From Marinitoga sp. 1197 (lineage in GTDB: Bacteria; Thermotogota; Thermotogae; Petrotogales; Petrotogaceae): a DNA stretch of 64,000 nt. The notes under the pieces are model-generated. The model was not told the origin of the DNA, did not search any database, and was given only the letters and a program-made list of their open reading frames with translations. Positions 1-64,000 of this stretch are shown here, piece by piece (positions within the stretch are counted from its first letter, which is position 1; every line of letters begins with the position of its first letter). The position numbers were made by a program, and so were the translations under genes. The DNA lies in contig NZ_AZAY01000006.1 of the NCBI RefSeq assembly GCF_001021165.1, positions 1-64,000 on the forward strand, given 5' to 3'.

Positions 1-617
1 AAAACATAAAATTCTTATATATAAACGGAGTAATAGACAATTGTGAAGGCATATGCTGTGTAAAAGTGCCGTTGTATTACAAAGCATTATATGCAAGATT
101 CAAACCACAAATCAATGGAGAAAAATCGCAAATGAAACCATTTGATGAAAGTATAAAAAAATATCTAAACAAAGATGGAAGTCTGGAATTAAACAAATTG
201 ATAAAAAGATATATAAAATATATAAAATCAAGAGGAGCAGTAATGTTCAAAGGCAGGAACTATTACGAAGGGGTATATCAATACAATCTTGATCAATTTC
301 TTAGTTTGTATGTAGAAGCAGCAGATGGAAAAGTATATCCAGAAACACAAATAGGCGGAGGAAGAATAGATTTATTGATAAATTTAAACAACAAAGAATA
401 CTTAATAGAAATAAAAGCAAATATAGATGAAGATCAATATGAAAAATCAAAAAAACAAATAAAAGAATATATAAAAAGAAAAGGGATAAAAGAGGGATGG
501 CTAATAATATATTCAAATACAATAAAAGATTTTGAATATATAGAAGAAGGAGAAAATGGAATAAAATTACATATTTGGTTTATAAAAACCAATTTTGAAA
601 ATCCTTCAAAAATATAA
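1..617 (+). CDS. AAA-ATPase-like / PD-(D/E)XK nuclease-domain protein, C-terminal part
   Basis: The frame is open from base 3 with no start in the window, so this is the 3' part of a gene that begins upstream; the GTG at 66 is internal. The visible part holds the spacer seen in the AAA-ATPase-like/DUF1703 group (segment VPLYYKALYARF) followed by a C-terminal PD-(D/E)XK fold: GGGRIDLLI supplies the Asp and YLIEIKA the E-x-K. Family members pair an N-terminal P-loop ATPase with this nuclease-like domain; they are common in Thermotogota and their cellular role is not settled. The ATPase part lies outside the window, so only the C-terminal assignment is direct. An intrinsic terminator begins at the stop codon. 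Confidence 0.75.
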   Translation, partial: NIKFLYINGVIDNCEGICCVKVPLYYKALYARFKPQINGEKSQMKPFDESIKKYLNKDGSLELNKLIKRYIKYIKSRGAVMFKGRNYYEGVYQYNLDQFLSLYVEAADGKVYPETQIGGGRIDLLINLNNKEYLIEIKANIDEDQYEKSKKQIKEYIKRKGIKEGWLIIYSNTIKDFEYIEEGENGIKLHIWFIKTNFENPSKI

Positions 618-641
618 CTCCAGCAAAAGCTGGAGTTTTTT
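617..641 (+). terminator. Intrinsic terminator after the PD-(D/E)XK gene
   Basis: An 8-bp perfect stem (617-624 with 629-636, ACTCCAGC/GCTGGAGT) with an AAAA loop runs into a T-tract. It separates the first gene from the phosphate operon. Confidence 0.85.
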
Positions 642-696
642 GTTGGTTGTATATTACTCCAAAAGCAAAAATCCTCAAATTTTGTGATTTTTTTCT

Positions 697-748
697 TTAA
701 TATTTCTTAATATAGATAAATATTAAGAAAAAAATTAGAGTATACAAT
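697..748 (+). promoter_or_regulatory. Candidate Pho-type operator and promoter of the pst operon
   Basis: The heptamer TTAATAT occurs at 697-703 and again at 707-713, exactly 10 bp apart, and inverted at 720-726. The second and third copies sit in an 11-bp perfect inverted repeat (703-713/720-730). A possible -10 (TATACA) follows at 741. OmpR/PhoB regulators bind tandem direct repeats spaced by about one helical turn just upstream of -10, so this is a plausible target of the response regulator at 4824. The link is inferred from position and spacing. Confidence 0.45.
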
Positions 749-791
749 TTAGGTGCATTAAGGAATAAAAATCAAAATGGGAGGTTAAATT

Positions 792-1616
792 ATGAAAAAG
801 GTATTTTTAGTTGTATTATTAATGAGTTTTGTAGTTATTTCTTTTTCAACAAAGTTGATTATTAAAGGTTCTAATACTATTTTTCCTATTGCTCAATTAT
901 GGATAGAAGAACTTAAAAAAGTTAAACCAGATTTAGAGATAACTCTTGAGGGAGCCGGATCTTCAACTGGAATTGCAGCTTTATTTAATGGGACAACAGA
1001 TATTGCAAATGCAAGCAGATTTTTAAAAGAAAAAGAAATAAAAAAAATGAATGAAGAAAATAAATATTTTGCTCCTATTGTTATTGCCTATGATGGAATT
1101 GCAATAATTGTTAATCCAAAATTAAAAATAGATAATATTTCTTTAGAAACATTAAAAAATATTTATACAGGTAAAATCAGAACATGGAATCAGGTAAACC
1201 CGAATTTGCCAAAGAAAAGAATTGTTATTTATTCAAGAAATACAGCTTCCGGTACATATGAGACTTTTGAAAAAAAGGTTTTAAACAAAGAACGAATGGC
1301 CTCAACAGTAAAAATGGTTGAGTCTACACAATTTGAAATTGAACAAGTTTCCAGAAATCCTTATGCTATTGCATATGTTGGCGTTGGATATGTGACAAAT
1401 TCTGTAAAAGTTTTAACAGTTGAAAATATACATCCGACTAAATTGAATATTTTAAACGCAAAGTATCCTATTTCAAGACCATTATATATGTTTATTGATG
1501 TAACTAATGGATGGCCTGAAAGTGGAGTTATAAAAGAATATATAACCTTTGGATTATCAAAAAAAGGTCAGGAATTAGCTGAGAAAGCAGGATATATTGC
1601 AGCATATGGGTTTTAA
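792..1616 (+). CDS. pstS: Phosphate ABC transporter substrate-binding protein PstS
   Basis: A 274-residue periplasmic binding protein with a signal peptide over about residues 1-19. It captures inorganic phosphate for the PstCAB importer. Phosphate-contact motifs are visible: GSNTIFPIAQLW near the N-terminus, GAGSSTGIAAL around residue 55, and SRNTASGTYETFE around residue 150, the Ser/Thr/Arg loops typical of PstS. A strong ribosome site (GGGAGG) precedes the ATG. First gene of the pst operon, preceded by a candidate Pho operator. No lipobox cysteine is seen, so it may be released or held by its signal segment. Confidence 0.93.
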   Translation: MKKVFLVVLLMSFVVISFSTKLIIKGSNTIFPIAQLWIEELKKVKPDLEITLEGAGSSTGIAALFNGTTDIANASRFLKEKEIKKMNEENKYFAPIVIAYDGIAIIVNPKLKIDNISLETLKNIYTGKIRTWNQVNPNLPKKRIVIYSRNTASGTYETFEKKVLNKERMASTVKMVESTQFEIEQVSRNPYAIAYVGVGYVTNSVKVLTVENIHPTKLNILNAKYPISRPLYMFIDVTNGWPESGVIKEYITFGLSKKGQELAEKAGYIAAYGF

Positions 1617-1655
1617 AATTATTGGTAAAAATGGTGATAAAAAAGGAGTGTTCAA

Positions 1656-2513
1656 ATGCGAGAATTTAAAAATAGAATGAATTCTATTTTGATAAAGTTA
1701 ACTGCAACTATAGGTATAATTGCTTTAATATCAATTTTTATATTCATAATCAAAGAATCCATACCAGCATTGAAAGAGGCTGGTGTGGGAATTTTTACCA
1801 CTTTTGATTGGTATCCAACTTCTGAAGATGCAGCATATGGGATTCTTACAATGCTTTTTGATTCTATTATTTTAACAGTTTTTACTTCTTTGATTGTTTT
1901 GCCCCTTGGATATATAGTTGCTTTTTTTATGTATGAATATGCAACACCATTTGAAAAGAGAATGATAAAATCATCCATAGATTTATTATCTGGTGTTCCA
2001 TCTGTAATTATTGGTATGTTTTTAATTATTTATATCTCCCCGTGGATGTTTGAAATAGGAGCATGGTCACCTGAGAATATGTTGCTTGCTGCTATAGGTC
2101 TTACAATATTATCTTTGCCGTATTCTGCTTCTTTGATGCAGGAAGCATTAGATTCTATTGATATTGAATTAAAAGAAAGTGCTCTCGCACTTGGTTCAAC
2201 AAAATTTACTGCTGGTTTTAAAATTGTATCAAGAGCAGCCATTTCTGGGATTTTAAATGCATCTATTTTAACTATTAATAGAATTATAGGTGAAACTATG
2301 GTTGTTTTAATGGCAGCTGGAGGTGCAAATATGTTACCAACTTCATTACTTGATCCTATAAGGCCATTAACAGCTGCAATAGCAAGTGAAATGGGAGAAG
2401 TTGAAATAGGTAGTTTGCATTATTCAGCTTTATTTGTTTCTGGCTTATTTTTGCTCAGTATATCATTTTTATTAACATTAATATCTAAAAGAATTTCAAT
2501 TAAAAAATTTTAA
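1656..2513 (+). CDS. pstC: Phosphate ABC transporter permease PstC
   Basis: A 285-residue inner-membrane permease with about six hydrophobic segments, the first over residues 13-32. The ABC-permease coupling loop is in the ELKESALALGSTKFTAG region, the EAA-like motif that contacts PstB. With PstA it forms the phosphate channel. The GERIIGET-type signature of Pst permeases appears as NRIIGETMVVLMAAGG. The start is set by GGAG 10 bases upstream. Between pstS and pstA in the same operon, with short gaps (39 and 27 bases). Confidence 0.93.
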   Translation: MREFKNRMNSILIKLTATIGIIALISIFIFIIKESIPALKEAGVGIFTTFDWYPTSEDAAYGILTMLFDSIILTVFTSLIVLPLGYIVAFFMYEYATPFEKRMIKSSIDLLSGVPSVIIGMFLIIYISPWMFEIGAWSPENMLLAAIGLTILSLPYSASLMQEALDSIDIELKESALALGSTKFTAGFKIVSRAAISGILNASILTINRIIGETMVVLMAAGGANMLPTSLLDPIRPLTAAIASEMGEVEIGSLHYSALFVSGLFLLSISFLLTLISKRISIKKF

Positions 2514-2540
2514 TAAAAGTTATTTAAGGAGATTGAAAAA

Positions 2541-3362
2541 ATGAAGAAAGATTTAGTATTTTCCTATATATTTAGGTTTTTAAGTTATTTAGTATTTCTT
2601 ACAATAGTCTTTATATTTTTATTTGTAATATTTGATGGGATTAAATATTTTTCAGTATCTTTTTTTCTTGAATCTCCAAAAAATATGATGACAGATGGTG
2701 GAATATTTCCTGCGATTTTAGGAACTTTTTTACTTTTATTTTTAACACTTCTAATTTCTGTTCCAATAGGTGTTTTAACTGGTATTTTTTTATCTGAATA
2801 TGGAAATAATAAATTTGGAAGATTATTAGATATAGCTATAACATCTTTATCTGGTGTACCTTCAATTGTGTTTGGTTTGTTTGGTTTAGCCTTGTTTTCA
2901 ATTACTTTGGGTTTCAAAACATCACTTTTATCTGGAGCATTAACATTATCTGTTATGGCATTGCCAATTATATCTTCTGCCACAAGAGAAGCGTTAAACG
3001 GAGTTTCAAATGCATTAAGGGAGTCGGCTTATGCATTAGGAGCGAAAAAAACTGAAGTTATTTATAAAGTTGTAGTACCTGCAGCAAAATCAAGAATTAT
3101 AACTGCTGTTTTGATTGGTGCAGGAAGAGTTATGGGAGAAACAGCTCCAGTGCTTTTAACTGCAGCGGTATTTTATTCAACGCATTTGCCAAAAACTTTA
3201 AAGGATCCGGTAATGACATTACCCACACATATTTACAATATAGCTATGGTATATGGTGAAAGTGCGCAATGGATGGCGAAAGGAACAGCTTCATTGTTAA
3301 TGATGATAATTTTAATAATTTATTCTATTGCATTTAGAATAAGGAGGAAAATGGATGAATAA
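2541..3362 (+). CDS. pstA: Phosphate ABC transporter permease PstA
   Basis: A 273-residue integral membrane permease, the second half of the Pst channel. Six hydrophobic stretches are visible. The coupling loop ([19 protein letters not shown]) and the PstA-typical [15 protein letters not shown] segment place it in this family. Its last codons overlap the start of pstB by 8 bases, which suggests translational coupling. Preceded by an AAGGAG ribosome site. Confidence 0.93.
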
Positions 3363-4131
3363 TGTTATTATAAAAAAAGATGATATAATAGAGGTAAAGA
3401 ACTTTAATGCATGGTATGGAAATAAACAAGCTTTGAAAGATATTAATATAAAATTTAAAAGGAATAGAATAAGTGCAATTATAGGACCGTCTGGATGTGG
3501 AAAGTCTACATTATTAAGAAGTATAAATAGAATGAATGATAATATTTCAGATTACCGTATTTCAGGAGAAATATTGTTTGAAGACACCAATATATATGAT
3601 AAAAGTTTAGATATTACTATATATAGAAAAAGGGTTGGTATGGTATTTCAAAAACCAGTTCCATTTCCAATGTCAATTTTTGAGAATATTGCTTTTGGAT
3701 TAAAAATTCACGGTATGAAAAATAAAAATAAAATTGAAGAAATAGTTGAAAATTCTCTAAAAAAAGCAGCTTTATGGGATGAAGTAAAGGATGAATTGTA
3801 TAAATCGGCTTATGAACTTTCTGGTGGTCAGCAACAGAGATTATGTATTGCAAGAGCCATTGCAGTTGATCCTGAAGTTATATTATTAGACGAACCAACC
3901 TCAGCTCTGGATCCAATTGCTACTCAAAGAATAGAAAGATTACTTGAAGAATTATCTGAAAATTATACAATTATTATTGTTACTCATAATCTGGCCCAGG
4001 CAGTAAGAATATCTGATTATTTGTATTTTATGTATCAGGGTGAATTGATTGAAGGAGGATTAACTTCTGAAATAATAAAATCACCTAAAAATGAATTAAC
4101 AGAAGATTACTTAAATGGAAGAATAGGATAA
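3355..4131 (+). CDS. pstB: Phosphate ABC transporter ATPase PstB
   Basis: A 258-residue ABC ATPase that powers phosphate import through PstCA. Walker A is GPSGCGKST, the Q-loop is in [19 protein letters not shown], the signature is LSGGQQQR, Walker B is [13 protein letters not shown], and the switch His is in [13 protein letters not shown]. The [11 protein letters not shown] segment is diagnostic of PstB. The start lies inside the end of pstA and its ribosome site AAGGAGG lies within pstA. Length is normal for the family. Confidence 0.95.
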
Positions 4132-4145
4132 TGGAGGTTATATAA

Positions 4146-4808
4146 ATGCAAAATGTACATCACTTTGAAAATGAAATTTTAGTATTAAAAGCAGATATAT
4201 CAAAAATGTTATCTTTAGTTCTGGATTCATTTAATATAGCAATTGAAGCTTTAGAAAACAATAATGAATCAAAAGCTAAGCAGGTTATAAATCTTGATGA
4301 TAAGATTGATGATATAAATAGAAAAATTGAAGATGAAGTTTATCAGATCATTGCCCGTTATAATCCATTAGCAAAAGAATTGAGATATATTATTACTATG
4401 ATTAAATTTTCAAATAATCTTGAAAGAATTGGTGATTTATCCTGTAATATTGCTCAAAAGGTTTTTTATTTTAAAGATAATGGAATAAGAGCCTCTTTAA
4501 ATGAAGATATGATGAAGATGATCGGGTTATCACTTGAAATGTTGAAAGAAGTTTTTAAAGCTTTTAATGAAAGAAATACAGAACTTGCCATAGAAATTTG
4601 GAAAAAAGATAATATAATAGATGAATTGGAAATTCAGATAAGAAAAGATATATTGATAGATTTTAAAAAGGATATAATAGATGAAAAATCTATTATACCT
4701 TATGCATTGATTGCAAGGGATATTGAAAGAGTTTCAGATCAGGTGACGAACCTTTGTGAAGAGATAGTGTATATTGAAAAAGGAGAAAAAATAACCAATT
4801 TTTTATAA
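4146..4808 (+). CDS. phoU: Phosphate signalling protein PhoU
   Basis: A 220-residue, all-helical protein of two repeated PhoU domains. Each repeat carries the acidic metal-binding pattern: DDKIDDINRKIEDEVYQII in the first, WKKDNIIDELEIQIRKDIL in the second. PhoU bridges the Pst transporter and the phosphate two-component system, lowering Pho expression when phosphate is plentiful. Its place between pstB and a response-regulator/kinase pair fits this role. Ribosome site TGGAGG. Confidence 0.92.
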   Translation: MQNVHHFENEILVLKADISKMLSLVLDSFNIAIEALENNNESKAKQVINLDDKIDDINRKIEDEVYQIIARYNPLAKELRYIITMIKFSNNLERIGDLSCNIAQKVFYFKDNGIRASLNEDMMKMIGLSLEMLKEVFKAFNERNTELAIEIWKKDNIIDELEIQIRKDILIDFKKDIIDEKSIIPYALIARDIERVSDQVTNLCEEIVYIEKGEKITNFL

Positions 4809-4823
4809 TTTGGGGGTGAAAAT

Positions 4824-5492
4824 ATGTCATCTATTCTTATTGTTGAGGATGATTCTGATATTAAGGATATATTAAAAACCTATCTTGAAATAGAAAGATA
4901 TGAATTATTTGAAGTTGATTCGATAAATGAAATGACTAAATTTTTAAATTCTAATAAGGTTGATATTATATTACTTGATATAATGTTACCGGATGGTGAT
5001 TCAGTTGATATATTACCTTATATCAGATCAAAAAATAAAAATACAGGAATTATAATAATTTCTGCAAAAAATACAGATAGAGATAAAATTTTTGGAATTG
5101 AAAGCGGAGCTGATGATTATATTACAAAGCCATTCAATCCCAGAGAAGTTGTTGCAAGGGTTAGAGCATTATTGAAGCGGTTAAAAAATGAAGATGAAAA
5201 ATTACAATTTGAAGATCTGGAAATCTATTCTAATAATTATACTGTGAAATACAAAGGTAAGATTATTGATTTAACAGCAAAAGAATTTGAAATATTATAT
5301 TTATTAGCTAAAAACAATAATAAAATATTTTCGAGAAATGAGATTATAGAAAGTATATGGTATGACAATGAATATATTACGGATCGTGTTGTTGATGTTC
5401 ACATTAGTATGATACGCTCTAAAATAGGCAAAAACTGGATAAAAACTATTAGAAATATGGGGTATAAATTTAATAAAAAAGTTACAGATTAG
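4824..5492 (+). CDS. OmpR/PhoB-family response regulator of the phosphate operon
   Basis: A 222-residue DNA-binding response regulator. The receiver domain (residues 1-115) has the acidic pair in VEDDSD, phospho-acceptor Asp52 (LLDIMLPDGD) and the conserved Lys in TKPFNPREVVARV. The C-terminal winged helix (about 125-220) carries the family recognition segment TDRVVDVHISMIRSKIG. By position after phoU it is probably the PhoB/PhoP equivalent, binding the repeat region upstream of pstS. The PhoB assignment rests on context; the OmpR-family assignment is direct. Confidence 0.9.
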   Translation: MSSILIVEDDSDIKDILKTYLEIERYELFEVDSINEMTKFLNSNKVDIILLDIMLPDGDSVDILPYIRSKNKNTGIIIISAKNTDRDKIFGIESGADDYITKPFNPREVVARVRALLKRLKNEDEKLQFEDLEIYSNNYTVKYKGKIIDLTAKEFEILYLLAKNNNKIFSRNEIIESIWYDNEYITDRVVDVHISMIRSKIGKNWIKTIRNMGYKFNKKVTD

Positions 5493-5502
5493 GGGAGAAA
5501 AC

Positions 5503-6450
5503 ATGAAATTTCAAACATTGGATTATATTGATGAGGCTTATATAATTTTGGATAAAATTAAAGTAAAACGTGCTAATATGAAAGCTAAAGATTATGGATT
5601 TAATGAAAACAGTGATATTATAAATATAATGACATTTAATGAAATAGATGAATTTATAAAATCTATTATTAATTCAAAGGATTTTAATATTAATTCAACA
5701 GTATATTTTTTCCATGGAAAAAGCAAATATCTTTCTATTAAATATTTTTCAAAAGAACAGGTTCTCATATTAAAAGATAGAACTGAACAGGAACTTTTAA
5801 AAAAAGTCAAAGCAGATTTTATAACTTCTTTATCTCATGAAATAAGAACACCTTTATCTGTTGCAAAAGGGAATATTTATATACTCGATGATTTTATAAA
5901 AGAAGTTAATTTGAAAAAAAACATATCTAAAGTAAAAGAATCCTTAAATAAAATAGAAAGAATACTGGACCAACTTACATTATTATCCATGGCAGAATTT
6001 GGTAGTTATGTGCTAAAATATGATATATTTGATCCCGGAAAAATTTTCAGTGATGTTATAAGTGATCTTGAAAATAAAATAACGAATAAAAAAATAAAAA
6101 TAAATTTTATATCTAATGTAGATTATTTAAAAGGTGATTCTTTTGTAATATACACAATTTTAAGAAATTTAACTTCAAATGCCATAAAATATTCACATGA
6201 AAATTCAACAGTAAAAATTATAATAAATAAAGAAAAAATAGTTGTTGAAGATAATGGTATCGGAATAAGAGATAATGAGAAGGATAGAATATTTGAAAGA
6301 TTTTATAGAGGATATGATGCAAAGAAGTATGCCAGAGGTTCCGGACTTGGTTTATCCATTGTGAAATATTTATGTGAGTTAGCTGGATATAAAATAGATT
6401 TTGAATCAAAATGGCAGGTTGGAACTAAGTTTACAGTTTACCTTACATGA
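5503..6450 (+). CDS. Soluble sensor histidine kinase of the phosphate operon (PhoR-like role)
   Basis: A 315-residue kinase. The H-box is FITSLSHEIRTPLSVAKG with His112 as phospho-acceptor; the N-box (NLTSNAIKYS), G1 (VEDNGIGI), F-box (RIFERFYRG) and G2 (GSGLGLSIVKYL) are intact. The first 100 residues have no hydrophobic segment or signal peptide, so unlike many PhoR proteins it appears cytoplasmic and probably reads the Pst/PhoU complex rather than an external ligand. The N-terminal part may be a degenerate PAS-like fold, but this cannot be shown by eye. Eleven bases downstream of its regulator. Confidence 0.88.
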   Translation: MKFQTLDYIDEAYIILDKIKVKRANMKAKDYGFNENSDIINIMTFNEIDEFIKSIINSKDFNINSTVYFFHGKSKYLSIKYFSKEQVLILKDRTEQELLKKVKADFITSLSHEIRTPLSVAKGNIYILDDFIKEVNLKKNISKVKESLNKIERILDQLTLLSMAEFGSYVLKYDIFDPGKIFSDVISDLENKITNKKIKINFISNVDYLKGDSFVIYTILRNLTSNAIKYSHENSTVKIIINKEKIVVEDNGIGIRDNEKDRIFERFYRGYDAKKYARGSGLGLSIVKYLCELAGYKIDFESKWQVGTKFTVYLT

Positions 6451-6472
6451 AATTAAATATTTGCTTTGCAAT

Positions 6473-6535
6473 ATACACGCTACCGCGGGTTGTAGGATAA
6501 GCAATCGAGATGTTTTAGTGAATTTGACTTTTTAA
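6473..6535 (+). repeat. Dispersed repeat, copy 1a (shortened)
   Basis: A partial copy of the repeat family also seen at 6551, 25611 and 52566. It has the block TACACGCTACCGCGGGT (shared with 52614-52630) and then a GGATAA...AGTGAATTTG block matching 52764-52789 on the same strand. The central hairpin of the longer copies is missing, so this looks internally deleted. It lies directly after the phosphate kinase gene. Confidence 0.6.
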
Positions 6536-6550
6536 TACATTTTAAATAAA

Positions 6551-6745
6551 TTACGATGTCCAAAAAGTAAAGTCGCTCAAACCTTGATTGTTAATCCTCA
6601 AAAATAGCTCATTCTCGCCGGTCGTATCAGACTCACGTCCATGTTCGGCTTCACTCAATTTTGCATCCGTGCAAAATTGACCGGCTACATTCGCTATTTT
6701 TTCGGACAATCTGCGAGTTTTCGCTTGCTTTACTAATTGGACACA
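6551..6745 (-). repeat. Dispersed repeat, copy 1b, with nested hairpin
   Basis: Begins with a stretch nearly identical to 25611-25630 (TTACGATGTC, then CAAAAAGT or TAAAAAGT). An outer 7-bp stem (GCCGGTC 6617-6623 with GACCGGC 6679-6685) encloses a 10-bp inner hairpin (6656-6665 with 6670-6679, loop TCCG). A further block, CGGACAATCT followed by CGAGT, matches the complement of the 52566 copy. The ends GTCCAAAAAGT and ACTAATTGGAC form an imperfect terminal inverted repeat. The region is visibly richer in GC than nearby genes. No open reading frame of note is present. Confidence 0.65.
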
Positions 6746-6759
6746 CTAAAATAAATTTA

Positions 6760-6785
6760 AACAGCAAAATGTTAATTTTGCTGTT
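6760..6785. other. Hairpin upstream of the pyr promoter, possible terminator
   Basis: An 11-bp perfect stem (6760-6770/6775-6785) with loop GTTA. No strong T-run follows on the plus strand. It lies before the predicted pyrBI promoter, so it is more likely a terminator or insulator for upstream transcription than a pyr attenuator. Confidence 0.45.
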
Positions 6786-6797
6786 ACGTTATATTAA

Positions 6798-6826
6798 TTG
6801 ATTTTTTTAATTTTTTTGTGTATGAT
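6798..6826 (+). promoter_or_regulatory. Predicted promoter of the pyrimidine operon
   Basis: A -35 of TTGATT (6798-6803), a 17-base spacer and a -10 of TATGAT (6821-6826). The expected start of transcription falls near 6833, which leaves a leader of only about 25 bases before the TTG start at 6859. There is no room for a PyrR-type attenuator. Confidence 0.6.
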
Positions 6827-6858
6827 TTGTGAGAATAAAAATTTGGGAGGTGGGTAAA

Positions 6859-8469
6859 TTGGAAAATTCAGTGGTGTTAAAAAATGATTTTCTTGGAAGG
6901 TCCCTTGCGGTTATAAATGACTTTACAGTTGATGAGCAACTTTTTTTGTATAATCAGACCTATCGTTTAAAACAAAAATGGCTTAACAAGGAAGATTTAT
7001 CTGAGTTTATGATTAACAAAAATGTCGGTATTTATATTGTCTTTATTGAACCAAGCACAAGAACCAAAGAATCCTTCATCAATGCTGCAAAATTCCACAA
7101 AAAAGCTAGAGTTACAATCTTCGATTCAAATCATTCCTCTTTTAATAAAAAAGAAAGTTATGTTGATACATTTAATATGCTAACTGGCTATAGTGATTAT
7201 TCGATTTTCATTGTTAGAACAAAATTAGAAGGTACGTGTAGATTACTTGAAAGATCCGTTTCTCAATTTGCTCTCAGAAATAACCTTCCTATTCCTTCTT
7301 TTATTAATGCTGGAGATGGTAAACACGAACACCCTACACAGGAACTTCTTGATGAATTTACTTTCCTTGAAAAAAAGAATTTTGATAACTCTTTTATCCA
7401 TATAGCCCTTGTTGGTGATTTGCTTCATGGAAGAACTGTCCACTCAAAAATCAATGGTTTGAAAATTTTTAAAAGTGTTAAAGTAGATTTAATTGCACCA
7501 GAAGAAATTTCAATGCCTTTTCATTATATAGAAAAAATGAAGAACAACGGCTTTGAAGTTAGAATATTTGAATCTATAGAAAAATATTTAAAACAGAAGG
7601 ATATTGCAGATATATGGTATTTTACCAGACTTCAATTAGAAAGAATGGGTGAAGATATTTTAGAAAAAGAATTTATATTAAGAAATTCAGTTACTTTCAG
7701 AAAAGACTTTCTATCTCTACTTCCACACCAGGTAAAGTTTTATCATCCTCTTCCAAGACACAAAATATACCCCACAATTCCTACCTTTCTTGATAAATTA
7801 CCTTTAAATGGTTGGGAAAAACAAGCTATTAATGGATATTGGACAAGAATTATATTATTATCAATGTTTGGTGGTGCGTTAAAAGCGGATTTTAACACTT
7901 CTATAAAAACGGAAATGCTTAATGAACCAAAAATAGATGATGAAAAATTCATAGTAAATGCGGAAGTGAAAAATGGAAATAAAGGAGTTCAAAAAGAAGG
8001 AAAAAGAGGTATTAAACCAATTAAAAATGGAACTGTTATAGATCATATTGCAAAAGGGAAAGAACCTGAAGAGATTTATTTAACAATTATGAAAATAAGA
8101 AAAATAATGAAATTTTTTGATATAGATAGTGCAGATGGGATTTTCAAATCAGAAGATGGAAATTTTAAAGGATATATAAGTCTTCCTGATAGGTATTTAA
8201 CCAAAAAAGAGATTAAAAAATTATCGGCTATTTCGCCTAATATAACTGTTAATATAATAAAAAATTCAAGGGTAATAGAAAAATATAGAATAAAACTACC
8301 ACCAAAAGTATATGGATTTGAAGAATTAAGATGTAAAAACGAAAATTGTATAACAAATCCTATTTATGGTGAAAATGTTAAAGGTTCATTCATAAAAGAT
8401 GAAAAAGGACAATTGATATGCGAATATTGTGAGACACCACACGATTATAATGAAATATGGGATATTTAA
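6859..8469 (+). CDS. pyrB: Aspartate transcarbamoylase, fused catalytic and regulatory chains (PyrBI)
   Basis: Makes carbamoyl-aspartate from carbamoyl phosphate and aspartate, the committed step of pyrimidine synthesis. The catalytic part (to about residue 355) shows PSTRTKESF, GDLLHGRTVHS, HPTQE and HPLPRH. The C-terminal part from about residue 395 is a PyrI-like regulatory chain starting NGTVIDHIAKG and ending in a zinc domain with CKNENC and CEYC. PyrBI fusions are known in Thermotoga. I chose TTG 6859 because GGGAGGTGG sits just upstream; the in-frame GTG at 6829 lies at or before the predicted transcription start. First gene of the pyr operon. Confidence 0.93.
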   Translation: MENSVVLKNDFLGRSLAVINDFTVDEQLFLYNQTYRLKQKWLNKEDLSEFMINKNVGIYIVFIEPSTRTKESFINAAKFHKKARVTIFDSNHSSFNKKESYVDTFNMLTGYSDYSIFIVRTKLEGTCRLLERSVSQFALRNNLPIPSFINAGDGKHEHPTQELLDEFTFLEKKNFDNSFIHIALVGDLLHGRTVHSKINGLKIFKSVKVDLIAPEEISMPFHYIEKMKNNGFEVRIFESIEKYLKQKDIADIWYFTRLQLERMGEDILEKEFILRNSVTFRKDFLSLLPHQVKFYHPLPRHKIYPTIPTFLDKLPLNGWEKQAINGYWTRIILLSMFGGALKADFNTSIKTEMLNEPKIDDEKFIVNAEVKNGNKGVQKEGKRGIKPIKNGTVIDHIAKGKEPEEIYLTIMKIRKIMKFFDIDSADGIFKSEDGNFKGYISLPDRYLTKKEIKKLSAISPNITVNIIKNSRVIEKYRIKLPPKVYGFEELRCKNENCITNPIYGENVKGSFIKDEKGQLICEYCETPHDYNEIWDI

Positions 8470-8529
8470 CATTAAAACATTCATATATTAAACGTTTATG
8501 TATTAAAAATTTATATAGCAGGTGATAAT

Positions 8530-9726
8530 ATGAGTATTATGATAAAAAATGCTGAAATAATATCACATTCTACAAATGGAAGATTTAATATATATATAGA
8601 AAATGGAAGAATAATTGAAATTACAAAAAATCAAAAGAAAGCTAAAGTAACTAAAGTAATTGATGCAAATGGATACGTAATTATACCAGGAATAATAGAT
8701 ATGCATACACATTTAAGAGATCCCGGTTTTGAATATAAAGAAACTATAGAGACAGGTCTTAAAGCAGCAATTCATGGAGGAGTTACAACATTAGGAGTAA
8801 TGCCTAACACAAAACCATCTCTTGATAATTTGGAAAGCCTTCAATATATAGAAGAAAAAAGTCGAAAAACAAATCTTTCAAAAATTATTCCTATTCCTGC
8901 AATTACAAAAAAAAGAGAAGGAAAAATAATAAATGATTTAAAAAAATTTAGTAAATATGGATATAGATTTTTCTCAGACGATGGTGATCCAGTTTGGGAT
9001 GATGAAATAATGTTAAAAGCTTTGCAAATTACAAAAGAATTTAATGGAATTATAATAAATCATTGTGAAGATAAGAGATTTTTGGGAAAAGAGATATTTG
9101 AATCATTGATGGTTGCAAGAGATATAGAATTATCAAAGTTTTCTAATTCTCATGTTCATATTGCTCACATATCAACATCAAATACACTTGATTTAATAAA
9201 ATATGCAAAAACAGAAGATTTAAAAGTAAGTTGTGAAATAACCTTTCATCATCTTTTGTTAGAAAAGGAGAAAAACAATACATTAAAAAAAATAAATCCT
9301 CCATTACCAGACAAAGATACTCAAAAATATTTGATAAATAATCTTGATTATATTGATATTATTGTAAGTGATCATGCTCCACATACATTAAAGGAAAAGA
9401 ATAAAGATTATGAAAACGCTCCTAATGGAATCTCAGGATTAGACATCTTTTTACCTGCTATTTATACTCTTTCAAAAAAACATAAAATAGATTTCAAATA
9501 TTTAATAGAAAAAACAACTTATAACCCTTCGAAAAATTTTAAATTATCAAAAATTGGGGATATAAAAGAAGGATATTCTGCAGATTTAGTTATTTTTAAT
9601 CCAAAAGAAGAATGGGATAAAATAATATATTCAAAAGGTAAAAATATGCCCTATAAACAATTATATGGAAAAGTATTATTGACAATGATTGATGGGAAAA
9701 TTAAATATAATGAAAGGGGATTTTAA
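8530..9726 (+). CDS. pyrC: Dihydroorotase PyrC
   Basis: A 398-residue amidohydrolase that closes carbamoyl-aspartate to dihydroorotate. Metal and substrate motifs of the class I enzyme are visible: DMHTHLRDPG near residue 58, HCED near 178, AHIST, and SDHAPHT near residue 280. Its length matches AllB/PyrC-type enzymes. The start has GCAGGTGAT upstream. The end overlaps pyrK by one base (TAATG), which suggests coupling. Confidence 0.94.
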   Translation: MSIMIKNAEIISHSTNGRFNIYIENGRIIEITKNQKKAKVTKVIDANGYVIIPGIIDMHTHLRDPGFEYKETIETGLKAAIHGGVTTLGVMPNTKPSLDNLESLQYIEEKSRKTNLSKIIPIPAITKKREGKIINDLKKFSKYGYRFFSDDGDPVWDDEIMLKALQITKEFNGIIINHCEDKRFLGKEIFESLMVARDIELSKFSNSHVHIAHISTSNTLDLIKYAKTEDLKVSCEITFHHLLLEKEKNNTLKKINPPLPDKDTQKYLINNLDYIDIIVSDHAPHTLKEKNKDYENAPNGISGLDIFLPAIYTLSKKHKIDFKYLIEKTTYNPSKNFKLSKIGDIKEGYSADLVIFNPKEEWDKIIYSKGKNMPYKQLYGKVLLTMIDGKIKYNERGF

Positions 9727-10430
9727 TGAAAGCTATAATAAGAGAAAATAGGAATACAGAAAATTATATATTGTTAACTGTAGAAACAGAAAAAAGAATA
9801 GACATAGAACCCGGTCAATTTGTAATGATAAAGTCAGAATGTTTTGATTTTTCAAAGCCGTTTTCAGTAATATATCAGGAAAATAATATAATAAAATTTT
9901 TAATAGCTGTAGTTGGTGAAATGACTTCAAGAATAAAGAATTTAAAAACAAATGATGAAATAGAAATAAGAGGCCCTTATGGAACTCCATTTATAGAAAA
10001 AATAGAAAAAAATAAAAAATATGTATTACTTGGAGGAGACTGCGGTTCAGCACCACTTATACATTTTTCAGAGAAATATCCAGAATTTGTAAAGGGTAAA
10101 ATATATGGTTTTTCAACAAATGAAATAAAAAAAATAATTGATTTAGAAGGGTTGCACATAGATGAAGAAAAAAATATAAATATGATTGAATATGCTAAGC
10201 AGTTAAATATTACAGATAAAGATTATTTATTGATTTGTGGCAGTTTAGATATGATTAAAGCTACACAAAATGAATTTAAAAATAATAGAATATACGCATC
10301 TTTAGAAGCGAGAATGGCATGTGGAATTGGTATGTGTAAGGGCTGTCCAATAAGAACGAAAAATGGAATAAAGATGATATGTAAAGATGGGCCGATTTTT
10401 GATTTAAGTGAGGTGCAACTTGAATGGTAA
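9726..10430 (+). CDS. pyrK: Dihydroorotate dehydrogenase electron-transfer subunit PyrK
   Basis: A 234-residue FAD and [2Fe-2S] protein that passes electrons from PyrD to NAD+. The ferredoxin-reductase-like FAD domain comes first (IEPGQFVMI, FSKPFSVIY), then a nucleotide-binding segment (LLGGDCGSAPLI). The C-terminal cluster ligands are CGIGMCKGC plus the Cys in MICKDGP. Together with PyrD it forms the class 1B heterotetramer. It overlaps pyrD by 7 bases. Confidence 0.93.
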   Translation: MKAIIRENRNTENYILLTVETEKRIDIEPGQFVMIKSECFDFSKPFSVIYQENNIIKFLIAVVGEMTSRIKNLKTNDEIEIRGPYGTPFIEKIEKNKKYVLLGGDCGSAPLIHFSEKYPEFVKGKIYGFSTNEIKKIIDLEGLHIDEEKNINMIEYAKQLNITDKDYLLICGSLDMIKATQNEFKNNRIYASLEARMACGIGMCKGCPIRTKNGIKMICKDGPIFDLSEVQLEW

Positions 10431-11323
10431 AAATATGTGGTGTTAATTTCAAAAATCCAATTATTATTGCCTCTGGGCCAGGAGGTAACGGAAAAGAATT
10501 ATCGGAATATATAAATTTAAATAAATTAGGAGGATTTACCGCGAAAACGGTAACGCCTGAAAAGAGAGAAGGTAACCCACCACCAAGAATTGTAAATGTT
10601 AAATCTGGAATAATAAATTCAATAGGACTTCAGAACCCTGGAATAGAAGATTTCATGAAATATGATTTGCCATTTTTAAACAAATTAAATACAAATATAA
10701 TACTCAGTATTGGTGGAAATAACAAAAAGGATTATCTTGAATTAATAGAAAAATTAAATAATTCAAAGGCGGCATTTTTTGAGTTAAATTTATCCTGTCC
10801 AAATGTTGGAAAAAGTGGAATCGCATTAGGAACAGATGAAATAGAGATTTTTGATCTCTTAAAAGAAGCAAAAAAAATATCAAAAAAACCATTGTTTGTA
10901 AAATTTGGTGTGGAAACATTTTTGGAAGAATTAGTATATTCTGCAATAAAAGGCGGAGCTGATGGTGTGACATTGATAAACTCACCAAAGGGAATGAAAA
11001 TATCAATAGAAAACAAAAAACCAATATTAAAAAGAGGGGTTGGAGGATTTAGTGGTCCAGCTATAAAACCAATAGCTCTTGCAACTATATTTAGAATAAA
11101 AAGAAAGTTTAAAAATTTGCCAATTATTGGAATGGGAGGGGTATTTGATTATAAAGATGCGATAGAATTTATTATGGCAGGTGCTAATTTGGTTGGAATA
11201 GGTTCTGGAGTAATGAGTGATCCAGAAATACCTACAAGGATAATTGATAAATTAGAAGAGTATTTTAAAGAAAAAAAATATGAGGAAATATTATCTTGCG
11301 CCCTGGAGGGATATTATGTATAA
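10424..11323 (+). CDS. pyrD: Dihydroorotate dehydrogenase class 1B, catalytic subunit PyrD
   Basis: A 299-residue FMN TIM-barrel enzyme oxidising dihydroorotate to orotate. IIASGPGGNG, the active-site region ELNLSCPNVG with the catalytic Cys typical of class 1B, and the phosphate-binding GMGGVFDYKDA and GANLVGIGSG are present. Needs PyrK, encoded just upstream. Its stop codon overlaps the pyrF start by 8 bases. Confidence 0.94.
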   Translation: MVKICGVNFKNPIIIASGPGGNGKELSEYINLNKLGGFTAKTVTPEKREGNPPPRIVNVKSGIINSIGLQNPGIEDFMKYDLPFLNKLNTNIILSIGGNNKKDYLELIEKLNNSKAAFFELNLSCPNVGKSGIALGTDEIEIFDLLKEAKKISKKPLFVKFGVETFLEELVYSAIKGGADGVTLINSPKGMKISIENKKPILKRGVGGFSGPAIKPIALATIFRIKRKFKNLPIIGMGGVFDYKDAIEFIMAGANLVGIGSGVMSDPEIPTRIIDKLEEYFKEKKYEEILSCALEGYYV

Positions 11324-12068
11324 AAAATATATAGAAAGAAGAAAAAAAATAAATTCTGTATTATTTGTTGGATTGGATAGCGATGAAAAAAGGATAAAAG
11401 GAGACATTTTAGAATTTAATAAAAAAATTATTGATCAAACGAATGATTTAATATGTGGATATAAAATAAATATAGCGTTTTATGAAAAATTAGGTCCAAT
11501 TGGAATGGAAATTCTGGAAAAAACAATAAATTATATACAAAATGATCCTGAAATACCAATTATATTGGATGCTAAAAGAGGGGATATTGGAAATACAGCA
11601 AAAGCATATGCAGAATATTATTTTAAAAAATTAAAAGTTGATTCATTAACAATAAATCCGTTAATGGGAATAGATACATTAGAACCATATTTGGAGTATG
11701 AAAATTCACATGTTTTTTCACTTGCGTTAACTTCAAATAAAGGGGCATATGATTTTGAAATTCCAGATGAATTATATTTGAAAATAACAAAAAAAATGAA
11801 TGAATTAAATAAAGAATATTTAAATAAAATAGGTATAGTTGTTGGCGCAACTAATTCAGAATATATAAAAAATATTATTTCAATATCAGAAAATATGTTA
11901 TTTTTAATTCCGGGAATAGGTACTCAAGGTGGCAATATCAAAAAATTATTTGAAAATTTAAACGGATATGAGAATATAGTAATTAACATATCAAGAGCTA
12001 TAATTTTTGATGAAAACCCCAAAGTTAAAACAATAGAATTTAATGAAAAAATTAATAAATGGAGGTAA
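11316..12068 (+). CDS. pyrF: Orotidine 5'-phosphate decarboxylase PyrF
   Basis: A TIM-barrel enzyme converting OMP to UMP. The catalytic Lys/Asp array LDAKRGDIGNTAKAYAEY is clear, with GLDSD at the N-terminus and PGIGTQGG at the phosphate loop. The size (250 residues) and the group-2-like sequence are normal. The start ATG 11316 is preceded by CTGGAGGG; an in-frame ATG 36 bases upstream lies inside pyrD with no ribosome site. Confidence 0.93.
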   Translation: MYKKYIERRKKINSVLFVGLDSDEKRIKGDILEFNKKIIDQTNDLICGYKINIAFYEKLGPIGMEILEKTINYIQNDPEIPIILDAKRGDIGNTAKAYAEYYFKKLKVDSLTINPLMGIDTLEPYLEYENSHVFSLALTSNKGAYDFEIPDELYLKITKKMNELNKEYLNKIGIVVGATNSEYIKNIISISENMLFLIPGIGTQGGNIKKLFENLNGYENIVINISRAIIFDENPKVKTIEFNEKINKWR

Positions 12069-12072
12069 AGGA

Positions 12073-12633
12073 ATGGATATATTAAAACTTTTAAAAGAAA
12101 CAAATGCTATTTTAAATGGGCATTTTTTGTTATCATCAGGTCTTCATTCGGATACATATATACAATGTGCTCAGGTATTAAAATTTCCAGAATATGCTGA
12201 AATTCTCGGTATAGAATTATCAAAAAAATTTATAGAAAAACCAGATTATATTGTTTCGCCTGCTCTTGGTGGAGTTATAATAGGATATGAAGTTGCTAGA
12301 GCATTTAATATACCTTTTTTATTCACAGAAAGAAATAAAGATGGAAAAATGGAATTAAGAAGAAATTTTTATATAGAAAAAAATAAAAAAATTATTATAA
12401 TTGAAGATGTAATAACTACCGGAAAATCTACACTTGAAGTTATTGAATCATTAAAAAAATACGAATCAAATATTATTGGAGTTGGATGTATAGTCAATAG
12501 AAGTGAAAAAAATAAATTAAATGATCACACATTAGAAACATTAGTAAATGTAAAAGCTAAAACTTATAATGAGAATGAATGTCCAATGTGTAAAGAGGGT
12601 ATAGAAGTGTATAAGCCAGGTAGCAGAAAATAA
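12073..12633 (+). CDS. pyrE: Orotate phosphoribosyltransferase PyrE
   Basis: A 186-residue type I phosphoribosyltransferase joining orotate and PRPP to give OMP. The PRPP motif is IIIIEDVITTGKSTLEVIE and the N-terminal HFLLSSGLHSDTYIQ is typical of PyrE. ATG 12073 follows TGGAGG, which overlaps the last codons of pyrF. Four cysteines lie near the C-terminus and in mid-protein; CPMC near the end could bind metal. Last gene of the operon; a terminator follows. PyrF and PyrE sit in reverse pathway order. Confidence 0.93.
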   Translation: MDILKLLKETNAILNGHFLLSSGLHSDTYIQCAQVLKFPEYAEILGIELSKKFIEKPDYIVSPALGGVIIGYEVARAFNIPFLFTERNKDGKMELRRNFYIEKNKKIIIIEDVITTGKSTLEVIESLKKYESNIIGVGCIVNRSEKNKLNDHTLETLVNVKAKTYNENECPMCKEGIEVYKPGSRK

Positions 12634-12636
12634 AAG

Positions 12637-12660
12637 AAGCCGCCATAAGGCGGCTTTTAT
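12637..12660. terminator. Terminator between pyrE and groEL, probably bidirectional
   Basis: An 8-bp GC-rich stem (AAGCCGCC/GGCGGCTT, 12637-12644 with 12649-12656) and loop ATAA, with T-rich sequence following on both strands. It serves the convergent pyr and gro operons. Confidence 0.85.
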
Positions 12661-12669
12661 TGATCATTA

Positions 12670-14573
<1,904 letters not shown>

Positions 14574-14604
14574 TCATATCACCCTCCTTACTCAATTTTT
14601 ATTT

Positions 14605-14631
14605 TTAGCAGTCAAAGTATCCGAGTGCTAA
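14605..14631 (-). promoter_or_regulatory. CIRCE operator (HrcA binding site) of groESL
   Basis: The inverted repeat TTAGCAGTC, nine bases, GAGTGCTAA differs from the CIRCE consensus TTAGCACTC-N9-GAGTGCTAA at one base (G for C in the left arm). It lies between the predicted promoter and groES, the usual place for HrcA repression. hrcA itself is not in the window. Confidence 0.92.
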
Positions 14632-14643
14632 TTTCCGATTAAT

Positions 14644-14672
14644 ATGATACCCTTTCTTGAAAAAATATTCAA
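14644..14672 (-). promoter_or_regulatory. Predicted promoter of groESL
   Basis: On the minus strand: -35 TTGAAT (14667-14672), a 17-base spacer, -10 TATCAT (14644-14649). The expected transcript start falls at the edge of the CIRCE element, so HrcA binding would block initiation. Confidence 0.7.
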
Positions 14673-14749
14673 GTCTGAATATTTTATATTATGAGTAATT
14701 AAACACAATTATTACTAATTACATGTTTTTTACTCATTTTTTCTTTGAG

Positions 14750-15019
14750 TTATGATTTTTTCCATATAATTTCATTATGTCTATCATCTATTATTTCGTT
14801 TATATCTTCTGGAACTGTTAAATCTGATGAATATTTTTTTATTACTTCAATTATCAAATCCTTTGGCAATGATGATATTACCCATAAATCACTCAATAAT
14901 ACTTTGTTATTTTTCACCGGAGATTTTATTATAGAACTTTCAACAGCTTTTAAAAATGTAGATAATCCTTCTTCTTTATAAAAACCTTTGCCGGTATCTG
15001 AACCATAATTTATTGGCAT
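14750..15019 (-). CDS. Small protein of unknown function
   Basis: An 89-residue protein with a good ribosome site (AAGGAGGG) 5-6 bases before its ATG. I do not recognise a family. It has no hydrophobic segment and no cysteine, so it is probably a soluble cytoplasmic protein. The middle (SDLWVISSLPKDLIIEVIKKYSSDL) looks helical and the C-terminus is acidic, then basic. It stands between the groESL promoter and the exporter gene upstream, all on the minus strand, with gaps of about 80 bases on each side. It could be single or a downstream member of the exporter transcript. Confidence 0.7.
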   Translation of the reverse strand: MPINYGSDTGKGFYKEEGLSTFLKAVESSIIKSPVKNNKVLLSDLWVISSLPKDLIIEVIKKYSSDLTVPEDINEIIDDRHNEIIWKKS

Positions 15020-15103
15020 TTTATCCCTCCTTAAAATATTGTTGTCAAATATATTATATCATTGATAAATTACGTTTAAATTGAAATTTTCACATCGTTT
15101 TGA

Positions 15104-17647
15104 TTATTTTGATTCATCATTTTTATCTATATAACTTATTATCGATGTTACTACAAAAACAGTTATAAGATAACTAAAGATAACTCCTAACAATAAAAGA
15201 AGACCAAATCCAATAAAACCTCTATATTTAGCCAGCATAAATGTTCCAAAAGCGGCTCCGGTCGTTAATGTTGTCATTGTTATAGCTTTACCAGTACTTT
15301 TTAATGCCAATCTTAAATTTTTTTCCCTTCTATATCTATGAATCAAATGTATTCCATCATCTACACCTATTCCAATAATAAGAGGTAAAGCTACTATATT
15401 AACCACATTTAATTTAATATTAAACCAACCCATTACACCAAGTATTAATATTATCGACAAAATCATTGGTAATAATGCCATCGTAGCGTATTTAAAACTT
15501 TTCATATCGAATAATAATACAATATATATAAATATAATTGTTAATAATAAAATCTTTTTTCCTTCTCTTGCAGATATTTGAATAACGCGTAAAAATATTA
15601 ATGCAGTACCACTTACATTTTTTAATTCCAACTTTTCCAATTGTTTGAAATATGCCTTTTGATATTCAACATTCCATATATCTCCATTTGAATATGCTGT
15701 TGTTAAAATCTTACCATCATTACCAAGATAATTACTTTTTATTTCATCTGGAATATCATTAAGAGTAATTAATTTATCCGAATTTAGATTTTTTCTTAAT
15801 TCAGTTATTACAGAAATTATTGTATTTTCTATGTTTACTAAATCGTTTATATTTTTATTTGATATTTTTATTAAAATACCACTTTTTATAATATCTCTCA
15901 ATTGTTTTGCTAAATCTTTATATCCCATAAGATTTAAAGATATTGCTGCTTTTGCCATATTGAAATTAAGTGAGCTGAGTACTTTTTTTAATTCTGTTGT
16001 GTTTAATTCAAATTTTTGAATTGGTGCGTTCTTTGTTTCATATGCATTTCTTAAACGTTTAACCTGCAATTCTGTATCAGGCAAAAAAAGAGAAATACTA
16101 TCTATTTGTGAGAAAATTTTTAAATCTTTTAGTTCGTTATATAATTCCTGTGCTTCAATTAAGTTGTTGCTGATAAATATTGTATTGTCTGGAGAAAATT
16201 CGAAATTTTTTAAAATTTTTTCATTTAATTCAATACTTTCCAGTCCTTTTGCTTCTATATTCAGCATGTTTTTATCAAATTCAACATTGCTTATTTTGAT
16301 GAATGACAAAATTATTAAAGTTATCATTAAAAATATATTTATATTTCTATACTTTTTTATGTCATAGTCTATGACAAAAATGGTTCCTGGATTTTTATAT
16401 TTATTTCCAAATGTTTTTAATAATATTGTTAGTATAAAAATTGCTGCTAATAATGTAAAAATTATTCCTGAAGATAATACTATACCAAATTCCTTAAATC
16501 CAGGAAATGAACTTATTGAAAAAATTCCCATTCCAATTGCCGTTGTTACTGCTCCAGCTATTATACCTCTGACATTCTTTTCAAATATCCCTTTTATTGA
16601 TTCTACTATTGATAAACCTTCATTTCTTAATTCTATAAATAAAGATATTATATGTATGGAATAATCAATTCCCAGACCAGCTAAAATTGCTCCCATCATT
16701 ATTGTCATAATATTTAATGACCCAATAGTAATTTTTGTAAATCCCATACCCCATATAATTCCTAAAATTAGAGGAATAACAGATAATAACATATATCTTA
16801 TGCTTCTAAATCCCAATAAAAAAATTGTTATTATTAATATTAATGATACAGATGTTGCTACTGCCATATCTCTTTCTGTTACAATCATTTCGTCTCTTGC
16901 AATAACCAGTGTTCCTGTTAATCCAGCCTTTACGTTAAATTTTTTAGCTTCTTTTTTAACATTTTTTTCTATGGAATTCACAAGAGTAACAACCTTTTTT
17001 ATATCATTAGAACTAATTGAAGGGCGTATAATAATCAAACCAAAAGTTCCATCTTTTGTTATTAAATATTTTTCACCAAACAGCATATTAAAAAATTTTT
17101 CTTGTATTTTTTCTTCATTACCATTCTCTATTTCATTAAATAAATCATACATTGATTTTAACAGATATTCAAATTGCTTTCTATCCTGCTCTGTTATTTT
17201 ATAACCATTTTCGGGTTCTTTGAACATAACATTTAGGGCTTCAAAAAAACTTGTAAGGTCATATGATGTGTATAACTTTTTTAAAAAATCCTGCTCTTCA
17301 TCTGGAGATAATAAAAAAATATTTTTTGAAATGAAATCAACTGGATTTTTATAATAAATAGCATCAATATGATCCATGCCTTTTAATTTTTCCGATATAT
17401 CTTCAACATAAGAAATTATATTTTCTCTTTTTCCTTCAATTCCGATTATTACGCTATCTACACTTTTAAAACTTTTTGTAGCATCTTTGTATACTTTTAC
17501 ATATGGATCATTATCCGGAAGCAAATCCAGAAATCCTGGTCTTATCTGAAGTGTAACTGCCAATGCAACAAATATTATTGTTAATATGGAGAAAAATATA
17601 AATATGCTTTTTGAGTGCTTAATAATAAAATTACCCAGAGTTTTCAT
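15104..17647 (-). CDS. RND-superfamily exporter (MMPL type)
   Basis: An 847-residue inner-membrane protein with the duplicated plan of RND/MMPL exporters. One hydrophobic segment is at residues 13-34, then a large external loop (about 35-245) and a bundle of membrane segments, repeated in the second half. The membrane Asp motifs are visible in both halves: GLGIDYSIHIISLF and GIGVDDGIHLIHRY. Family members export lipids or other hydrophobic compounds using the proton gradient; the cargo here is unknown. No membrane-fusion or outer-membrane partner lies beside it. GAGGTGAT precedes the ATG, and a possible -10 (TATAAT) lies at 17682-17687. Confidence 0.88.
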   Translation of the reverse strand: MKTLGNFIIKHSKSIFIFFSILTIIFVALAVTLQIRPGFLDLLPDNDPYVKVYKDATKSFKSVDSVIIGIEGKRENIISYVEDISEKLKGMDHIDAIYYKNPVDFISKNIFLLSPDEEQDFLKKLYTSYDLTSFFEALNVMFKEPENGYKITEQDRKQFEYLLKSMYDLFNEIENGNEEKIQEKFFNMLFGEKYLITKDGTFGLIIIRPSISSNDIKKVVTLVNSIEKNVKKEAKKFNVKAGLTGTLVIARDEMIVTERDMAVATSVSLILIITIFLLGFRSIRYMLLSVIPLILGIIWGMGFTKITIGSLNIMTIMMGAILAGLGIDYSIHIISLFIELRNEGLSIVESIKGIFEKNVRGIIAGAVTTAIGMGIFSISSFPGFKEFGIVLSSGIIFTLLAAIFILTILLKTFGNKYKNPGTIFVIDYDIKKYRNINIFLMITLIILSFIKISNVEFDKNMLNIEAKGLESIELNEKILKNFEFSPDNTIFISNNLIEAQELYNELKDLKIFSQIDSISLFLPDTELQVKRLRNAYETKNAPIQKFELNTTELKKVLSSLNFNMAKAAISLNLMGYKDLAKQLRDIIKSGILIKISNKNINDLVNIENTIISVITELRKNLNSDKLITLNDIPDEIKSNYLGNDGKILTTAYSNGDIWNVEYQKAYFKQLEKLELKNVSGTALIFLRVIQISAREGKKILLLTIIFIYIVLLFDMKSFKYATMALLPMILSIILILGVMGWFNIKLNVVNIVALPLIIGIGVDDGIHLIHRYRREKNLRLALKSTGKAITMTTLTTGAAFGTFMLAKYRGFIGFGLLLLLGVIFSYLITVFVVTSIISYIDKNDESK

Positions 17648-17797
17648 GCCATCACCTCATAATTAAAAGTATTCTAAATATATTATACCTTAAAATTGCT
17701 TAAATATTGATAATTAATAATTTTATATTGAATATTTTGATATCAAAGATTTGTATTTGCTAACATATTTCCCAATAGTTTTTGAAAAGAGTAAAAA

Positions 17798-17826
17798 AAT
17801 AACCAGAAACTACGTTTCTGGTTATT
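17798..17826 (-). terminator. Terminator of the sugar ABC/LacI operon
   Basis: A 13-bp perfect stem (17798-17810/17814-17826) with a three-base loop, followed by a T-run on the minus strand. The lacI-type stop codon lies inside the stem. Confidence 0.88.
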
Positions 17827-18796
17827 TGCTACTTTTTCTTTTTATGAATTCTGTAAATAACGACATTCTTATAGGATGTGTATTTTCTCCGAGCATTAAT
17901 TCATATAAACGTTTAAAAGCAACATTTCCCATTTCCTGTTTATATACTTTAACAGTTGTAAGTTTATATTTTTTTGCTTTTGGTATGTCATCAAACCCTA
18001 CAACAGAGATATCTTCTGGAATTTTTATATTATATTTTTTTAATTCTTCAATTACTCTAATAGCTGTAATGTCGTTTGATGCAAATATAGCCTGAGGCAT
18101 ATCATTATTTTTTATTAATAGTTTTATAACTTCATCCATATTATTCCTTACATCATCATATTCGTAATATATAGGTTTTAATTTAGAAAGCATCATAGCT
18201 TCTGTATAACCATTATAACGACTTCTAAAGCCGTACGAGTTTAAGGGACCGTGTATATGAACAATTTTTTTCATCTCTTTTTTTATCAAATAATTTACTG
18301 CATAAAAGGCTCCACTAAAACTATCAGGTAATATGCTGTCAATTTTTTCACCCGGTATATAATGATCTAATAATATTAATGGTTTTTTGAAATTTTTATA
18401 TAATTCTAAAATATTTTTTGTTACATCACCACCAACAAGTATATATCCATCAAAATTTTCTTCAGGATTTTCCAGAATTATTTCTTTAACATTAATGCCA
18501 TAAAATGTTGCCATTCCTTTTATTTCTTTCAATATAATTCCATAAAATTGCCCTATTTCATCTGTTGAATCTTTTATTAATTCCATTCTTTTTCCCAAGC
18601 AAATTGCAATATTAAATTGTTTTTTGCTTTTAGCCAAAGCTTTAGCAGAAAATTTTGGTTTAAACTTTAATTTTTCTATGGCAGATAAAACCTTTGCTCT
18701 TGTTTCTTCATTAACATTTGCACTATTGTTAATAACTCTTGATACGGTTGCTTTAGATACACCAGCTAATTTGGCAACCTCATCTATTGTTGCCAT
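17822..18796 (-). CDS. LacI-family transcriptional repressor
   Basis: A 324-residue regulator. The N-terminal helix-turn-helix is classic (TIDEVAKLAGVSKATVSRVINN) with the hinge helix FKPKFSAKALAKSK, followed by a periplasmic-binding-protein-like sensor domain (from about residue 60; VGFDDIPKAKKYKLTTVKV near the end). It is the last gene of the sugar ABC operon. A TGAAA-CCGC-TTTCA palindrome over the operon promoter at 24743 is its likely operator, giving autoregulated induction by the imported sugar. The inducer is unknown. Confidence 0.93.
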   Translation of the reverse strand: MATIDEVAKLAGVSKATVSRVINNSANVNEETRAKVLSAIEKLKFKPKFSAKALAKSKKQFNIAICLGKRMELIKDSTDEIGQFYGIILKEIKGMATFYGINVKEIILENPEENFDGYILVGGDVTKNILELYKNFKKPLILLDHYIPGEKIDSILPDSFSGAFYAVNYLIKKEMKKIVHIHGPLNSYGFRSRYNGYTEAMMLSKLKPIYYEYDDVRNNMDEVIKLLIKNNDMPQAIFASNDITAIRVIEELKKYNIKIPEDISVVGFDDIPKAKKYKLTTVKVYKQEMGNVAFKRLYELMLGENTHPIRMSLFTEFIKRKSSK

Positions 18797-18806
18797 ATTT
18801 TCACCT

Positions 18807-20111
18807 CTATATTGTAGATAATAGTTCTTTTATTATTTTTTCTAATGTTTTAAAGCTATAGTTTTTCTTTCCAATTTCAAAATTCTTATTTATTAAATTA
18901 TAATATTCATTTTTATTAAATAGAATTTTTATTGTTCTGTCAACAGCCTGATTTAAAGTGTTTTCTTCAATTTCTACTAAATTACCTTTTTTCATAAATT
19001 TACTACCCAAATTTATGTATTCTAAACCAGAAGATTTTATATCTTTTAAGAATATTTCGTATTCAAATAATACAACAGGTTTTTTTGAAATTATAGCTTC
19101 TAAGAGTTGATTCCCCCACCCTTCTAGTATTGAAGGATATGTTATTATATCAGAAACACTATATAAATCCCAAAAACTTAAAATACCTTTTTCAACAGAA
19201 GAATACATATCTATTATATTAATATTTGATTTAATGGCTTTTTCGAGTAATTCATTTTTATAATTATCATCTTCACTCATTCCAGAAAAAGCTAAATATA
19301 CATTTCCATCAAAACTTTCGCCGTTATATAAAGTTTTACCAATATAATTTTTAGCTTTATATTTAAATTTTTCGATAAGATCAATTGCAAGTTCAATTGC
19401 TTTTCTTCTTGTAATTCTTGTTGCCTGTAAGAAAACTATACTTCCAGATGATATATTAAATTGCTTTCTTATTTTTTTATTTAATTCTATACTTACTTCA
19501 AACGGAGATTCAAAGTCCATAACATTTGGAACTATTGTTGAATCTACATTTTTTCTTAGATTTAATTCTTTTTGGGCCAGACTGTTAATAACCATATGCT
19601 TTATATTTTTTCCCACAGGTGGGCAATATTCAATTAACATATTCTTTATTTCTTTTAAGGTAGTTTTTAAAAAATATTCTCTTTCCCACCAGAAGTCATG
19701 ATGATGTGATATAAAAATTTTTTCAGGATGTATATCTGCATAATTTTTTAATGCTATTGCAACAGGTAAATATGCCCCCAGTGACCATATATTATTCGGC
19801 ATTATAACATCATATTTGTCCAGTTTTTCATTAAAGATTTTTAAAATTTTTTCGCTATTATTTTCTATTTTAGATATTAATTCTTCTTTAGAAAAATCTT
19901 CCAATTTTTCAAAGGCGTTTTTGTTTATTAGTTTATAATCTGATGTTTCAAAACCTATTTCCTTTATAGTAATATCCACACCTTCGTTTTCATTCCCTGC
20001 TACAATATCAACTTTATGACCAAGGTTTTCAAGAACAGCTTTCCACTTTTCCATTTCAAGTGAAACACCATCCATTAATCCGCCACGATAATGTAATAAT
20101 GCTATATTCAT
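18807..20111 (-). CDS. Family 4-type glycosyltransferase in a sugar ABC operon
   Basis: A 434-residue GT-B glycosyltransferase. The N-terminus (NIALLHYRGGLMDGVSLEMEKW) has the acceptor-side glycine loop; the C-terminal half carries the EX7E motif in PSILEGWGNQLLEAI, typical of retaining family 4 enzymes. The central ITRRKAIELAIDLIEKF matches the usual start of the nucleotide-sugar domain. It lies four bases downstream of the ABC ATPase gene. Sugar operons of Thermococcus carry the trehalose synthase TreT in a comparable position, and Petrotoga makes mannosylglucosylglycerate with related enzymes, so a disaccharide or compatible-solute role is possible. The substrate is not shown by the sequence. 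Confidence 0.85.
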   Translation of the reverse strand: MNIALLHYRGGLMDGVSLEMEKWKAVLENLGHKVDIVAGNENEGVDITIKEIGFETSDYKLINKNAFEKLEDFSKEELISKIENNSEKILKIFNEKLDKYDVIMPNNIWSLGAYLPVAIALKNYADIHPEKIFISHHHDFWWEREYFLKTTLKEIKNMLIEYCPPVGKNIKHMVINSLAQKELNLRKNVDSTIVPNVMDFESPFEVSIELNKKIRKQFNISSGSIVFLQATRITRRKAIELAIDLIEKFKYKAKNYIGKTLYNGESFDGNVYLAFSGMSEDDNYKNELLEKAIKSNINIIDMYSSVEKGILSFWDLYSVSDIITYPSILEGWGNQLLEAIISKKPVVLFEYEIFLKDIKSSGLEYINLGSKFMKKGNLVEIEENTLNQAVDRTIKILFNKNEYYNLINKNFEIGKKNYSFKTLEKIIKELLSTI

Positions 20112-20115
20112 TTTT

Positions 20116-21210
20116 TCATCTCCTTATCCTTTTTTCTGTTTCAATATCAAAAAGCATTATTCTGTCTTCATCAAAACTAATATTTATTATTTCGTTTGCT
20201 TTGTATTTTGGAAAGGCTGGAGCTATGATTTTTATTATTTGCTCTCCTATTTCAAGTGCTATAATCTGATGTGATCCTTGTGGTTCTACAACTAAAATTT
20301 TTTCCGTAAAATGTGCTTTATTTTTATTTTCTTCTATTTTAAAACTTTCCGGTCTAATACCCAATATAATTTTGCTTTTATTATAATTTTTTAACAAATC
20401 TTTTATTTTTTCTGATAAGGTAAATTTAAGATTTTCATTAAAAAATATAGTTTTTCCATTTTCTGTTTTTATTTCCATTTTAAAAAAATTTGTTGGTGGT
20501 GTTCCAATAAAGCCAGCTACAAAAGTATTTTCGCTATCAAAATATACGTCGTCTGGATTTCCAACCTGTTCTATATGACCATTTCTCATAACAACAATTC
20601 TATCAGCCATAGATAAAGCTTCTGATTGGTCGTGAGTTACAAAGATAGTTGTAGCTCCTGTTTTGTTATGAATAGCTTTAAGCTCTGTTCTCATTTTTAC
20701 TCTTAATTTAGCATCTAGATTAGATAAAGGTTCATCCATTAGAAAGATTTTAGGCTTTACCGCTAACGCACGAGCCAATGCCACTCTTTGTCTTTGCCCA
20801 CCCGATAATTGTCTTGGATATCTTTTTAAATATTCTTTTATTTTAACCATTTCAGCAACTTCATTTACAATTGAATCTATTTTTTCTTTAGATTCTTTTT
20901 TTAATTTTAAAGGAAAAGCTATATTTTCATACACTGTCATATGAGGCCATACAGCATAACTTTGAAATACCATACTGACTTCTCTTTTGCGAGGTTCCAA
21001 AAAAGTCACATCTTTATCATCTATTAAAATCATTCCTTCTGTAACTTCTTCTAAGCCTGCAATCATACGCAGTGTAGTGGTTTTACCACAACCAGAAGGT
21101 CCTAAAAATACAACAAATTCTCCATGATTGACTTCTAAATTTACATTTTTTGCACCCCAAACACTTTTTCCATATTTTTTGGATAAATTTATAAGTTTTA
21201 ATGTAGCCAT
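20116..21210 (-). CDS. Sugar ABC transporter ATPase (MalK/UgpC type)
   Basis: A 364-residue ATPase. Walker A is GPSGCGKTTT, the Q-loop is in VFQSYAVWPHMTVYENIAFPL, the signature is LSGGQRQR, Walker B is IFLMDEPLSNLDAKLR, and the switch His is in THDQSEALSMADR. A C-terminal TOBE/MalK regulatory barrel follows from about residue 240 (GIRPESFKI). It energises the two permeases encoded just upstream. I chose the second ATG (21210): the first (21216) directly abuts the AGGGGAG ribosome site. Confidence 0.94.
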   Translation of the reverse strand: MATLKLINLSKKYGKSVWGAKNVNLEVNHGEFVVFLGPSGCGKTTTLRMIAGLEEVTEGMILIDDKDVTFLEPRKREVSMVFQSYAVWPHMTVYENIAFPLKLKKESKEKIDSIVNEVAEMVKIKEYLKRYPRQLSGGQRQRVALARALAVKPKIFLMDEPLSNLDAKLRVKMRTELKAIHNKTGATTIFVTHDQSEALSMADRIVVMRNGHIEQVGNPDDVYFDSENTFVAGFIGTPPTNFFKMEIKTENGKTIFFNENLKFTLSEKIKDLLKNYNKSKIILGIRPESFKIEENKNKAHFTEKILVVEPQGSHQIIALEIGEQIIKIIAPAFPKYKANEIINISFDEDRIMLFDIETEKRIRR

Positions 21211-21230
21211 ATTCATCTCCCCTTATATTT

Positions 21231-22544
21231 TTATACTCTAACTCCGCCCCACATTTGAAGTATATATTTTCTAATAATCAATGTAAAGATGATTGCTGGT
21301 AAAGCTAACGATACTCCACCTGCGGCGCTTAAATTTATTAATCCTTTTGCTCCAACCAGTGTTTGATAAACAACTACCGGAAATGTAGGATTAAATTGGG
21401 TTAAAACAATGGCCTGAGCAGTTTCCGCCCAACTGCCAATAAAAGCATACATAGCGCTTGCTGCCAATCCTGGTAAAGCCAGAGGTAAGGTTATTTTCAT
21501 AAATGCTCCGAATCGTGATGTCCCAAATACCATAGCTGCTTCTTCCAATTCGACAGAAATTCCCATAAATATACTTGCTGTAATCCATATTGTCATTCCT
21601 ATTTGTCCAACTGAATATACTAATGATAATCCAATAGGTTTATCATAAAATCCCATGTTTATTAAAATAATTACCATAGGCATTGCTATAGAAATTCCTG
21701 GAAACATTCTGACAAATAGTACGCTTAATTTCAATAAATTTTTTCCTTTAAAATAGTATCTTGCAAAAGCATATCCAGCCATTCCACCAATAGTTAAAGA
21801 AATTAAAACTGTAAGGAAGGCCACTTCTATACTTCTTATTAAAGCAGGAATAGCATCGCTTGTAACTCTAAAAAATGTAATATAATTATCCAATAATTTT
21901 TTTGAAATTGTAAAATGTACAGTTCCTAATTTGTCAAAATTTTTTTCATTTTCTTCCAGTAATTTTTCTATTTTATTTATTTCATTATTTTTAATTTCAA
22001 TCTCATTTTTTAACTGCTTAATTAATTCATCCATTCCACCGATTTTTTCTGCCATATCAATTTTTTCCATTAATCTTCCAATTTCTACATTTAAAATGTT
22101 CAGCTTTTTATTTAAATTAATTCTTTCAGATAAAACTTTTTCTATCTTTTCAGGATTTTTTTCTGAGAGATCTTTTAATTTTTTTAATTGTTTATCAAAA
22201 TTTTCTTTTTTTATCAGGCTGTTCGTTTTTCTTCTTATAAATGTTTGTAATTTGGCAAAATCATTTGTTTCAAGTAGTGTAATATATTTCTTTTTTACCG
22301 GGCTGTATATACTTATAATATACTTATCATTTTCTGATAATTTAGGTTTTGATAATTCAAGTCGAAAATGATTAAAAAAAGAAGGAACCAGTCTTGTAGG
22401 CCAATCATACGCTTCCTGATCTGACATAAGTGAGATTGTAAATAAAAAATATATTGGGGTTATTATAATCATAATAATTCCTGCAATAATTATATAAAAT
22501 ATAGTAGTTGAAAGGATCTTTTTATATGATTGTTTTGAATTCAT
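21231..22544 (-). CDS. Sugar ABC permease (MalG type) with a long coiled-coil insertion
   Basis: A 437-residue permease, about 150 longer than the usual 270-290. The first membrane segment is at residues 14-37. Then comes a hydrophilic stretch to about residue 220 whose part from about 98 to 206 has heptad-like Leu/Ile spacing rich in Lys and Glu, as in a coiled coil. The permease core follows (PALIRSIEVAFLTVLISL onward) with the EAA coupling loop EEAAMVFGTSRFGAFMKITLP. By topology the insert would be on the outer face, near the binding protein. It starts directly at the stop of the first permease gene (TAAATG). Confidence 0.9.
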   Translation of the reverse strand: MNSKQSYKKILSTTIFYIIIAGIIMIIITPIYFLFTISLMSDQEAYDWPTRLVPSFFNHFRLELSKPKLSENDKYIISIYSPVKKKYITLLETNDFAKLQTFIRRKTNSLIKKENFDKQLKKLKDLSEKNPEKIEKVLSERINLNKKLNILNVEIGRLMEKIDMAEKIGGMDELIKQLKNEIEIKNNEINKIEKLLEENEKNFDKLGTVHFTISKKLLDNYITFFRVTSDAIPALIRSIEVAFLTVLISLTIGGMAGYAFARYYFKGKNLLKLSVLFVRMFPGISIAMPMVIILINMGFYDKPIGLSLVYSVGQIGMTIWITASIFMGISVELEEAAMVFGTSRFGAFMKITLPLALPGLAASAMYAFIGSWAETAQAIVLTQFNPTFPVVVYQTLVGAKGLINLSAAGGVSLALPAIIFTLIIRKYILQMWGGVRV

Positions 22545-23414
22545 TTAAATTCCCTCCTTCTCGAAGGCACCTGAAACTTTCAAATAAATTATTGAAACAG
22601 CAGAAACTACAACTGATACTATGACAGAATAGGCAAGAGCTACCCTGTAGAACCCCAGCACTTGCTCTTTATAAAAAACAACTTCTTCCAGAAGTACAGG
22701 AATTCTTCTATAACCGTATATCATTACTATTATTAACCATACTTGGATTGCAGATATTATTCTTAATATTAATGCAGTTTGAATGCTTGATTTTAACATT
22801 GGCATAGTAATTTTTCTTAAAACAGTAAATTTTGTACCTCCAAAAATATATCCTGCTTCAATCGATTCTTTAGGAATATTTTGTAATCCAGCTAAAAGTA
22901 TAACCATCATAAATGGTATAACCTGCCATGCATCAATTAAAATAATTAACATTAAAGATTGAAAATCACTTCCAGCTAAAAAAACTATTTTTTGGTTTGC
23001 ATCTATAATACCAAGATGATATAAAATACTGTTTACCCATCCATATGATGCAAAACCACTTGACCACATTGCGCCTACGGCTACTGCTGGTAAAGCCATA
23101 GGAATAAGTGCTATTGATAATAAAACCTGAGAACCAAAAAATTTTTTGTTTATTATTAAAGCTAATAAAAAGGCAACTATGAATTCTAAAGTTACCGAAA
23201 TCAAAACAAAAATGCTTGTATTTGTTATAGCCTGATTAAAAAATGGATCTTTAAAAATAGTAATATAATTATTTAGAGTAAATATATTATTTTCATCAAA
23301 AAAACTATATATTATTGCAGTTAAAACAGGTCTTAACCAGAAAACAATATAAAATATGATAGTTGGAGCAATCAAAATATAGGGAATCCATTTTTTTTCT
23401 AAAGCTTTTTTCAA
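22545..23414 (-). CDS. Sugar ABC permease (MalF type)
   Basis: A 289-residue permease with six hydrophobic segments. The coupling loop is EAGYIFGGTKFTVLRKITMPML. It pairs with the MalG-type permease downstream. I take TTG 23414 as the start because AAAGGGGTGA lies 5-8 bases before it; the in-frame GTG 9 bases upstream is part of that ribosome site. The ribosome site lies in an RNA region able to form two competing hairpins (23423-23456). Confidence 0.9.
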   Translation of the reverse strand: MKKALEKKWIPYILIAPTIIFYIVFWLRPVLTAIIYSFFDENNIFTLNNYITIFKDPFFNQAITNTSIFVLISVTLEFIVAFLLALIINKKFFGSQVLLSIALIPMALPAVAVGAMWSSGFASYGWVNSILYHLGIIDANQKIVFLAGSDFQSLMLIILIDAWQVIPFMMVILLAGLQNIPKESIEAGYIFGGTKFTVLRKITMPMLKSSIQTALILRIISAIQVWLIIVMIYGYRRIPVLLEEVVFYKEQVLGFYRVALAYSVIVSVVVSAVSIIYLKVSGAFEKEGI

Positions 23415-23422
23415 AAGAATCA

Positions 23423-23456
23423 CCCCTTTATTAAAGGGGCGCTCTTAGAACGCCCC
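23423..23456 (-). promoter_or_regulatory. Competing hairpins between binding-protein and permease genes
   Basis: Reading the minus strand, GGGGCG (23456-23451) can pair with CGCCCC (23441-23436), extended by a G-U pair and three more pairs. The same CCCCTT (23439-23434) can instead pair with AAGGGG (23428-23423), which is the ribosome site of the permease. The two pairings exclude each other. The likely effect is to hold permease synthesis below that of the binding protein, or to protect the upstream message end. The structure is seen in sequence; its function is inferred. Confidence 0.55.
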
Positions 23457-23472
23457 ACTAAAAAATTATCAA

Positions 23473-24684
23473 TTATTTTCTCATAGCATCAATTTTAAAT
23501 TGATATATTTCCATTAAATCCGGTTCAAATTTTTTGTCTTCTAAAATCATCTTTTTGAATAAATCATCATAAACTAATTTTACCTGTCCCCAATCTTTCC
23601 ATATAGGTTCAATATAAGCTAATACGCCTTCATTTAAAACTTTAACTGCATTTTTTATTATAAGATCTTCCGGGTTATTTCCCAGATATTCAATAGCTTC
23701 GTCAACTGGAGGTATAAATCCACCCGTACCCTTGCTTGCTTTTAACATTACATCAGGTCTTGTCATATATTCTAAAAATTTTAATGCTAAATCAAAATGT
23801 TTTGTTCCTTTTACAATTGCAAATCCACTTGTTCCTGCAACTGAACCTCTTCCTGCTGGTCCTTTAGGAACTGGGGCTACGATAAATTGGGTTGGATTAC
23901 TTTTAAATACTTCTCCTACACGAGCTGAATGAGCAACTGTCATCCAGGTTTCTTCTCTTTTCATAGGTGGTCTTGTATCATCATAAGTTTTTATTGCTGG
24001 TGAAAATGCATCTTTCATTTTGTACAATAAATACCATGCAGCCATTGAACCTGGTGTATCCAAATTTGGCCAATCAGCACCATAAGATAATGCTATTGCT
24101 CCTATTTGATATATAAGAGATTTCATTGGAACACCAGTAACTGCAAATTTCCCTTCGCCTTCTGCTCTTGCCACTAAATTTGCCCATTCTGCTAATTGTT
24201 CCCATGTTATATTTTCTACATCTATATATTCTGGTTTATATTTTAAAGCTTTTTTGTTAATTAAAGTTAGATATACATCAGCACCAACTGGTAGAAAATA
24301 CCTGTGACCATTAAATACTGTCATTGAGTCGAAACCTTTTGAGAATGTTCTATCATTCCATTTTTTAATAAAAGGTGTTAAATCATAAACGTAATCTCTA
24401 TCTACAGCTTTTGGCATATTTGATGCATATAAAATTATTACATCTGTTGTAACATTATTTGTTTTTCTTTGAACATCAATTTGATCCAAAATACTTTGAT
24501 CATCCATAGTTTGGAATTTTACTTTTACACCATACATATCTTCAAAAGGTTTAATAATTTCGTTAATTATAAACTCTTTCTCTGTTGGCGGAGTCCACAA
24601 TCTTGAAGATACTACCAACGTTTCAACACTAAAACCTATAATCATAAGAGAAACTATCAGTAATGTTACTAAAATCTTTTTCAT
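23473..24684 (-). CDS. Sugar ABC transporter substrate-binding protein
   Basis: A 403-residue extracellular binding protein of family 1 (MalE-like). The signal peptide is MKKILVTLLIVSLMIIGFS. Family features: VKVKFQTMDDQSILDQI, the KWNDRTFSKGFDS region, and PAGRGSVAGTSGFAIVKGTKHFDLALKFLEYM, the usual hinge and C-lobe pattern. The start ATG 24684 has AAAGGGGGGAAAGG upstream; the upstream in-frame ATG (24714) lacks a ribosome site. First gene of the operon. The sugar is not identified. Confidence 0.92.
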   Translation of the reverse strand: MKKILVTLLIVSLMIIGFSVETLVVSSRLWTPPTEKEFIINEIIKPFEDMYGVKVKFQTMDDQSILDQIDVQRKTNNVTTDVIILYASNMPKAVDRDYVYDLTPFIKKWNDRTFSKGFDSMTVFNGHRYFLPVGADVYLTLINKKALKYKPEYIDVENITWEQLAEWANLVARAEGEGKFAVTGVPMKSLIYQIGAIALSYGADWPNLDTPGSMAAWYLLYKMKDAFSPAIKTYDDTRPPMKREETWMTVAHSARVGEVFKSNPTQFIVAPVPKGPAGRGSVAGTSGFAIVKGTKHFDLALKFLEYMTRPDVMLKASKGTGGFIPPVDEAIEYLGNNPEDLIIKNAVKVLNEGVLAYIEPIWKDWGQVKLVYDDLFKKMILEDKKFEPDLMEIYQFKIDAMRK

Positions 24685-24742
24685 ACCTTTCCCCCCTTTA
24701 TAAAATTCAGGCATTTAGCCTCTGTTGTATACTACCATTTTA

Positions 24743-24756
24743 TGAAACCGCTTTCA
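24743..24756. promoter_or_regulatory. LacI-family operator over the sugar operon promoter
   Basis: The palindrome TGAAACCGCTTTCA, with arms TGAAA/TTTCA and a central CG, matches the LacI/CcpA class of operators. It sits seven bases downstream of the -10 hexamer, covering the likely transcription start, and its cognate is probably the LacI protein encoded at the end of the operon. Confidence 0.8.
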
Positions 24757-24762
24757 AATAGT

Positions 24763-24768
24763 ATTATA
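24763..24768 (-). promoter_or_regulatory. -10 element of the sugar ABC operon
   Basis: TATAAT on the minus strand. A TTGTTA sits 15 bases upstream (24784-24789), a rather short spacing; no better -35 is visible. Confidence 0.6.
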
Positions 24769-24883
24769 ACCATTTACAATCAATAACAACTTTTTATAGT
24801 TTGATATTAATAATTTATTCATGTTTTTAGAGGTGTACATAATTCTTAAAATATGTTAAAATCCTTACAAAGGAGGATTGCTT

Positions 24884-25597
24884 ATGGACTATACAGAATA
24901 TATTAACTATCAGGAAAGCATTAATAAAATATTATTGGATAAATTAATAAAAAACTGGCAAGTTATAGATGGGATTAAATTGAAGGTAAATTTGGAGGGT
25001 AAATATATTAGATTTATAGGAAATACTATTTTGATATTTATAGAACAAAATGATATTAAAATTATAAAGGAAATTCAGAAAATTTTATATTCAAAGGTTG
25101 GAGAAATATTAGCTTTACCTTTGAATGCTGATACATTTCATATAACTATTCATGATTTATGTAATTCTTTTACGTATAAAAATGTTGTAAAGTGTATGAA
25201 AGAAACAGAAAAAAATATAAAAAAAATATTTATTGAAAACTTTTGCGTTTTGAAAAACGAAATTATATCTTTTAAATCTATCGGTTTATTTCATGGAGGT
25301 TCTGCTATAGGTATTCAATTTATTCCAGCGAATAAAAAAGATTATTTATTATTAATGAATATATATAATAAAATTGAAAAAATTTTTCCTTTAAATAAAA
25401 TTTTAATCCCACATATTACTTTAGGGTATTATAAACCTGTTGATTATTCTATTGAAGAACTTAAGAAAATAAAAAGTGCTATAGAAACAATAAAATTTAA
25501 CATAAAAATAAATTTGAAAATTAAAAACTTATCATTTGAAAAATTCTACACAATGAACGATTATTCCACAATTTTTTCACTTAAAAGTTTATGTTAA
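24884..25597 (+). CDS. 2H phosphoesterase-like protein
   Basis: A 237-residue soluble protein with two H-x-T-x motifs, HITI at residues 86-89 and HITL at 177-180, the paired catalytic histidines of the 2H phosphoesterase superfamily (2'-5' RNA ligase LigT, cyclic phosphodiesterases). The spacing of about 90 residues is normal. The overall sequence is divergent, so the substrate (cyclic nucleotide, RNA end) cannot be named. The ATG at 24884 has AAAGGAGG nine bases upstream. Single gene, divergent from the sugar operon; a dispersed repeat lies directly downstream. Confidence 0.7.
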   Translation: MDYTEYINYQESINKILLDKLIKNWQVIDGIKLKVNLEGKYIRFIGNTILIFIEQNDIKIIKEIQKILYSKVGEILALPLNADTFHITIHDLCNSFTYKNVVKCMKETEKNIKKIFIENFCVLKNEIISFKSIGLFHGGSAIGIQFIPANKKDYLLLMNIYNKIEKIFPLNKILIPHITLGYYKPVDYSIEELKKIKSAIETIKFNIKINLKIKNLSFEKFYTMNDYSTIFSLKSLC

Positions 25598-25610
25598 GGG
25601 CATAGTATAT

Positions 25611-25856
25611 AAATTACGATGTCTAAAAAGTCGAATTCACTCAGGCAGCGATTATCCTTAAAATTATTCATGCTCAACCGTCGCATCGATTTTTCATCCA
25701 TTTTTCATCCATGAAAAAGCTTCACTCAAAAAAACATCCTGTTGGCGGATTTCACTCACGCTTAGATTTTTTAGAATAAAAAATCTAAGGGGAAAGGATT
25801 TATAATATTAAAAATTATTTATTCCAATTACCCGCTGTAAGCGTATAACATCTAAG
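25611..25856 (-). repeat. Dispersed repeat, copy 2
   Basis: Matches copy 3 (complement) over long stretches: a TCACTCAG-R-CAGCGATTATCC block continuing to 25670, the ACTCACGCTTAGATTTTTT block at 25754-25772, and a weaker match to the GCTACCGCGGGT block at 25829-25845. Internal hairpins: TTTTTCA/TGAAAAA (25701-25718, loop TCCA) and a 12-bp stem 25761-25772/25778-25789. It starts 14 bases after the 2H phosphoesterase gene and its last bases include the stop codon of the convergent PfkB gene. Confidence 0.65.
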
Positions 25857-26598
25857 GTGTGCTTTTGAAAAAAATATGATTAATCTTGTTATAAGGACCG
25901 GGAATATCAAGCACTTTTTCGGTCTTTTTAATAGAATTTATTATTGCTTTTTCATATGATTTAGTTTCAAAAAGATAATGAATAAAAAGTGCATCAAAAA
26001 TATCTCCTAAACCTGTACTATACATAGCTTTTTTGCCATTACTTTTATATTTTTTATTATTATAAAGTATGCCTTTCATGCCCAATTTTGTTAAATTACA
26101 TTTTTTGAATCTGCACTCTTGTTCATTTCCGATTATAAATGCATTATTAAATATAGAGATAGCTTGTTTTAATATAAAAGGTCTTGGCCCTATATCGAGA
26201 AATATATGCTGATAATTTAATTTGTTTATTTTTTCTAAAGTTTTTAAAGATAATTCTGTAGTTATAATAGCTATATCAGCTTCTTTTTTTAATTCTTTAA
26301 AATTACAATCATTTATTGATCTTTCTATGGCAACTGGTATTTCGTTTTTGCTTATAAACAATGCTGTGTTTTTCTTCTTTTCCTCTAAATTTTTAAATGG
26401 TATAATACTTCTTAAATGCTTGCCTCTTCTATCATAACCTATAAAGGAATTGAATTTCACATTATGTCCTAATTTATATAATGTATATGCAATATTAAAA
26501 CCCGACCCTCCTGGCATTTCGAATATTTTAACTTCATGTACTTTTTCTCCGAATATATACATATCATAAAATAAAGCTCCATATATATCTATTTTCAT
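25852..26598 (-). CDS. PfkB-family sugar/nucleoside kinase
   Basis: A 248-residue kinase, shorter than most ribokinases (about 300). The N-terminal PfkB signature is EMPGGSGFNIAYTLYKLGHNV with FIGYDRRGKHL after it. The C-terminal signature is STGLGDIFDALF, with the catalytic Asp in GLGD. The substrate cannot be read from the sequence. I take ATG 26598 (ribosome site TGGAGGG); the longer upstream frame overlaps the divergent methyltransferase gene and has no ribosome site. The last codon and stop lie at the edge of dispersed repeat copy 2. Confidence 0.82.
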   Translation of the reverse strand: MKIDIYGALFYDMYIFGEKVHEVKIFEMPGGSGFNIAYTLYKLGHNVKFNSFIGYDRRGKHLRSIIPFKNLEEKKKNTALFISKNEIPVAIERSINDCNFKELKKEADIAIITTELSLKTLEKINKLNYQHIFLDIGPRPFILKQAISIFNNAFIIGNEQECRFKKCNLTKLGMKGILYNNKKYKSNGKKAMYSTGLGDIFDALFIHYLFETKSYEKAIINSIKKTEKVLDIPGPYNKINHIFFKSTP

Positions 26599-26651
26599 TC
26601 TATCCCTCCATAGAAAAATAAAATATGTTATAATTGTCTTGAGGTGATTAT

Positions 26652-27245
26652 ATGACAAGATATGATTTCTTTGCAAAATATTATGATAAGTTGCTTGAAC
26701 CATTAGAAAAGAATACCATTGATAAATTCAGGCGAAGGTTTGTTCCGTTAATAAATGGGTATACTCTGGATCTTGCAGTTGGAACTGGTAATAATATAAA
26801 ATATTATCCAGAAGGCTCTCATGTTGTACTTATAGATAAAAGCGAAAAGATGCTGGAAATAGCAAAGGAAAAAGCAAAAAAAAGAAAAGATTTAACTTTA
26901 GACTTTGTAAAGTCTGGTGTTGAAAACCTTCCGTTTGATGATAACACATTTGATACGGTATTATCAATAGATGTTTTTTGTTCTGTAAAAAATCCATATA
27001 AATCTATGGGAAGAGTGAAAAAAATTTTAAAAACCGGTGGAATGGGAATATTTGTAGAACATGGGTTAACAGGTAATATCTTAAAAGATTTTTTGCTTTA
27101 TTTAACAAATATATTAACTTACCCAATTGTCGGTTCTTCAATGATTAGAAAACCACTTGAATATATTCAATATGCTAAATTTAATCTTTTAGAATACGGA
27201 CATTTAAAAAATTCATTTTATTATTTTATTATAAGAAAGGAGTAA
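26652..27245 (+). CDS. Class I SAM-dependent methyltransferase
   Basis: A 197-residue enzyme of the UbiE/Methyltransf_11 type. Motif I is LDLAVGTGNNIKYYP, the acidic residue after strand 2 is in VVLIDKSEKMLEIA, and motif III-IV is ENLPFDDNTFDTVLSIDVF. The target is unknown; phospholipid or small-molecule methylation is typical of similar short proteins. Ribosome site GAGGTGAT; a TATAAT lies at 26629-26634. Three bases before the HAD gene, so probably co-transcribed. Confidence 0.85.
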   Translation: MTRYDFFAKYYDKLLEPLEKNTIDKFRRRFVPLINGYTLDLAVGTGNNIKYYPEGSHVVLIDKSEKMLEIAKEKAKKRKDLTLDFVKSGVENLPFDDNTFDTVLSIDVFCSVKNPYKSMGRVKKILKTGGMGIFVEHGLTGNILKDFLLYLTNILTYPIVGSSMIRKPLEYIQYAKFNLLEYGHLKNSFYYFIIRKE

Positions 27246-27248
27246 AAT

Positions 27249-27929
27249 ATGAAATACGAAATTGTTTATTTTGATCTAGATCATACTATATTGGATTTTG
27301 AAAAATCAGAGAAAATAGCTTTATTTAATACGTTAAAGCATTTCTCCATTGAACCGCGTGAAGAATACCTGGAAATTTACAAACCTATTAATGAAAAATG
27401 GTGGAAATTATTTTCTGAAAAGAAATATCCTAAAGAAATTATTGTTATTGAAAGATTTAAAGAATTTTTCCATAATATAGGTTATAATTCAACTATAGAA
27501 TTCAAAAAAGCCTCAGAAATTTATTTAGATAACTTATCAAATTTAGGATTCTTTTTACCAGGAGCAAAAGATTTGTTAGAAGAATTAAAAAGTTTCAATC
27601 AACGAATGGCTGCAATAACCAATGGTGTTGAAAAGGTACAGAAGGGTAGAAGCAAAGCATTAAATTTAGAAAAATATTTTGAATTTATATTAACTTCGGA
27701 AAAAGTTGGAAAGCCAAAACCTGATCCATTGATTTTTTATGAGGCTGAAAAATTATCAGGCGTTTCGATAAAAAGTTCAGTATATATTGGAGATAATCCT
27801 GATTCTGATTATATTGGAGCTAAAAATGCTGGTATGGATTTTATTCTTTATGATCCTCACAACAATCATTCTGAACTAAACTGTAAAAAGGTTTCTAATT
27901 ACATAGAATTGTTAAAATTACTAACATAA
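27249..27929 (+). CDS. HAD-family phosphatase, YjjG/YfnB type
   Basis: A 226-residue haloacid dehalogenase-like hydrolase. Motif I is YFDLDHTILDFEKSE, motif II is AAITNGVEKVQKGRS, motif III/IV is EKVGKPKPDPLIF with YIGDNPDSDYIGAKNAGM. The pattern matches YjjG/YfnB, which remove phosphate from pyrimidine and non-canonical nucleotides. Its stop codon lies inside a very long terminator hairpin. Confidence 0.87.
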   Translation: MKYEIVYFDLDHTILDFEKSEKIALFNTLKHFSIEPREEYLEIYKPINEKWWKLFSEKKYPKEIIVIERFKEFFHNIGYNSTIEFKKASEIYLDNLSNLGFFLPGAKDLLEELKSFNQRMAAITNGVEKVQKGRSKALNLEKYFEFILTSEKVGKPKPDPLIFYEAEKLSGVSIKSSVYIGDNPDSDYIGAKNAGMDFILYDPHNNHSELNCKKVSNYIELLKLLT

Positions 27930-27977
27930 ATCAAGAGGAGCTAAGCTCCTCTTGATTTATGTTAGTTTTATTTTTTT
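27921..27977 (+). terminator. Very long perfect-palindrome terminator
   Basis: Two 22-base arms (27921-27942 and 27944-27965) are exact complements with a single central base, then a T-rich tract. The arms include the stop codon of the HAD gene. This is twice the usual stem length. Confidence 0.88.
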
Positions 27978-28024
27978 GAATAAATAAATAATTGTTATTA
28001 AATTTGATTCTATTATATTTAATT

Positions 28025-28053
28025 AAAAAAGAGCGGCTTTGCCACTCTTTTTT
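28025..28053 (-). terminator. Terminator of the chemoreceptor gene
   Basis: A 13-bp stem (28025-28037/28041-28053) with a three-base loop. One position is a G-U pair on the minus strand but C-A on the plus strand, so the minus-strand chemoreceptor message is the likely user. Confidence 0.85.
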
Positions 28054-28056
28054 ATG

Positions 28057-30039
28057 TTAAACTTTAAATTGTTTTATTAAACTCTCTAATTCTTCACTTA
28101 ATTTTGATAATTCTTTAGCCGCTATTGATACTTTAACAAAATCCTTTTTTTGTTCGGATATTTCATCTTTAAAATTAGTTACATCTTCAGAAACACTTAA
28201 AACAGCCTTGTTTGCTGTATCAACTGCAGCTGCTATTTCTTCTGTTGAAGCCGTCTGTTCTTCTGCTGATGCTGCAGTATTATCGATCATCATAGAAATT
28301 TGCTCAATTTTTCCTGTGATACTTTCAAATTGATTAGCAATTTCAAATACCATTTCATTTGTTTCTGTTATGCTTTTGACAACATTTTCTGTTTCAAGAT
28401 CAACTTCCTTTGCACTTTCTTGAATTTTACCTAATATTATGGCAATTTCTTCTGTTGCTTTTTTAGATTCTTCAGCTAATTTTCTTATTTCATCAGCAAC
28501 AACAGCAAAACCTTTTCCAGCTTCTCCAGCTCTTGCGGCTTCAATAGCAGCATTTAATGCCAATAAATTTGTTTGTTCGGTTATTGAATTAATCGTTTCA
28601 ACAATTTCTTGAATATTTGCTGTTTCATTTGCTAAAGATTTTACTGTTTTGGCATTTTCCTTTGCTTTTTCATTTACATTATTTATCTTTTCTTTTACCT
28701 CTTCTATATTTTTAGTTCCATTTTTAGCTAATCCTAATACTTCAGAGGAACTTTCCATGACTTCTTGTGTGGATTTTGAAACACTTTGAGCTGCAGCTGC
28801 TATTTCCTCTACTCCAGCAGTTGTTTCTTCTAATGAAGAAGAAGCATCTTGTATTTTGGAATTAATTTCGTCTATTTCTAAATAAATGCTTTCATTTAAT
28901 TTTACATTTTTCTCTATAGAACTGGATACATCATCTGATGTTTCAATCAATAATTCTGATGATTTTTTCACCTTTTCTACTAATAATCTTAAAGAAGAAA
29001 TAGTTTTATTCATTATATTTGCTAAATCTCCTAATTCATTAGAAGATTTAAGATCTACAGAAACGTTTAAATCTCCTTCTCCAACTTTTTTCATATCATC
29101 AGACATTATTAAAATAGGTTTTACAACAACATTGTTTACAAACATTATACCTATTACAAATGCTGCTATTATTATAATCCCAAATACTATTATATAAATG
29201 TATGTTTGCTTCCATACCTGATTTTGAATTACCGATTTTGGTATTGCATCGTAAACTGTCCAACCTAATTCAGGTATTTTATAATAAAAAGCGAGTTTAG
29301 TAATATCATTATAAGTATATTCTACTATACCATTTTGGTCAGTTGCATTGGTGAAAAATTCCATTGAGCTAACGTCTACTCCCCATTTGTCAGAATCTTC
29401 ATGAATTAAAGTAATCCCTTTTTCATTGACTATATATGGAGTTTCTTCTTCAAACAATTGATCTCCCAAAAATGAATCTACTAAATTCTTAATAGATAAA
29501 TCTATACCTAAGACCCCTATTATTTCTCCGGAATTATTTTTTATTGTTTTAGATACTGTTATTAATATATCCCCGCTCGATGCATCTGCATATGGTTCAG
29601 AAACAACAACTTCTCCAGGTTTATTCATTGCTGCTTTATACCATGGTCTTTGTGTTGGATCATAACCTGCCGGTAATTCAGCATCGGGTTTCACCAACAT
29701 TGTTTTATCTTTTAATCCTATATATACCGCACTAAAATTATTGTATTTTTTTACAATATTATCAAAATTCTTCAACATCCACGTTTTTTCTTCATGTTTA
29801 TTATCATATGAACCTTTTACATTAGCATCATCAGACAACATATTAGCCATATCAAAAATAGGTTTAAAGTAGGTTTTTAAAACTTCTGCTCGATTTTTTG
29901 TAGTAGATTTCAAATGCCCTGTGATATTATTGTAAGTTTTGTTATAATTTTGATATGTACTTATAACGGTAAATATAAGCATAGGAAGCAACGATATCAA
30001 AATTATTATCCATATCATTTGTGTTTTTAAACTTCTCAT
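28057..30039 (-). CDS. Methyl-accepting chemotaxis protein with dCache sensor
   Basis: A 660-residue receptor. Membrane segment 1 is at about residues 9-29; an external double-Cache domain follows to about 275 ([20 protein letters not shown], the ligand-site region; [20 protein letters not shown]); segment 2 is at about 280-305; then HAMP and a long signalling coiled coil. The conserved hairpin tip [20 protein letters not shown] and [16 protein letters not shown] contact CheA/CheW. Methylation-type glutamate/glutamine pairs are visible ([33 protein letters not shown]). The ligand is probably an amino or organic acid, as for many dCache receptors, but this is a guess. No che genes are in the window. 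Confidence 0.94.
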
Positions 30040-30067
30040 AAAAATACCCCCTTTTTTTTATAATAAA

Positions 30068-30096
30068 ATTATACCATATATTTTATTCTTTTGCAA
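30068..30096 (-). promoter_or_regulatory. Predicted promoter of the chemoreceptor gene
   Basis: On the minus strand: -35 TTGCAA (30091-30096), a 17-base spacer, -10 TATAAT (30068-30073). It gives the receptor its own promoter, separate from the aldolase gene upstream. Confidence 0.72.
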
Positions 30097-30123
30097 AAAT
30101 ATATTTACTTTAAATTCAAACTT

Positions 30124-30756
30124 TTATATATTTTTGCTATAAGATGCTATATACAGATTTCTCATCCACTTAATATCTTCTTCAGATAGAGTATGACCTT
30201 TTCCCATCAATTCAACATGATATGCTATATTAGCGCTTTTTTCAATTATTTCAGCAGCAATTAAAGCTTCTTTTAAATTTCTGCCAATTGAAACAATTCC
30301 GTGATTTGCAAGTAAAATTCCATATACACCTAATTTGAATTTTCGAACAGCTTCAATTGCCAAATCCAGAGTTCCAGGAAGTTTGTAATCTGCTACTGGA
30401 ATTTCTCCACCTATTATTTGCGCCTGGTCTTCAATATAACATGGAACAGTTTTACGAAGTGCTGAATATATTGAAGCATATAAACTATGAGTATGTACTA
30501 CGGCTTTTATTTCAGGGAAATTTTTGTATATTTCTATATGTAAGGCTTTTTCACTTGATGGTTTTAATCCTTCTATATGCTTTTCCGTTTCAAAATCTAA
30601 AACAGATATATCCTCTTCTTTAAGGATATCGTATGGGACACCAGATGGTGTGATAAATATTTTATTATCTACTTTTACACTCAAATTTCCCCATGTTCCT
30701 TTTATAAGTCCTTTTTTTTCTAAATAGTCAATTGCTCTTATTATTTCATTTTTCAA
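30124..30756 (-). CDS. Class II aldolase/adducin-family protein
   Basis: A 210-residue zinc enzyme of the fuculose-phosphate aldolase / ribulose-phosphate 4-epimerase fold. Metal ligands are seen in VHTHSLYASIYS and LANHGIV, the substrate phosphate loop is GTWGNLSVKV and TPSGVPYD, and the catalytic acid is in KPSSEKALHIEIYK. The likely reaction is retro-aldol cleavage of a sugar phosphate; methylthioribulose-phosphate dehydratase is a relative. Eight bases downstream of the aminotransferase gene, so the two may act together, possibly in methionine salvage, though no other salvage gene is here. Confidence 0.85.
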   Translation of the reverse strand: MKNEIIRAIDYLEKKGLIKGTWGNLSVKVDNKIFITPSGVPYDILKEEDISVLDFETEKHIEGLKPSSEKALHIEIYKNFPEIKAVVHTHSLYASIYSALRKTVPCYIEDQAQIIGGEIPVADYKLPGTLDLAIEAVRKFKLGVYGILLANHGIVSIGRNLKEALIAAEIIEKSANIAYHVELMGKGHTLSEEDIKWMRNLYIASYSKNI

Positions 30757-30764
30757 AATATCAC

Positions 30765-31955
30765 CTACTTTTTGTTATTATAAGCTTTTACAGCTTCGGC
30801 TAATATGTGTGTTGCAAATTTTAATTTTTCACTATCCAATACATAAGCTATTCTGATTTCTTGGGTTCCGGAGCCTTCCGTAGCATAAAAGCCTGATAAT
30901 GGTGCTACCATTACTGTTGTATTATCAATGCTGAAATCTGTAAGCATCCATTTAACGAATTTTTCGCTATTATTTATTGGTAGTTTTACAGATACATAAA
31001 ATGCTCCTTTGGGTTTTTCAAATATAGCTCCGTCTATTTTTAATAATTCATTATAAACAGACAATCTTCTTTTATCATATTCTTTATATACTTTTTCTAT
31101 ATATGATTTATCCATTTCAAGTAATCCAATTGTTCCAAGTTGTGCAATCATAGGAGGGCATAGTCTCGATTGAGCCATTTTTATTACCTGATTGTATAAA
31201 TCTTTATTTTTTGTTGCAAAAACGCCAACTCTTGCTCCACATGCGCTGTATCTTTTTGAAATGCTATCTACAACTATTGTTCTATCATATTCTCCGAATG
31301 CCATTGTAGAAATGTGTTTTGTTCCATCAAATGTAAATTCTCTATATACTTCATCTGAAATGATATATAAATCATATTTTTTGGCGAAATCCACAATTCT
31401 TTTTAACTCTTCTTCAGAATATACAGCGCCAGTTGGATTTGAAGGATTTGAAAAAATTATAGCTTTAGTTTTTGATGATACAACTTTTTCAAACTCTTCA
31501 GTTGAAGGCACAGCATAGCCTGTTTCAGGCAAAGCTCTAACGGGTACCAACTTTACGTTTATCATTTCAGCAAAACCTCTATAGTTTGCATAAAAAGGTT
31601 CAATTACAATAACTTCATCACCAGGATCAGCAATGGCAGCTAATGCAAATATAATAGCTTCACTTCCTCCATTTGTTACTATAATATCTTCAGGAGAAAA
31701 AGGAATATTGTTTTCATTATAATATTTTGAAAAAGCTTCTCTTAATTCATATAATCCAGCTGAATGTGTATAGGCAACAATTTCTGGTTTGTGTTTTTCA
31801 ATATAGTTAAAAAAAGCTTTTGGTGTTTCTAAATCTGGTTGTCCTATATTGAGATGTAATACTTTTTTCCCTGATTTTTTTGCTGCTTCAGCATAAGGAA
31901 TTAATTTTCTGATAGGTGATGCTTGCATATTTAGAATTCTTTTTGAAAAATCCAT
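30765..31955 (-). CDS. PLP-dependent aminotransferase, class I/II
   Basis: A 396-residue fold-type I aminotransferase. The PLP features are clear: NPSNPTGAVYSEEEL, SDEVYREFTFDG and the Schiff-base lysine in DSISKRYSACGARVG. It resembles the aspartate/aromatic aminotransferases common in Thermotogota, but the substrate is not certain. Ribosome site AGGAGGG. Likely co-transcribed with the class II aldolase. Confidence 0.9.
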   Translation of the reverse strand: MDFSKRILNMQASPIRKLIPYAEAAKKSGKKVLHLNIGQPDLETPKAFFNYIEKHKPEIVAYTHSAGLYELREAFSKYYNENNIPFSPEDIIVTNGGSEAIIFALAAIADPGDEVIVIEPFYANYRGFAEMINVKLVPVRALPETGYAVPSTEEFEKVVSSKTKAIIFSNPSNPTGAVYSEEELKRIVDFAKKYDLYIISDEVYREFTFDGTKHISTMAFGEYDRTIVVDSISKRYSACGARVGVFATKNKDLYNQVIKMAQSRLCPPMIAQLGTIGLLEMDKSYIEKVYKEYDKRRLSVYNELLKIDGAIFEKPKGAFYVSVKLPINNSEKFVKWMLTDFSIDNTTVMVAPLSGFYATEGSGTQEIRIAYVLDSEKLKFATHILAEAVKAYNNKK

Positions 31956-32124
31956 TTTGTTCCCTCCTGTGAAATAATTTTCCTGATATTTAATTTTATC
32001 ATAAATGGTAGGATTTTTTTCATATTTTTTTGTAATAATAATATGTGATAATATTTAAGATTTAGATTTTTTATGAATAAAAAATAGATTTTTTGGACGA
32101 GCTATATAAATAAGGAGTGAAAGA

Positions 32125-32787
32125 ATGGATTTAGAATATTTAAAAAAATATGGTAAAATTATTGGAGTGGATGAAGCAGGAAGAGGACCGCTGGCAGGTC
32201 CGGTGGTGGTTGGTGCAATATTAGTTGAAAATGAAGATCAATTGAATTTGCTGAATAAAATTTCAAATGATTCTAAAAAAATGTCTGAAAAGAAAAGAGA
32301 AGAAGCGTTTAAAATAATTATAGATAATTTCAAATATTCTATAAAATTAGCCACTCCAGAGGAGATAGACTTATATAATATATTTTCTGCGACCACTCTT
32401 GGTATTAAAAGAGTTCTAAAAGATTTCGAATTATATGATAAGCATATTATTATAGATGGGAAAAATTTTAAGCTTGATATAAAAAATTATGAATGTATAG
32501 TGAAAGGGGATTTAAAATCAAAAATAATAGGTGCAGCATCTATTTTAGCGAAGGTTTATAGAGATAGATTAATGTTTGAATTAGATAAAGAGTTTCCTGA
32601 ATATAATTTTCAAAAGCATAAGGGATATCCAACAAAAGAACATATTGAAAAGATAAAAAAGTATGGTATAAAAGATTTTTATAGAATTACATTTAAGCCA
32701 ATAAGAAATTTGTTAATAGATAATGAAATATCTTTTGATAAAAATGAATTTAATTATATGAGATTAATGAAAATAGGAATATTGTGA
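32125..32787 (+). CDS. rnhB: Ribonuclease HII
   Basis: A 220-residue enzyme that cuts RNA in RNA/DNA hybrids and single ribonucleotides in DNA. The first catalytic Asp and Glu are in GVDEAGRGPLAGPVVVGA, the third acidic residue is in HIIIDGKNF, and SIIGAAS-like KIIGAASILAKVYRDRLM carries the fourth. The start has AAGGAGTG. It leads a five-gene chain (rnhB, mazG, parvulin-like, DUF59, prmC) with overlapping or nearly touching ends. Confidence 0.94.
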   Translation: MDLEYLKKYGKIIGVDEAGRGPLAGPVVVGAILVENEDQLNLLNKISNDSKKMSEKKREEAFKIIIDNFKYSIKLATPEEIDLYNIFSATTLGIKRVLKDFELYDKHIIIDGKNFKLDIKNYECIVKGDLKSKIIGAASILAKVYRDRLMFELDKEFPEYNFQKHKGYPTKEHIEKIKKYGIKDFYRITFKPIRNLLIDNEISFDKNEFNYMRLMKIGIL

Positions 32788-32798
32788 AAGGGGATAGT

Positions 32799-33491
32799 AT
32801 GAAAGATAATAAATTAGCAAAAGATTATTTTGAAAAATTACTTGAAATTATGGAAACATTGAGATCTGAGGATGGGTGTCCATGGGATAGAAAACAAACT
32901 CATGAAAGTTTAAAACCTTATGTAATAGAGGAAGCATATGAATTGATTCATGCAATTGATAGTAATGATAAAAAACATTTTATAGAAGAATTAGGAGATG
33001 TTTTATTGCAGGTTGTTTTTCATTCTCAAATAGCAAAGGAAAATGGAAATTTTGATATAAGTGACGTTTTAAATAATTTAAATGAAAAATTAGTTAGAAG
33101 ACATCCACATGTTTTTGAAAATACTGGGGAATATTCGTATGAACAATGGGAAAAATTAAAAGCAAAAGAAAAGGGAAAGAAAAACTTTTCAAAGATAGGT
33201 GAATATAATCCAGGGATGCCACCTTTGATGAATTTAAGAAGATTAATAGAAAATTCGTTAGCTGTAAAATTTGATCCTTTTGAAAAACAGGATATTTTTA
33301 AGTTAATAAAAGAAGATTTAAATAATCTGGAAAATGAAATAAGTAATGAAAAATATCATATTCAATTTTTAACCCATTTGATATATTTTTATGTTAAAAA
33401 TAATTTGAATATAGATTCATTACTTTTTATGGCATCAAAAGAATTTATACAAAATTATAAAAATAAGGGAAATAGGGAGGAGAAAAAATGA
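32799..33491 (+). CDS. mazG: Nucleoside triphosphate pyrophosphohydrolase MazG
   Basis: A 230-residue protein that hydrolyses (d)NTPs to monophosphates. The MazG fold motif is strong in the N-terminal half: GCPWDRKQTHESLKPYVIEEAYE and FIEELGDVLLQVVFHSQIA carry the E-x-x-E and E-x-x-D metal sites. The C-terminal half is weaker, so only the first domain is clearly catalytic. I take ATG 32799 with GAAAGGGG upstream; the GTG 15 bases earlier is too close to the stop of rnhB. Confidence 0.92.
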   Translation: MKDNKLAKDYFEKLLEIMETLRSEDGCPWDRKQTHESLKPYVIEEAYELIHAIDSNDKKHFIEELGDVLLQVVFHSQIAKENGNFDISDVLNNLNEKLVRRHPHVFENTGEYSYEQWEKLKAKEKGKKNFSKIGEYNPGMPPLMNLRRLIENSLAVKFDPFEKQDIFKLIKEDLNNLENEISNEKYHIQFLTHLIYFYVKNNLNIDSLLFMASKEFIQNYKNKGNREEKK

Positions 33492-34519
33492 AAAAAAATA
33501 TTTTGTTTTTTCTAATTTTAGTATCAGCTTTTATATCTTTTGGTATTGTAAAATATAAGGAACTTAATGCTCAAACTATATCGATAATTAACACAGAAAA
33601 TATTGATTATAATTATTTTCAATCTCAAGCAAAAACTGTTGAAATTTTAAGAAATTTAAATAATATAAACAATAATTTTTATAAAATTTTAGTTGGAACA
33701 ACAGAAGGGAATATGGTTATTCAAAAATATGAAAAATCGATACTGGATAAATTAGCTGGAGAAATCTTATTTATTCAATTTACAGAGAAAGTTAAAGGGT
33801 TAAATTTAAATAAAGATCAGCTTTTTAATGATGTAAAAAATCAAATAAATGAAATTTTTTTATCATCAAACTTATCTGAAAATGATATATTGTTATATTT
33901 AATATCAAAGGGTTTTGAAAACAAAGAGCAATATATATATAATATTTATCATAAGAAACTTTATCAGAAAGCTATTTCGGAAATATATAAATATTTGTTA
34001 AGTAATGTAGATGTTTCAGAAAAAGAAATAGAAACAGAATATTCTAAAAATAAAAATAGATATTATACTCCACAATCTGCAGATTTAAAACTTGTGTTTT
34101 TTAAAACGTCAGATGATGCATCCTTAGCGTATCAAAAAATAATTGATGGATATTATATGTTTGATGATATTTATAATAAAAAAATATCTTCAAATGAAGC
34201 AACAGAAATTAAAATAGATATTGAAAATAATAACAATGATTTAGTAAATACCATAAGGACTTCATTTCCAGGAGCTATTTTGAAGCCGATGAAATACAAT
34301 GAAAATTATTTTTCATTAATAAAAATAGAAAAAAAATATCCTAAAAAACAAATGACTCTTGAAGAAGCAAAACAAAAAATTATTGAAAATATTAAAGATG
34401 AAAAGGCAAAGCAATTGTTTAATAAATTAATAACCACAGAATTTGAGAAATTTAAAAATAATTCTGAAATTATTATAAACTCTAAATTTTTTAAAGGAGA
34501 TGAAAAAAGTGGTAACTAA
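33488..34519 (+). CDS. SurA/parvulin-like exported chaperone
   Basis: A 343-residue protein with an N-terminal signal or anchor segment (MKKNILFFLILVSAFISFGI). A helical SurA-N-like part follows (to about residue 175) and a PpiC/parvulin-like part (about 190-280). The usual parvulin start (RASHIL, with an active-site His) reads SADLKLVFF here, so isomerase activity is doubtful; a holdase role is more likely. Weak family resemblance overall. Gene ends overlap the neighbours by 4 and, with the downstream start, 11-20 bases. Confidence 0.65.
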   Translation: MKKNILFFLILVSAFISFGIVKYKELNAQTISIINTENIDYNYFQSQAKTVEILRNLNNINNNFYKILVGTTEGNMVIQKYEKSILDKLAGEILFIQFTEKVKGLNLNKDQLFNDVKNQINEIFLSSNLSENDILLYLISKGFENKEQYIYNIYHKKLYQKAISEIYKYLLSNVDVSEKEIETEYSKNKNRYYTPQSADLKLVFFKTSDDASLAYQKIIDGYYMFDDIYNKKISSNEATEIKIDIENNNNDLVNTIRTSFPGAILKPMKYNENYFSLIKIEKKYPKKQMTLEEAKQKIIENIKDEKAKQLFNKLITTEFEKFKNNSEIIINSKFFKGDEKSGN

Positions 34520-34808
34520 AGAAGATGTTATGAATGCTTTGAAAAATGTATATGATATGGAGATTGGTTTTGATGTTGTTTCTTTAGGGCTTATTTATGA
34601 TGTTAATATAGATGAAGAAAATAATGTACATGTATTAATGACATTAACCACACCAATGTGTCCATTGGCAGGATTTATTACAGAAGATGCAAAAAATAAG
34701 GTTGGATCTATTGAAGGAGTTAAGAGCGTTAATGTTGAGTTAACTTTTGATCCTCCATGGGATCCATCAAAGGCATCTGATGAAGTTAGAACTATTCTGG
34801 GAATATGA
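34509..34808 (+). CDS. DUF59/MIP18-family iron-sulfur assembly protein
   Basis: A 99-residue protein of the SufT/PaaD/MIP18 group. The signature VYDMEIGFDVVSLGLIYDV is clear, and TLTTPMCPLAGF carries the conserved Cys. The C-terminus FDPPWDPSKAS is also typical. Members help load Fe-S clusters onto target proteins. The ribosome site AAAGGAG abuts the ATG at 34500, so the GTG at 34509 is the more likely start; the 3-residue difference does not affect the call. Confidence 0.85.
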   Translation: MVTKEDVMNALKNVYDMEIGFDVVSLGLIYDVNIDEENNVHVLMTLTTPMCPLAGFITEDAKNKVGSIEGVKSVNVELTFDPPWDPSKASDEVRTILGI

Positions 34809-35623
34809 CATTAAGAGAGTTTATAAAAAAGTACAAAAATATATTTATTGAAAAGGGGATTAATAATCCCCTCTTTTTTGTTGCTAAAATAATTTCAAAA
34901 ATTGAAAATATAAATATATCAAGTATTTTGATTGAAAAAGATTTTGTTATTTCTAGAGAATTACTGGAAAAAATAAGTAAAATAATATTTGAAGATTATC
35001 CAATAGAATATATTACCAATAATGTAATTTTTTATGGATATGATTTTTATGTTGATGAGAGAGTTTTAATACCAAGGATTGAAACTGAAGATTTGGTTAA
35101 AATTGCGATAAATATAATAAAAAAAAATAATTACAAATATATTCTTGATATTGGAACTGGAAGTGGGATAATCCCTATCGTTTTGAAGAAGGAATTACCT
35201 CATATAGAAATTTATGCATGTGATATATCTGAAGATGCTTTAAACGTAGCGAAAATAAATGCTAAAAAACATAATACTAATATCATTTTTATTAAAAGTA
35301 ATATTTTTGAAAGTGTGGAATATGATATAATTAATAAGGTGGATTTTATAATATCAAATCCACCTTATGTTGAAAGTGAGTTTTATTACCAAAATAAAGC
35401 TTTACATTTTGAGCCGAAAATAGCTTTAGAAGCTGGTAATGACGGCCAGGATTTTTTTTATAAGTTACTAATTTATCCGAATATTCTAAAATCAAAACAT
35501 TTTTTATTTGAAACTACCGAATTTAATATTGATAAAACAAAATTATTATTATCTAAATTTGGAAAAGTTAAAGTTTACACGGATTCTTTTGAGATAAATA
35601 GATTTATTGAAAAATTACCATAG
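34805..35623 (+). CDS. prmC: Release factor glutamine methyltransferase PrmC
   Basis: A 272-residue enzyme that methylates the Gln of the GGQ motif in release factors. The N-terminal helical release-factor-binding part is followed by the SAM fold: motif I DIGTGSGIIPIVL, and the catalytic NPPY in FIISNPPYVESEF. QYIIG-type segment IEYITNNVIFYGYDF and DERVLIPRIETE are typical of PrmC. It overlaps the previous gene by 4 bases (ATGA). No prfA next to it. Confidence 0.9.
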   Translation: MTLREFIKKYKNIFIEKGINNPLFFVAKIISKIENINISSILIEKDFVISRELLEKISKIIFEDYPIEYITNNVIFYGYDFYVDERVLIPRIETEDLVKIAINIIKKNNYKYILDIGTGSGIIPIVLKKELPHIEIYACDISEDALNVAKINAKKHNTNIIFIKSNIFESVEYDIINKVDFIISNPPYVESEFYYQNKALHFEPKIALEAGNDGQDFFYKLLIYPNILKSKHFLFETTEFNIDKTKLLLSKFGKVKVYTDSFEINRFIEKLP

Positions 35624-35640
35624 AGGGATTAGAAATGTCT

Positions 35641-35675
35641 TTTGAAAATTCTAATTTATATCCAGAATTTTCAAA
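35641..35675 (+). other. Hairpin just after prmC
   Basis: A 12-bp perfect stem (35641-35652/35664-35675) with an 11-base loop, AT-rich and without a following T-run. It lies between prmC and the main terminator; it may stabilise the transcript end. Confidence 0.4.
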
Positions 35676-35683
35676 TACATATA

Positions 35684-35724
35684 TATAATATAAAACTCCC
35701 CGTAAAGGGGAGTTTTATATTATA
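35684..35724. terminator. Bidirectional terminator between prmC and ileS
   Basis: An 18-bp perfect stem (35684-35701/35707-35724) with a CCCC/GGGG core and a five-base loop. A-tracts and T-tracts flank the core on both sides, so it can end transcripts from either strand. The ileS stop codon lies in the stem. Confidence 0.9.
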
Positions 35725-38467
35725 ATTGTTCTAACACATTTACACATCTAGGACATGCATCTGGATATTTTTCGTTTTTACCAACTTCTGGATGTATTTT
35801 CCAACATCTCTCACATTTTTTTCCTTCTGCCTTTACAACTTTTACTTTTGAATATTCCCCTTCAAATCCTTCATCAACAGTTCCTAATTCAAATTGAGAT
35901 GTAATAAATAAATCAGCTATAAAATATGGGTCATATTCATTTAAGATTTCCTTTAATTCAGAGGATTTTGGTTCAACTATTATTTTAGCATCTAAGGGAT
36001 GACCGATAAATTTTTCTCTTCTTTTTTCTTCTAAAGCTTTTGTAACGTCTTCTCTTAACTGGAATATTTTGTTCCATTTTTCTTCAAGTTTTTTGTCTAT
36101 ATAATTCATATTTACTTCAGGCCATTTTTCAAGTTGTACAGTTTCATATTTTTTTGTTGGTAAATAAGAGTATATTTCTTCGGTTGTAAATGCAAGCAAT
36201 GGAACCATCAATTTTGTCAATACAACTAATGCTTCATACATAACTGTTTGTGCGGATCTTCTTAATTTTGATTTTGGCAATTCTGTATATATTCTATCTT
36301 TTATAATGTCAAGATAAATTGAACTCATCTCAACTGTACAGAATTTATTAATCAAATGATGTACCCTGAAGAATTCATAATTTTCATAAGCTTCTGTAAC
36401 TTTTTCAATAAGTTGGTGAATCTTCATCATAGCCCATTTATCAAGTTCTTCCATTTTTTCATATGGAACAGAATCGCTTTGTGGATCAAAATCCGATGTA
36501 TTTCCTAATAAGAATCTTATAGTATTTCTATATTTTCTATATACTTCGGTTTGTTGTTTTAATATATCAAATGATACCCTTATATCTCCTCTATAATCAC
36601 TTGAAGCAACCCATAATCTTAATATATCAGCGCCATATTTTTCAATTACGTCAAATGGGCTTATTACATTTCCTAATGATTTAGACATTTTCCTTCCATC
36701 TTTATCTTTAATAAATCCATGTGTTAATACTGTTTCATATGGTGCTATTCCGTTTTTAGCAACAGATAAAAATAAGGAACTCTGGAACCAACCTCTGTGT
36801 TGATCTGTGCCTTCTAAATATAAATCTACAGGATATTTATTTAAATCCTTTCGTACATTAACAACAGCATCCCACGAGGAACCTGAATCTATCCATACAT
36901 CCAGAATATCTTCTTCTTTTTTAAAGTGAGTTCCACCACATTTTTTACATTTATAACCTTCTGGCAAAAAGTCTTTGACATCTCTTTCATACCAAGCATT
37001 TGTACCCTCTTTTTCAACTATTTCAATAACTTTATCCATAACAATAGGATCTATATAGGTTTCACCACAATCCTCACAGTATAATGCAGGGATAGGAATT
37101 CCCCAGGCTCTTTGCCTTGAGATACACCAATCTGGTCTGTCCTGTACCATTGCTGTTATTCTATTTTCACCCCAGTCAGGAATCCATTTGACTTTTTTAA
37201 TTTCATCTAAAGCTTTTTCTCTCAAATTATTTTTATCAACAGAAATAAACCATTGCTCTGTTGCCCTAAATATAACTGGATTTTTACATCTCCAGCAATG
37301 AGGATAAGAATGCCTTATGTCTGTTTGAGCTATTAGATGTCCGGATTCCCTTAAATCATTTATTATAATTTTATTTGCTTTCCATATATGTAATCCTTTA
37401 TATTTTCCTGCTTCATCTGTAAATATTCCTTCGTGATTTACAGGAGACAATACAGGTAATTTATATTTTAACCCAGTTTGATAGTCTTCTGCACCATGAC
37501 CTGGGGCAGTATGAACACAACCAGTACCATCTTCAAGTGTTACGTAATCAGCTAATACTATTAGTGATTCTCTATTCATGAATGGATGTTTCGCTTTTTT
37601 GTATTCTAAATCTTTTCCTTTAAATTCCTCTAAGATTTCATAATCTTTAACACCTGCAATATTCAGTAGATTTTCCATAAGACCTTTTGCTAAAATCCAT
37701 TTTTCATTTCCTACCTGTACTTTTACATAATCAAAATCTGGATGCAATGCTATTGCTACATTTGCAGGCAATGTCCATGGAGTTGTTGTCCATATAACAA
37801 CATATGTATTTGGTTCATCTTCTAACTCGAATTTAACATATATAGAGTGTGATGTGTGATCATGATATTCTATTTCAGCTTCAGCTAATGCTGTTTCACA
37901 ACTCGGGCACCAATATATAGGTTTTTTATTTCTAAAAACATTACCGTCTTCTACCATTTTTTTGAGGATTTCCAAAACTTTTGCTTCATATTCAGGTTTT
38001 AATGTAACATAAGGGTTTTCCCAATCTCCTCTTATACCAAGTCTTTTAAATTCTTCCTTTTGTATATTTACAAAATTTAAAGCATAATCTTCACATAATT
38101 TCCTTATTTCAAGTTTTGACATTGTTTTTGCTTTTTCACCTAAATCGGTTGTAACTTTATGTTCTATTGGCAATCCATGTGTATCCCATCCTGGAACATA
38201 TGGTGCATTATATCCTTTCATAGTTTTATACTTTATTATAATATCTTTTAAAACCTTATTTAAAGCGTGCCCAATATGAATATGGCCATTCGCATATGGA
38301 GGACCATCATGCAAAATATATGTAGGAGCATTTTCTCTTTCTTTTCTAATATAGTGTTCAAGATTCATTTTTTCCCATTTTTTAAGTGTTTCCGGTTCTT
38401 TTGTTTTTAAATTCGCTTTCATTTTAAAACTCGTTTTTGGCAAATTTAATGTATCTTTATAATCCAA
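35720..38467 (-). CDS. ileS: Isoleucine-tRNA ligase
   Basis: A 915-residue class I synthetase. The HIGH motif is [14 protein letters not shown] near residue 58 and KMSKS is in [12 protein letters not shown] near 595. An editing domain lies between ([14 protein letters not shown], with [15 protein letters not shown]). The C-terminal zinc site CERCW and CPRC is present, as in bacterial-type IleRS. Last gene of a chain behind a histidine kinase and a receiver protein, with a gap of only 15 bases to the receiver gene. Confidence 0.97.
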
Positions 38468-38482
38468 TGTAAAGCACCTCCA

Positions 38483-38839
38483 CTATAATTGTAAAAGTCT
38501 ATTTATTGTGTCTTTGAATTCTGTTAAATCCAATGATTTTACCACATAAGCATCTGCGGCCCACGATGCCATATCGCTTTTATAATGACTATATGCTGTC
38601 ATTAATACTATTTTTTTATCGGGATACTTTTTTCTTATTTCTGCAGCTAATTCTAATCCATTCATTTCAGGCATTTCTATATCAAGTGAAATAATGTCAA
38701 AATTCTGATCTTTGGATAATATTTCCAATGCTTTTTTAGCACAATTGGCATCGGTTACTTCATAACCCATATCCTCTAGTTCTTCCTTTAAAAGTAGCCT
38801 AATATTATCTTCATCATCGACAATCAATATTCTTGCCAT
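38483..38839 (-). CDS. Single-domain response regulator (Spo0F/CheY type)
   Basis: A 118-residue receiver with no output domain. The acidic pair is Asp8-Asp9 (VDDEDN), the phospho-acceptor is Asp53 (ISLDIEMPEMNGLEL), the switch Thr81 is in MTAYSHY and Lys101 is in VVKSLDL. The sequence style is closer to Spo0F than to chemotaxis CheY. It lies 20 bases after the kinase gene, its probable donor, and directly before ileS. It must act through a partner protein, not found here. Confidence 0.92.
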   Translation of the reverse strand: MARILIVDDEDNIRLLLKEELEDMGYEVTDANCAKKALEILSKDQNFDIISLDIEMPEMNGLELAAEIRKKYPDKKIVLMTAYSHYKSDMASWAADAYVVKSLDLTEFKDTINRLLQL

Positions 38840-38858
38840 ATATAACCCCTCCCAAAAT

Positions 38859-41612
38859 TTAATTTAACGGTAATTCAAAACGGAAAATGGTTGATTGTTC
38901 ATCTGATTTTACTAAATAAAGTTTACCTTTATGTTCTTCTTCTATTATTTTTTTACAAATAGGTAATCCCAAGCCTGTTCCCTGTACTTTGGTTGTAAAA
39001 AAAGGTGAAAAAATTTTATTTTGCTCATCTTGTGGAATTGGAGAACCATTGTTTTCAATTTGAAAAAAAACAAAATCATTTTCTATACCGGTTTTAATAT
39101 GTATATAATTTTTTTCATTTGTAGCTTCAATAGCATTTTTAATTAAATTTATTAATACCTGTTTAATTCGGCTTCTATCACATTTTACCTCTATTTTATC
39201 AAACATTTTTTCAAATTGCAACTCTAAATTTTTTTGGTAAAAAAAATCTTGATACATAATCAATATATCATCTATCATTTTATTTATATTTACTATTTCA
39301 AATGTAGGTATTTTACTTCCTCTGCTAAATTCTAAAATTTCTGAAACAATACTTTCTAAATGCGATAATTCGTCCATAATAATTTGTGAATATTGTTTTA
39401 TTTTTTCAGGTTGGTCCAATTTTTTCATCATTCTGTTGACAAAACCGCCTATTATAGTAAGTGGATTTTTTATTTCGTGAGCAACACGTGCAGTCATTTC
39501 ACCTATTGCAGCTAATTTTTCCCTTCTTGCAATTTCTTTTTCCATTTTATAATTTTCAGTTACATCATCAAATGTAACAATGACCCCTTCTATTACATCA
39601 AGATCTCTATTCCATAATGGAGCTAATTGAATGTCAAACACTCTTTCGTTATTACCGTGATTAATAATATATTTTGGCATTTTCATCTCTTCACGTGTAA
39701 AAAATACACTTTCAATAGAATTTATAACATCTACGCCAAGTTTTTCTTTTAATATTTCAGTGCTTTCTCCAACGATTTGTTCTCTAGTTTTGTCAAAAAA
39801 TAATTCTGCTTTTTTATTCCACTCTAATATTTTTCCTTTTCTATCTATTACTATAACTGCAAGGGCTAGATTTTGCAAAATGTTTTCATTAAACCTTCTA
39901 TAAAAATCTATTAAGTTTTTTTGTTCTTCAAGAGATTTTGTTTTCTCTTTTAATTCACCATAATTTTCAATAGTTTCAATAGATAAACCTATGCTATCCT
40001 GAAATAATCTCAATATTTCGATATCGACTGCTGTTATTTCTTTTCCTGTAAATTTATTATCAGCAATAACTATTCCTTTGGTTTCCCATTTTCCTGTGAT
40101 GGGAATTATTACAAATTCTTCATATTTTATAATTTCATGTAAATATCGTAATTCGTCATTTTTTAGTTTTATCATTTGAGGAACAACATGTATTATGTGT
40201 TTTTTTGTAACGGCTCTCTCCAGAATAGTCTGACCTTTATAAACTATAAGTTTATTTTTAACAGTTTGTGTCAGTTTGTTATTAGAAGGTAATTGTATAG
40301 CTTCTTCTCTTAAATACTGAACAATATCTCCATATTTCAAAGCTCTTTTATTAGCTTCTTTCCATATTGCATTAACATCCTCATCATCAGATGGACCAAC
40401 CCATATTTTCGGAACCAGAACACCTTTTAATCTATCTCTTTCCAAATATAACGCTCTGTTAAATTTCAATCCTCTAACGCTTGTAAGCCCCATTAACATT
40501 ATTTTAATTGCATTATTTTTATCAAATGTGGATCTAACTGCCTGACTTATTTTATGCAATGAATTCAATTTATCAAGGTGTTCTCTCTGTACTTTAATTA
40601 AATTTTCGTGATTTTTTTTCAAAGTAATTAATTTTTCTATTTCATCCTTTAATTTATCATACAAATATATTCTACTGAGAGCCAATCCAAGTCTTCTGGT
40701 AATATTTCTTAATGATGATAAATCAAAGGTATCAAAATGTTTATACGGTCTAAACCCAAATCCTTCTTCTCTATTATAAACGCTAATTACACCATAATCT
40801 ATATTATCTATTATTATTGGAGCATATAATGCGGATAACACTTCTGTTTTTAAAGGAATGTCAAAATTTTCAAATCTACTTTTTCCCACAACCAGAAATG
40901 GATTTCTGTTTTTTTTGCATAACCCCTCAAGTGAATGAACATCATCCAATATATTTTTTGTTATGTCATCATCAGAAAAACCCGAAAATTCTTTTAAAAT
41001 TAATTTGTTTCCTTCAGTTTTCCAGAATAATACTCCTTGTGCATGTAACATATTTTTTATTGTATCTAAAATTTTTTTTACCAATTTGTTTTCATCTAAT
41101 ATGTTTTCAAATAGATCTGTAATTTTTTCGATATATTCTAATCTATTTCTAGTCTCTTCTAGAACAAGGAATTCCATGGTTAATTTCAGAATAATACCAT
41201 AACTTTCTGCTTCATCATAGAATTTCTTTATTTCATTTTCATTTAATTCTTTTGATACAGCAAATACACCTATTAAAGAGTTATTCAAAACAATGGGAAT
41301 TAGATATAAGCTTTCTATATTTAGACATTGCAATTCTTCAAATTTTTCTATTGTAATTGTAGCAATTTTTTTGTTAAGTAAGTTTTCATATAATCCTTTA
41401 TTATCTGAAAAATAAATTTTAAATTTTTCAACAACGTCACAATTTTTTGAAACTCCAAATAATTTGATTAAATTCCTTGGAGGTTCATGAATAAATATAT
41501 AAATATCTGTTTTAAATTTTTGAGATAAAGTTTTTGCTGTATCATTCAATACGGCTTTTAATAAATTTGAAGGATTTTCATTTGAAAAATTTTTTAATAA
41601 TTCATTTATCAT
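38859..41612 (-). CDS. Large soluble hybrid-sensor histidine kinase (GAF-GAF-GAF-PAS-HisKA)
   Basis: A 917-residue kinase with no membrane segment. By pattern it contains GAF-like modules at about residues 10-155, 165-320 and 350-560, linked by coiled coil, and a PAS domain at about 580-690 (LALAVIVIDRKGKILEWNKKAE). The HisKA H-box is GEMTARVAHEIKNPLTIIGGF near residue 700. The ATP domain follows, with NLIKNAIEATNE, GSPIPQDEQNKIFSPFFTT and GTGLGLPICKKI. Domain borders are estimates. It probably senses a cytoplasmic ligand or redox state and phosphorylates the adjacent receiver. Confidence 0.9.
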   Translation of the reverse strand: MINELLKNFSNENPSNLLKAVLNDTAKTLSQKFKTDIYIFIHEPPRNLIKLFGVSKNCDVVEKFKIYFSDNKGLYENLLNKKIATITIEKFEELQCLNIESLYLIPIVLNNSLIGVFAVSKELNENEIKKFYDEAESYGIILKLTMEFLVLEETRNRLEYIEKITDLFENILDENKLVKKILDTIKNMLHAQGVLFWKTEGNKLILKEFSGFSDDDITKNILDDVHSLEGLCKKNRNPFLVVGKSRFENFDIPLKTEVLSALYAPIIIDNIDYGVISVYNREEGFGFRPYKHFDTFDLSSLRNITRRLGLALSRIYLYDKLKDEIEKLITLKKNHENLIKVQREHLDKLNSLHKISQAVRSTFDKNNAIKIMLMGLTSVRGLKFNRALYLERDRLKGVLVPKIWVGPSDDEDVNAIWKEANKRALKYGDIVQYLREEAIQLPSNNKLTQTVKNKLIVYKGQTILERAVTKKHIIHVVPQMIKLKNDELRYLHEIIKYEEFVIIPITGKWETKGIVIADNKFTGKEITAVDIEILRLFQDSIGLSIETIENYGELKEKTKSLEEQKNLIDFYRRFNENILQNLALAVIVIDRKGKILEWNKKAELFFDKTREQIVGESTEILKEKLGVDVINSIESVFFTREEMKMPKYIINHGNNERVFDIQLAPLWNRDLDVIEGVIVTFDDVTENYKMEKEIARREKLAAIGEMTARVAHEIKNPLTIIGGFVNRMMKKLDQPEKIKQYSQIIMDELSHLESIVSEILEFSRGSKIPTFEIVNINKMIDDILIMYQDFFYQKNLELQFEKMFDKIEVKCDRSRIKQVLINLIKNAIEATNEKNYIHIKTGIENDFVFFQIENNGSPIPQDEQNKIFSPFFTTKVQGTGLGLPICKKIIEEEHKGKLYLVKSDEQSTIFRFELPLN

Positions 41613-41635
41613 TTAATCACTCTCCAAATATTACA

Positions 41636-42103
41636 TTATTTAAGTATTTTAAATAAATCTTTTATCATATTCTCAACATGTGTTCCTCTCCAATATACTT
41701 TTTTGCAATGTTTGCAGTATTTAAAATTATTTATGGTTGAATATACATAATCTGGAATAAATTCTCTGTAGTTTTCTTTTTCCACTTGAATAAGTTTAGA
41801 ATTACAAATTATACATCTTGAAAACATTTTTGAAATATTTATTTTTAGCTTTAATTTCATTACTAAAAATCTTAATTGTGATTTCCAATTATCAGATTTT
41901 ATGAATAAGATATTATATTTATTGTATAATGATTCATAAAATTTCGTGCTTTTAGTTAAAACTATATAATTACTATTTTTGAAAACTATTTTTTCCAGTT
42001 CATCATATGTAATATTATTATAATATGTTGTATTAAATCCTAAAATTCTCAGTTTTTTAGCCAGTTTTCCCAATGGCATATCAAGAATAAAAATTTGTTT
42101 CAT
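41636..42103 (-). CDS. Mut7-C RNAse-domain protein
   Basis: A 155-residue protein. The N-terminal PIN-like Mut7-C fold has the Asp in FILDMPLGKLAKKLRILGF and the ITYDELEKI and VLTKSTKFYESL segments; a zinc ribbon follows with CIICN and CKHCKKVYWRGTH. This is the usual form in bacteria and archaea; the substrate is not known. A minus-strand TATAAT lies at 42110-42115, very close to the start. It lies upstream of the large kinase, 23 bases away, and may share its transcript. Confidence 0.87.
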   Translation of the reverse strand: MKQIFILDMPLGKLAKKLRILGFNTTYYNNITYDELEKIVFKNSNYIVLTKSTKFYESLYNKYNILFIKSDNWKSQLRFLVMKLKLKINISKMFSRCIICNSKLIQVEKENYREFIPDYVYSTINNFKYCKHCKKVYWRGTHVENMIKDLFKILK

Positions 42104-42207
42104 AATACTATTATACTATAAAAATCTAAAATTTTTAACAATAATACTAATAAATTAAAATTATTTTGATATAATTAAGTGTATTTTATTTGAAGGAGGT
42201 TAGTAGG

Positions 42208-43056
42208 TTGAAAATCGAAATGATTAAAGAATTTTTACTTATTACAATTGGCACGTTTATTAATGCAATAGGGTGGACTTTGTTTTTAATACCCTGGAAA
42301 ATTGTTGGTGGGGGTTTAAGTGGAGTCGGTACTATGATATATTATATTACAGGTATCCCGGTTGGTATTAGTTATTTATTAATGAATATTGTTTTGCTTT
42401 ATATTGCAATGAAAATTATTGGTAAATCATTTGGATTTAAAACAATATATGGAATTTTAAGTTCATCACTATTTATTACAATTTTACAAAATTATTTCCA
42501 TTCTCCAATTATATACGATCAATTTTTATCTACAGTAATTGGTGGAATATTATTGGGTAGTGGAGTAGGTATAGTATTTCTTGCTGGTGGAACCACAGGT
42601 GGAACAGAAATAATAGTTATGATTATTAACAAGTTTAGAAATATCAGCCCTGGAAGAACTATGTTTTTATTTGATATAATAATTATTGGAAGCTCTATTT
42701 TTATTTTTGGTTCTTTTGAAAAAATTATTTATGGTTATGTAACGATGGCAATAGCAGGTTATGCTACTGACCTTGTGTTAGAAGGAAAAAAGTCTTCTGT
42801 TCAATTGTTTATTTTTTCAGAATTTTATGGCTATATAGCAGATGAAATCACAGAAACTCTTGGAAGAGGAGTTACCGTAATCCAAGGAACGGGTTGGTAT
42901 ACAAAAGAAAATAAGAATATTATATTGACAATAATAAAAAGAAAAGAATTACCTATAGTATTAAAAATTATAAAAAAATATGATAAAAATGCATTTATTT
43001 CAATGTCTTCTGCTGCAGGTGTTTTTGGTCAAGGATTTGAACAATTAAGGATATAA
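42208..43056 (+). CDS. YitT-family membrane protein (DUF161/DUF2179)
   Basis: A 282-residue protein with five or six hydrophobic segments in the first 200 residues (IGTFINAIGWTLFLIPWKIVG at the start, the typical YitT opening), and a C-terminal soluble DUF2179 domain (ETLGRGVTVIQGTGWYTKENK). Function is unknown; transport has been suggested. I chose TTG 42208: GAAGGAGG lies 8 bases before it, and the TTG at 42190 precedes that site. A -10 TATAAT lies at 42170-42175. Confidence 0.88.
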   Translation: MKIEMIKEFLLITIGTFINAIGWTLFLIPWKIVGGGLSGVGTMIYYITGIPVGISYLLMNIVLLYIAMKIIGKSFGFKTIYGILSSSLFITILQNYFHSPIIYDQFLSTVIGGILLGSGVGIVFLAGGTTGGTEIIVMIINKFRNISPGRTMFLFDIIIIGSSIFIFGSFEKIIYGYVTMAIAGYATDLVLEGKKSSVQLFIFSEFYGYIADEITETLGRGVTVIQGTGWYTKENKNIILTIIKRKELPIVLKIIKKYDKNAFISMSSAAGVFGQGFEQLRI

Positions 43057-43124
43057 GACTTTTTGTTAAAATGTCATAATTTTTTATATAATAAAAATTA
43101 TAGTATAATAGAGGAGGAAGAAAT

Positions 43125-44351
43125 ATGTATGATTTTGTTGTTATAAAATACAGTGAAATAGGTACCAAAGGGAAAAATAGAAAGATATTTGAAAGTAAAT
43201 TAATGAACAATATTGTTCTTCAGTTAAATCATAGTGTAAAAGTGAAAAAAATTTATGGCAGAATTATAGTATTCCCAAAAGATAATATAAAAATAGACAA
43301 AAAAATGCTTTATTCTTTAAAAAAGGTATTCGGAATTAAATCCATTTCGCCTGCTATTGAGGTCGAAAAGGACTATAATGATATCAAAAATAAAATTATA
43401 TGGTTATTAAAAGAGAATCATGTGGAAAGTGGAACGTTTAAAATAGATGCAAGACGAACCGATAAGTCTTTCCCTATTAGAAGTTTTGATTTAAATAAAA
43501 AATTAGGAGAAGATATACTTAATGAGTTTAATAAGCTAACAGTTGATGTTCATAAACCTGAATATTTAATTAAAGTTGAAATAAGACAGGAACTTTCGTT
43601 TGTATATTTTGAAAATATCGAATGTTTTGCCGGATATCCAGTTGGTGCAGGTGGAAAAGCAAGTATTATGTTATCTGGTGGAATTGATAGTCCCGTTGCT
43701 GCGTGGACTATGATGAAGAGAGGATTAAAATTAAATGCTATATCATTTTATAGTCCACCAAGTAATGGGGAAAAAACAATTTTTAAATTATTAGAGTTAA
43801 GTAAAAAATTAAGTGAATTCTATCCATTTAATTTTTATCATTATATAATACCGTTTACTGAAGTACAAATGGCTATAAAAAAATTGAAAAAAGATAGTTA
43901 TTCTTTGATAATGCAAAGAAGATCTATGTTGAGAATAGCTTCAAAACTTGCATGGCATACGGGAAGTACTGCATTGATTACAGGTGAAAATTTAGGTCAG
44001 GTAGCATCTCAAACACTTGAAAATATGATTACTATATCTGAAGCTACAGATATGCTGATTTTGAGACCTCTAATAGGATATGAAAAACTTGATATTGTTA
44101 GAAAGTCTAAAGAAATAGGCACTTATGATATTTCAATTCTTCCTTATAAAGATAGTTGTGTTGCGTTTTTACCTAAGAGTCCTGCAACCAAATCATTTGT
44201 GGATAAAATAAAGTTAATGGAAAATAAAATTGAAGATATAAAAACTTTAGAGTTGAATGCATTAAATAATAGTCTTGTTTATATTATAAAAAATGGTAGT
44301 ATTATTGATAATTATGTTTTTTCAGAAAAAGAGGGATTAAATAATGAGTAA
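43125..44351 (+). CDS. thiI: tRNA 4-thiouridine synthase ThiI
   Basis: A 408-residue enzyme adding sulfur to U8 of tRNA, and in some bacteria to the thiazole of thiamine. A ferredoxin-like/THUMP N-terminal half (about residues 60-165) is followed by the PP-loop ATPase motif MLSGGIDSPVAAWTM. The C-terminal rhodanese domain of E. coli ThiI is absent, as usual in Gram-positives and Thermotogota. The conserved Cys in PYKDSCVAFLPKSPATK is present. Ribosome site GGAGGA; -10 TATAAT at 43104-43109. It overlaps the acyltransferase gene by 8 bases. Confidence 0.94.
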   Translation: MYDFVVIKYSEIGTKGKNRKIFESKLMNNIVLQLNHSVKVKKIYGRIIVFPKDNIKIDKKMLYSLKKVFGIKSISPAIEVEKDYNDIKNKIIWLLKENHVESGTFKIDARRTDKSFPIRSFDLNKKLGEDILNEFNKLTVDVHKPEYLIKVEIRQELSFVYFENIECFAGYPVGAGGKASIMLSGGIDSPVAAWTMMKRGLKLNAISFYSPPSNGEKTIFKLLELSKKLSEFYPFNFYHYIIPFTEVQMAIKKLKKDSYSLIMQRRSMLRIASKLAWHTGSTALITGENLGQVASQTLENMITISEATDMLILRPLIGYEKLDIVRKSKEIGTYDISILPYKDSCVAFLPKSPATKSFVDKIKLMENKIEDIKTLELNALNNSLVYIIKNGSIIDNYVFSEKEGLNNE

Positions 44352-45090
44352 ATTTGTATTATTATTAAAACAGATAATATTAACCATATGGTTTTATATA
44401 GGTTTTTTTGGATATGTTGTTATATATGGATCATTAGTCTTATTAATTTCGAAAATAGTTAAAATAATATCAGGTGAAAAAAAAGCTGATGTTTTTTTAA
44501 GAAAGGTAGTTTCGAAATTTGGTGAGAGGTCCTTTAAATTAATGGGAATAAATGTTATTGTAAAAAGTGATTATGATTTAAACAAGTTAGAAGATGAATC
44601 TTATATTATTGTGGCCAATCATCAAAGTTTACTTGATATACCTTTGATTATTGGCTATGTGCATCCAGTAGGATTTATTGCAAAAAAAGAACTGGAGAAA
44701 GCACCTATAATTTCATCTTATATAAAAGCTTTAGGATCAGTTTTTATTGATAGGAAAAATCCATCTCAAGCTGCAAAAGCACTTAGAGAATTAAAGAAAA
44801 AATTGAATAATGGAAATAAATTAGCGCTTTTTCCGGAAGGTACACGAACCTTAGATGGAAAAGTCAAACCATTTAAAAAAGGATCTTTAATGATACCATA
44901 TCGATATGGAATTAAAATTATTCCAGTATCTATTGATGGGACATATCAAATAATAAAAAAAGGAGATTATTTTTTAAAACCACATGATGTAAAAATTAGA
45001 ATTTTTGAGCCAATTAATCCAAAGAATTTTGAAAATGAAGAGTCTTTAAGAGATTATATATATCAATTACTATCAAAAGAAGTAAATTAA
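44344..45090 (+). CDS. plsC: 1-acyl-glycerol-3-phosphate acyltransferase
   Basis: A 248-residue membrane-bound acyltransferase making phosphatidate from lysophosphatidate. The catalytic NHQSLLD (H-x4-D type) near residue 95 and the FPEGTRT motif near 160 are intact. An N-terminal hydrophobic segment (about 10-38) anchors it. The length and the VSIDGTYQIIKKG region agree with the family. Translationally coupled to thiI through the 8-base overlap. Confidence 0.9.
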   Translation: MSKFVLLLKQIILTIWFYIGFFGYVVIYGSLVLLISKIVKIISGEKKADVFLRKVVSKFGERSFKLMGINVIVKSDYDLNKLEDESYIIVANHQSLLDIPLIIGYVHPVGFIAKKELEKAPIISSYIKALGSVFIDRKNPSQAAKALRELKKKLNNGNKLALFPEGTRTLDGKVKPFKKGSLMIPYRYGIKIIPVSIDGTYQIIKKGDYFLKPHDVKIRIFEPINPKNFENEESLRDYIYQLLSKEVN

Positions 45091-45121
45091 ATTATTTTTT
45101 CTGTTTAAAGGAAGTGGTTTT

Positions 45122-45664
45122 ATGTTTAAAAAAGTTGATGTTATAACCATAGGATTGGATAAGGTTTCAAATTCTCCGGTTGTATTTTTAAGAATAGAAC
45201 ATACGCACATAGGTATTCCTATCTGGATCGGAGCCTGTGAAGCGACTTATTTGGCATTGGCTATAAACAATCAGGAAACTCCAAGGCCGTTAACACATGA
45301 TCTTCTGTTAAATATTTTAGAAAAAGAAAATTATTTTTTTAAAAAAATTGAAATAACTGATATGAAAAATGATATCTATTATTCAACAATTTATTTAGAA
45401 AAAGATGAAGATATTATTAGTTTTGATTCAAGACCATCTGATGCTATAATTTTAGCTGTAAAAAATCAAATTCCAATATATGTAAGAGATAAAGTTGTTA
45501 TGGATAATGGTATAGATCTTTCTTTTATACCAATTGATGATCAATATAATGAAGATTCTGAAATCAAAAGAAAAGAATTCAAAGATTTTCTTGAAAATTT
45601 TGATATTGATACAATAAAGAAACATTTTTTCGATGAAGGGAATGAAGATAATGAAAATAAATGA
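45122..45664 (+). CDS. Bifunctional-nuclease-family protein (DUF151)
   Basis: A 180-residue protein with the DUF151 core (about residues 5-130): RIEHTHIGIPIWIGACEA, NNQETPRPLTHDLL and FDSRPSDAIILAVKNQIPIYV are diagnostic. In Thermotoga the family is known as a structure (TM0160); plant members have nuclease activity. The tail from residue 140 is acidic and charged. The end overlaps the prenyl synthase gene by 14 bases. Confidence 0.88.
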   Translation: MFKKVDVITIGLDKVSNSPVVFLRIEHTHIGIPIWIGACEATYLALAINNQETPRPLTHDLLLNILEKENYFFKKIEITDMKNDIYYSTIYLEKDEDIISFDSRPSDAIILAVKNQIPIYVRDKVVMDNGIDLSFIPIDDQYNEDSEIKRKEFKDFLENFDIDTIKKHFFDEGNEDNENK

Positions 45665-46499
45665 TTTTAAGGAATTTTTTGATAGAAAGTCAAAACGGTT
45701 TTTTATATTTTTAGATATAGACGATATAATAAAAAAACCTCTTGAATATTCTTTTTTTTCTGGTGGGAAAAGATTACGTCCATGGATAATTTACAATATT
45801 GGTCGATATTATAATGTGGATGAAGAAAAACTTCTAAAAATAGGTTTTATAATTGAAATTATTCATACAGCTTCATTAATCCATGATGATTTACCTGCAA
45901 TAGATAATAGCGAATATCGTCGCGGAAATAAAACAAATCATAAAAAATTCAGCGAGTGGCAAGCTATTTTGACAGGAGATCTTGGATTTATTTTACCATT
46001 TAAATTATTTTCTGATTTTGATATTAATGAGTCTTATTTATTAAATAGTTTTTTTGCAGAAGTACTGCTAAATCTTATTGAAGGTGAAGCATTAGATGTA
46101 GCCTTTGAGAAAAAGTTGCTTAATCCTTCAAAAGATGATATAAAAAAAATGTATGTAAAAAAAACTTCTTCTTTATTTGAATTTTCTTTTGCGTGTATTC
46201 CTCTGATACTCAATAAAAAAGATGATTTTAAGTTATTAAAAATTGCTGGAGAAAATTTTGGGGTATCTTTTCAAATATATGATGATATAAAAGATAAATT
46301 TGGAAGTTTTGAAGAAATTGGCAAGGATTTGAATAATGATATAAATAAAATTACCTTTTTAAATATTTTTTCTGTTATGGAGGCAAAAAAATATGCTGAT
46401 AATTTGTTTAAAGAAACATTGTCTATTCTTTCAGAATTAAAATTTTTTAAATTCGTCGAATATTTAGAAGAAATAAAATCCATTATTGAAAGGAAATAG
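45651..46499 (+). CDS. Polyprenyl (trans-isoprenyl) diphosphate synthase
   Basis: A 282-residue enzyme joining isopentenyl units. The first Asp-rich motif is IHDDLPAIDN (the DDx4D form of short-chain farnesyl/geranylgeranyl synthases) and the second is YDDIKDKFG. GGKRLRPW binds the diphosphate. Sequence length fits a farnesyl or geranylgeranyl synthase. Of three close ATGs I chose 45651 because AAGGGA is about 10 bases upstream; 45642 and 45633 are too near. Confidence 0.88.
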   Translation: MKINDFKEFFDRKSKRFFIFLDIDDIIKKPLEYSFFSGGKRLRPWIIYNIGRYYNVDEEKLLKIGFIIEIIHTASLIHDDLPAIDNSEYRRGNKTNHKKFSEWQAILTGDLGFILPFKLFSDFDINESYLLNSFFAEVLLNLIEGEALDVAFEKKLLNPSKDDIKKMYVKKTSSLFEFSFACIPLILNKKDDFKLLKIAGENFGVSFQIYDDIKDKFGSFEEIGKDLNNDINKITFLNIFSVMEAKKYADNLFKETLSILSELKFFKFVEYLEEIKSIIERK

Positions 46500-46501
46500 A
46501 T

Positions 46502-49039
46502 ATGGCAAAAAAGAAAAAAGAAAAAAAAGAAAAGAAAGAAAAAAGCGAGAAGAAAAGAAAAATAGACTTTAGAAAGATTTTTGGTGGATTAAAAAATATT
46601 AAATTTAAAAAGTTGATAAATAATCTGTTATATAATATTAAAAACTTCAAGCATCTTGAAAGAAAGAAAAAGATAAAAATGCTTGGAGGTCTTTTGCTTA
46701 TTATTTTAATATTTATAGGTTCTTTTTTAATAATACCACGTTTTGCTACAAGAAAATTAAAAATAGAAAGAGATGCAGAATCAGCTTCCATATCGAATTT
46801 ATTTTTATATGTTCCACCGGATGCTTTTCAATATAAAAAAACATTTACAATTAAACCTTTAAAAGAAAATTCTGCTGAATATCAAAATCTAAAAACTATG
46901 GGTAATTTTTATGGACCCATTTATACAATAATCCCTGATGATAATAAAGAAGAATCTTCATTAAAACCGATAAAAATAAAATATCGTATTCCCATGGATC
47001 TTTATTATGGTGATTCATTCAATAATTTTTCTATAATGTATGCATCGGATGACGATCCTCCTATTATAAAAAAATTATCCGGTTGTGAAATTTTTAAAGA
47101 TGAATCATTGGGTACATATGTGGTTCAAGCTAATACATTTCATTTTTCTAAATTCGGATTGTATGTTGATCCTACACCAAAAGAAGTTTCCTTTGGTTTA
47201 AAAACTTTAATTGAAAAACCGCCATCTTTAGAACCTGATCTTTTATTGGTACCAGGTGTAGATAACAACTTTTTGGGTTTTGTACCAAATACACAGTCTA
47301 TAAATAATATATATGGTGAAAATGTCTGGAGTTTATATTTTCCTAATAGAACTATATGGTATTATAAATATCCATTATTGGAAACAAAACCAAAAAGTTA
47401 TATGGACGCTTTTTTTGGTTATTTTATTAGAACTGGTTCAAATAGTTATCTTGAATTTGAAGCAGAAAGATTTGCACTTGAGTTGAAAACAAAACAAAAT
47501 AAACAATTTGACATAATTACACAGGGGATAGGAAGTTTGATTGTGCGTTATGCTTTAGAAAAACATCCTGAAATAAAAAATGTTAGAACTATTAGTATGT
47601 TCTCACCGCCAAATAAGGGAATAAATACAATAAATCCCATTTATTTTAATATAATTTATAAAAAAAGTCCAGAAATTATAGAGTTGACTTATGGATTAAA
47701 TAAAGAAGAATATAATTCTTTATTTTTGAATATTTCTTCTAAAATGGATCTTATTTCGGCGTATTACAAAGAACTTTTACCAGATTCTGATTTTATAAAA
47801 AAAATAAATACTTTACCCAGAAGAAAGGATATAAAATATTATATTTATACTGGTACTATCCCTGATATAAATATTCATATAAAAAATACAAAATTAGCAA
47901 CGTTTTATCCGGAATTCATAAATGGTTATGGTGATGGCCTTGTGACTATTGAAAGTGCTAAATTGGATGGAGCTAAATTTTACACATTTGAAATACCATA
48001 TAACAAACTATTTTCTGATAATGATGTTCTGAAAATATTACAAAAAAATTTATCGCTTGGAATACAAAAAGTGGCTGTTCCAGAAATAAAGGATGACAGT
48101 TTTCCTGAAACCAAAAAAGCAATTGAAGAAACAAAAGTGAAAGAAAAATTAAAAAAAGAAGGAATTTCTAAAATTTTTGAAAAGCCTAAAAATTATGAAA
48201 ATATCAAACTGCTGAATTTTTCAGAACAATTATTATATTTGGAAAATATAATATATGGTAAAATATATAATTTGAATGGTAATATATTGATTGTATCAAA
48301 TAAAGGTGTATTTGATACTGACGGAAATAATATTTTAAATAAAAATATTCTCGGAAGTCTTAAGTATAAAAATAGATTGTATATAACGGCTAATGATGGA
48401 ATATATGCTATTGATAATAGTTCTTATGAATTTATAAAGATAAGAAATATTGATTTTAATATACATGATAATGTTTTTTATTTACCAGAGATAAGAAAAT
48501 ATATATATGTTGATTATAGTAATGGATTAGCCAAAATTTATGAAGATGATAAAATTATAGCTGATAATGTGATATTTAATTCTTTAAAAGTTATAAATAA
48601 TAATTTTTACTTGGTATTGGGAGACAAAATATTAAAAAGGACAAAAGACAAATGGGAAACAGTTATAACCAAAAATGGAATTAAAAATATAATAAATACT
48701 GATTTTGGTTATTACACAGATTATTATTCTCGATCATATTATATATATTTATTAACTTCTGATTATAAACTAATAGTTTATAATACAAAGAATCATAAAG
48801 CTCAAATACTTGGTAATACTGATGTTGGTAAATTCAAATTGATTGAAAATAATAATAGATTATGGGTTTTTGACAGAAATTATGTAACGTATATTGATTT
48901 GGAAAATAAGATTTTTCCAGGGAAATATCAATCAATTTCAAATTATAATATAATAGATGTGACTGTTTTTAAGAAAAACTCTTTTTTACTTTTGATAAAA
49001 AAAGATAGGGGATTTGAATTATGGATAACAGATTATTAA
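46502..49039 (+). CDS. Membrane-anchored degenerate lipase-like protein with C-terminal repeat domain
   Basis: An 845-residue protein. A very Lys-rich head (residues 2-60) precedes one membrane segment (about 60-80). An alpha/beta-hydrolase of the lipase/LCAT type spans about 235-515: LLLVPGVDNN is the oxyanion strand, TQGIGSLIVRYALEKHPEIK (from residue 340) is the nucleophile elbow, and GYGDGLVTIESAKLDGA (Asp478) is the acid loop. The elbow normally reads GHSMGG; here the serine position is Gly342, and the late-helix His also seems lost (IPYNKLF). So the fold is kept but hydrolysis is unlikely. Residues 585-845 have short beta-strand-like repeats resembling a propeller. Function unknown. It overlaps the next gene by 19 bases. 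Confidence 0.72.
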   Translation: MAKKKKEKKEKKEKSEKKRKIDFRKIFGGLKNIKFKKLINNLLYNIKNFKHLERKKKIKMLGGLLLIILIFIGSFLIIPRFATRKLKIERDAESASISNLFLYVPPDAFQYKKTFTIKPLKENSAEYQNLKTMGNFYGPIYTIIPDDNKEESSLKPIKIKYRIPMDLYYGDSFNNFSIMYASDDDPPIIKKLSGCEIFKDESLGTYVVQANTFHFSKFGLYVDPTPKEVSFGLKTLIEKPPSLEPDLLLVPGVDNNFLGFVPNTQSINNIYGENVWSLYFPNRTIWYYKYPLLETKPKSYMDAFFGYFIRTGSNSYLEFEAERFALELKTKQNKQFDIITQGIGSLIVRYALEKHPEIKNVRTISMFSPPNKGINTINPIYFNIIYKKSPEIIELTYGLNKEEYNSLFLNISSKMDLISAYYKELLPDSDFIKKINTLPRRKDIKYYIYTGTIPDINIHIKNTKLATFYPEFINGYGDGLVTIESAKLDGAKFYTFEIPYNKLFSDNDVLKILQKNLSLGIQKVAVPEIKDDSFPETKKAIEETKVKEKLKKEGISKIFEKPKNYENIKLLNFSEQLLYLENIIYGKIYNLNGNILIVSNKGVFDTDGNNILNKNILGSLKYKNRLYITANDGIYAIDNSSYEFIKIRNIDFNIHDNVFYLPEIRKYIYVDYSNGLAKIYEDDKIIADNVIFNSLKVINNNFYLVLGDKILKRTKDKWETVITKNGIKNIINTDFGYYTDYYSRSYYIYLLTSDYKLIVYNTKNHKAQILGNTDVGKFKLIENNNRLWVFDRNYVTYIDLENKIFPGKYQSISNYNIIDVTVFKKNSFLLLIKKDRGFELWITDY

Positions 49040-50313
49040 AAAACTTTTTTTTCATTCTCTTTTTATCTGCAGCTTTAATGAGTTTTTCCCAAACCTTTTT
49101 AGATAAGGCTGAAGTATATTATTTTAATGGAAAAAGCGCTTTTCAAACTGGAAATTATAAAAGCGCAGAGTCTTTTTTTGAAACAGCATTAAAATTTTCT
49201 GCTGAAATAGAAATAAAATATCCTGATATAAGATATATGTTAGGATGGACAAAATTTTATTTAAGAAAATATGACGAAGCAAAAGAATATTTGAAGTATT
49301 ATGCTGACGATCCAAAGGTTTCTCTTGCATTAAAAAGTATTGAATCTGGAAATATTCGTGAAGATTTGCATTTTAAATCTTTAAAGATAGATTCTACTGT
49401 GCAATCGACAGAATCAACGTCTAATAAAGATTTAAAAATAGGTTTATTGTACTATGTTATTGTATTTTTTGTTATATTGTTAATCGTAATGATAATGGGA
49501 TTTTTGACTTACTTTTTTATTTTCAAGAAATATACATTTACTACTATGCAATCTGTAAAAAATAATGTTGAGAATATTGCTGAATTTGAAGAAACCAGTG
49601 AGGAAATTCCTGCTATTCCGGTAGAAGAAATATTAGAAGTAAAAATTGACGAATTAGAAGAGTTATGGGATGAGTATGAAAAAATGAAAAAGAAAATGGA
49701 TATTGAAGATGATGAAAATAATGAGAATTTTGCACAAATTAACCAAAGAGAAACTTTACAAGCAATTGAAACAAATCTTGAAGAAATAGATGTTAACGAA
49801 TTGTTAAATGAAGCTTCAACTGAAGAGGTTAATAATGAAGCTTCAACTGAAAATGTTAAAACAGAAGATATTAATATGGATATAGAAGATGTATTGGAAG
49901 AGGAAGAAGTTCATAAAACTGTTAAAGGTGAAAACGAATCCGAAGATATTAAGGATGAAACAATTTCTGAGGAGATGGAAAATGGGGAAATAAAAGAGGT
50001 TAATGATAATATTGAAATTGAAAACAATGTAGAAGATAAAAATATCGAATCGTTCATTCAAAAAGAAAAAATGACAAGCCTGGATGATATTGAAACAATT
50101 AAACCAAATATTGATGTTATCACTAAATACAATAAAATAATGTCTGAACCTGAAGGGAGCATAATAGTATCTAATGTTAAAGGTTTAGAAAGTTTAGATA
50201 AAATAGACGAGGAAGTTAAAAAGAAAGGAGGATCATTTTCCAAAGGAGATTTGCACAATATTTTTAAAGAAATCTTTGCGGAAAAAAACAGAGATTCTTT
50301 AATGATAGAATAA
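49021..50313 (+). CDS. TPR membrane protein with long acidic cytoplasmic tail
   Basis: A 430-residue protein of no recognised full-length family. A signal peptide (to about residue 24) is followed by two to three TPR-like helix pairs (about 25-110; AEVYYFNGKSAFQTGNYKSAE, RYMLGWTKFYLRKYDEAKEYL), one membrane segment at about 140-170, and a tail of some 260 residues very rich in Glu, Asp and Asn. The tail is low-complexity and holds a small in-frame duplication (NEASTE twice, 49807-49860). Topology suggests TPRs outside and the tail inside. The 19-base overlap with the lipase-like gene suggests joint function. It ends one base before the tRNA gene. Confidence 0.72.
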   Translation: MDNRLLKNFFFILFLSAALMSFSQTFLDKAEVYYFNGKSAFQTGNYKSAESFFETALKFSAEIEIKYPDIRYMLGWTKFYLRKYDEAKEYLKYYADDPKVSLALKSIESGNIREDLHFKSLKIDSTVQSTESTSNKDLKIGLLYYVIVFFVILLIVMIMGFLTYFFIFKKYTFTTMQSVKNNVENIAEFEETSEEIPAIPVEEILEVKIDELEELWDEYEKMKKKMDIEDDENNENFAQINQRETLQAIETNLEEIDVNELLNEASTEEVNNEASTENVKTEDINMDIEDVLEEEEVHKTVKGENESEDIKDETISEEMENGEIKEVNDNIEIENNVEDKNIESFIQKEKMTSLDDIETIKPNIDVITKYNKIMSEPEGSIIVSNVKGLESLDKIDEEVKKKGGSFSKGDLHNIFKEIFAEKNRDSLMIE

Positions 50314-50389
50314 TGGAGCGGGCGACGGGACTCGAACCCGCGACCCTCAGCTTGGGAAGCTGATGCTCTACCAACTGAGCTACACCCGC
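50314..50389 (-). tRNA. tRNA-Gly(CCC)
   Basis: A 76-base cloverleaf on the minus strand with encoded CCA. The acceptor stem GCGGGTG pairs with CGCCCGC (one G-T), the D arm is GCTC-AGTTGGTA-GAGC, the anticodon stem TCAGC/GCTGA encloses loop TTCCCAA (anticodon CCC, reading GGG), and the T arm is GCGGG-TTCGAGT-CCCGT with the usual bases. It faces the TPR gene, whose stop codon directly abuts the CCA end. Confidence 0.96.
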
Positions 50390-50403
50390 ATTCACAGTAA
50401 AAT

Positions 50404-50432
50404 ATTATACCATTTTTCAAAAAAAATTTCAA
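50404..50432 (-). promoter_or_regulatory. Predicted promoter of tRNA-Gly
   Basis: Minus strand: -35 TTGAAA (50427-50432), a 17-base spacer, -10 TATAAT (50404-50409), ending 15 bases before the tRNA 5' end. A near-consensus promoter. Confidence 0.82.
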
Positions 50433-50443
50433 GGGGGTCTAGT

Positions 50444-51349
50444 ATGCAGGATAAATTATTTAAAATTACACTCCTAATTTCCATCTCCATTATGATTATT
50501 TTATTAATATTTTTATTGCCAAAAGTGTTTTCCGGAAATTTAATTTTAAAACCGGTATTAATATCAATTGGACCTTTTCAAATTAGATGGTATGGTTTGT
50601 TGATAGCTACAGGAGTATTTTTAAGCATTTTTTTAGCAAATGATACTGCAAAAAAATGGAATATTTCTGAAAATGATTTATTTAATGCTATTATGATTGG
50701 TCTCATCTTTGCTATTATTGGTGCTCGACTATATTACGTTATATTTAATTGGGATATATATTCAAAGTTACCTTTTTCAGAAATATTTAAAACATGGCAT
50801 GGTGGCTTGGCGATTCATGGAGGAATTTTGGGGGCGTTACTTTCTGTATTTTTATATACTAAGATGAAAAAAAATCTTACTTTTAATTTTTTAAAAGGAC
50901 TTGATTTAATGTCTCATGTTCTTCCGTTAGGGCAGGCAATTGGTCGATGGGGTAACTTTTTCAATTATGAAGCATATGGAGGTCCTACCGACTTGCCCTG
51001 GAAAATGTATATACCATATTCATTCAGAATGTCTGGATATGAAAATTTCAAATATTTTCATCCGACGTTTTTGTATGAATCTATATGGGATTTATTAATA
51101 TTTCTATTTTTATTTTATTATGCAAGAAACAAAAAGAAATTTGATGGAGAAATAATATCGTTGTATTTAATTTTATATTCTTTAGGAAGAGCATTTATAG
51201 AGATTTTAAGAACAGATTCACTAATGTTTTTAGGAATGAAAGTTGCAGTATTAATAAGCATTTTATTTATAATATTTGGAGTATTTTTATACTTTTATTT
51301 AAAAAAACAAGCTGTATCTTCAAAAACAAGTATCAAAAAATCACATTAA
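50444..51349 (+). CDS. lgt: Prolipoprotein diacylglyceryl transferase
   Basis: A 301-residue inner-membrane enzyme that adds diacylglycerol to the lipobox cysteine of lipoproteins. The signature GQAIGRWGNFFNYEAYGG is intact (Arg, Asn, Glu), as are the conserved IRWYGLLIA and GGLAIHGGILGA segments. Seven hydrophobic segments are seen. ATG 50444 has AAGGGGG upstream; the earlier in-frame ATG lies in the tRNA gene and is not used. No plus-strand promoter is obvious in the short gap after the tRNA. Confidence 0.94.
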   Translation: MQDKLFKITLLISISIMIILLIFLLPKVFSGNLILKPVLISIGPFQIRWYGLLIATGVFLSIFLANDTAKKWNISENDLFNAIMIGLIFAIIGARLYYVIFNWDIYSKLPFSEIFKTWHGGLAIHGGILGALLSVFLYTKMKKNLTFNFLKGLDLMSHVLPLGQAIGRWGNFFNYEAYGGPTDLPWKMYIPYSFRMSGYENFKYFHPTFLYESIWDLLIFLFLFYYARNKKKFDGEIISLYLILYSLGRAFIEILRTDSLMFLGMKVAVLISILFIIFGVFLYFYLKKQAVSSKTSIKKSH

Positions 51350-51388
51350 AATTAAACAAGAAATATTCACTAATTAAGGAGGGAAAAT

Positions 51389-51748
51389 ATGAAAAAGGCA
51401 TATATAGGGAAAGCTATGGATATTGAACCAATTACATATGACGATGGTATAAAAGTAAAAAAGGCTCATAAAAGAGTATTAATAGGAAATAAATTAGGAG
51501 CTCCAAATTTTGTGATGAGATTATTTACTCTGGAAAAAGATGGATATTCCCCAAGGCATTCACATAATTGGGAACATGAAGTTTTTGTTTTAAAAGGGAA
51601 ATTGGAAGTATTTGATGGTGAAAAATACGTTGTTGCAGAAGAAGGGGATTTTGTATTTGTTCCGCCGAATGTAGAACATCAGTTTAAAAATATAAATGAT
51701 GGTGAAAGTCAGTTTATTTGTGTAATACCAAAAAGTGGAGGAGAGTAA
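51389..51748 (+). CDS. Cupin-domain protein
   Basis: A 119-residue single cupin. The two metal motifs are clear: HSHNWEHEVFVLKGKLEVFDG (cupin 1 with His, His, Glu) and FVPPNVEHQFKN (cupin 2 with His). Small cupins bind a metal and a sugar or amino acid; Thermotoga proteins of this type (for example TM1459-like) bind manganese. Function unknown. Ribosome site AAGGAGGG. Between lgt and tatD in the same orientation. Confidence 0.85.
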   Translation: MKKAYIGKAMDIEPITYDDGIKVKKAHKRVLIGNKLGAPNFVMRLFTLEKDGYSPRHSHNWEHEVFVLKGKLEVFDGEKYVVAEEGDFVFVPPNVEHQFKNINDGESQFICVIPKSGGE

Positions 51749-51751
51749 TAA

Positions 51752-52519
51752 GTGAGATTAATAGATACCCATTGCCATTTGAATCTTATAGAAAATAAAG
51801 AAGATATAATAAAATCATTTGAAGAAAATAATGTGAATTTTGTTATTGAAGTTGGTATAGATATTGAAAACTCATTTAAATCTTTGGAATTAGCTGATAA
51901 TCATAAAAACATATATTGTGCTGTAGGAATACATCCCAATGAATCAAAAAAATTATCGAATAAAGATTTTGATACAATTAATATATTAGCGAAAAATGAA
52001 AAAGTTGTTGCTATAGGTGAAATAGGACTGGATTATTATAGAGAATATACTACAAAAAACGAACAATATTATTCATTTGTAAATCAATTTAATTTGGCTA
52101 AAGAAAATAAGTTGCCTGTGATTTTGCATATCAGGGATGCATATGATGATGCATTTAATTTAATATTAAATGAAGGAGTTAATGAAGATTTAGGTGTTGT
52201 TCATTGTTTTTCATCTGACTGGAAAACAGCAAAGAAATTTTTAGATTTAGGTTTTTATATTGGGATAGATGGTCCAATTACATTTAAAAATAATTATAAA
52301 TTAGTTGAGGTTGTAAAAAATACACCTGTTGAATATATATTGCCAGAAACAGATTCTCCTTTTTTAACTCCTGTCCCTTTTAGAGGTAAGAAAAATAATC
52401 CTATTTATACAAAATATATAATAACAAAAATAGCTGAGATAAAAAATATTAATCCTGAAGAATTATCGGAAATATTTATAGAAAATGCTAAAAAACTTTT
52501 CAGGAGAATAAAAATATAA
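51752..52519 (+). CDS. TatD-family metal-dependent hydrolase
   Basis: A 255-residue TIM-barrel hydrolase related to 3'-5' DNA exonuclease TatD. Metal ligands are visible in DTHCHLN (His-x-His), AIGEIGLDYY (Glu), VILHIRDAYDDAF, VVHCFSSD and PETDSPFLTPVPFRG. Starts with GTG three bases after the cupin gene; the ribosome site GGAGGAG lies in the end of that gene. Possible roles include DNA repair and D-amino-acid-tRNA editing; the family does both in different species. Confidence 0.9.
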   Translation: MRLIDTHCHLNLIENKEDIIKSFEENNVNFVIEVGIDIENSFKSLELADNHKNIYCAVGIHPNESKKLSNKDFDTINILAKNEKVVAIGEIGLDYYREYTTKNEQYYSFVNQFNLAKENKLPVILHIRDAYDDAFNLILNEGVNEDLGVVHCFSSDWKTAKKFLDLGFYIGIDGPITFKNNYKLVEVVKNTPVEYILPETDSPFLTPVPFRGKKNNPIYTKYIITKIAEIKNINPEELSEIFIENAKKLFRRIKI

Positions 52520-52546
52520 TAGCCGCAAGGCTATTATATTTTTATT
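52513..52546 (+). terminator. Terminator after tatD, GCAA tetraloop
   Basis: A 12-bp perfect stem (52513-52524/52529-52540), loop GCAA (a GNRA tetraloop), then a T-rich tract. The stop codon of tatD lies in the stem. Confidence 0.88.
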
Positions 52547-52565
52547 TTATGATATGATATAATAT
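52536..52565. repeat. Left direct repeat flanking dispersed repeat copy 3
   Basis: Thirty bases that match 52803-52827 with one substitution (A for G) and one extra ATGAT unit. Each copy has a TATAAT-like box. It overlaps the T-tract of the tatD terminator. Confidence 0.55.
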
Positions 52566-52802
52566 AGGTTCTCTAAAAAGTCTCAAATGAAACGAAGACT
52601 CGAAGATTGTCCGTACACGCTACCGCGGGTATTGGTTTAAATATTTTTGATTTTATAAAAAATCTAAGCGTGAATGAAAGCCGTCAAAATTATATGGATG
52701 TACTTCCGGCGAAACAATACACGATGTATTGTTTGAGCGATGGCTGAAAATGAATAATTTTAAGGATAATCGCTGTCTGAGTGAATTTGTTTAGACGTTC
52801 TA
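52566..52802 (+). repeat. Dispersed repeat, copy 3
   Basis: The fullest copy. From left: CTCTAAAAAGTCTC end, GAAGATTGTCCG block, TACACGCTACCGCGGGT block, AATCTAAGCGTGAATGAAAG block, outer stem GCCGTC (52680-52685) with GATGGC (52739-52744, one G-T), inner 10-bp hairpin 52712-52721/52725-52734, then AAGGATAATCGCTGTCTGAGTG and an inverted-like right end with TTTAGACG. About 240 bases and GC-richer than the surroundings. No coding frame. Flanked by near-identical AT-rich direct repeats. Confidence 0.68.
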
Positions 52803-52827
52803 ATATTTTTGTTTTATGATATAATAT
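52803..52827. repeat. Right direct repeat flanking copy 3, holding the STAS gene -10 box
   Basis: Twenty-five bases matching 52536-52565 apart from one base and a 5-base unit. TATAAT at 52820-52825 is the best -10 for the STAS gene 29 bases downstream; the -35 region falls in the element's right end and is weak. Confidence 0.5.
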
Positions 52828-52853
52828 TATAAAAAAGAGAAATGAGGGATAAT

Positions 52854-53162
52854 GTGAAAATATTAAAAAAACAGAGAAACAAAATTTATACTATTAGCTT
52901 AATAGGAGAATTTACTCTTTATGATGTTCATGATTTTAATAATGAAATTTCTGAATTTATTAGAAAAAAAGATATAACAACTATTATAATGGATTTTTCC
53001 GGACTCACAGCAATAGATAGTACTGGAATTGGGCAACTAATTTCTTTTCAAAAGAAGTTAAATGAAAAAGGAAAAGAATTGATATTGATTAATATGGATG
53101 AAAACATTCAAAAACTTTTTGCCTTATTAAAACTACAGGAAGTTTTTAATATACAAAAATAA
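52854..53162 (+). CDS. STAS-domain protein (anti-sigma factor antagonist type)
   Basis: A 102-residue single STAS domain of the SpoIIAA/RsbV type. The phosphorylatable Ser is in IDSTGIGQLISF, with DFSGLTA before it. Such proteins bind a serine kinase/anti-sigma factor when dephosphorylated; no kinase or sigma factor is next to it. I take GTG 52854 because GAGGGA is 7-8 bases upstream; the ATG at 52842 precedes that site. First of a four-gene cluster. Confidence 0.88.
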   Translation: MKILKKQRNKIYTISLIGEFTLYDVHDFNNEISEFIRKKDITTIIMDFSGLTAIDSTGIGQLISFQKKLNEKGKELILINMDENIQKLFALLKLQEVFNIQK

Positions 53163-53177
53163 ATAGGAGGTTTGTTT

Positions 53178-53402
53178 ATGAAAATATTAATTTTTTTTAT
53201 TGCTATAATGATTTCTTTATTAGGGGTATTTTTTTCTTCAATTCCAGTTCTTCCTATTGTATTAGAAGCTTTAGCAGCAATAGTTTTTTCTATGATATTT
53301 GAAAAGGGAAAATGGTTATATTTGATTTTATTTTTTGTAATTTTTATACTTGTTGTAATTAATTATATGCCGTCCTTTGAATTTGTTCTAACTATAAAAT
53401 AA
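53178..53402 (+). CDS. Small membrane protein
   Basis: A 74-residue protein with two or three hydrophobic segments (about 3-24, 27-40 and 45-62). It has no recognised family. The ribosome site AGGAGG lies 6-8 bases before ATG 53178. Between the STAS gene and the ABC-2 permease gene, with short gaps, so it is probably a part of that cluster. It could be a small subunit of the transporter. Confidence 0.65.
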   Translation: MKILIFFIAIMISLLGVFFSSIPVLPIVLEALAAIVFSMIFEKGKWLYLILFFVIFILVVINYMPSFEFVLTIK

Positions 53403-53421
53403 TTGAATCGGAGGTGTATTA

Positions 53422-54048
53422 ATGCTAAAAACTTTAAAATTTGTTTTTGAGAAAGAATTAAGGCAAAAATCGTTTTATTTGATTTTTATTTCGATTTTAC
53501 TCTTTCTTCCGGGAGATCTAGGAAATTTATTTGCAGTACTATTTGCATCAACTTTATTTACAAAAGAACTTGAAAATAAAAATTTTTCTCTTATGTCAAC
53601 TCTTCCTGTATCAAGAGCTGATTTATATTTGTCATATTATATATTTGGAGCAAGTTTTTTATTGTTTTCAAAAAGTATTTATTATGGTATAACAAATAAT
53701 TCTGATTTTTATGGTCTTTTTAGTTCACTACTTTTTTTTGCTTTTTTTTATAGTTTGAGTATTTTGTCTTCAATAAAAGGATTAGGTGGTATTTATATTC
53801 CAATTTTTGTGTGGTTGATTGATTTGTTTTTAAAATCTAATAATTTAATAAAAGATTATAGTCTTGTGATACAAAAAAATGTGTTTATAAATATATTATC
53901 TACTTTTTTGTTTTTTTCTACGATGATTATTTTCCATTTTTCGGATTCTTCTAATTACACAAAAAATAAAAATAAATTATTTACCATAATAAGTTTAGTA
54001 TTTATTTTAATTATAATATCGTGGATTATAATAAAATCATTGAGGTGA
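53422..54048 (+). CDS. ABC-2-type membrane permease (predicted)
   Basis: A 208-residue protein with about six hydrophobic segments. The start of the protein (FVFEKELRQKSFYLIFISILLF) and the segment LFTKELENKNFSLMSTLPVSRADLYLSYY resemble the N-terminal region of ABC-2 exporter permeases. Divergent at family level; the call leans on the ATPase gene four bases downstream. Substrate unknown. Confidence 0.75.
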   Translation: MLKTLKFVFEKELRQKSFYLIFISILLFLPGDLGNLFAVLFASTLFTKELENKNFSLMSTLPVSRADLYLSYYIFGASFLLFSKSIYYGITNNSDFYGLFSSLLFFAFFYSLSILSSIKGLGGIYIPIFVWLIDLFLKSNNLIKDYSLVIQKNVFINILSTFLFFSTMIIFHFSDSSNYTKNKNKLFTIISLVFILIIISWIIIKSLR

Positions 54049-54052
54049 AATT

Positions 54053-54841
54053 ATGATAGAAGTTATAAATATAGAAAAATCATATGGGCCAAAACCAGCT
54101 TTAATTGATGTGAATCTTACAATAAATCCAGGAGATATATATGTGTTGGTTGGACCGAACGGTGCCGGAAAAACAACAACTTTAAAATGTATATATGGAG
54201 ATTTAAAGCCTGATGATGGTGAAGTTCTCATTTTCGGAAAAAAATTGAATAAATTCAGAAAGAGAAATATTTCGGTTTTATTGGAGGATAAAGTAACTTT
54301 TAAAGGATTATATCCATATGATTATGCAGAATTATGGAAAATTTTATACCCTAATTGGAATGATAAAAAATATAAGGAATTAATGATGGAATTTAAATTG
54401 CCAATAAATAAACCTGTACATGCTTTTTCTTCTGGTATGAAAACGCTTTTTTATATAATTCTAATGTTTTCATCGAGGCCGAAAATTATGATTTTAGATG
54501 AACCTACACAGAATATTGATCCTGTAAAAAAGGATAAGATCCTTAAAATGCTTAAAGATTTTGTGTCAAATAAAGAAAATATCGTTATAATGTCTACTCA
54601 TCATATAGAAGAAGTCGAGTTAATAGCCACCAATTTTGCAATAATCAATGCTGGAAAAACAACTTTTGAAGGTAATATAGAAAAAGCTTTATCAGAACAT
54701 AAAATTGTAAAACAAAGTGAAATGACAGAAGAAATGGAAATAATTACACCGCTGGATGAAGGAATTCTTGTGAAAACTGATGAAAATATTGGTAGGAATC
54801 CTGACTTTAGAGAAGTTGTTTTAGGATATTTAAAAAAATAA
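54053..54841 (+). CDS. ABC transporter ATPase (ABC-2 exporter type)
   Basis: A 262-residue ATPase. Walker A is GPNGAGKTTT, Walker B is IMILDEPTQNIDP and the switch His is in STHHIEEVE. The signature loop is HAFSSGMK, where the second Ser-Gly keeps the core of LSGG(Q). The C-terminal 60 residues are divergent. It pairs with the permease encoded just upstream; similar pairs (YtrB-like) export or regulate antimicrobial or cell-wall agents, but the cargo is unknown. Confidence 0.88.
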   Translation: MIEVINIEKSYGPKPALIDVNLTINPGDIYVLVGPNGAGKTTTLKCIYGDLKPDDGEVLIFGKKLNKFRKRNISVLLEDKVTFKGLYPYDYAELWKILYPNWNDKKYKELMMEFKLPINKPVHAFSSGMKTLFYIILMFSSRPKIMILDEPTQNIDPVKKDKILKMLKDFVSNKENIVIMSTHHIEEVELIATNFAIINAGKTTFEGNIEKALSEHKIVKQSEMTEEMEIITPLDEGILVKTDENIGRNPDFREVVLGYLKK

Positions 54842-54865
54842 CCCATATGTTGGGTTATTTTTTTT
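54832..54865 (+). terminator. Terminator after the ABC-2 ATPase gene
   Basis: A 14-bp stem (54832-54845/54851-54864) with an ACCCA/TGGGT core and A-tract/T-tract ends; the stop codon is inside. Confidence 0.87.
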
Positions 54866-54873
54866 ATAGGTAC

Positions 54874-54903
54874 TTGTAAATAATATGTTTTTTATGTTAT
54901 AAT
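54874..54903 (+). promoter_or_regulatory. Predicted promoter of the peptide ABC operon
   Basis: A -35 of TTGTAA (54874-54879), an 18-base spacer and a consensus TATAAT (54898-54903). It is followed by an 83-base leader with no clear structure before the binding-protein gene. Confidence 0.62.
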
Positions 54904-54986
54904 ATGATTATCAAAAAAATACTTATTATTAAAAATTAATATTTAAGTTTCTTATTTTTCACATTATTTTTTAAGGGAGGGATAGT

Positions 54987-56486
54987 ATGAAGAAGTTTTT
55001 ATTGGTATTACTACTTATTGTATCTCTGTTAGCTTTTTCTTCTAAGGTTTTAGTTGTTGGAACTACTGACAAGATTAGAACTCTTGATCCGGCAAAATGT
55101 TATGATTATTTTTCAAGCAACATTCTTCAAAATGTTTTATCAGGTCTTGTTGATTATGAAATTAACACATCAAATTTAATTCCATCATTAGCTCAAAAGT
55201 GGGAAGTTTCTCCTGATGGATTAGTTTACACATTTTATCTTAGAAAAGACGCTAAATTTGATGATGGAACACCTATTGATGCATCAGTGATGAAATATTC
55301 CATTGATAGGGCTATGAAATTAAATGGAGATCCGGCATTTTTATTAACAGATATTGTTGAAAGCACAAAAGTGGTGGATAATTACACATTCCAAATAAAA
55401 TTAAAATATCCATTTTCTGCTTTTGTATCTGTATTGGGATATACTGTTGCATGGCCTGTAAATCCAAAATTATATCCGGAAAATGCTTTTTATGAAGGAG
55501 CACCTTCATCATCTGGTCCATATAAAATTACAGAATGGATTAGAGATGTAAGAATTGTATTGGAAAAGAATGATAAATATTTTGGTCCAGCACCAAAAAC
55601 AGATAAAGTAGTTATTACTTTTTATGAAAGTGCTGCAACACTTAGATTAGCTCTCGAAACAGGACAGATTGATATAGCATTTAGACATCTTGATCCAAGG
55701 GATATTAATGATTTAGAAAACAATCCTAATATAAATGTTTTAAAAGGTAGTAGTCCTCAAATAAGATATTTAGTGTTAAATACAAAACAAGCACCTTTTT
55801 CAAATCCTTTAGTCAGAAAAGCCATAATGTATGCAGTTGATAGACAGAGAATTGTGGATGATGTTTTTGTTGGTCTTGCTCAACCTTTGTATTCAATGGT
55901 TCCAATGGGGATGTGGAGTCATAAGGATGTATTTCCAGAAAGGAATTTAAGAACTGCTAAAAGATTATTACAGCAGGCTGGCTATTGGACAGATAAACCT
56001 TTAACCATAGATTTATGGTATTCTCCTACTCATTATGGAACAACAGAAGCAGATGTCGCTCAGGTATTGAAAGAATCATTGGAAGAAACAGGTATTATTA
56101 AAGTAAACATTAAATATGCAGAATGGTCTACATATGTGGATTATTTCTTGAATGGAACAATGGGATTATTTTTATTAGGTTGGTATCCAGATTATATAGA
56201 TCCTGATGATTACTTGTGGCCATTTTTGAGTATAAATGGTGCAAAATCCATGGGAAGTTTTTATGAAAATCCTGTTACAGAATCAATTATGAAAGCTGCA
56301 AGAATATGTGTTGATCAAGAAGCAAGATCAGAACTTTATGCTCAAACTCAAAATCATTTAGTTGTTGACGTTCCGAATATTCCTTTATGGCAGGGAGTTG
56401 CTGTTGTTGCTTCACAAAAGAATATAAAGGGTGTATTGTTAGAACCAACACAAATATTCAGGTATTATCTAATCGAAAAGAAATAA
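54987..56486 (+). CDS. Peptide/oligosaccharide ABC transporter substrate-binding protein (family 5)
   Basis: A 499-residue extracellular binding protein. The signal peptide is MKKFLLVLLLIVSLLAFSS. The family 5 pattern is plain: LDPAKCYDYFSSNILQNV, LAQKWEVSPDGLVYTFYLRK, KFDDGTPIDASVMKYSIDRA, VRKAIMYAVDRQRIV. Many Thermotogota proteins of this kind bind oligosaccharides, not peptides, so the ligand is open. Ribosome site AAGGGAGGG. A terminator-like hairpin separates it from the permease gene. Confidence 0.92.
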   Translation: MKKFLLVLLLIVSLLAFSSKVLVVGTTDKIRTLDPAKCYDYFSSNILQNVLSGLVDYEINTSNLIPSLAQKWEVSPDGLVYTFYLRKDAKFDDGTPIDASVMKYSIDRAMKLNGDPAFLLTDIVESTKVVDNYTFQIKLKYPFSAFVSVLGYTVAWPVNPKLYPENAFYEGAPSSSGPYKITEWIRDVRIVLEKNDKYFGPAPKTDKVVITFYESAATLRLALETGQIDIAFRHLDPRDINDLENNPNINVLKGSSPQIRYLVLNTKQAPFSNPLVRKAIMYAVDRQRIVDDVFVGLAQPLYSMVPMGMWSHKDVFPERNLRTAKRLLQQAGYWTDKPLTIDLWYSPTHYGTTEADVAQVLKESLEETGIIKVNIKYAEWSTYVDYFLNGTMGLFLLGWYPDYIDPDDYLWPFLSINGAKSMGSFYENPVTESIMKAARICVDQEARSELYAQTQNHLVVDVPNIPLWQGVAVVASQKNIKGVLLEPTQIFRYYLIEKK

Positions 56487-56492
56487 AAAATT

Positions 56493-56515
56493 CCCCGCCA
56501 AATGGCGGGGTTTTT
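56493..56515 (+). terminator. Hairpin/terminator between binding-protein and permease genes
   Basis: A 7-bp GC stem (CCCCGCC/GGCGGGG, 56493-56499/56504-56510) with loop AAAT and five Ts. The operon goes on after it, so partial read-through would lower permease expression relative to the binding protein. Confidence 0.75.
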
Positions 56516-56531
56516 AAAAGAGGTGATAATT

Positions 56532-57539
56532 TTGTCCTTAAAAGATTATATATTTACACGTATTTTATTGGCTATTCCTATGATGTTCATATTGTTAATA
56601 GTAATATTTTTTGTTTTAAGAATTATTCCTGGCGACCCAGTATTAGCTATTTTAGGAGGTAAAGCTCCACAGGAAGTTATAGAGCAAAAACGCCATGAAT
56701 TGGGTCTTGATAAACCTATAATAATTCAATTTTTTGATTATGTTGGAAATTTATTAAAAGGAGATCTTGGAAAATCTACACTTACATCAAGACCGGTATG
56801 GAGTGAAATAAAGGATAGATTTCCTGCAACTGTTGAATTAACCTTATTTGCTTTCATTATTGCAGTCTTAATAGGTGTTTTTTGGGGAAGTACTGCAGCG
56901 GCACATCGCGATGGAATTATTGATGTCACTGCAAGAGTATATGCAGTTTTTATTTATGCTATACCTGTTTTCTGGTTTGGATTGATGATGCAATATTATT
57001 TTGGTATGGTTTTAAGATGGCTTCCAGTTGCTGGAAGATTATCTCCTATAGTATCTTTAAATACTAAAACAGGATTTTTCCTATTAGATTCTTTGATAAC
57101 TGGGAATTGGGAAGCTTTTATTGATGTATTAAAGCATTTATTAATGCCTGGCATAACATTGGGATTAGTTATTTCGAGTATATTTTTGAGAATGGTTCGA
57201 AATAATACAATATTAATGTTATCTCAGGATTTTTCTACGGCCGCAAGGGCACGAGGAATCAGCCAAAGGAGAATATTATATAAACATGCATTAAAAAATG
57301 CTATGGTTCCTATATTAACTGTTATGGGACTTCAATTGGCTATTTTATTAGCTGGTGCTGTTTTAACTGAAACAACGTTTTCGTGGCCTGGGCTTGGAAG
57401 TTATCTTGTTATGAAAATAAGATATAGAGATTTTCCGGCTATTCAGGGAACTATAGTGTTTTTTGCGTTTTTCGTCATTATTATAAGTATTGTTGTTGAT
57501 ATAATAAATGCATTAATTGATCCAAGAGTCAGATATTGA
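56532..57539 (+). CDS. Peptide/oligosaccharide ABC permease (DppB/OppB type)
   Basis: A 335-residue inner-membrane permease with six hydrophobic segments. The family opening (RIIPGDPVLAILGGKAPQEVIEQ) and the coupling loop (AARARGISQRRILYKHALKNA) identify it as the DppB type. Start TTG 56532 has AGAGGTGAT upstream; earlier in-frame codons lie in the terminator hairpin. Forms the channel with the next gene product. Confidence 0.92.
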   Translation: MSLKDYIFTRILLAIPMMFILLIVIFFVLRIIPGDPVLAILGGKAPQEVIEQKRHELGLDKPIIIQFFDYVGNLLKGDLGKSTLTSRPVWSEIKDRFPATVELTLFAFIIAVLIGVFWGSTAAAHRDGIIDVTARVYAVFIYAIPVFWFGLMMQYYFGMVLRWLPVAGRLSPIVSLNTKTGFFLLDSLITGNWEAFIDVLKHLLMPGITLGLVISSIFLRMVRNNTILMLSQDFSTAARARGISQRRILYKHALKNAMVPILTVMGLQLAILLAGAVLTETTFSWPGLGSYLVMKIRYRDFPAIQGTIVFFAFFVIIISIVVDIINALIDPRVRY

Positions 57540-57548
57540 GGTGATATT

Positions 57549-58421
57549 ATGGAAGAAAAATTTTATTCTCATAAAATATCTTCTTTTTTTAAGGAGTTAT
57601 TTAAAACGGGGACTGGATGGATAACGTTTGCTGGCGCTATGATTTTAATATTCTATATTTTAATGGCTATTTTCGCTCCTCAATTAGCTCCATATAATCC
57701 AATTCAAAGGGTTGGGAGAGCTTTAAGTGCCCCTGACAGCCAATTTATTTTCGGAACAGATAATCTTGGTAGGGATATATTTAGTAGAATATTATATGGC
57801 GCCAGAATAGCTTTATCCATAGCTTTTATTTCTGTTGGATTTGCATCATTATTTGGAATACCACTGGGATTATTATCTGGATATATTGGAGGACCTTTTG
57901 ATAGAGTTTTAACGCTGATAATGGATGCAATATATTCTTTTCCGGGATTGATTCTAGCAATAGCTATTGCTGCAGTATTGGGTCCTGGTATGATTAATAT
58001 TGCTTTATCAATTGCTGTTGTTTATACACCGACTTATTTTAGAGTTATAAGAAATCAGGTATCCAGTATAAAAAATGAGCTATATGTTGAAGGCGCACGA
58101 GCAATAGGTGCAAAAAATTGGGAAATATTATTTAAGTATATATTGCCTAATGTATTGCCTTCAGTGGTTGTTGTGCTTTCTATGAACCTTGCCGATGCAA
58201 TTATGACAGAGGCTGGATTGAGTTTTCTGGGTTTGGGAATAGCTCCGCCCACTCCTGATTGGGGGTATGATTTAAGCAATGGGCAGAGATTTGTTTTATC
58301 AAGAGCATGGTGGGGAATATTATATCCTGGTATGGCTATAATAACAATTGTTCTAGGTTTTTCATTATTTAGTGAAGGACTTAATGAACTATTAAATCCT
58401 ACTATACGTGAGAGAAGGTGA
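57549..58421 (+). CDS. Peptide/oligosaccharide ABC permease (DppC/OppC type)
   Basis: A 290-residue permease. It has the OppC-N region (FAPQLAPYNPIQRVGRALSAPDS, FGTDNLGRDIFSRILYGARIAL), six hydrophobic segments, and the coupling loop EGARAIGAKNWEILFKYILPN. LSFLGLGIAPPTPDWG is typical of DppC. Ten bases after the DppB gene. Confidence 0.93.
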   Translation: MEEKFYSHKISSFFKELFKTGTGWITFAGAMILIFYILMAIFAPQLAPYNPIQRVGRALSAPDSQFIFGTDNLGRDIFSRILYGARIALSIAFISVGFASLFGIPLGLLSGYIGGPFDRVLTLIMDAIYSFPGLILAIAIAAVLGPGMINIALSIAVVYTPTYFRVIRNQVSSIKNELYVEGARAIGAKNWEILFKYILPNVLPSVVVVLSMNLADAIMTEAGLSFLGLGIAPPTPDWGYDLSNGQRFVLSRAWWGILYPGMAIITIVLGFSLFSEGLNELLNPTIRERR

Positions 58422-59386
58422 TGTTGTTGATATTGCAAATAAAAGACTTAAATATAAATTATGAAGTTAAACGAGGATATGTTAGTGCAGTTCAAAATGT
58501 GAATATTACGTTGTCTGAAAATGAAACATTAGGGTTAGTTGGTGAATCAGGATGTGGAAAATCCACACTGGGAAAATCATTGTTAAAAATACTACCTAAA
58601 AATGCAAAGATTTTAGGAGAAATATTATTTAAAAATAAAAATATAGCAACTTTCAATGAAAAAGAAATGAGAAAAATAAGAGGCAAGCATATTTCGATGA
58701 TTTTTCAAGATCCTATGACTTCGCTAAATCCGATTATGAAGGTAAAAGATTTATTTCTGGAAACAATAAAAGCTCATTATTCTGAAATTCCCGAAAAAGA
58801 AGCTTTAAATATGTCTGCAAAAATTCTATCAGATGTCGGAATAGATCCTATAAGGATGAATGAATATTCCTTTCAATTTTCTGGTGGTATGAGACAAAGA
58901 GTTATGATTGCACTTTCTTTGGTTTTAAAACCTGAAATAGTTGTTGCAGATGAACCAACTACTTCTTTAGATGTTATTGTTCAGGCACAAATAATGGAAG
59001 TATTAAAAAAACTCAAAGATGAGCATAAAATGTCAATGATTTTAATAACACATGATCTTGGGGTTGTTGCAGAATTGGCTGATAGAATAGGTGTTATGTA
59101 TGCCGGTCATCTTGTTGAATTAGCAACTGCTGAAAAAATATACTATGAGCCAAAACATCCATATACTCAAGCTTTATTAAAATCAATACCAAATACAAAT
59201 ATAGATGATAGAGAGTTAAAATATATACCTGGGGATCTTCCGAATCTTGTTAAACCACCCAAAGGATGTAGATTTGCATCACGTTGTCCATATGCAAAAA
59301 ATATATGTCATGAACAGGTGCCTCCAGATTTTATTGTAGATGAAACAAGAGTTAAATGTTGGTTATATGAGAAGGTGAAAATATGA
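58421..59386 (+). CDS. Peptide/oligosaccharide ABC ATPase (OppD type)
   Basis: A 321-residue ATPase. Walker A is GESGCGKST, the signature is FSGGMRQR, Walker B is VVADEPTTSLDV and the switch His is in THDLGVVAELADR. The C-terminal Cys-rich part (GCRFASRCPYAKNICHEQVPP) is the Fe-S or metal site found in OppD/DppD. Start is not certain: GTG 58418, ATG 58421, TTG 58424 and TTG 58427 are in frame after AGAAGG; the TTGs have the better spacing. It overlaps both neighbours by a few bases. Confidence 0.93.
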   Translation: MLLILQIKDLNINYEVKRGYVSAVQNVNITLSENETLGLVGESGCGKSTLGKSLLKILPKNAKILGEILFKNKNIATFNEKEMRKIRGKHISMIFQDPMTSLNPIMKVKDLFLETIKAHYSEIPEKEALNMSAKILSDVGIDPIRMNEYSFQFSGGMRQRVMIALSLVLKPEIVVADEPTTSLDVIVQAQIMEVLKKLKDEHKMSMILITHDLGVVAELADRIGVMYAGHLVELATAEKIYYEPKHPYTQALLKSIPNTNIDDRELKYIPGDLPNLVKPPKGCRFASRCPYAKNICHEQVPPDFIVDETRVKCWLYEKVKI

Positions 59387-60375
59387 ATGAAGTTTTAATT
59401 GAAGTAAAGAATTTAAAAAAGTATTTTCCTTTGAAAAGAAGTATTTCAGAATTTTTAACAGGAAAAGAGCAAAAATTCGTAAAAGCTGTTGATGATATTT
59501 CTTTCATAATAAAGAAAGGCGAAACACTTGGATTGGTTGGAGAATCTGGTTCTGGAAAAACTACTACTGGAAGAATGGTTTTAAGATTATTGGAACCAAC
59601 ATCTGGAACAATAAAAATAGATGATATTGATATTACTTCACTAACTAATGAAGAATTAAGAAAATTCAGAAGAAAAATTCAGATAATCTTTCAGGACCCT
59701 ATGGCGGCTTTAAACCCTTATATGAAAATAGGAGAAGCTATACGACATGCTCTTCAAATACACAAAGTAGGAAAAAATTATTCAGAACAGAAAAAAATTG
59801 TTTATGAAATTATGGAACGCGTGAATTTAAAACCCGCTGAAGAGTATTATAATAGATATCCGAGAGATTTATCCGGCGGGCAAAGGCAAAGAGTTGTCAT
59901 AGCAAGAGCTCTTGTTTTAAAACCGGAATTTGTTGTAGCAGATGAAGCAATTGCTATGCTTGATGTATCAGTTCGTTCTCAGTTATTGAAATTAATGATA
60001 GATTTAAAGGAAGAATTTAATTTAACTTATTTATTTATTACTCATGATTTGGCTACAACAAAATATATATGTGATAGAATTGCCGTAATGTATCTTGGGA
60101 AAATTGTTGAAATTGGAACTTTTGAGGATATATATAGAAATCCCGCGCATCCTTATACCAAAGCCTTAATTTCAGCAGTTCCAGAACCTGATCCTAAATT
60201 AAAAAAGAAGAAGATAATTCCTAAAGGTGAGGTGCCAAATGCAGTAAATCCACCTAAGGGGTGTAGATTTCATCCGAGATGTCCTTATGCTATGGATATT
60301 TGTAAAGTTGAAGAACCGAAAACAATAAAACTTGATAATCAACATGAAGTGAACTGTCATTTATTTAATAAATAA
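59383..60375 (+). CDS. Peptide/oligosaccharide ABC ATPase (OppF type)
   Basis: A 330-residue ATPase that forms the heterodimer with OppD. It opens with the OppF-type LKKYFPLKRS and has Walker A GESGSGKTTT, signature LSGGQRQR, Walker B VVADEAIAMLDV (Ala-Ile in place of Pro-Thr after DE) and His in THDLATTKYICDR. The C-terminal GCRFHPRCPYAMDICKVEEP is the same Cys-rich tail as in OppD. It overlaps OppD by 4 bases. The terminator starts just before its stop codon. Confidence 0.93.
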   Translation: MNEVLIEVKNLKKYFPLKRSISEFLTGKEQKFVKAVDDISFIIKKGETLGLVGESGSGKTTTGRMVLRLLEPTSGTIKIDDIDITSLTNEELRKFRRKIQIIFQDPMAALNPYMKIGEAIRHALQIHKVGKNYSEQKKIVYEIMERVNLKPAEEYYNRYPRDLSGGQRQRVVIARALVLKPEFVVADEAIAMLDVSVRSQLLKLMIDLKEEFNLTYLFITHDLATTKYICDRIAVMYLGKIVEIGTFEDIYRNPAHPYTKALISAVPEPDPKLKKKKIIPKGEVPNAVNPPKGCRFHPRCPYAMDICKVEEPKTIKLDNQHEVNCHLFNK

Positions 60376-60397
60376 CCCCCGTTTCGCGGGGGTTATT
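60371..60397. terminator. Terminator of the peptide ABC operon, probably bidirectional
   Basis: An 11-bp stem (60371-60381/60387-60397) with a CCCCCG/CGGGGG core and loop TTTCG. It lies between the convergent peptide operon and the U32 gene. Confidence 0.86.
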
Positions 60398-60446
60398 ATA
60401 GTTTACATTTCATTACAAAATTTTAGAATGCAGAATGAACTAATTT

Positions 60447-61658
60447 TTATATTTTCTTCCTTAATATATCCATCTCTTCTAAATCAAGGTCAACCTTCAC
60501 AATTATATTTGGATTTGCCGTTTCTATTATCTTTTCTTCCTGACCTTTTCTCATTTTTATCATTTCTGGCATTATAATTTTTATAGGATTACCTGTAGGC
60601 TTTATAATTTCAACTTCTTCGCCTGTGGAAATTTTACTTCTTATTTCCAGAATGCTTTTTCCATCGCGACTTTTTCCAATTGATTTTGCAACAATTTCAT
60701 GAGTTTTATTGTATGATGATGAATCATAATTCTGTCCATCTACACCTGGATTTCCAAAGTAAAATCCTTTTGTATATTTTCTATTACTTACAGAATTGAG
60801 ATATTCCATCCATTCTGGTTTATATTTATAATTTCCAGAATAGTATAAATCAATTGCTTCTCTATAAACCTTTGTTACTATGGCGCCATAATATATGCCT
60901 TTCATTCTACCTTCAATCTTTAAACTATCAATACCTGTGTCTAAAATCTGGTCTATAAATTCTATAGTACAAAGATCTCTGGAATTCATTATAAAGGTTC
61001 CTCTTTCATCTTCAAAAATTGGATAATATTCACCTGGACGTGTTTCTTCAACTAAATTATACTTCCATCTACATGGTTGAGCGCATGCACCACGATTCGC
61101 ATCTCTTCCCGTTAAATAGTTACTCAACAAACATCTTCCGGAAATAGACATACACATAGCGCCGTGGATAAATACTTCTAATTCCACATCGGGAACTTTA
61201 TCTCTAATTTCTCTAATTTCTTTTAATGATAATTCTCTTGCTAAAATAATTCTTTTTGCTCCCATTTCTTTCCAGACTTTTACACTCATCCAATTTGTAT
61301 TGCTTGCTTGAGTACTTACGTTGATTTCTAAATTTGTATTATCTCTTACAATTTTAAAAACGCCTAAATCAGCAACAATAACAGCATCAACTCCAGCTGA
61401 CTCAAGAAATTTTGCATAATCAGCAACTTTTTCTATTTCATTGTTATGAGCGATTATATTTAGAGTAACATATATTTTTTTTCCAAGTGAATGTGCATAA
61501 TTTACAGCTTCAATAATTTCATCATTTGAAAAATTCCCTGCCAATGCTCTTAAATTGAAAAATTTTCCGCCAAGGTATGCAGCATCTGCACCGTAGCGGA
61601 AAACCATTTTTAATTTTTCCATATTACCAGCAGGGGAAAGTAATTCAACCTTTTTCAT
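60447..61658 (-). CDS. U32 peptidase-family protein (tRNA/rRNA hydroxylation type)
   Basis: A 403-residue protein of the U32 family (YegQ/TrhP, RlhA). The family signature is intact: EVFIHGAMCMSISGRCLLSNY with GACAQPCRWKY, whose cysteines bind an Fe-S cluster in recent studies. The opening MKKVELLSPAGNMEKLKMVFRYGADAAYLGG is standard. Formerly called collagenases, several members now are known to hydroxylate tRNA U34 or rRNA. Which of these applies here is not shown. Last gene of the minus-strand cluster from aroQ. Confidence 0.9.
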   Translation of the reverse strand: MKKVELLSPAGNMEKLKMVFRYGADAAYLGGKFFNLRALAGNFSNDEIIEAVNYAHSLGKKIYVTLNIIAHNNEIEKVADYAKFLESAGVDAVIVADLGVFKIVRDNTNLEINVSTQASNTNWMSVKVWKEMGAKRIILARELSLKEIREIRDKVPDVELEVFIHGAMCMSISGRCLLSNYLTGRDANRGACAQPCRWKYNLVEETRPGEYYPIFEDERGTFIMNSRDLCTIEFIDQILDTGIDSLKIEGRMKGIYYGAIVTKVYREAIDLYYSGNYKYKPEWMEYLNSVSNRKYTKGFYFGNPGVDGQNYDSSSYNKTHEIVAKSIGKSRDGKSILEIRSKISTGEEVEIIKPTGNPIKIIMPEMIKMRKGQEEKIIETANPNIIVKVDLDLEEMDILRKKI

Positions 61659-61679
61659 TATCTTTCCTCCCGTTTGTTT

Positions 61680-62105
61680 TTAATTAATTTCAATTAATTC
61701 AATTTCAAATGTTAAATCTTTTCCAGCAAGTGGATGGTTTGTATCCATTTTTACTATTTCATCAGTAACTTCAAGGATTTTTGCTAAAAATACATTTCCT
61801 GTAGAATCACCTAATTGTACAGTTTGTCCCAATGCTTCATCAATATTTGATGGGAAGTTCTGTTTTGGTAATTCAAATACTTTTTCCTCAGAATATTCAC
61901 CATATGCTTCTTTCGATGGGATAGTTATAGTCTTTTTTTCACCGATTTCCATACCTATGATTGCTTCTTCAAAACCAGGTATTACCTGTCCTGTTCCCAG
62001 TGTGAATTCTAAAGGTTCTCTTCCATTTGATGTATCAAAAACACTTCCGTCATTTAATGTTCCTGTATAATGTACTTTTACAGTATTACCTTTTTCCGCT
62101 TTCAT
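61680..62105 (-). CDS. FKBP-type peptidyl-prolyl isomerase, SlyD-like
   Basis: A 141-residue isomerase/chaperone. The FKBP core is split by an inserted IF-like flap, as in SlyD: VKVHYTGTLNDGSVFDTS, PLEFTLGTGQVIPGFEEAI and GEKKTITIPSKEAYGEY, then the flap (about 75-120) and the closing strand DLTFEIELIEI. The His-rich nickel tail of E. coli SlyD is missing, as usual in thermophiles. Two bases after the helicase gene. Confidence 0.93.
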   Translation of the reverse strand: MKAEKGNTVKVHYTGTLNDGSVFDTSNGREPLEFTLGTGQVIPGFEEAIIGMEIGEKKTITIPSKEAYGEYSEEKVFELPKQNFPSNIDEALGQTVQLGDSTGNVFLAKILEVTDEIVKMDTNHPLAGKDLTFEIELIEIN

Positions 62106-62107
62106 AA

Positions 62108-63700
62108 TTATTCCGCCTTTCTCTTTTTTTCTTTTGCTTTTGAAATAATAGGTTTTCTACCTCTCTTTTTCTTTTTAAATGCTTGTAATATGATTTCTGC
62201 TTCTTCAAAAGGTACAGTCATAAATGAAAATTTGTCAAGTATTTTTACATCTTTTAAATATATGTTTTGTATATTTGTATATTCTCTTATCATATTTTTT
62301 AGTTTTTCTATAGTTAAATCATCTTCTCTTCCAAGAGCTACAAATAATCGTGTTTTTCCTTTTTTATCAATAGATGATACTTCTTTTATTTCTCTATAAT
62401 TTCTTTCATCTAATTCATCCTGAAATGCATATTTTAATACTGCAGCTAAAACTTCTTCAGGGTTATTATTTTCAAGCATTTCTCTGGATAAAGAAAGGTA
62501 ATTATTATATGCATTATGCTCTAAGATACTGTTTATTTCACTTTTAATTCTAAGTTTTTTTGTTTCAATTACATCTTTTATTTTTGGTATTGGTTTCTTT
62601 TTAATGTTGCTTTTTGAAATACGTTTAATAAATAATAATTTTCTGTATTCTTCTGGAGTTACAAACGTAATAGCTGTTCCCTCTTTTCCAGCTCTTCCAG
62701 TTCTTCCTATTCTGTGAACATATGATTCTGGATTTTGAGGCAATGAGTAGTTTATAACATGAGTTAAATCATTTATATCTATACCTCTTGCGGCAACATC
62801 CGTTGCAACCAATATATTTGCTCTTTTAGATTTGAATTTTTTTAATATACGTTCTCTTTGATATTGAGAGAGATCACCGTGTAATGCTTCGGCATTATAT
62901 CCTCTGTCGATAAGTCTATTTGATACTGTATCTACATCTACCTTTGTTCTACAAAACACTAGTCCGTAAAAATTTGGTTCAATATCAATTATTCTGCATA
63001 ATGCTTCAAATTTATCCTGTTCAGAAACTTCAAAGTATATCTGTTCGGTTAATTCAGTAGTTAATTGCTCAGGTTTTACAGATATTATTTTATAATTTTT
63101 CATATGTCTTTTAGCTAATGAGATAATTCTTGACGGCATTGTAGCAGAGAAAAGTAATATTTGTCTATTTTCAGGAGCTTTTGATAAAATTTCTTCAACA
63201 TCATCTATGAATCCCATATCTAACATTTCATCAGCTTCATCAAGAATAAAATATTTCACATAGCTTAAATCCAAAGTTTTTCTTTTAATATGATCCAAAA
63301 CCCTTCCTGGAGTTCCAACTACAATATCGATGCCTTTTCTCAACCTATTAATTTGATTTTCTATAGATTGCCCACCATAAATAGGAAATACAGTTAGTTT
63401 ATTATTTCCTTTTAATGAATTAATTTCTTCAGCGACTTGAACCGCTAATTCCCTTGTTGGGGTTAATATTATAGCTTTTACTTTTTTAGAAGGTTTTAAT
63501 TTTTCTATTAAAGGCAGTCCAAATGCAGCGGTTTTTCCAGTTCCAGTTTGTGCTTGGCCAATAATATCCACATCCTGTTTTAATAATAATGGTATTACTT
63601 TTTCCTGAATAGGAGTAGGTTCTTCAAAACCTTTCTTTTTTAACGCTTTTAATGTTCCTTCAGATAATCCTAATTCTCTAAACTTTTCTAATTTTACCAT
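62108..63700 (-). CDS. DEAD-box RNA helicase (CsdA/DbpA type)
   Basis: A 530-residue ATP-dependent RNA helicase. All motifs are intact: Q-motif PTPIQEKVIP, motif I AQTGTGKT, Ia PTRELAVQVA, II LDEADEMLD, III FSATMP, IV VFCRTK, V ATDVAARGID and VI HRIGRTGRAG. A C-terminal DbpA-like RNA-binding fold (about residues 435-510; TRLFVALGREDDLTIEKLKNMI) and a basic tail follow. It may act in ribosome assembly. Its start overlaps the end of aroQ by 23 bases. Confidence 0.94.
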   Translation of the reverse strand: MVKLEKFRELGLSEGTLKALKKKGFEEPTPIQEKVIPLLLKQDVDIIGQAQTGTGKTAAFGLPLIEKLKPSKKVKAIILTPTRELAVQVAEEINSLKGNNKLTVFPIYGGQSIENQINRLRKGIDIVVGTPGRVLDHIKRKTLDLSYVKYFILDEADEMLDMGFIDDVEEILSKAPENRQILLFSATMPSRIISLAKRHMKNYKIISVKPEQLTTELTEQIYFEVSEQDKFEALCRIIDIEPNFYGLVFCRTKVDVDTVSNRLIDRGYNAEALHGDLSQYQRERILKKFKSKRANILVATDVAARGIDINDLTHVINYSLPQNPESYVHRIGRTGRAGKEGTAITFVTPEEYRKLLFIKRISKSNIKKKPIPKIKDVIETKKLRIKSEINSILEHNAYNNYLSLSREMLENNNPEEVLAAVLKYAFQDELDERNYREIKEVSSIDKKGKTRLFVALGREDDLTIEKLKNMIREYTNIQNIYLKDVKILDKFSFMTVPFEEAEIILQAFKKKKRGRKPIISKAKEKKRKAE

Positions 63701-64000
63701 TTTCTACCTCTTTCCACAATAAATTTTTCAGGTATTCCAATGCAAGGATATACCCATCGAGTCCTAACCCTGCTATTTGTCCATCACATACAGGGGCTAT
63801 TACACTGTATTTTCTAAATTCCTCTCTTTTATATATATTAGAAATATGCAATTCAATTTTTGGTATGTTTAAAATTTCCAGAGCATCTCTAATTGCATAA
63901 CTATAATGTGTATAAGCTCCTGCGTTGATAATTAACCCTTTGAAATCCTCTTTTTGAAGACGGTTGATTATATCTCCTTCAACATTTGATTGGAAAATTT
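63678..64000 (-). CDS. aroQ: 3-dehydroquinate dehydratase type II, C-terminal part
   Basis: A partial gene running off the window end; 106 codons plus the stop are visible. It dehydrates 3-dehydroquinate in the shikimate pathway. Family motifs: FQSNVEGDIINRL, INAGAYTHYSYAIRDAL with the catalytic His, and ELHISNIYKREEFRKYS. The stop lies within the helicase gene, suggesting the two are co-transcribed. The N-terminal part with the catalytic Tyr loop is outside the window. Confidence 0.92.
   Translation of the reverse strand, partial: IFQSNVEGDIINRLQKEDFKGLIINAGAYTHYSYAIRDALEILNIPKIELHISNIYKREEFRKYSVIAPVCDGQIAGLGLDGYILALEYLKNLLWKEVENGKIRKV

Follow-up and report, generated by a model that had tools for sequence, protein, structure and literature searches.

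The three dispersed repeats in the window, by which we mean the whole 64,000-nucleotide stretch of Marinitoga sp. 1197 that was analysed (contig NZ_AZAY01000006.1, positions 1 to 64,000), are copies of a small, gene-less mobile element that carries a TwoAYGGAY core. We regard the identity of the family as TwoAYGGAY as practically certain, and its identity as a MITE as equally secure. It is new that this core is enclosed by transposon ends of two or more unrelated kinds, that it also reaches high copy numbers in Lachnospiraceae, and that its carriers within one bacterial family all encode CsrA. Likewise, it appears not to have been recognized before that a known orphan RNA family is mobile, switches transposon ends and co-occurs with CsrA.

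Copies of the element in the window

A sequence-only reading of this DNA had drawn attention to three places (6473-6745, 25611-25856 and 52566-52802) as GC-rich elements that share sequence and each contain a hairpin with a different, yet complementary, stem. This observation stands in part. The three places are homologous on comparison, hairpins with differing complementary stems are present in all three, and their G+C content is 33-39%, compared with 27.7% for the window. The extent of copy 1 and the claim that the hairpins lie at one corresponding place needed correction. Copy 1 actually spans 6553-6748 on the minus strand, where it is bounded by a 9-bp target site duplication (TSD), and the stretch at 6473-6550 that had been assigned to it is a fragment of a different repeat. 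The hairpin seen in copy 1 (6656-6679) is hairpin 1 of the structure described below, whereas hairpin 2 is what had been seen in copies 2 and 3. The features of the three copies are as follows.

6544..6552, unstranded: left 9-bp TSD of copy 1, AAATAAATT
6553..6748, minus (RNA-like strand): copy 1, complete short form, subfamily C, with terminal inverted repeats (TIRs), an exact TSD, an RF01731 score of 32.6 bits and a fold z-score of -6.9
6557..6568, plus: TIR of copy 1, TGTCCAAAAAGT; this end sequence is also found bordering a gene for a DDE_Tnp_1 transposase
6617..6685, minus: outer stem P4 of copy 1, GCCGGTC/GACCGGC, enclosing both hairpins
6628..6652, minus: hairpin 2 of copy 1, a weak stem with tandem G.A and loop ATGGAC
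6656..6679, minus: hairpin 1 of copy 1, CAATTTTGCA-CGGA-TGCAAAATTG, loop ACGGAT on the minus strand
6732..6743, minus: other terminal repeat of copy 1, TGTCCAATTAGT on the minus strand
6749..6757, unstranded: right 9-bp TSD of copy 1, AAATAAATT
25615..25790, minus: copy 2, partial, with subfamily B hairpins and one TIR (25620-25631); the other end is lost into repeat 2
25690..25718, minus: hairpin 2 of copy 2, CTTTTTCATGGATGAAAAA, with an internal duplication
52569..52798, plus (RNA-like strand): copy 3, long form, with subfamily A hairpins; no element at this site in G005, G003 and G006
~52617..52672, plus: repeat 2 insert in copy 3, CACGCTACCGCGGG...AATCTAAGCGT, which replaces the 5' arm of stem P3 (long and short copies compared)
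52712..52734, plus: hairpin 2 of copy 3, AAACAATACA-CGA-TGTATTGTTT, with the loop GGA mutated to CGA

The structure of the element is far beyond chance, with fold z-scores of -6.9 for copy 1, -3.3 for copy 3 and -9.7 for a typical complete copy.

Repeat 2 (CACGCTACCGCGGGTATTGG...AATCTAAGCGT) occurs in the window at 6473-6550, 25743-25856 and 52617-52672, and also at loci L033, L073, L086 and L093. It can be found within long copies as well as by itself near genes, and at several loci a related form ends in GTGTAACACCGGAGGTG immediately before a start codon. Copy 3 is flanked (52536-52563 and 52803-52830) by a 28-bp imperfect direct repeat (89%) with a promoter-like TATGATATAAT, which exceeds the usual duplication of 9-10 bp.

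Copy number and mobility

Copies were gathered by genome search and then by reading out individual stretches. Further copies proved to be numerous, since a BLAST search with copy 3 as the query returned 92 matching pieces in the Marinitoga sp. 1197 genome, which holds at least 54 two-ended copies. The search of relatives that the earlier reading had proposed found the family in all seven sequenced genomes of the genus (BLAST). The complete short form is about 190 bp long (TGTCTAAAAAGTC ... GACTTTTTAGACA) and is an imperfect palindrome over its whole length.

That the repeats might be a non-autonomous mobile element, as had been suggested, is borne out by TIRs, TSDs, empty sites and an insertion sequence (IS) with the same end. 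TIRs of the sequence TGTCYAAAAAGTC bound complete copies, and the end motif TGTCYAAAAAGT occurs 43 times in forward and 45 times in reverse orientation in the genome (4 and 3 times for the reversed control). The target duplications are AT-rich and 9-10 bp long. Among the 54 two-ended copies, 35 have exact direct repeats, 8 bp or longer, at their flanks; when flanks were paired between different copies in 200 shuffles, the average was 1.4 and the highest count 5. No copies were found inside long ORFs, the sites being intergenic. Copy 3 lies between a TatD-like gene and a STAS-domain gene, and this site is element-free in the relatives G005, G003 and G006.

On contig C1 (67377 to the contig end), a transposase gene closes at the same end, TGTCCAAAAAGTCTAAAG. 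Its product matches DDE_Tnp_1 (PF01609; E 1.5e-12) and gives weak matches to the IS4 and IS5 models, below their cut-offs. The gene runs into the contig end, and a second copy starts contig C50. Relatives carry the same end, and one of them (G001, locus L108) has a ~1.0-kb copy with both ends, the frame of which contains several stop codons. Because the ends are shared, this IS4/IS5-type transposase would be expected to mobilise the MITE in trans.

In genomes G003 and G004, the core is found in elements whose ends begin with CAGACTGTTGACAAA. The ends around the one TwoAYGGAY core are therefore of two unrelated kinds or more, and a third kind, TTGGAATCAAAAATAAAACG, is suggested. At seven loci with CAGACTGTTGACAAA ends (L066, L070, L148, L149, L152, L153 and L155), a palindrome of 20-28 bp is duplicated on both sides, and the same arrangement is seen at the TatD-STAS site of G004. 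The duplicated palindrome differs at each locus and is terminator-like in several. These elements insert at terminator-like palindromes, duplicating the whole palindrome; no transposase was found for these terminator-duplicating ends.

Structure and identity of the core

The earlier interpretation, which allowed for a structured RNA, a protein-bound DNA palindrome or a mobile element and knew of no named family that fits, was right about the structured RNA and the mobile element, and wrong about the family. The core is Rfam RF01731 (TwoAYGGAY, clan CL00106), to which a relative's copy gives a full-length match, and its stems covary. The likeness of the loops that had been pointed out (TCCG/TCCA) is the complement of YGGA, the motif that gives TwoAYGGAY its name.

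RF01731 was first met in a permissive scan of a relative's copy. Its gathering score of 43 bits is exceeded by full-length covariance-model matches in five of the seven genus genomes. Over the genus, up to 26 matches per genome reach E 0.1 or better, and the best score among copies in the Marinitoga sp. 1197 genome is 52.2 bits. The window copies escape an ordinary Rfam scan at this threshold. For copy 1 the score is 32.6 bits (G000:C6:6579-6718:-), which is under the cut-off, so that we assign it to the family by its clear homology to copies that do exceed the cut-off.

The tip of the palindrome is a three-way junction, in which an outer stem (GCCGTC/GACGGC) encloses two side-by-side hairpins with A-N-GGA-N loops. 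We counted covariation in 25 diverse sequences against shuffled and slid controls. Over 22 pairs, 97.1% of cells are paired, compared with 72.8% after shuffling and 37-46% after sliding by 1-3 columns, and two-sided changes number 138 (42 when shuffled), with seven one-sided changes. One P4 pair occurs as G-C, C-G, T-A and A-T, and the stems of hairpin 2 across genomes include CTTTTTCA/TGAAAAA, CTTTTGCA/TGCAAAA, CTTCTGCA/TGCAGAA and CTTCCCCA/TGGGGAA. By these covariation counts, the proposal that structure rather than sequence is kept holds across the genus. The tandem G.A in the enclosing stem is GA/GA in 23 of the 25 diverse sequences and is once replaced by paired AT/AT. Loop 1 has GGA in all 78 copies and loop 2 in most; loop 2 of subfamily A has CGA, which differs from GGA by a single base (10/78 copies), and copy L015 retains GGA. 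Changes within subfamilies A, B and C are ~3-8 times as frequent at unpaired bases as at paired ones, and the conserved unpaired features (the GGA loops and the tandem G.A) occur on one strand only.

Selection on RNA tolerates G.U mismatches far better than A.C mismatches. Recent stem changes in the genus comprise 13 G.U and 9 A.C, with small numbers for the inner stems, and the long outer arms of clostridial copies show 49 G.U and 41 A.C (p = 0.46). Since G.U is about as common as A.C, and two-sided changes so outnumber one-sided ones, complementarity may be partly due to DNA-level upkeep or whole-arm exchange. With no G.U excess among the stem mismatches, the repeats may also be a protein-bound DNA palindrome. 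The outer arms could be decaying inverted duplications.

Occurrence outside the genus

Within its class, RF01731 is limited to the genus and is absent from the other 96 genomes. Outside the genus, in Lachnospiraceae and others, we found 29, 59, 32, 7, 6, 14 and 12 matches per genome, with best copies scoring 57-138 bits. The outer arms of some Lachnospiraceae copies are copy-specific and match over ~24-30 bp or more, often perfectly. Searches of phage records gave no match to the element, and the plasmid search gave two weak matches only; both fall in TatD coding sequence, inside the first quarter of the query and outside the element. Pattern hits in IMG/VR looked for the most part like chance matches within coding sequence.

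Clostridial TwoAYGGAY copies (L325, L333, L341, L349, L328, L351, L343 and L350) were observed at the tip of long inverted repeats, the arms of which differ from copy to copy, yet match closely within each. Several clostridial copies are inverted pairs 0.3-0.7 kb apart. In Shewanella and Marinobacterium (L175, L191 and L221), tandem 52-nt repeats of two-GGA hairpins adjoin terminators.

Association with CsrA

The CsrA site, RUACARGGAUGU, is best bound when presented as an ANGGAN hexaloop; a single CsrA dimer bridges sites 10-63 nt apart, and SELEX-selected hairpins mostly have four or fewer contiguous pairs (PMC7652899). Gardner and Eldai, with the motif as their sole basis, predicted that TwoAYGGAY binds CsrA (PMC4333381). 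The sequence of the element has the features expected of a CsrA-binding RNA, namely ANGGA hairpin loops and a pair of sites separated by 10-63 nt (PMC7652899). Of the 78 cores, 75 contain one or more ACANGGAYGU-like sites, and 61 of the 64 measured copies have a GGA-to-GGA spacing of 27-29 nt.

All seven genus genomes have a CsrA gene. Among the 150 genomes of the family of G105, CsrA scores over the cut-off in all 20 RF01731 carriers and in 60 of the 130 non-carriers (Fisher p = 9.7e-7, or 1.8e-6 without G105, the centre of the comparison; phylogeny not corrected for). G109, a metagenome assembly of unknown completeness, has 12 RF01731 copies and no CsrA hit. Several TwoAYGGAY-rich genomes (G105, G154, G172 and others) have extra CsrA-like genes, of which G105 has seven. 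CsrA binding is the best-supported candidate mechanism for the role of the element.

Possible roles of the element

The explanation that we favour, and consider somewhat more probable than all others taken together, is a MITE built round a TwoAYGGAY core and acting as a mobile CsrA-binding RNA. In the proposed mechanism, the TGTCYAAAAAGTC ends and the 9-10 bp duplications, both directly visible in the copies, enclose a long imperfect palindrome with a two-hairpin tip, and the DDE_Tnp_1 transposase of the same-ended IS would move the element in trans. The strand with the GGA loops and the tandem G.A would act as RNA, and a CsrA dimer would bridge the two loops. Such an element would be mostly selfish, although copies may add CsrA sinks or bring neighbouring genes under CsrA control. 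Several observations speak against this explanation: copy 1 falls short of the Rfam gathering score; the association with CsrA is uncorrected for phylogeny, and high-copy G109 gave no CsrA hit; subfamily A, which has been amplified, has CGA in its second loop; hairpin 1 has about nine pairs, compared with four or fewer in most SELEX-selected CsrA hairpins (PMC7652899); the RNA strand is often antisense to its 5'-side neighbour; and the similar numbers of G.U and A.C mismatches (13 vs 9) are unexpected for a pure RNA fold. A wider version, which we advance tentatively and hold to be possible, is that TwoAYGGAY is a CsrA-binding RNA living as a mobile module, captured within a single genus by two or more unrelated sets of transposon ends and spread across CsrA-bearing phyla, with arms kept complementary in part by DNA-level processes.

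The mismatch counts in the genus stems and the clostridial outer arms, the ratio of 138 two-sided to seven one-sided changes, and the copy-specific, often perfect arms in Lachnospiraceae would all suit a plain MITE with a palindrome that matters at the DNA level. Its arms would then be kept by template switching, arm-to-arm correction or inverted duplication, and the GGA loops would serve DNA handling or simply be inherited. We think this rather unlikely, as the GGA loops and the tandem G.A are conserved on one strand only, the core is common to several phyla and scores as an RNA family, and the association with CsrA is not predicted by a DNA-only view. The correlation with CsrA might instead stem from shared ancestry or motility, with the element serving as a platform, in RNA or single-stranded DNA, for some other protein. 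Phylogeny is not taken into account in the association test, and almost every genome in the window's own family has csrA, which makes it uninformative there. This seems improbable to us nonetheless, given a loop close to the CsrA consensus (ACANGGAUGU) that is held by a stem and spaced for bridging.

A role in cis, with copies in mRNA leaders controlling the downstream gene, is suggested by the Rfam type 'Cis-reg' and can be judged from gene context, using mechanically called ORFs. Gene starts face the elements more than gene ends do (50 vs 26, p = 0.008), and the downstream gene is in sense at 20 of 54 copies. However, 5'-side neighbours of the RNA-like strand are mostly antisense, pointing away (30 vs 9 sense, p = 0.001), 3'-side neighbours are divided between 20 sense and 17 antisense, and both neighbours are antisense at 12 copies. 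The orientation of neighbours argues against a general cis-leader role, which we rejected because a sense position upstream of a gene is inconsistent. Gene contexts also vary, sites are empty in relatives, and TwoAYGGAY was judged not to be cis-regulatory in the discoverers' own remarks on the motif (PMC2864571). There is accordingly little chance that the element is a cis-regulatory RNA. REP/REPIN elements, integron attC sites and IS200/605 hairpins were set aside by argument, as they are a misfit with conserved loops on variable stems, TIRs and direct duplications.

Comparison with known systems

To our knowledge, TwoAYGGAY has been without an assigned function since 2010. Its recognition as a mobile element that reaches high copy numbers and co-occurs with CsrA supplies both a biology and a way of testing it. 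If CsrA does bind, jumping alone could allow transposons to rewire a global regulator or to titrate it. Our findings also indicate that covariation in palindromic repeats need not reflect selection at the RNA level.

The core resembles TwoAYGGAY (RF01731) in having two AYGGAY-loop hairpins enclosed by an outer stem that contains tandem G.A. The cases reported in the part of the original description that concerns its occurrence are from gut samples, gammaproteobacteria and Clostridiales (PMC2864571), whereas here the motif is found in Thermotogota, inside transposon ends with target duplications. The passages on TwoAYGGAY considered here, including those in PMC2864571 and PMC4333381, contain no description of it as mobile. 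QMITE in Coxiella, RUP, BOX and SPRITE in pneumococcus, and ERIC are similarly short, non-coding and intergenic, with TIRs, direct repeats, a stable fold and a source IS, and QMITEs are known to give rise to sRNAs (PMC10969869). The present element differs from these in that the core of one RNA family is common to MITEs with unrelated ends and to distant phyla. Repeated GGA in hairpin loops is shared with the sponge sRNAs CsrB, CsrC, RsmY and RsmZ; each of those is an sRNA gene bearing anything from several to many sites, whereas the element has two putative sites per copy in dozens of dispersed mobile copies. If it does bind CsrA, the mobile TwoAYGGAY module would be a bacterial counterpart of RNA-derived SINEs.
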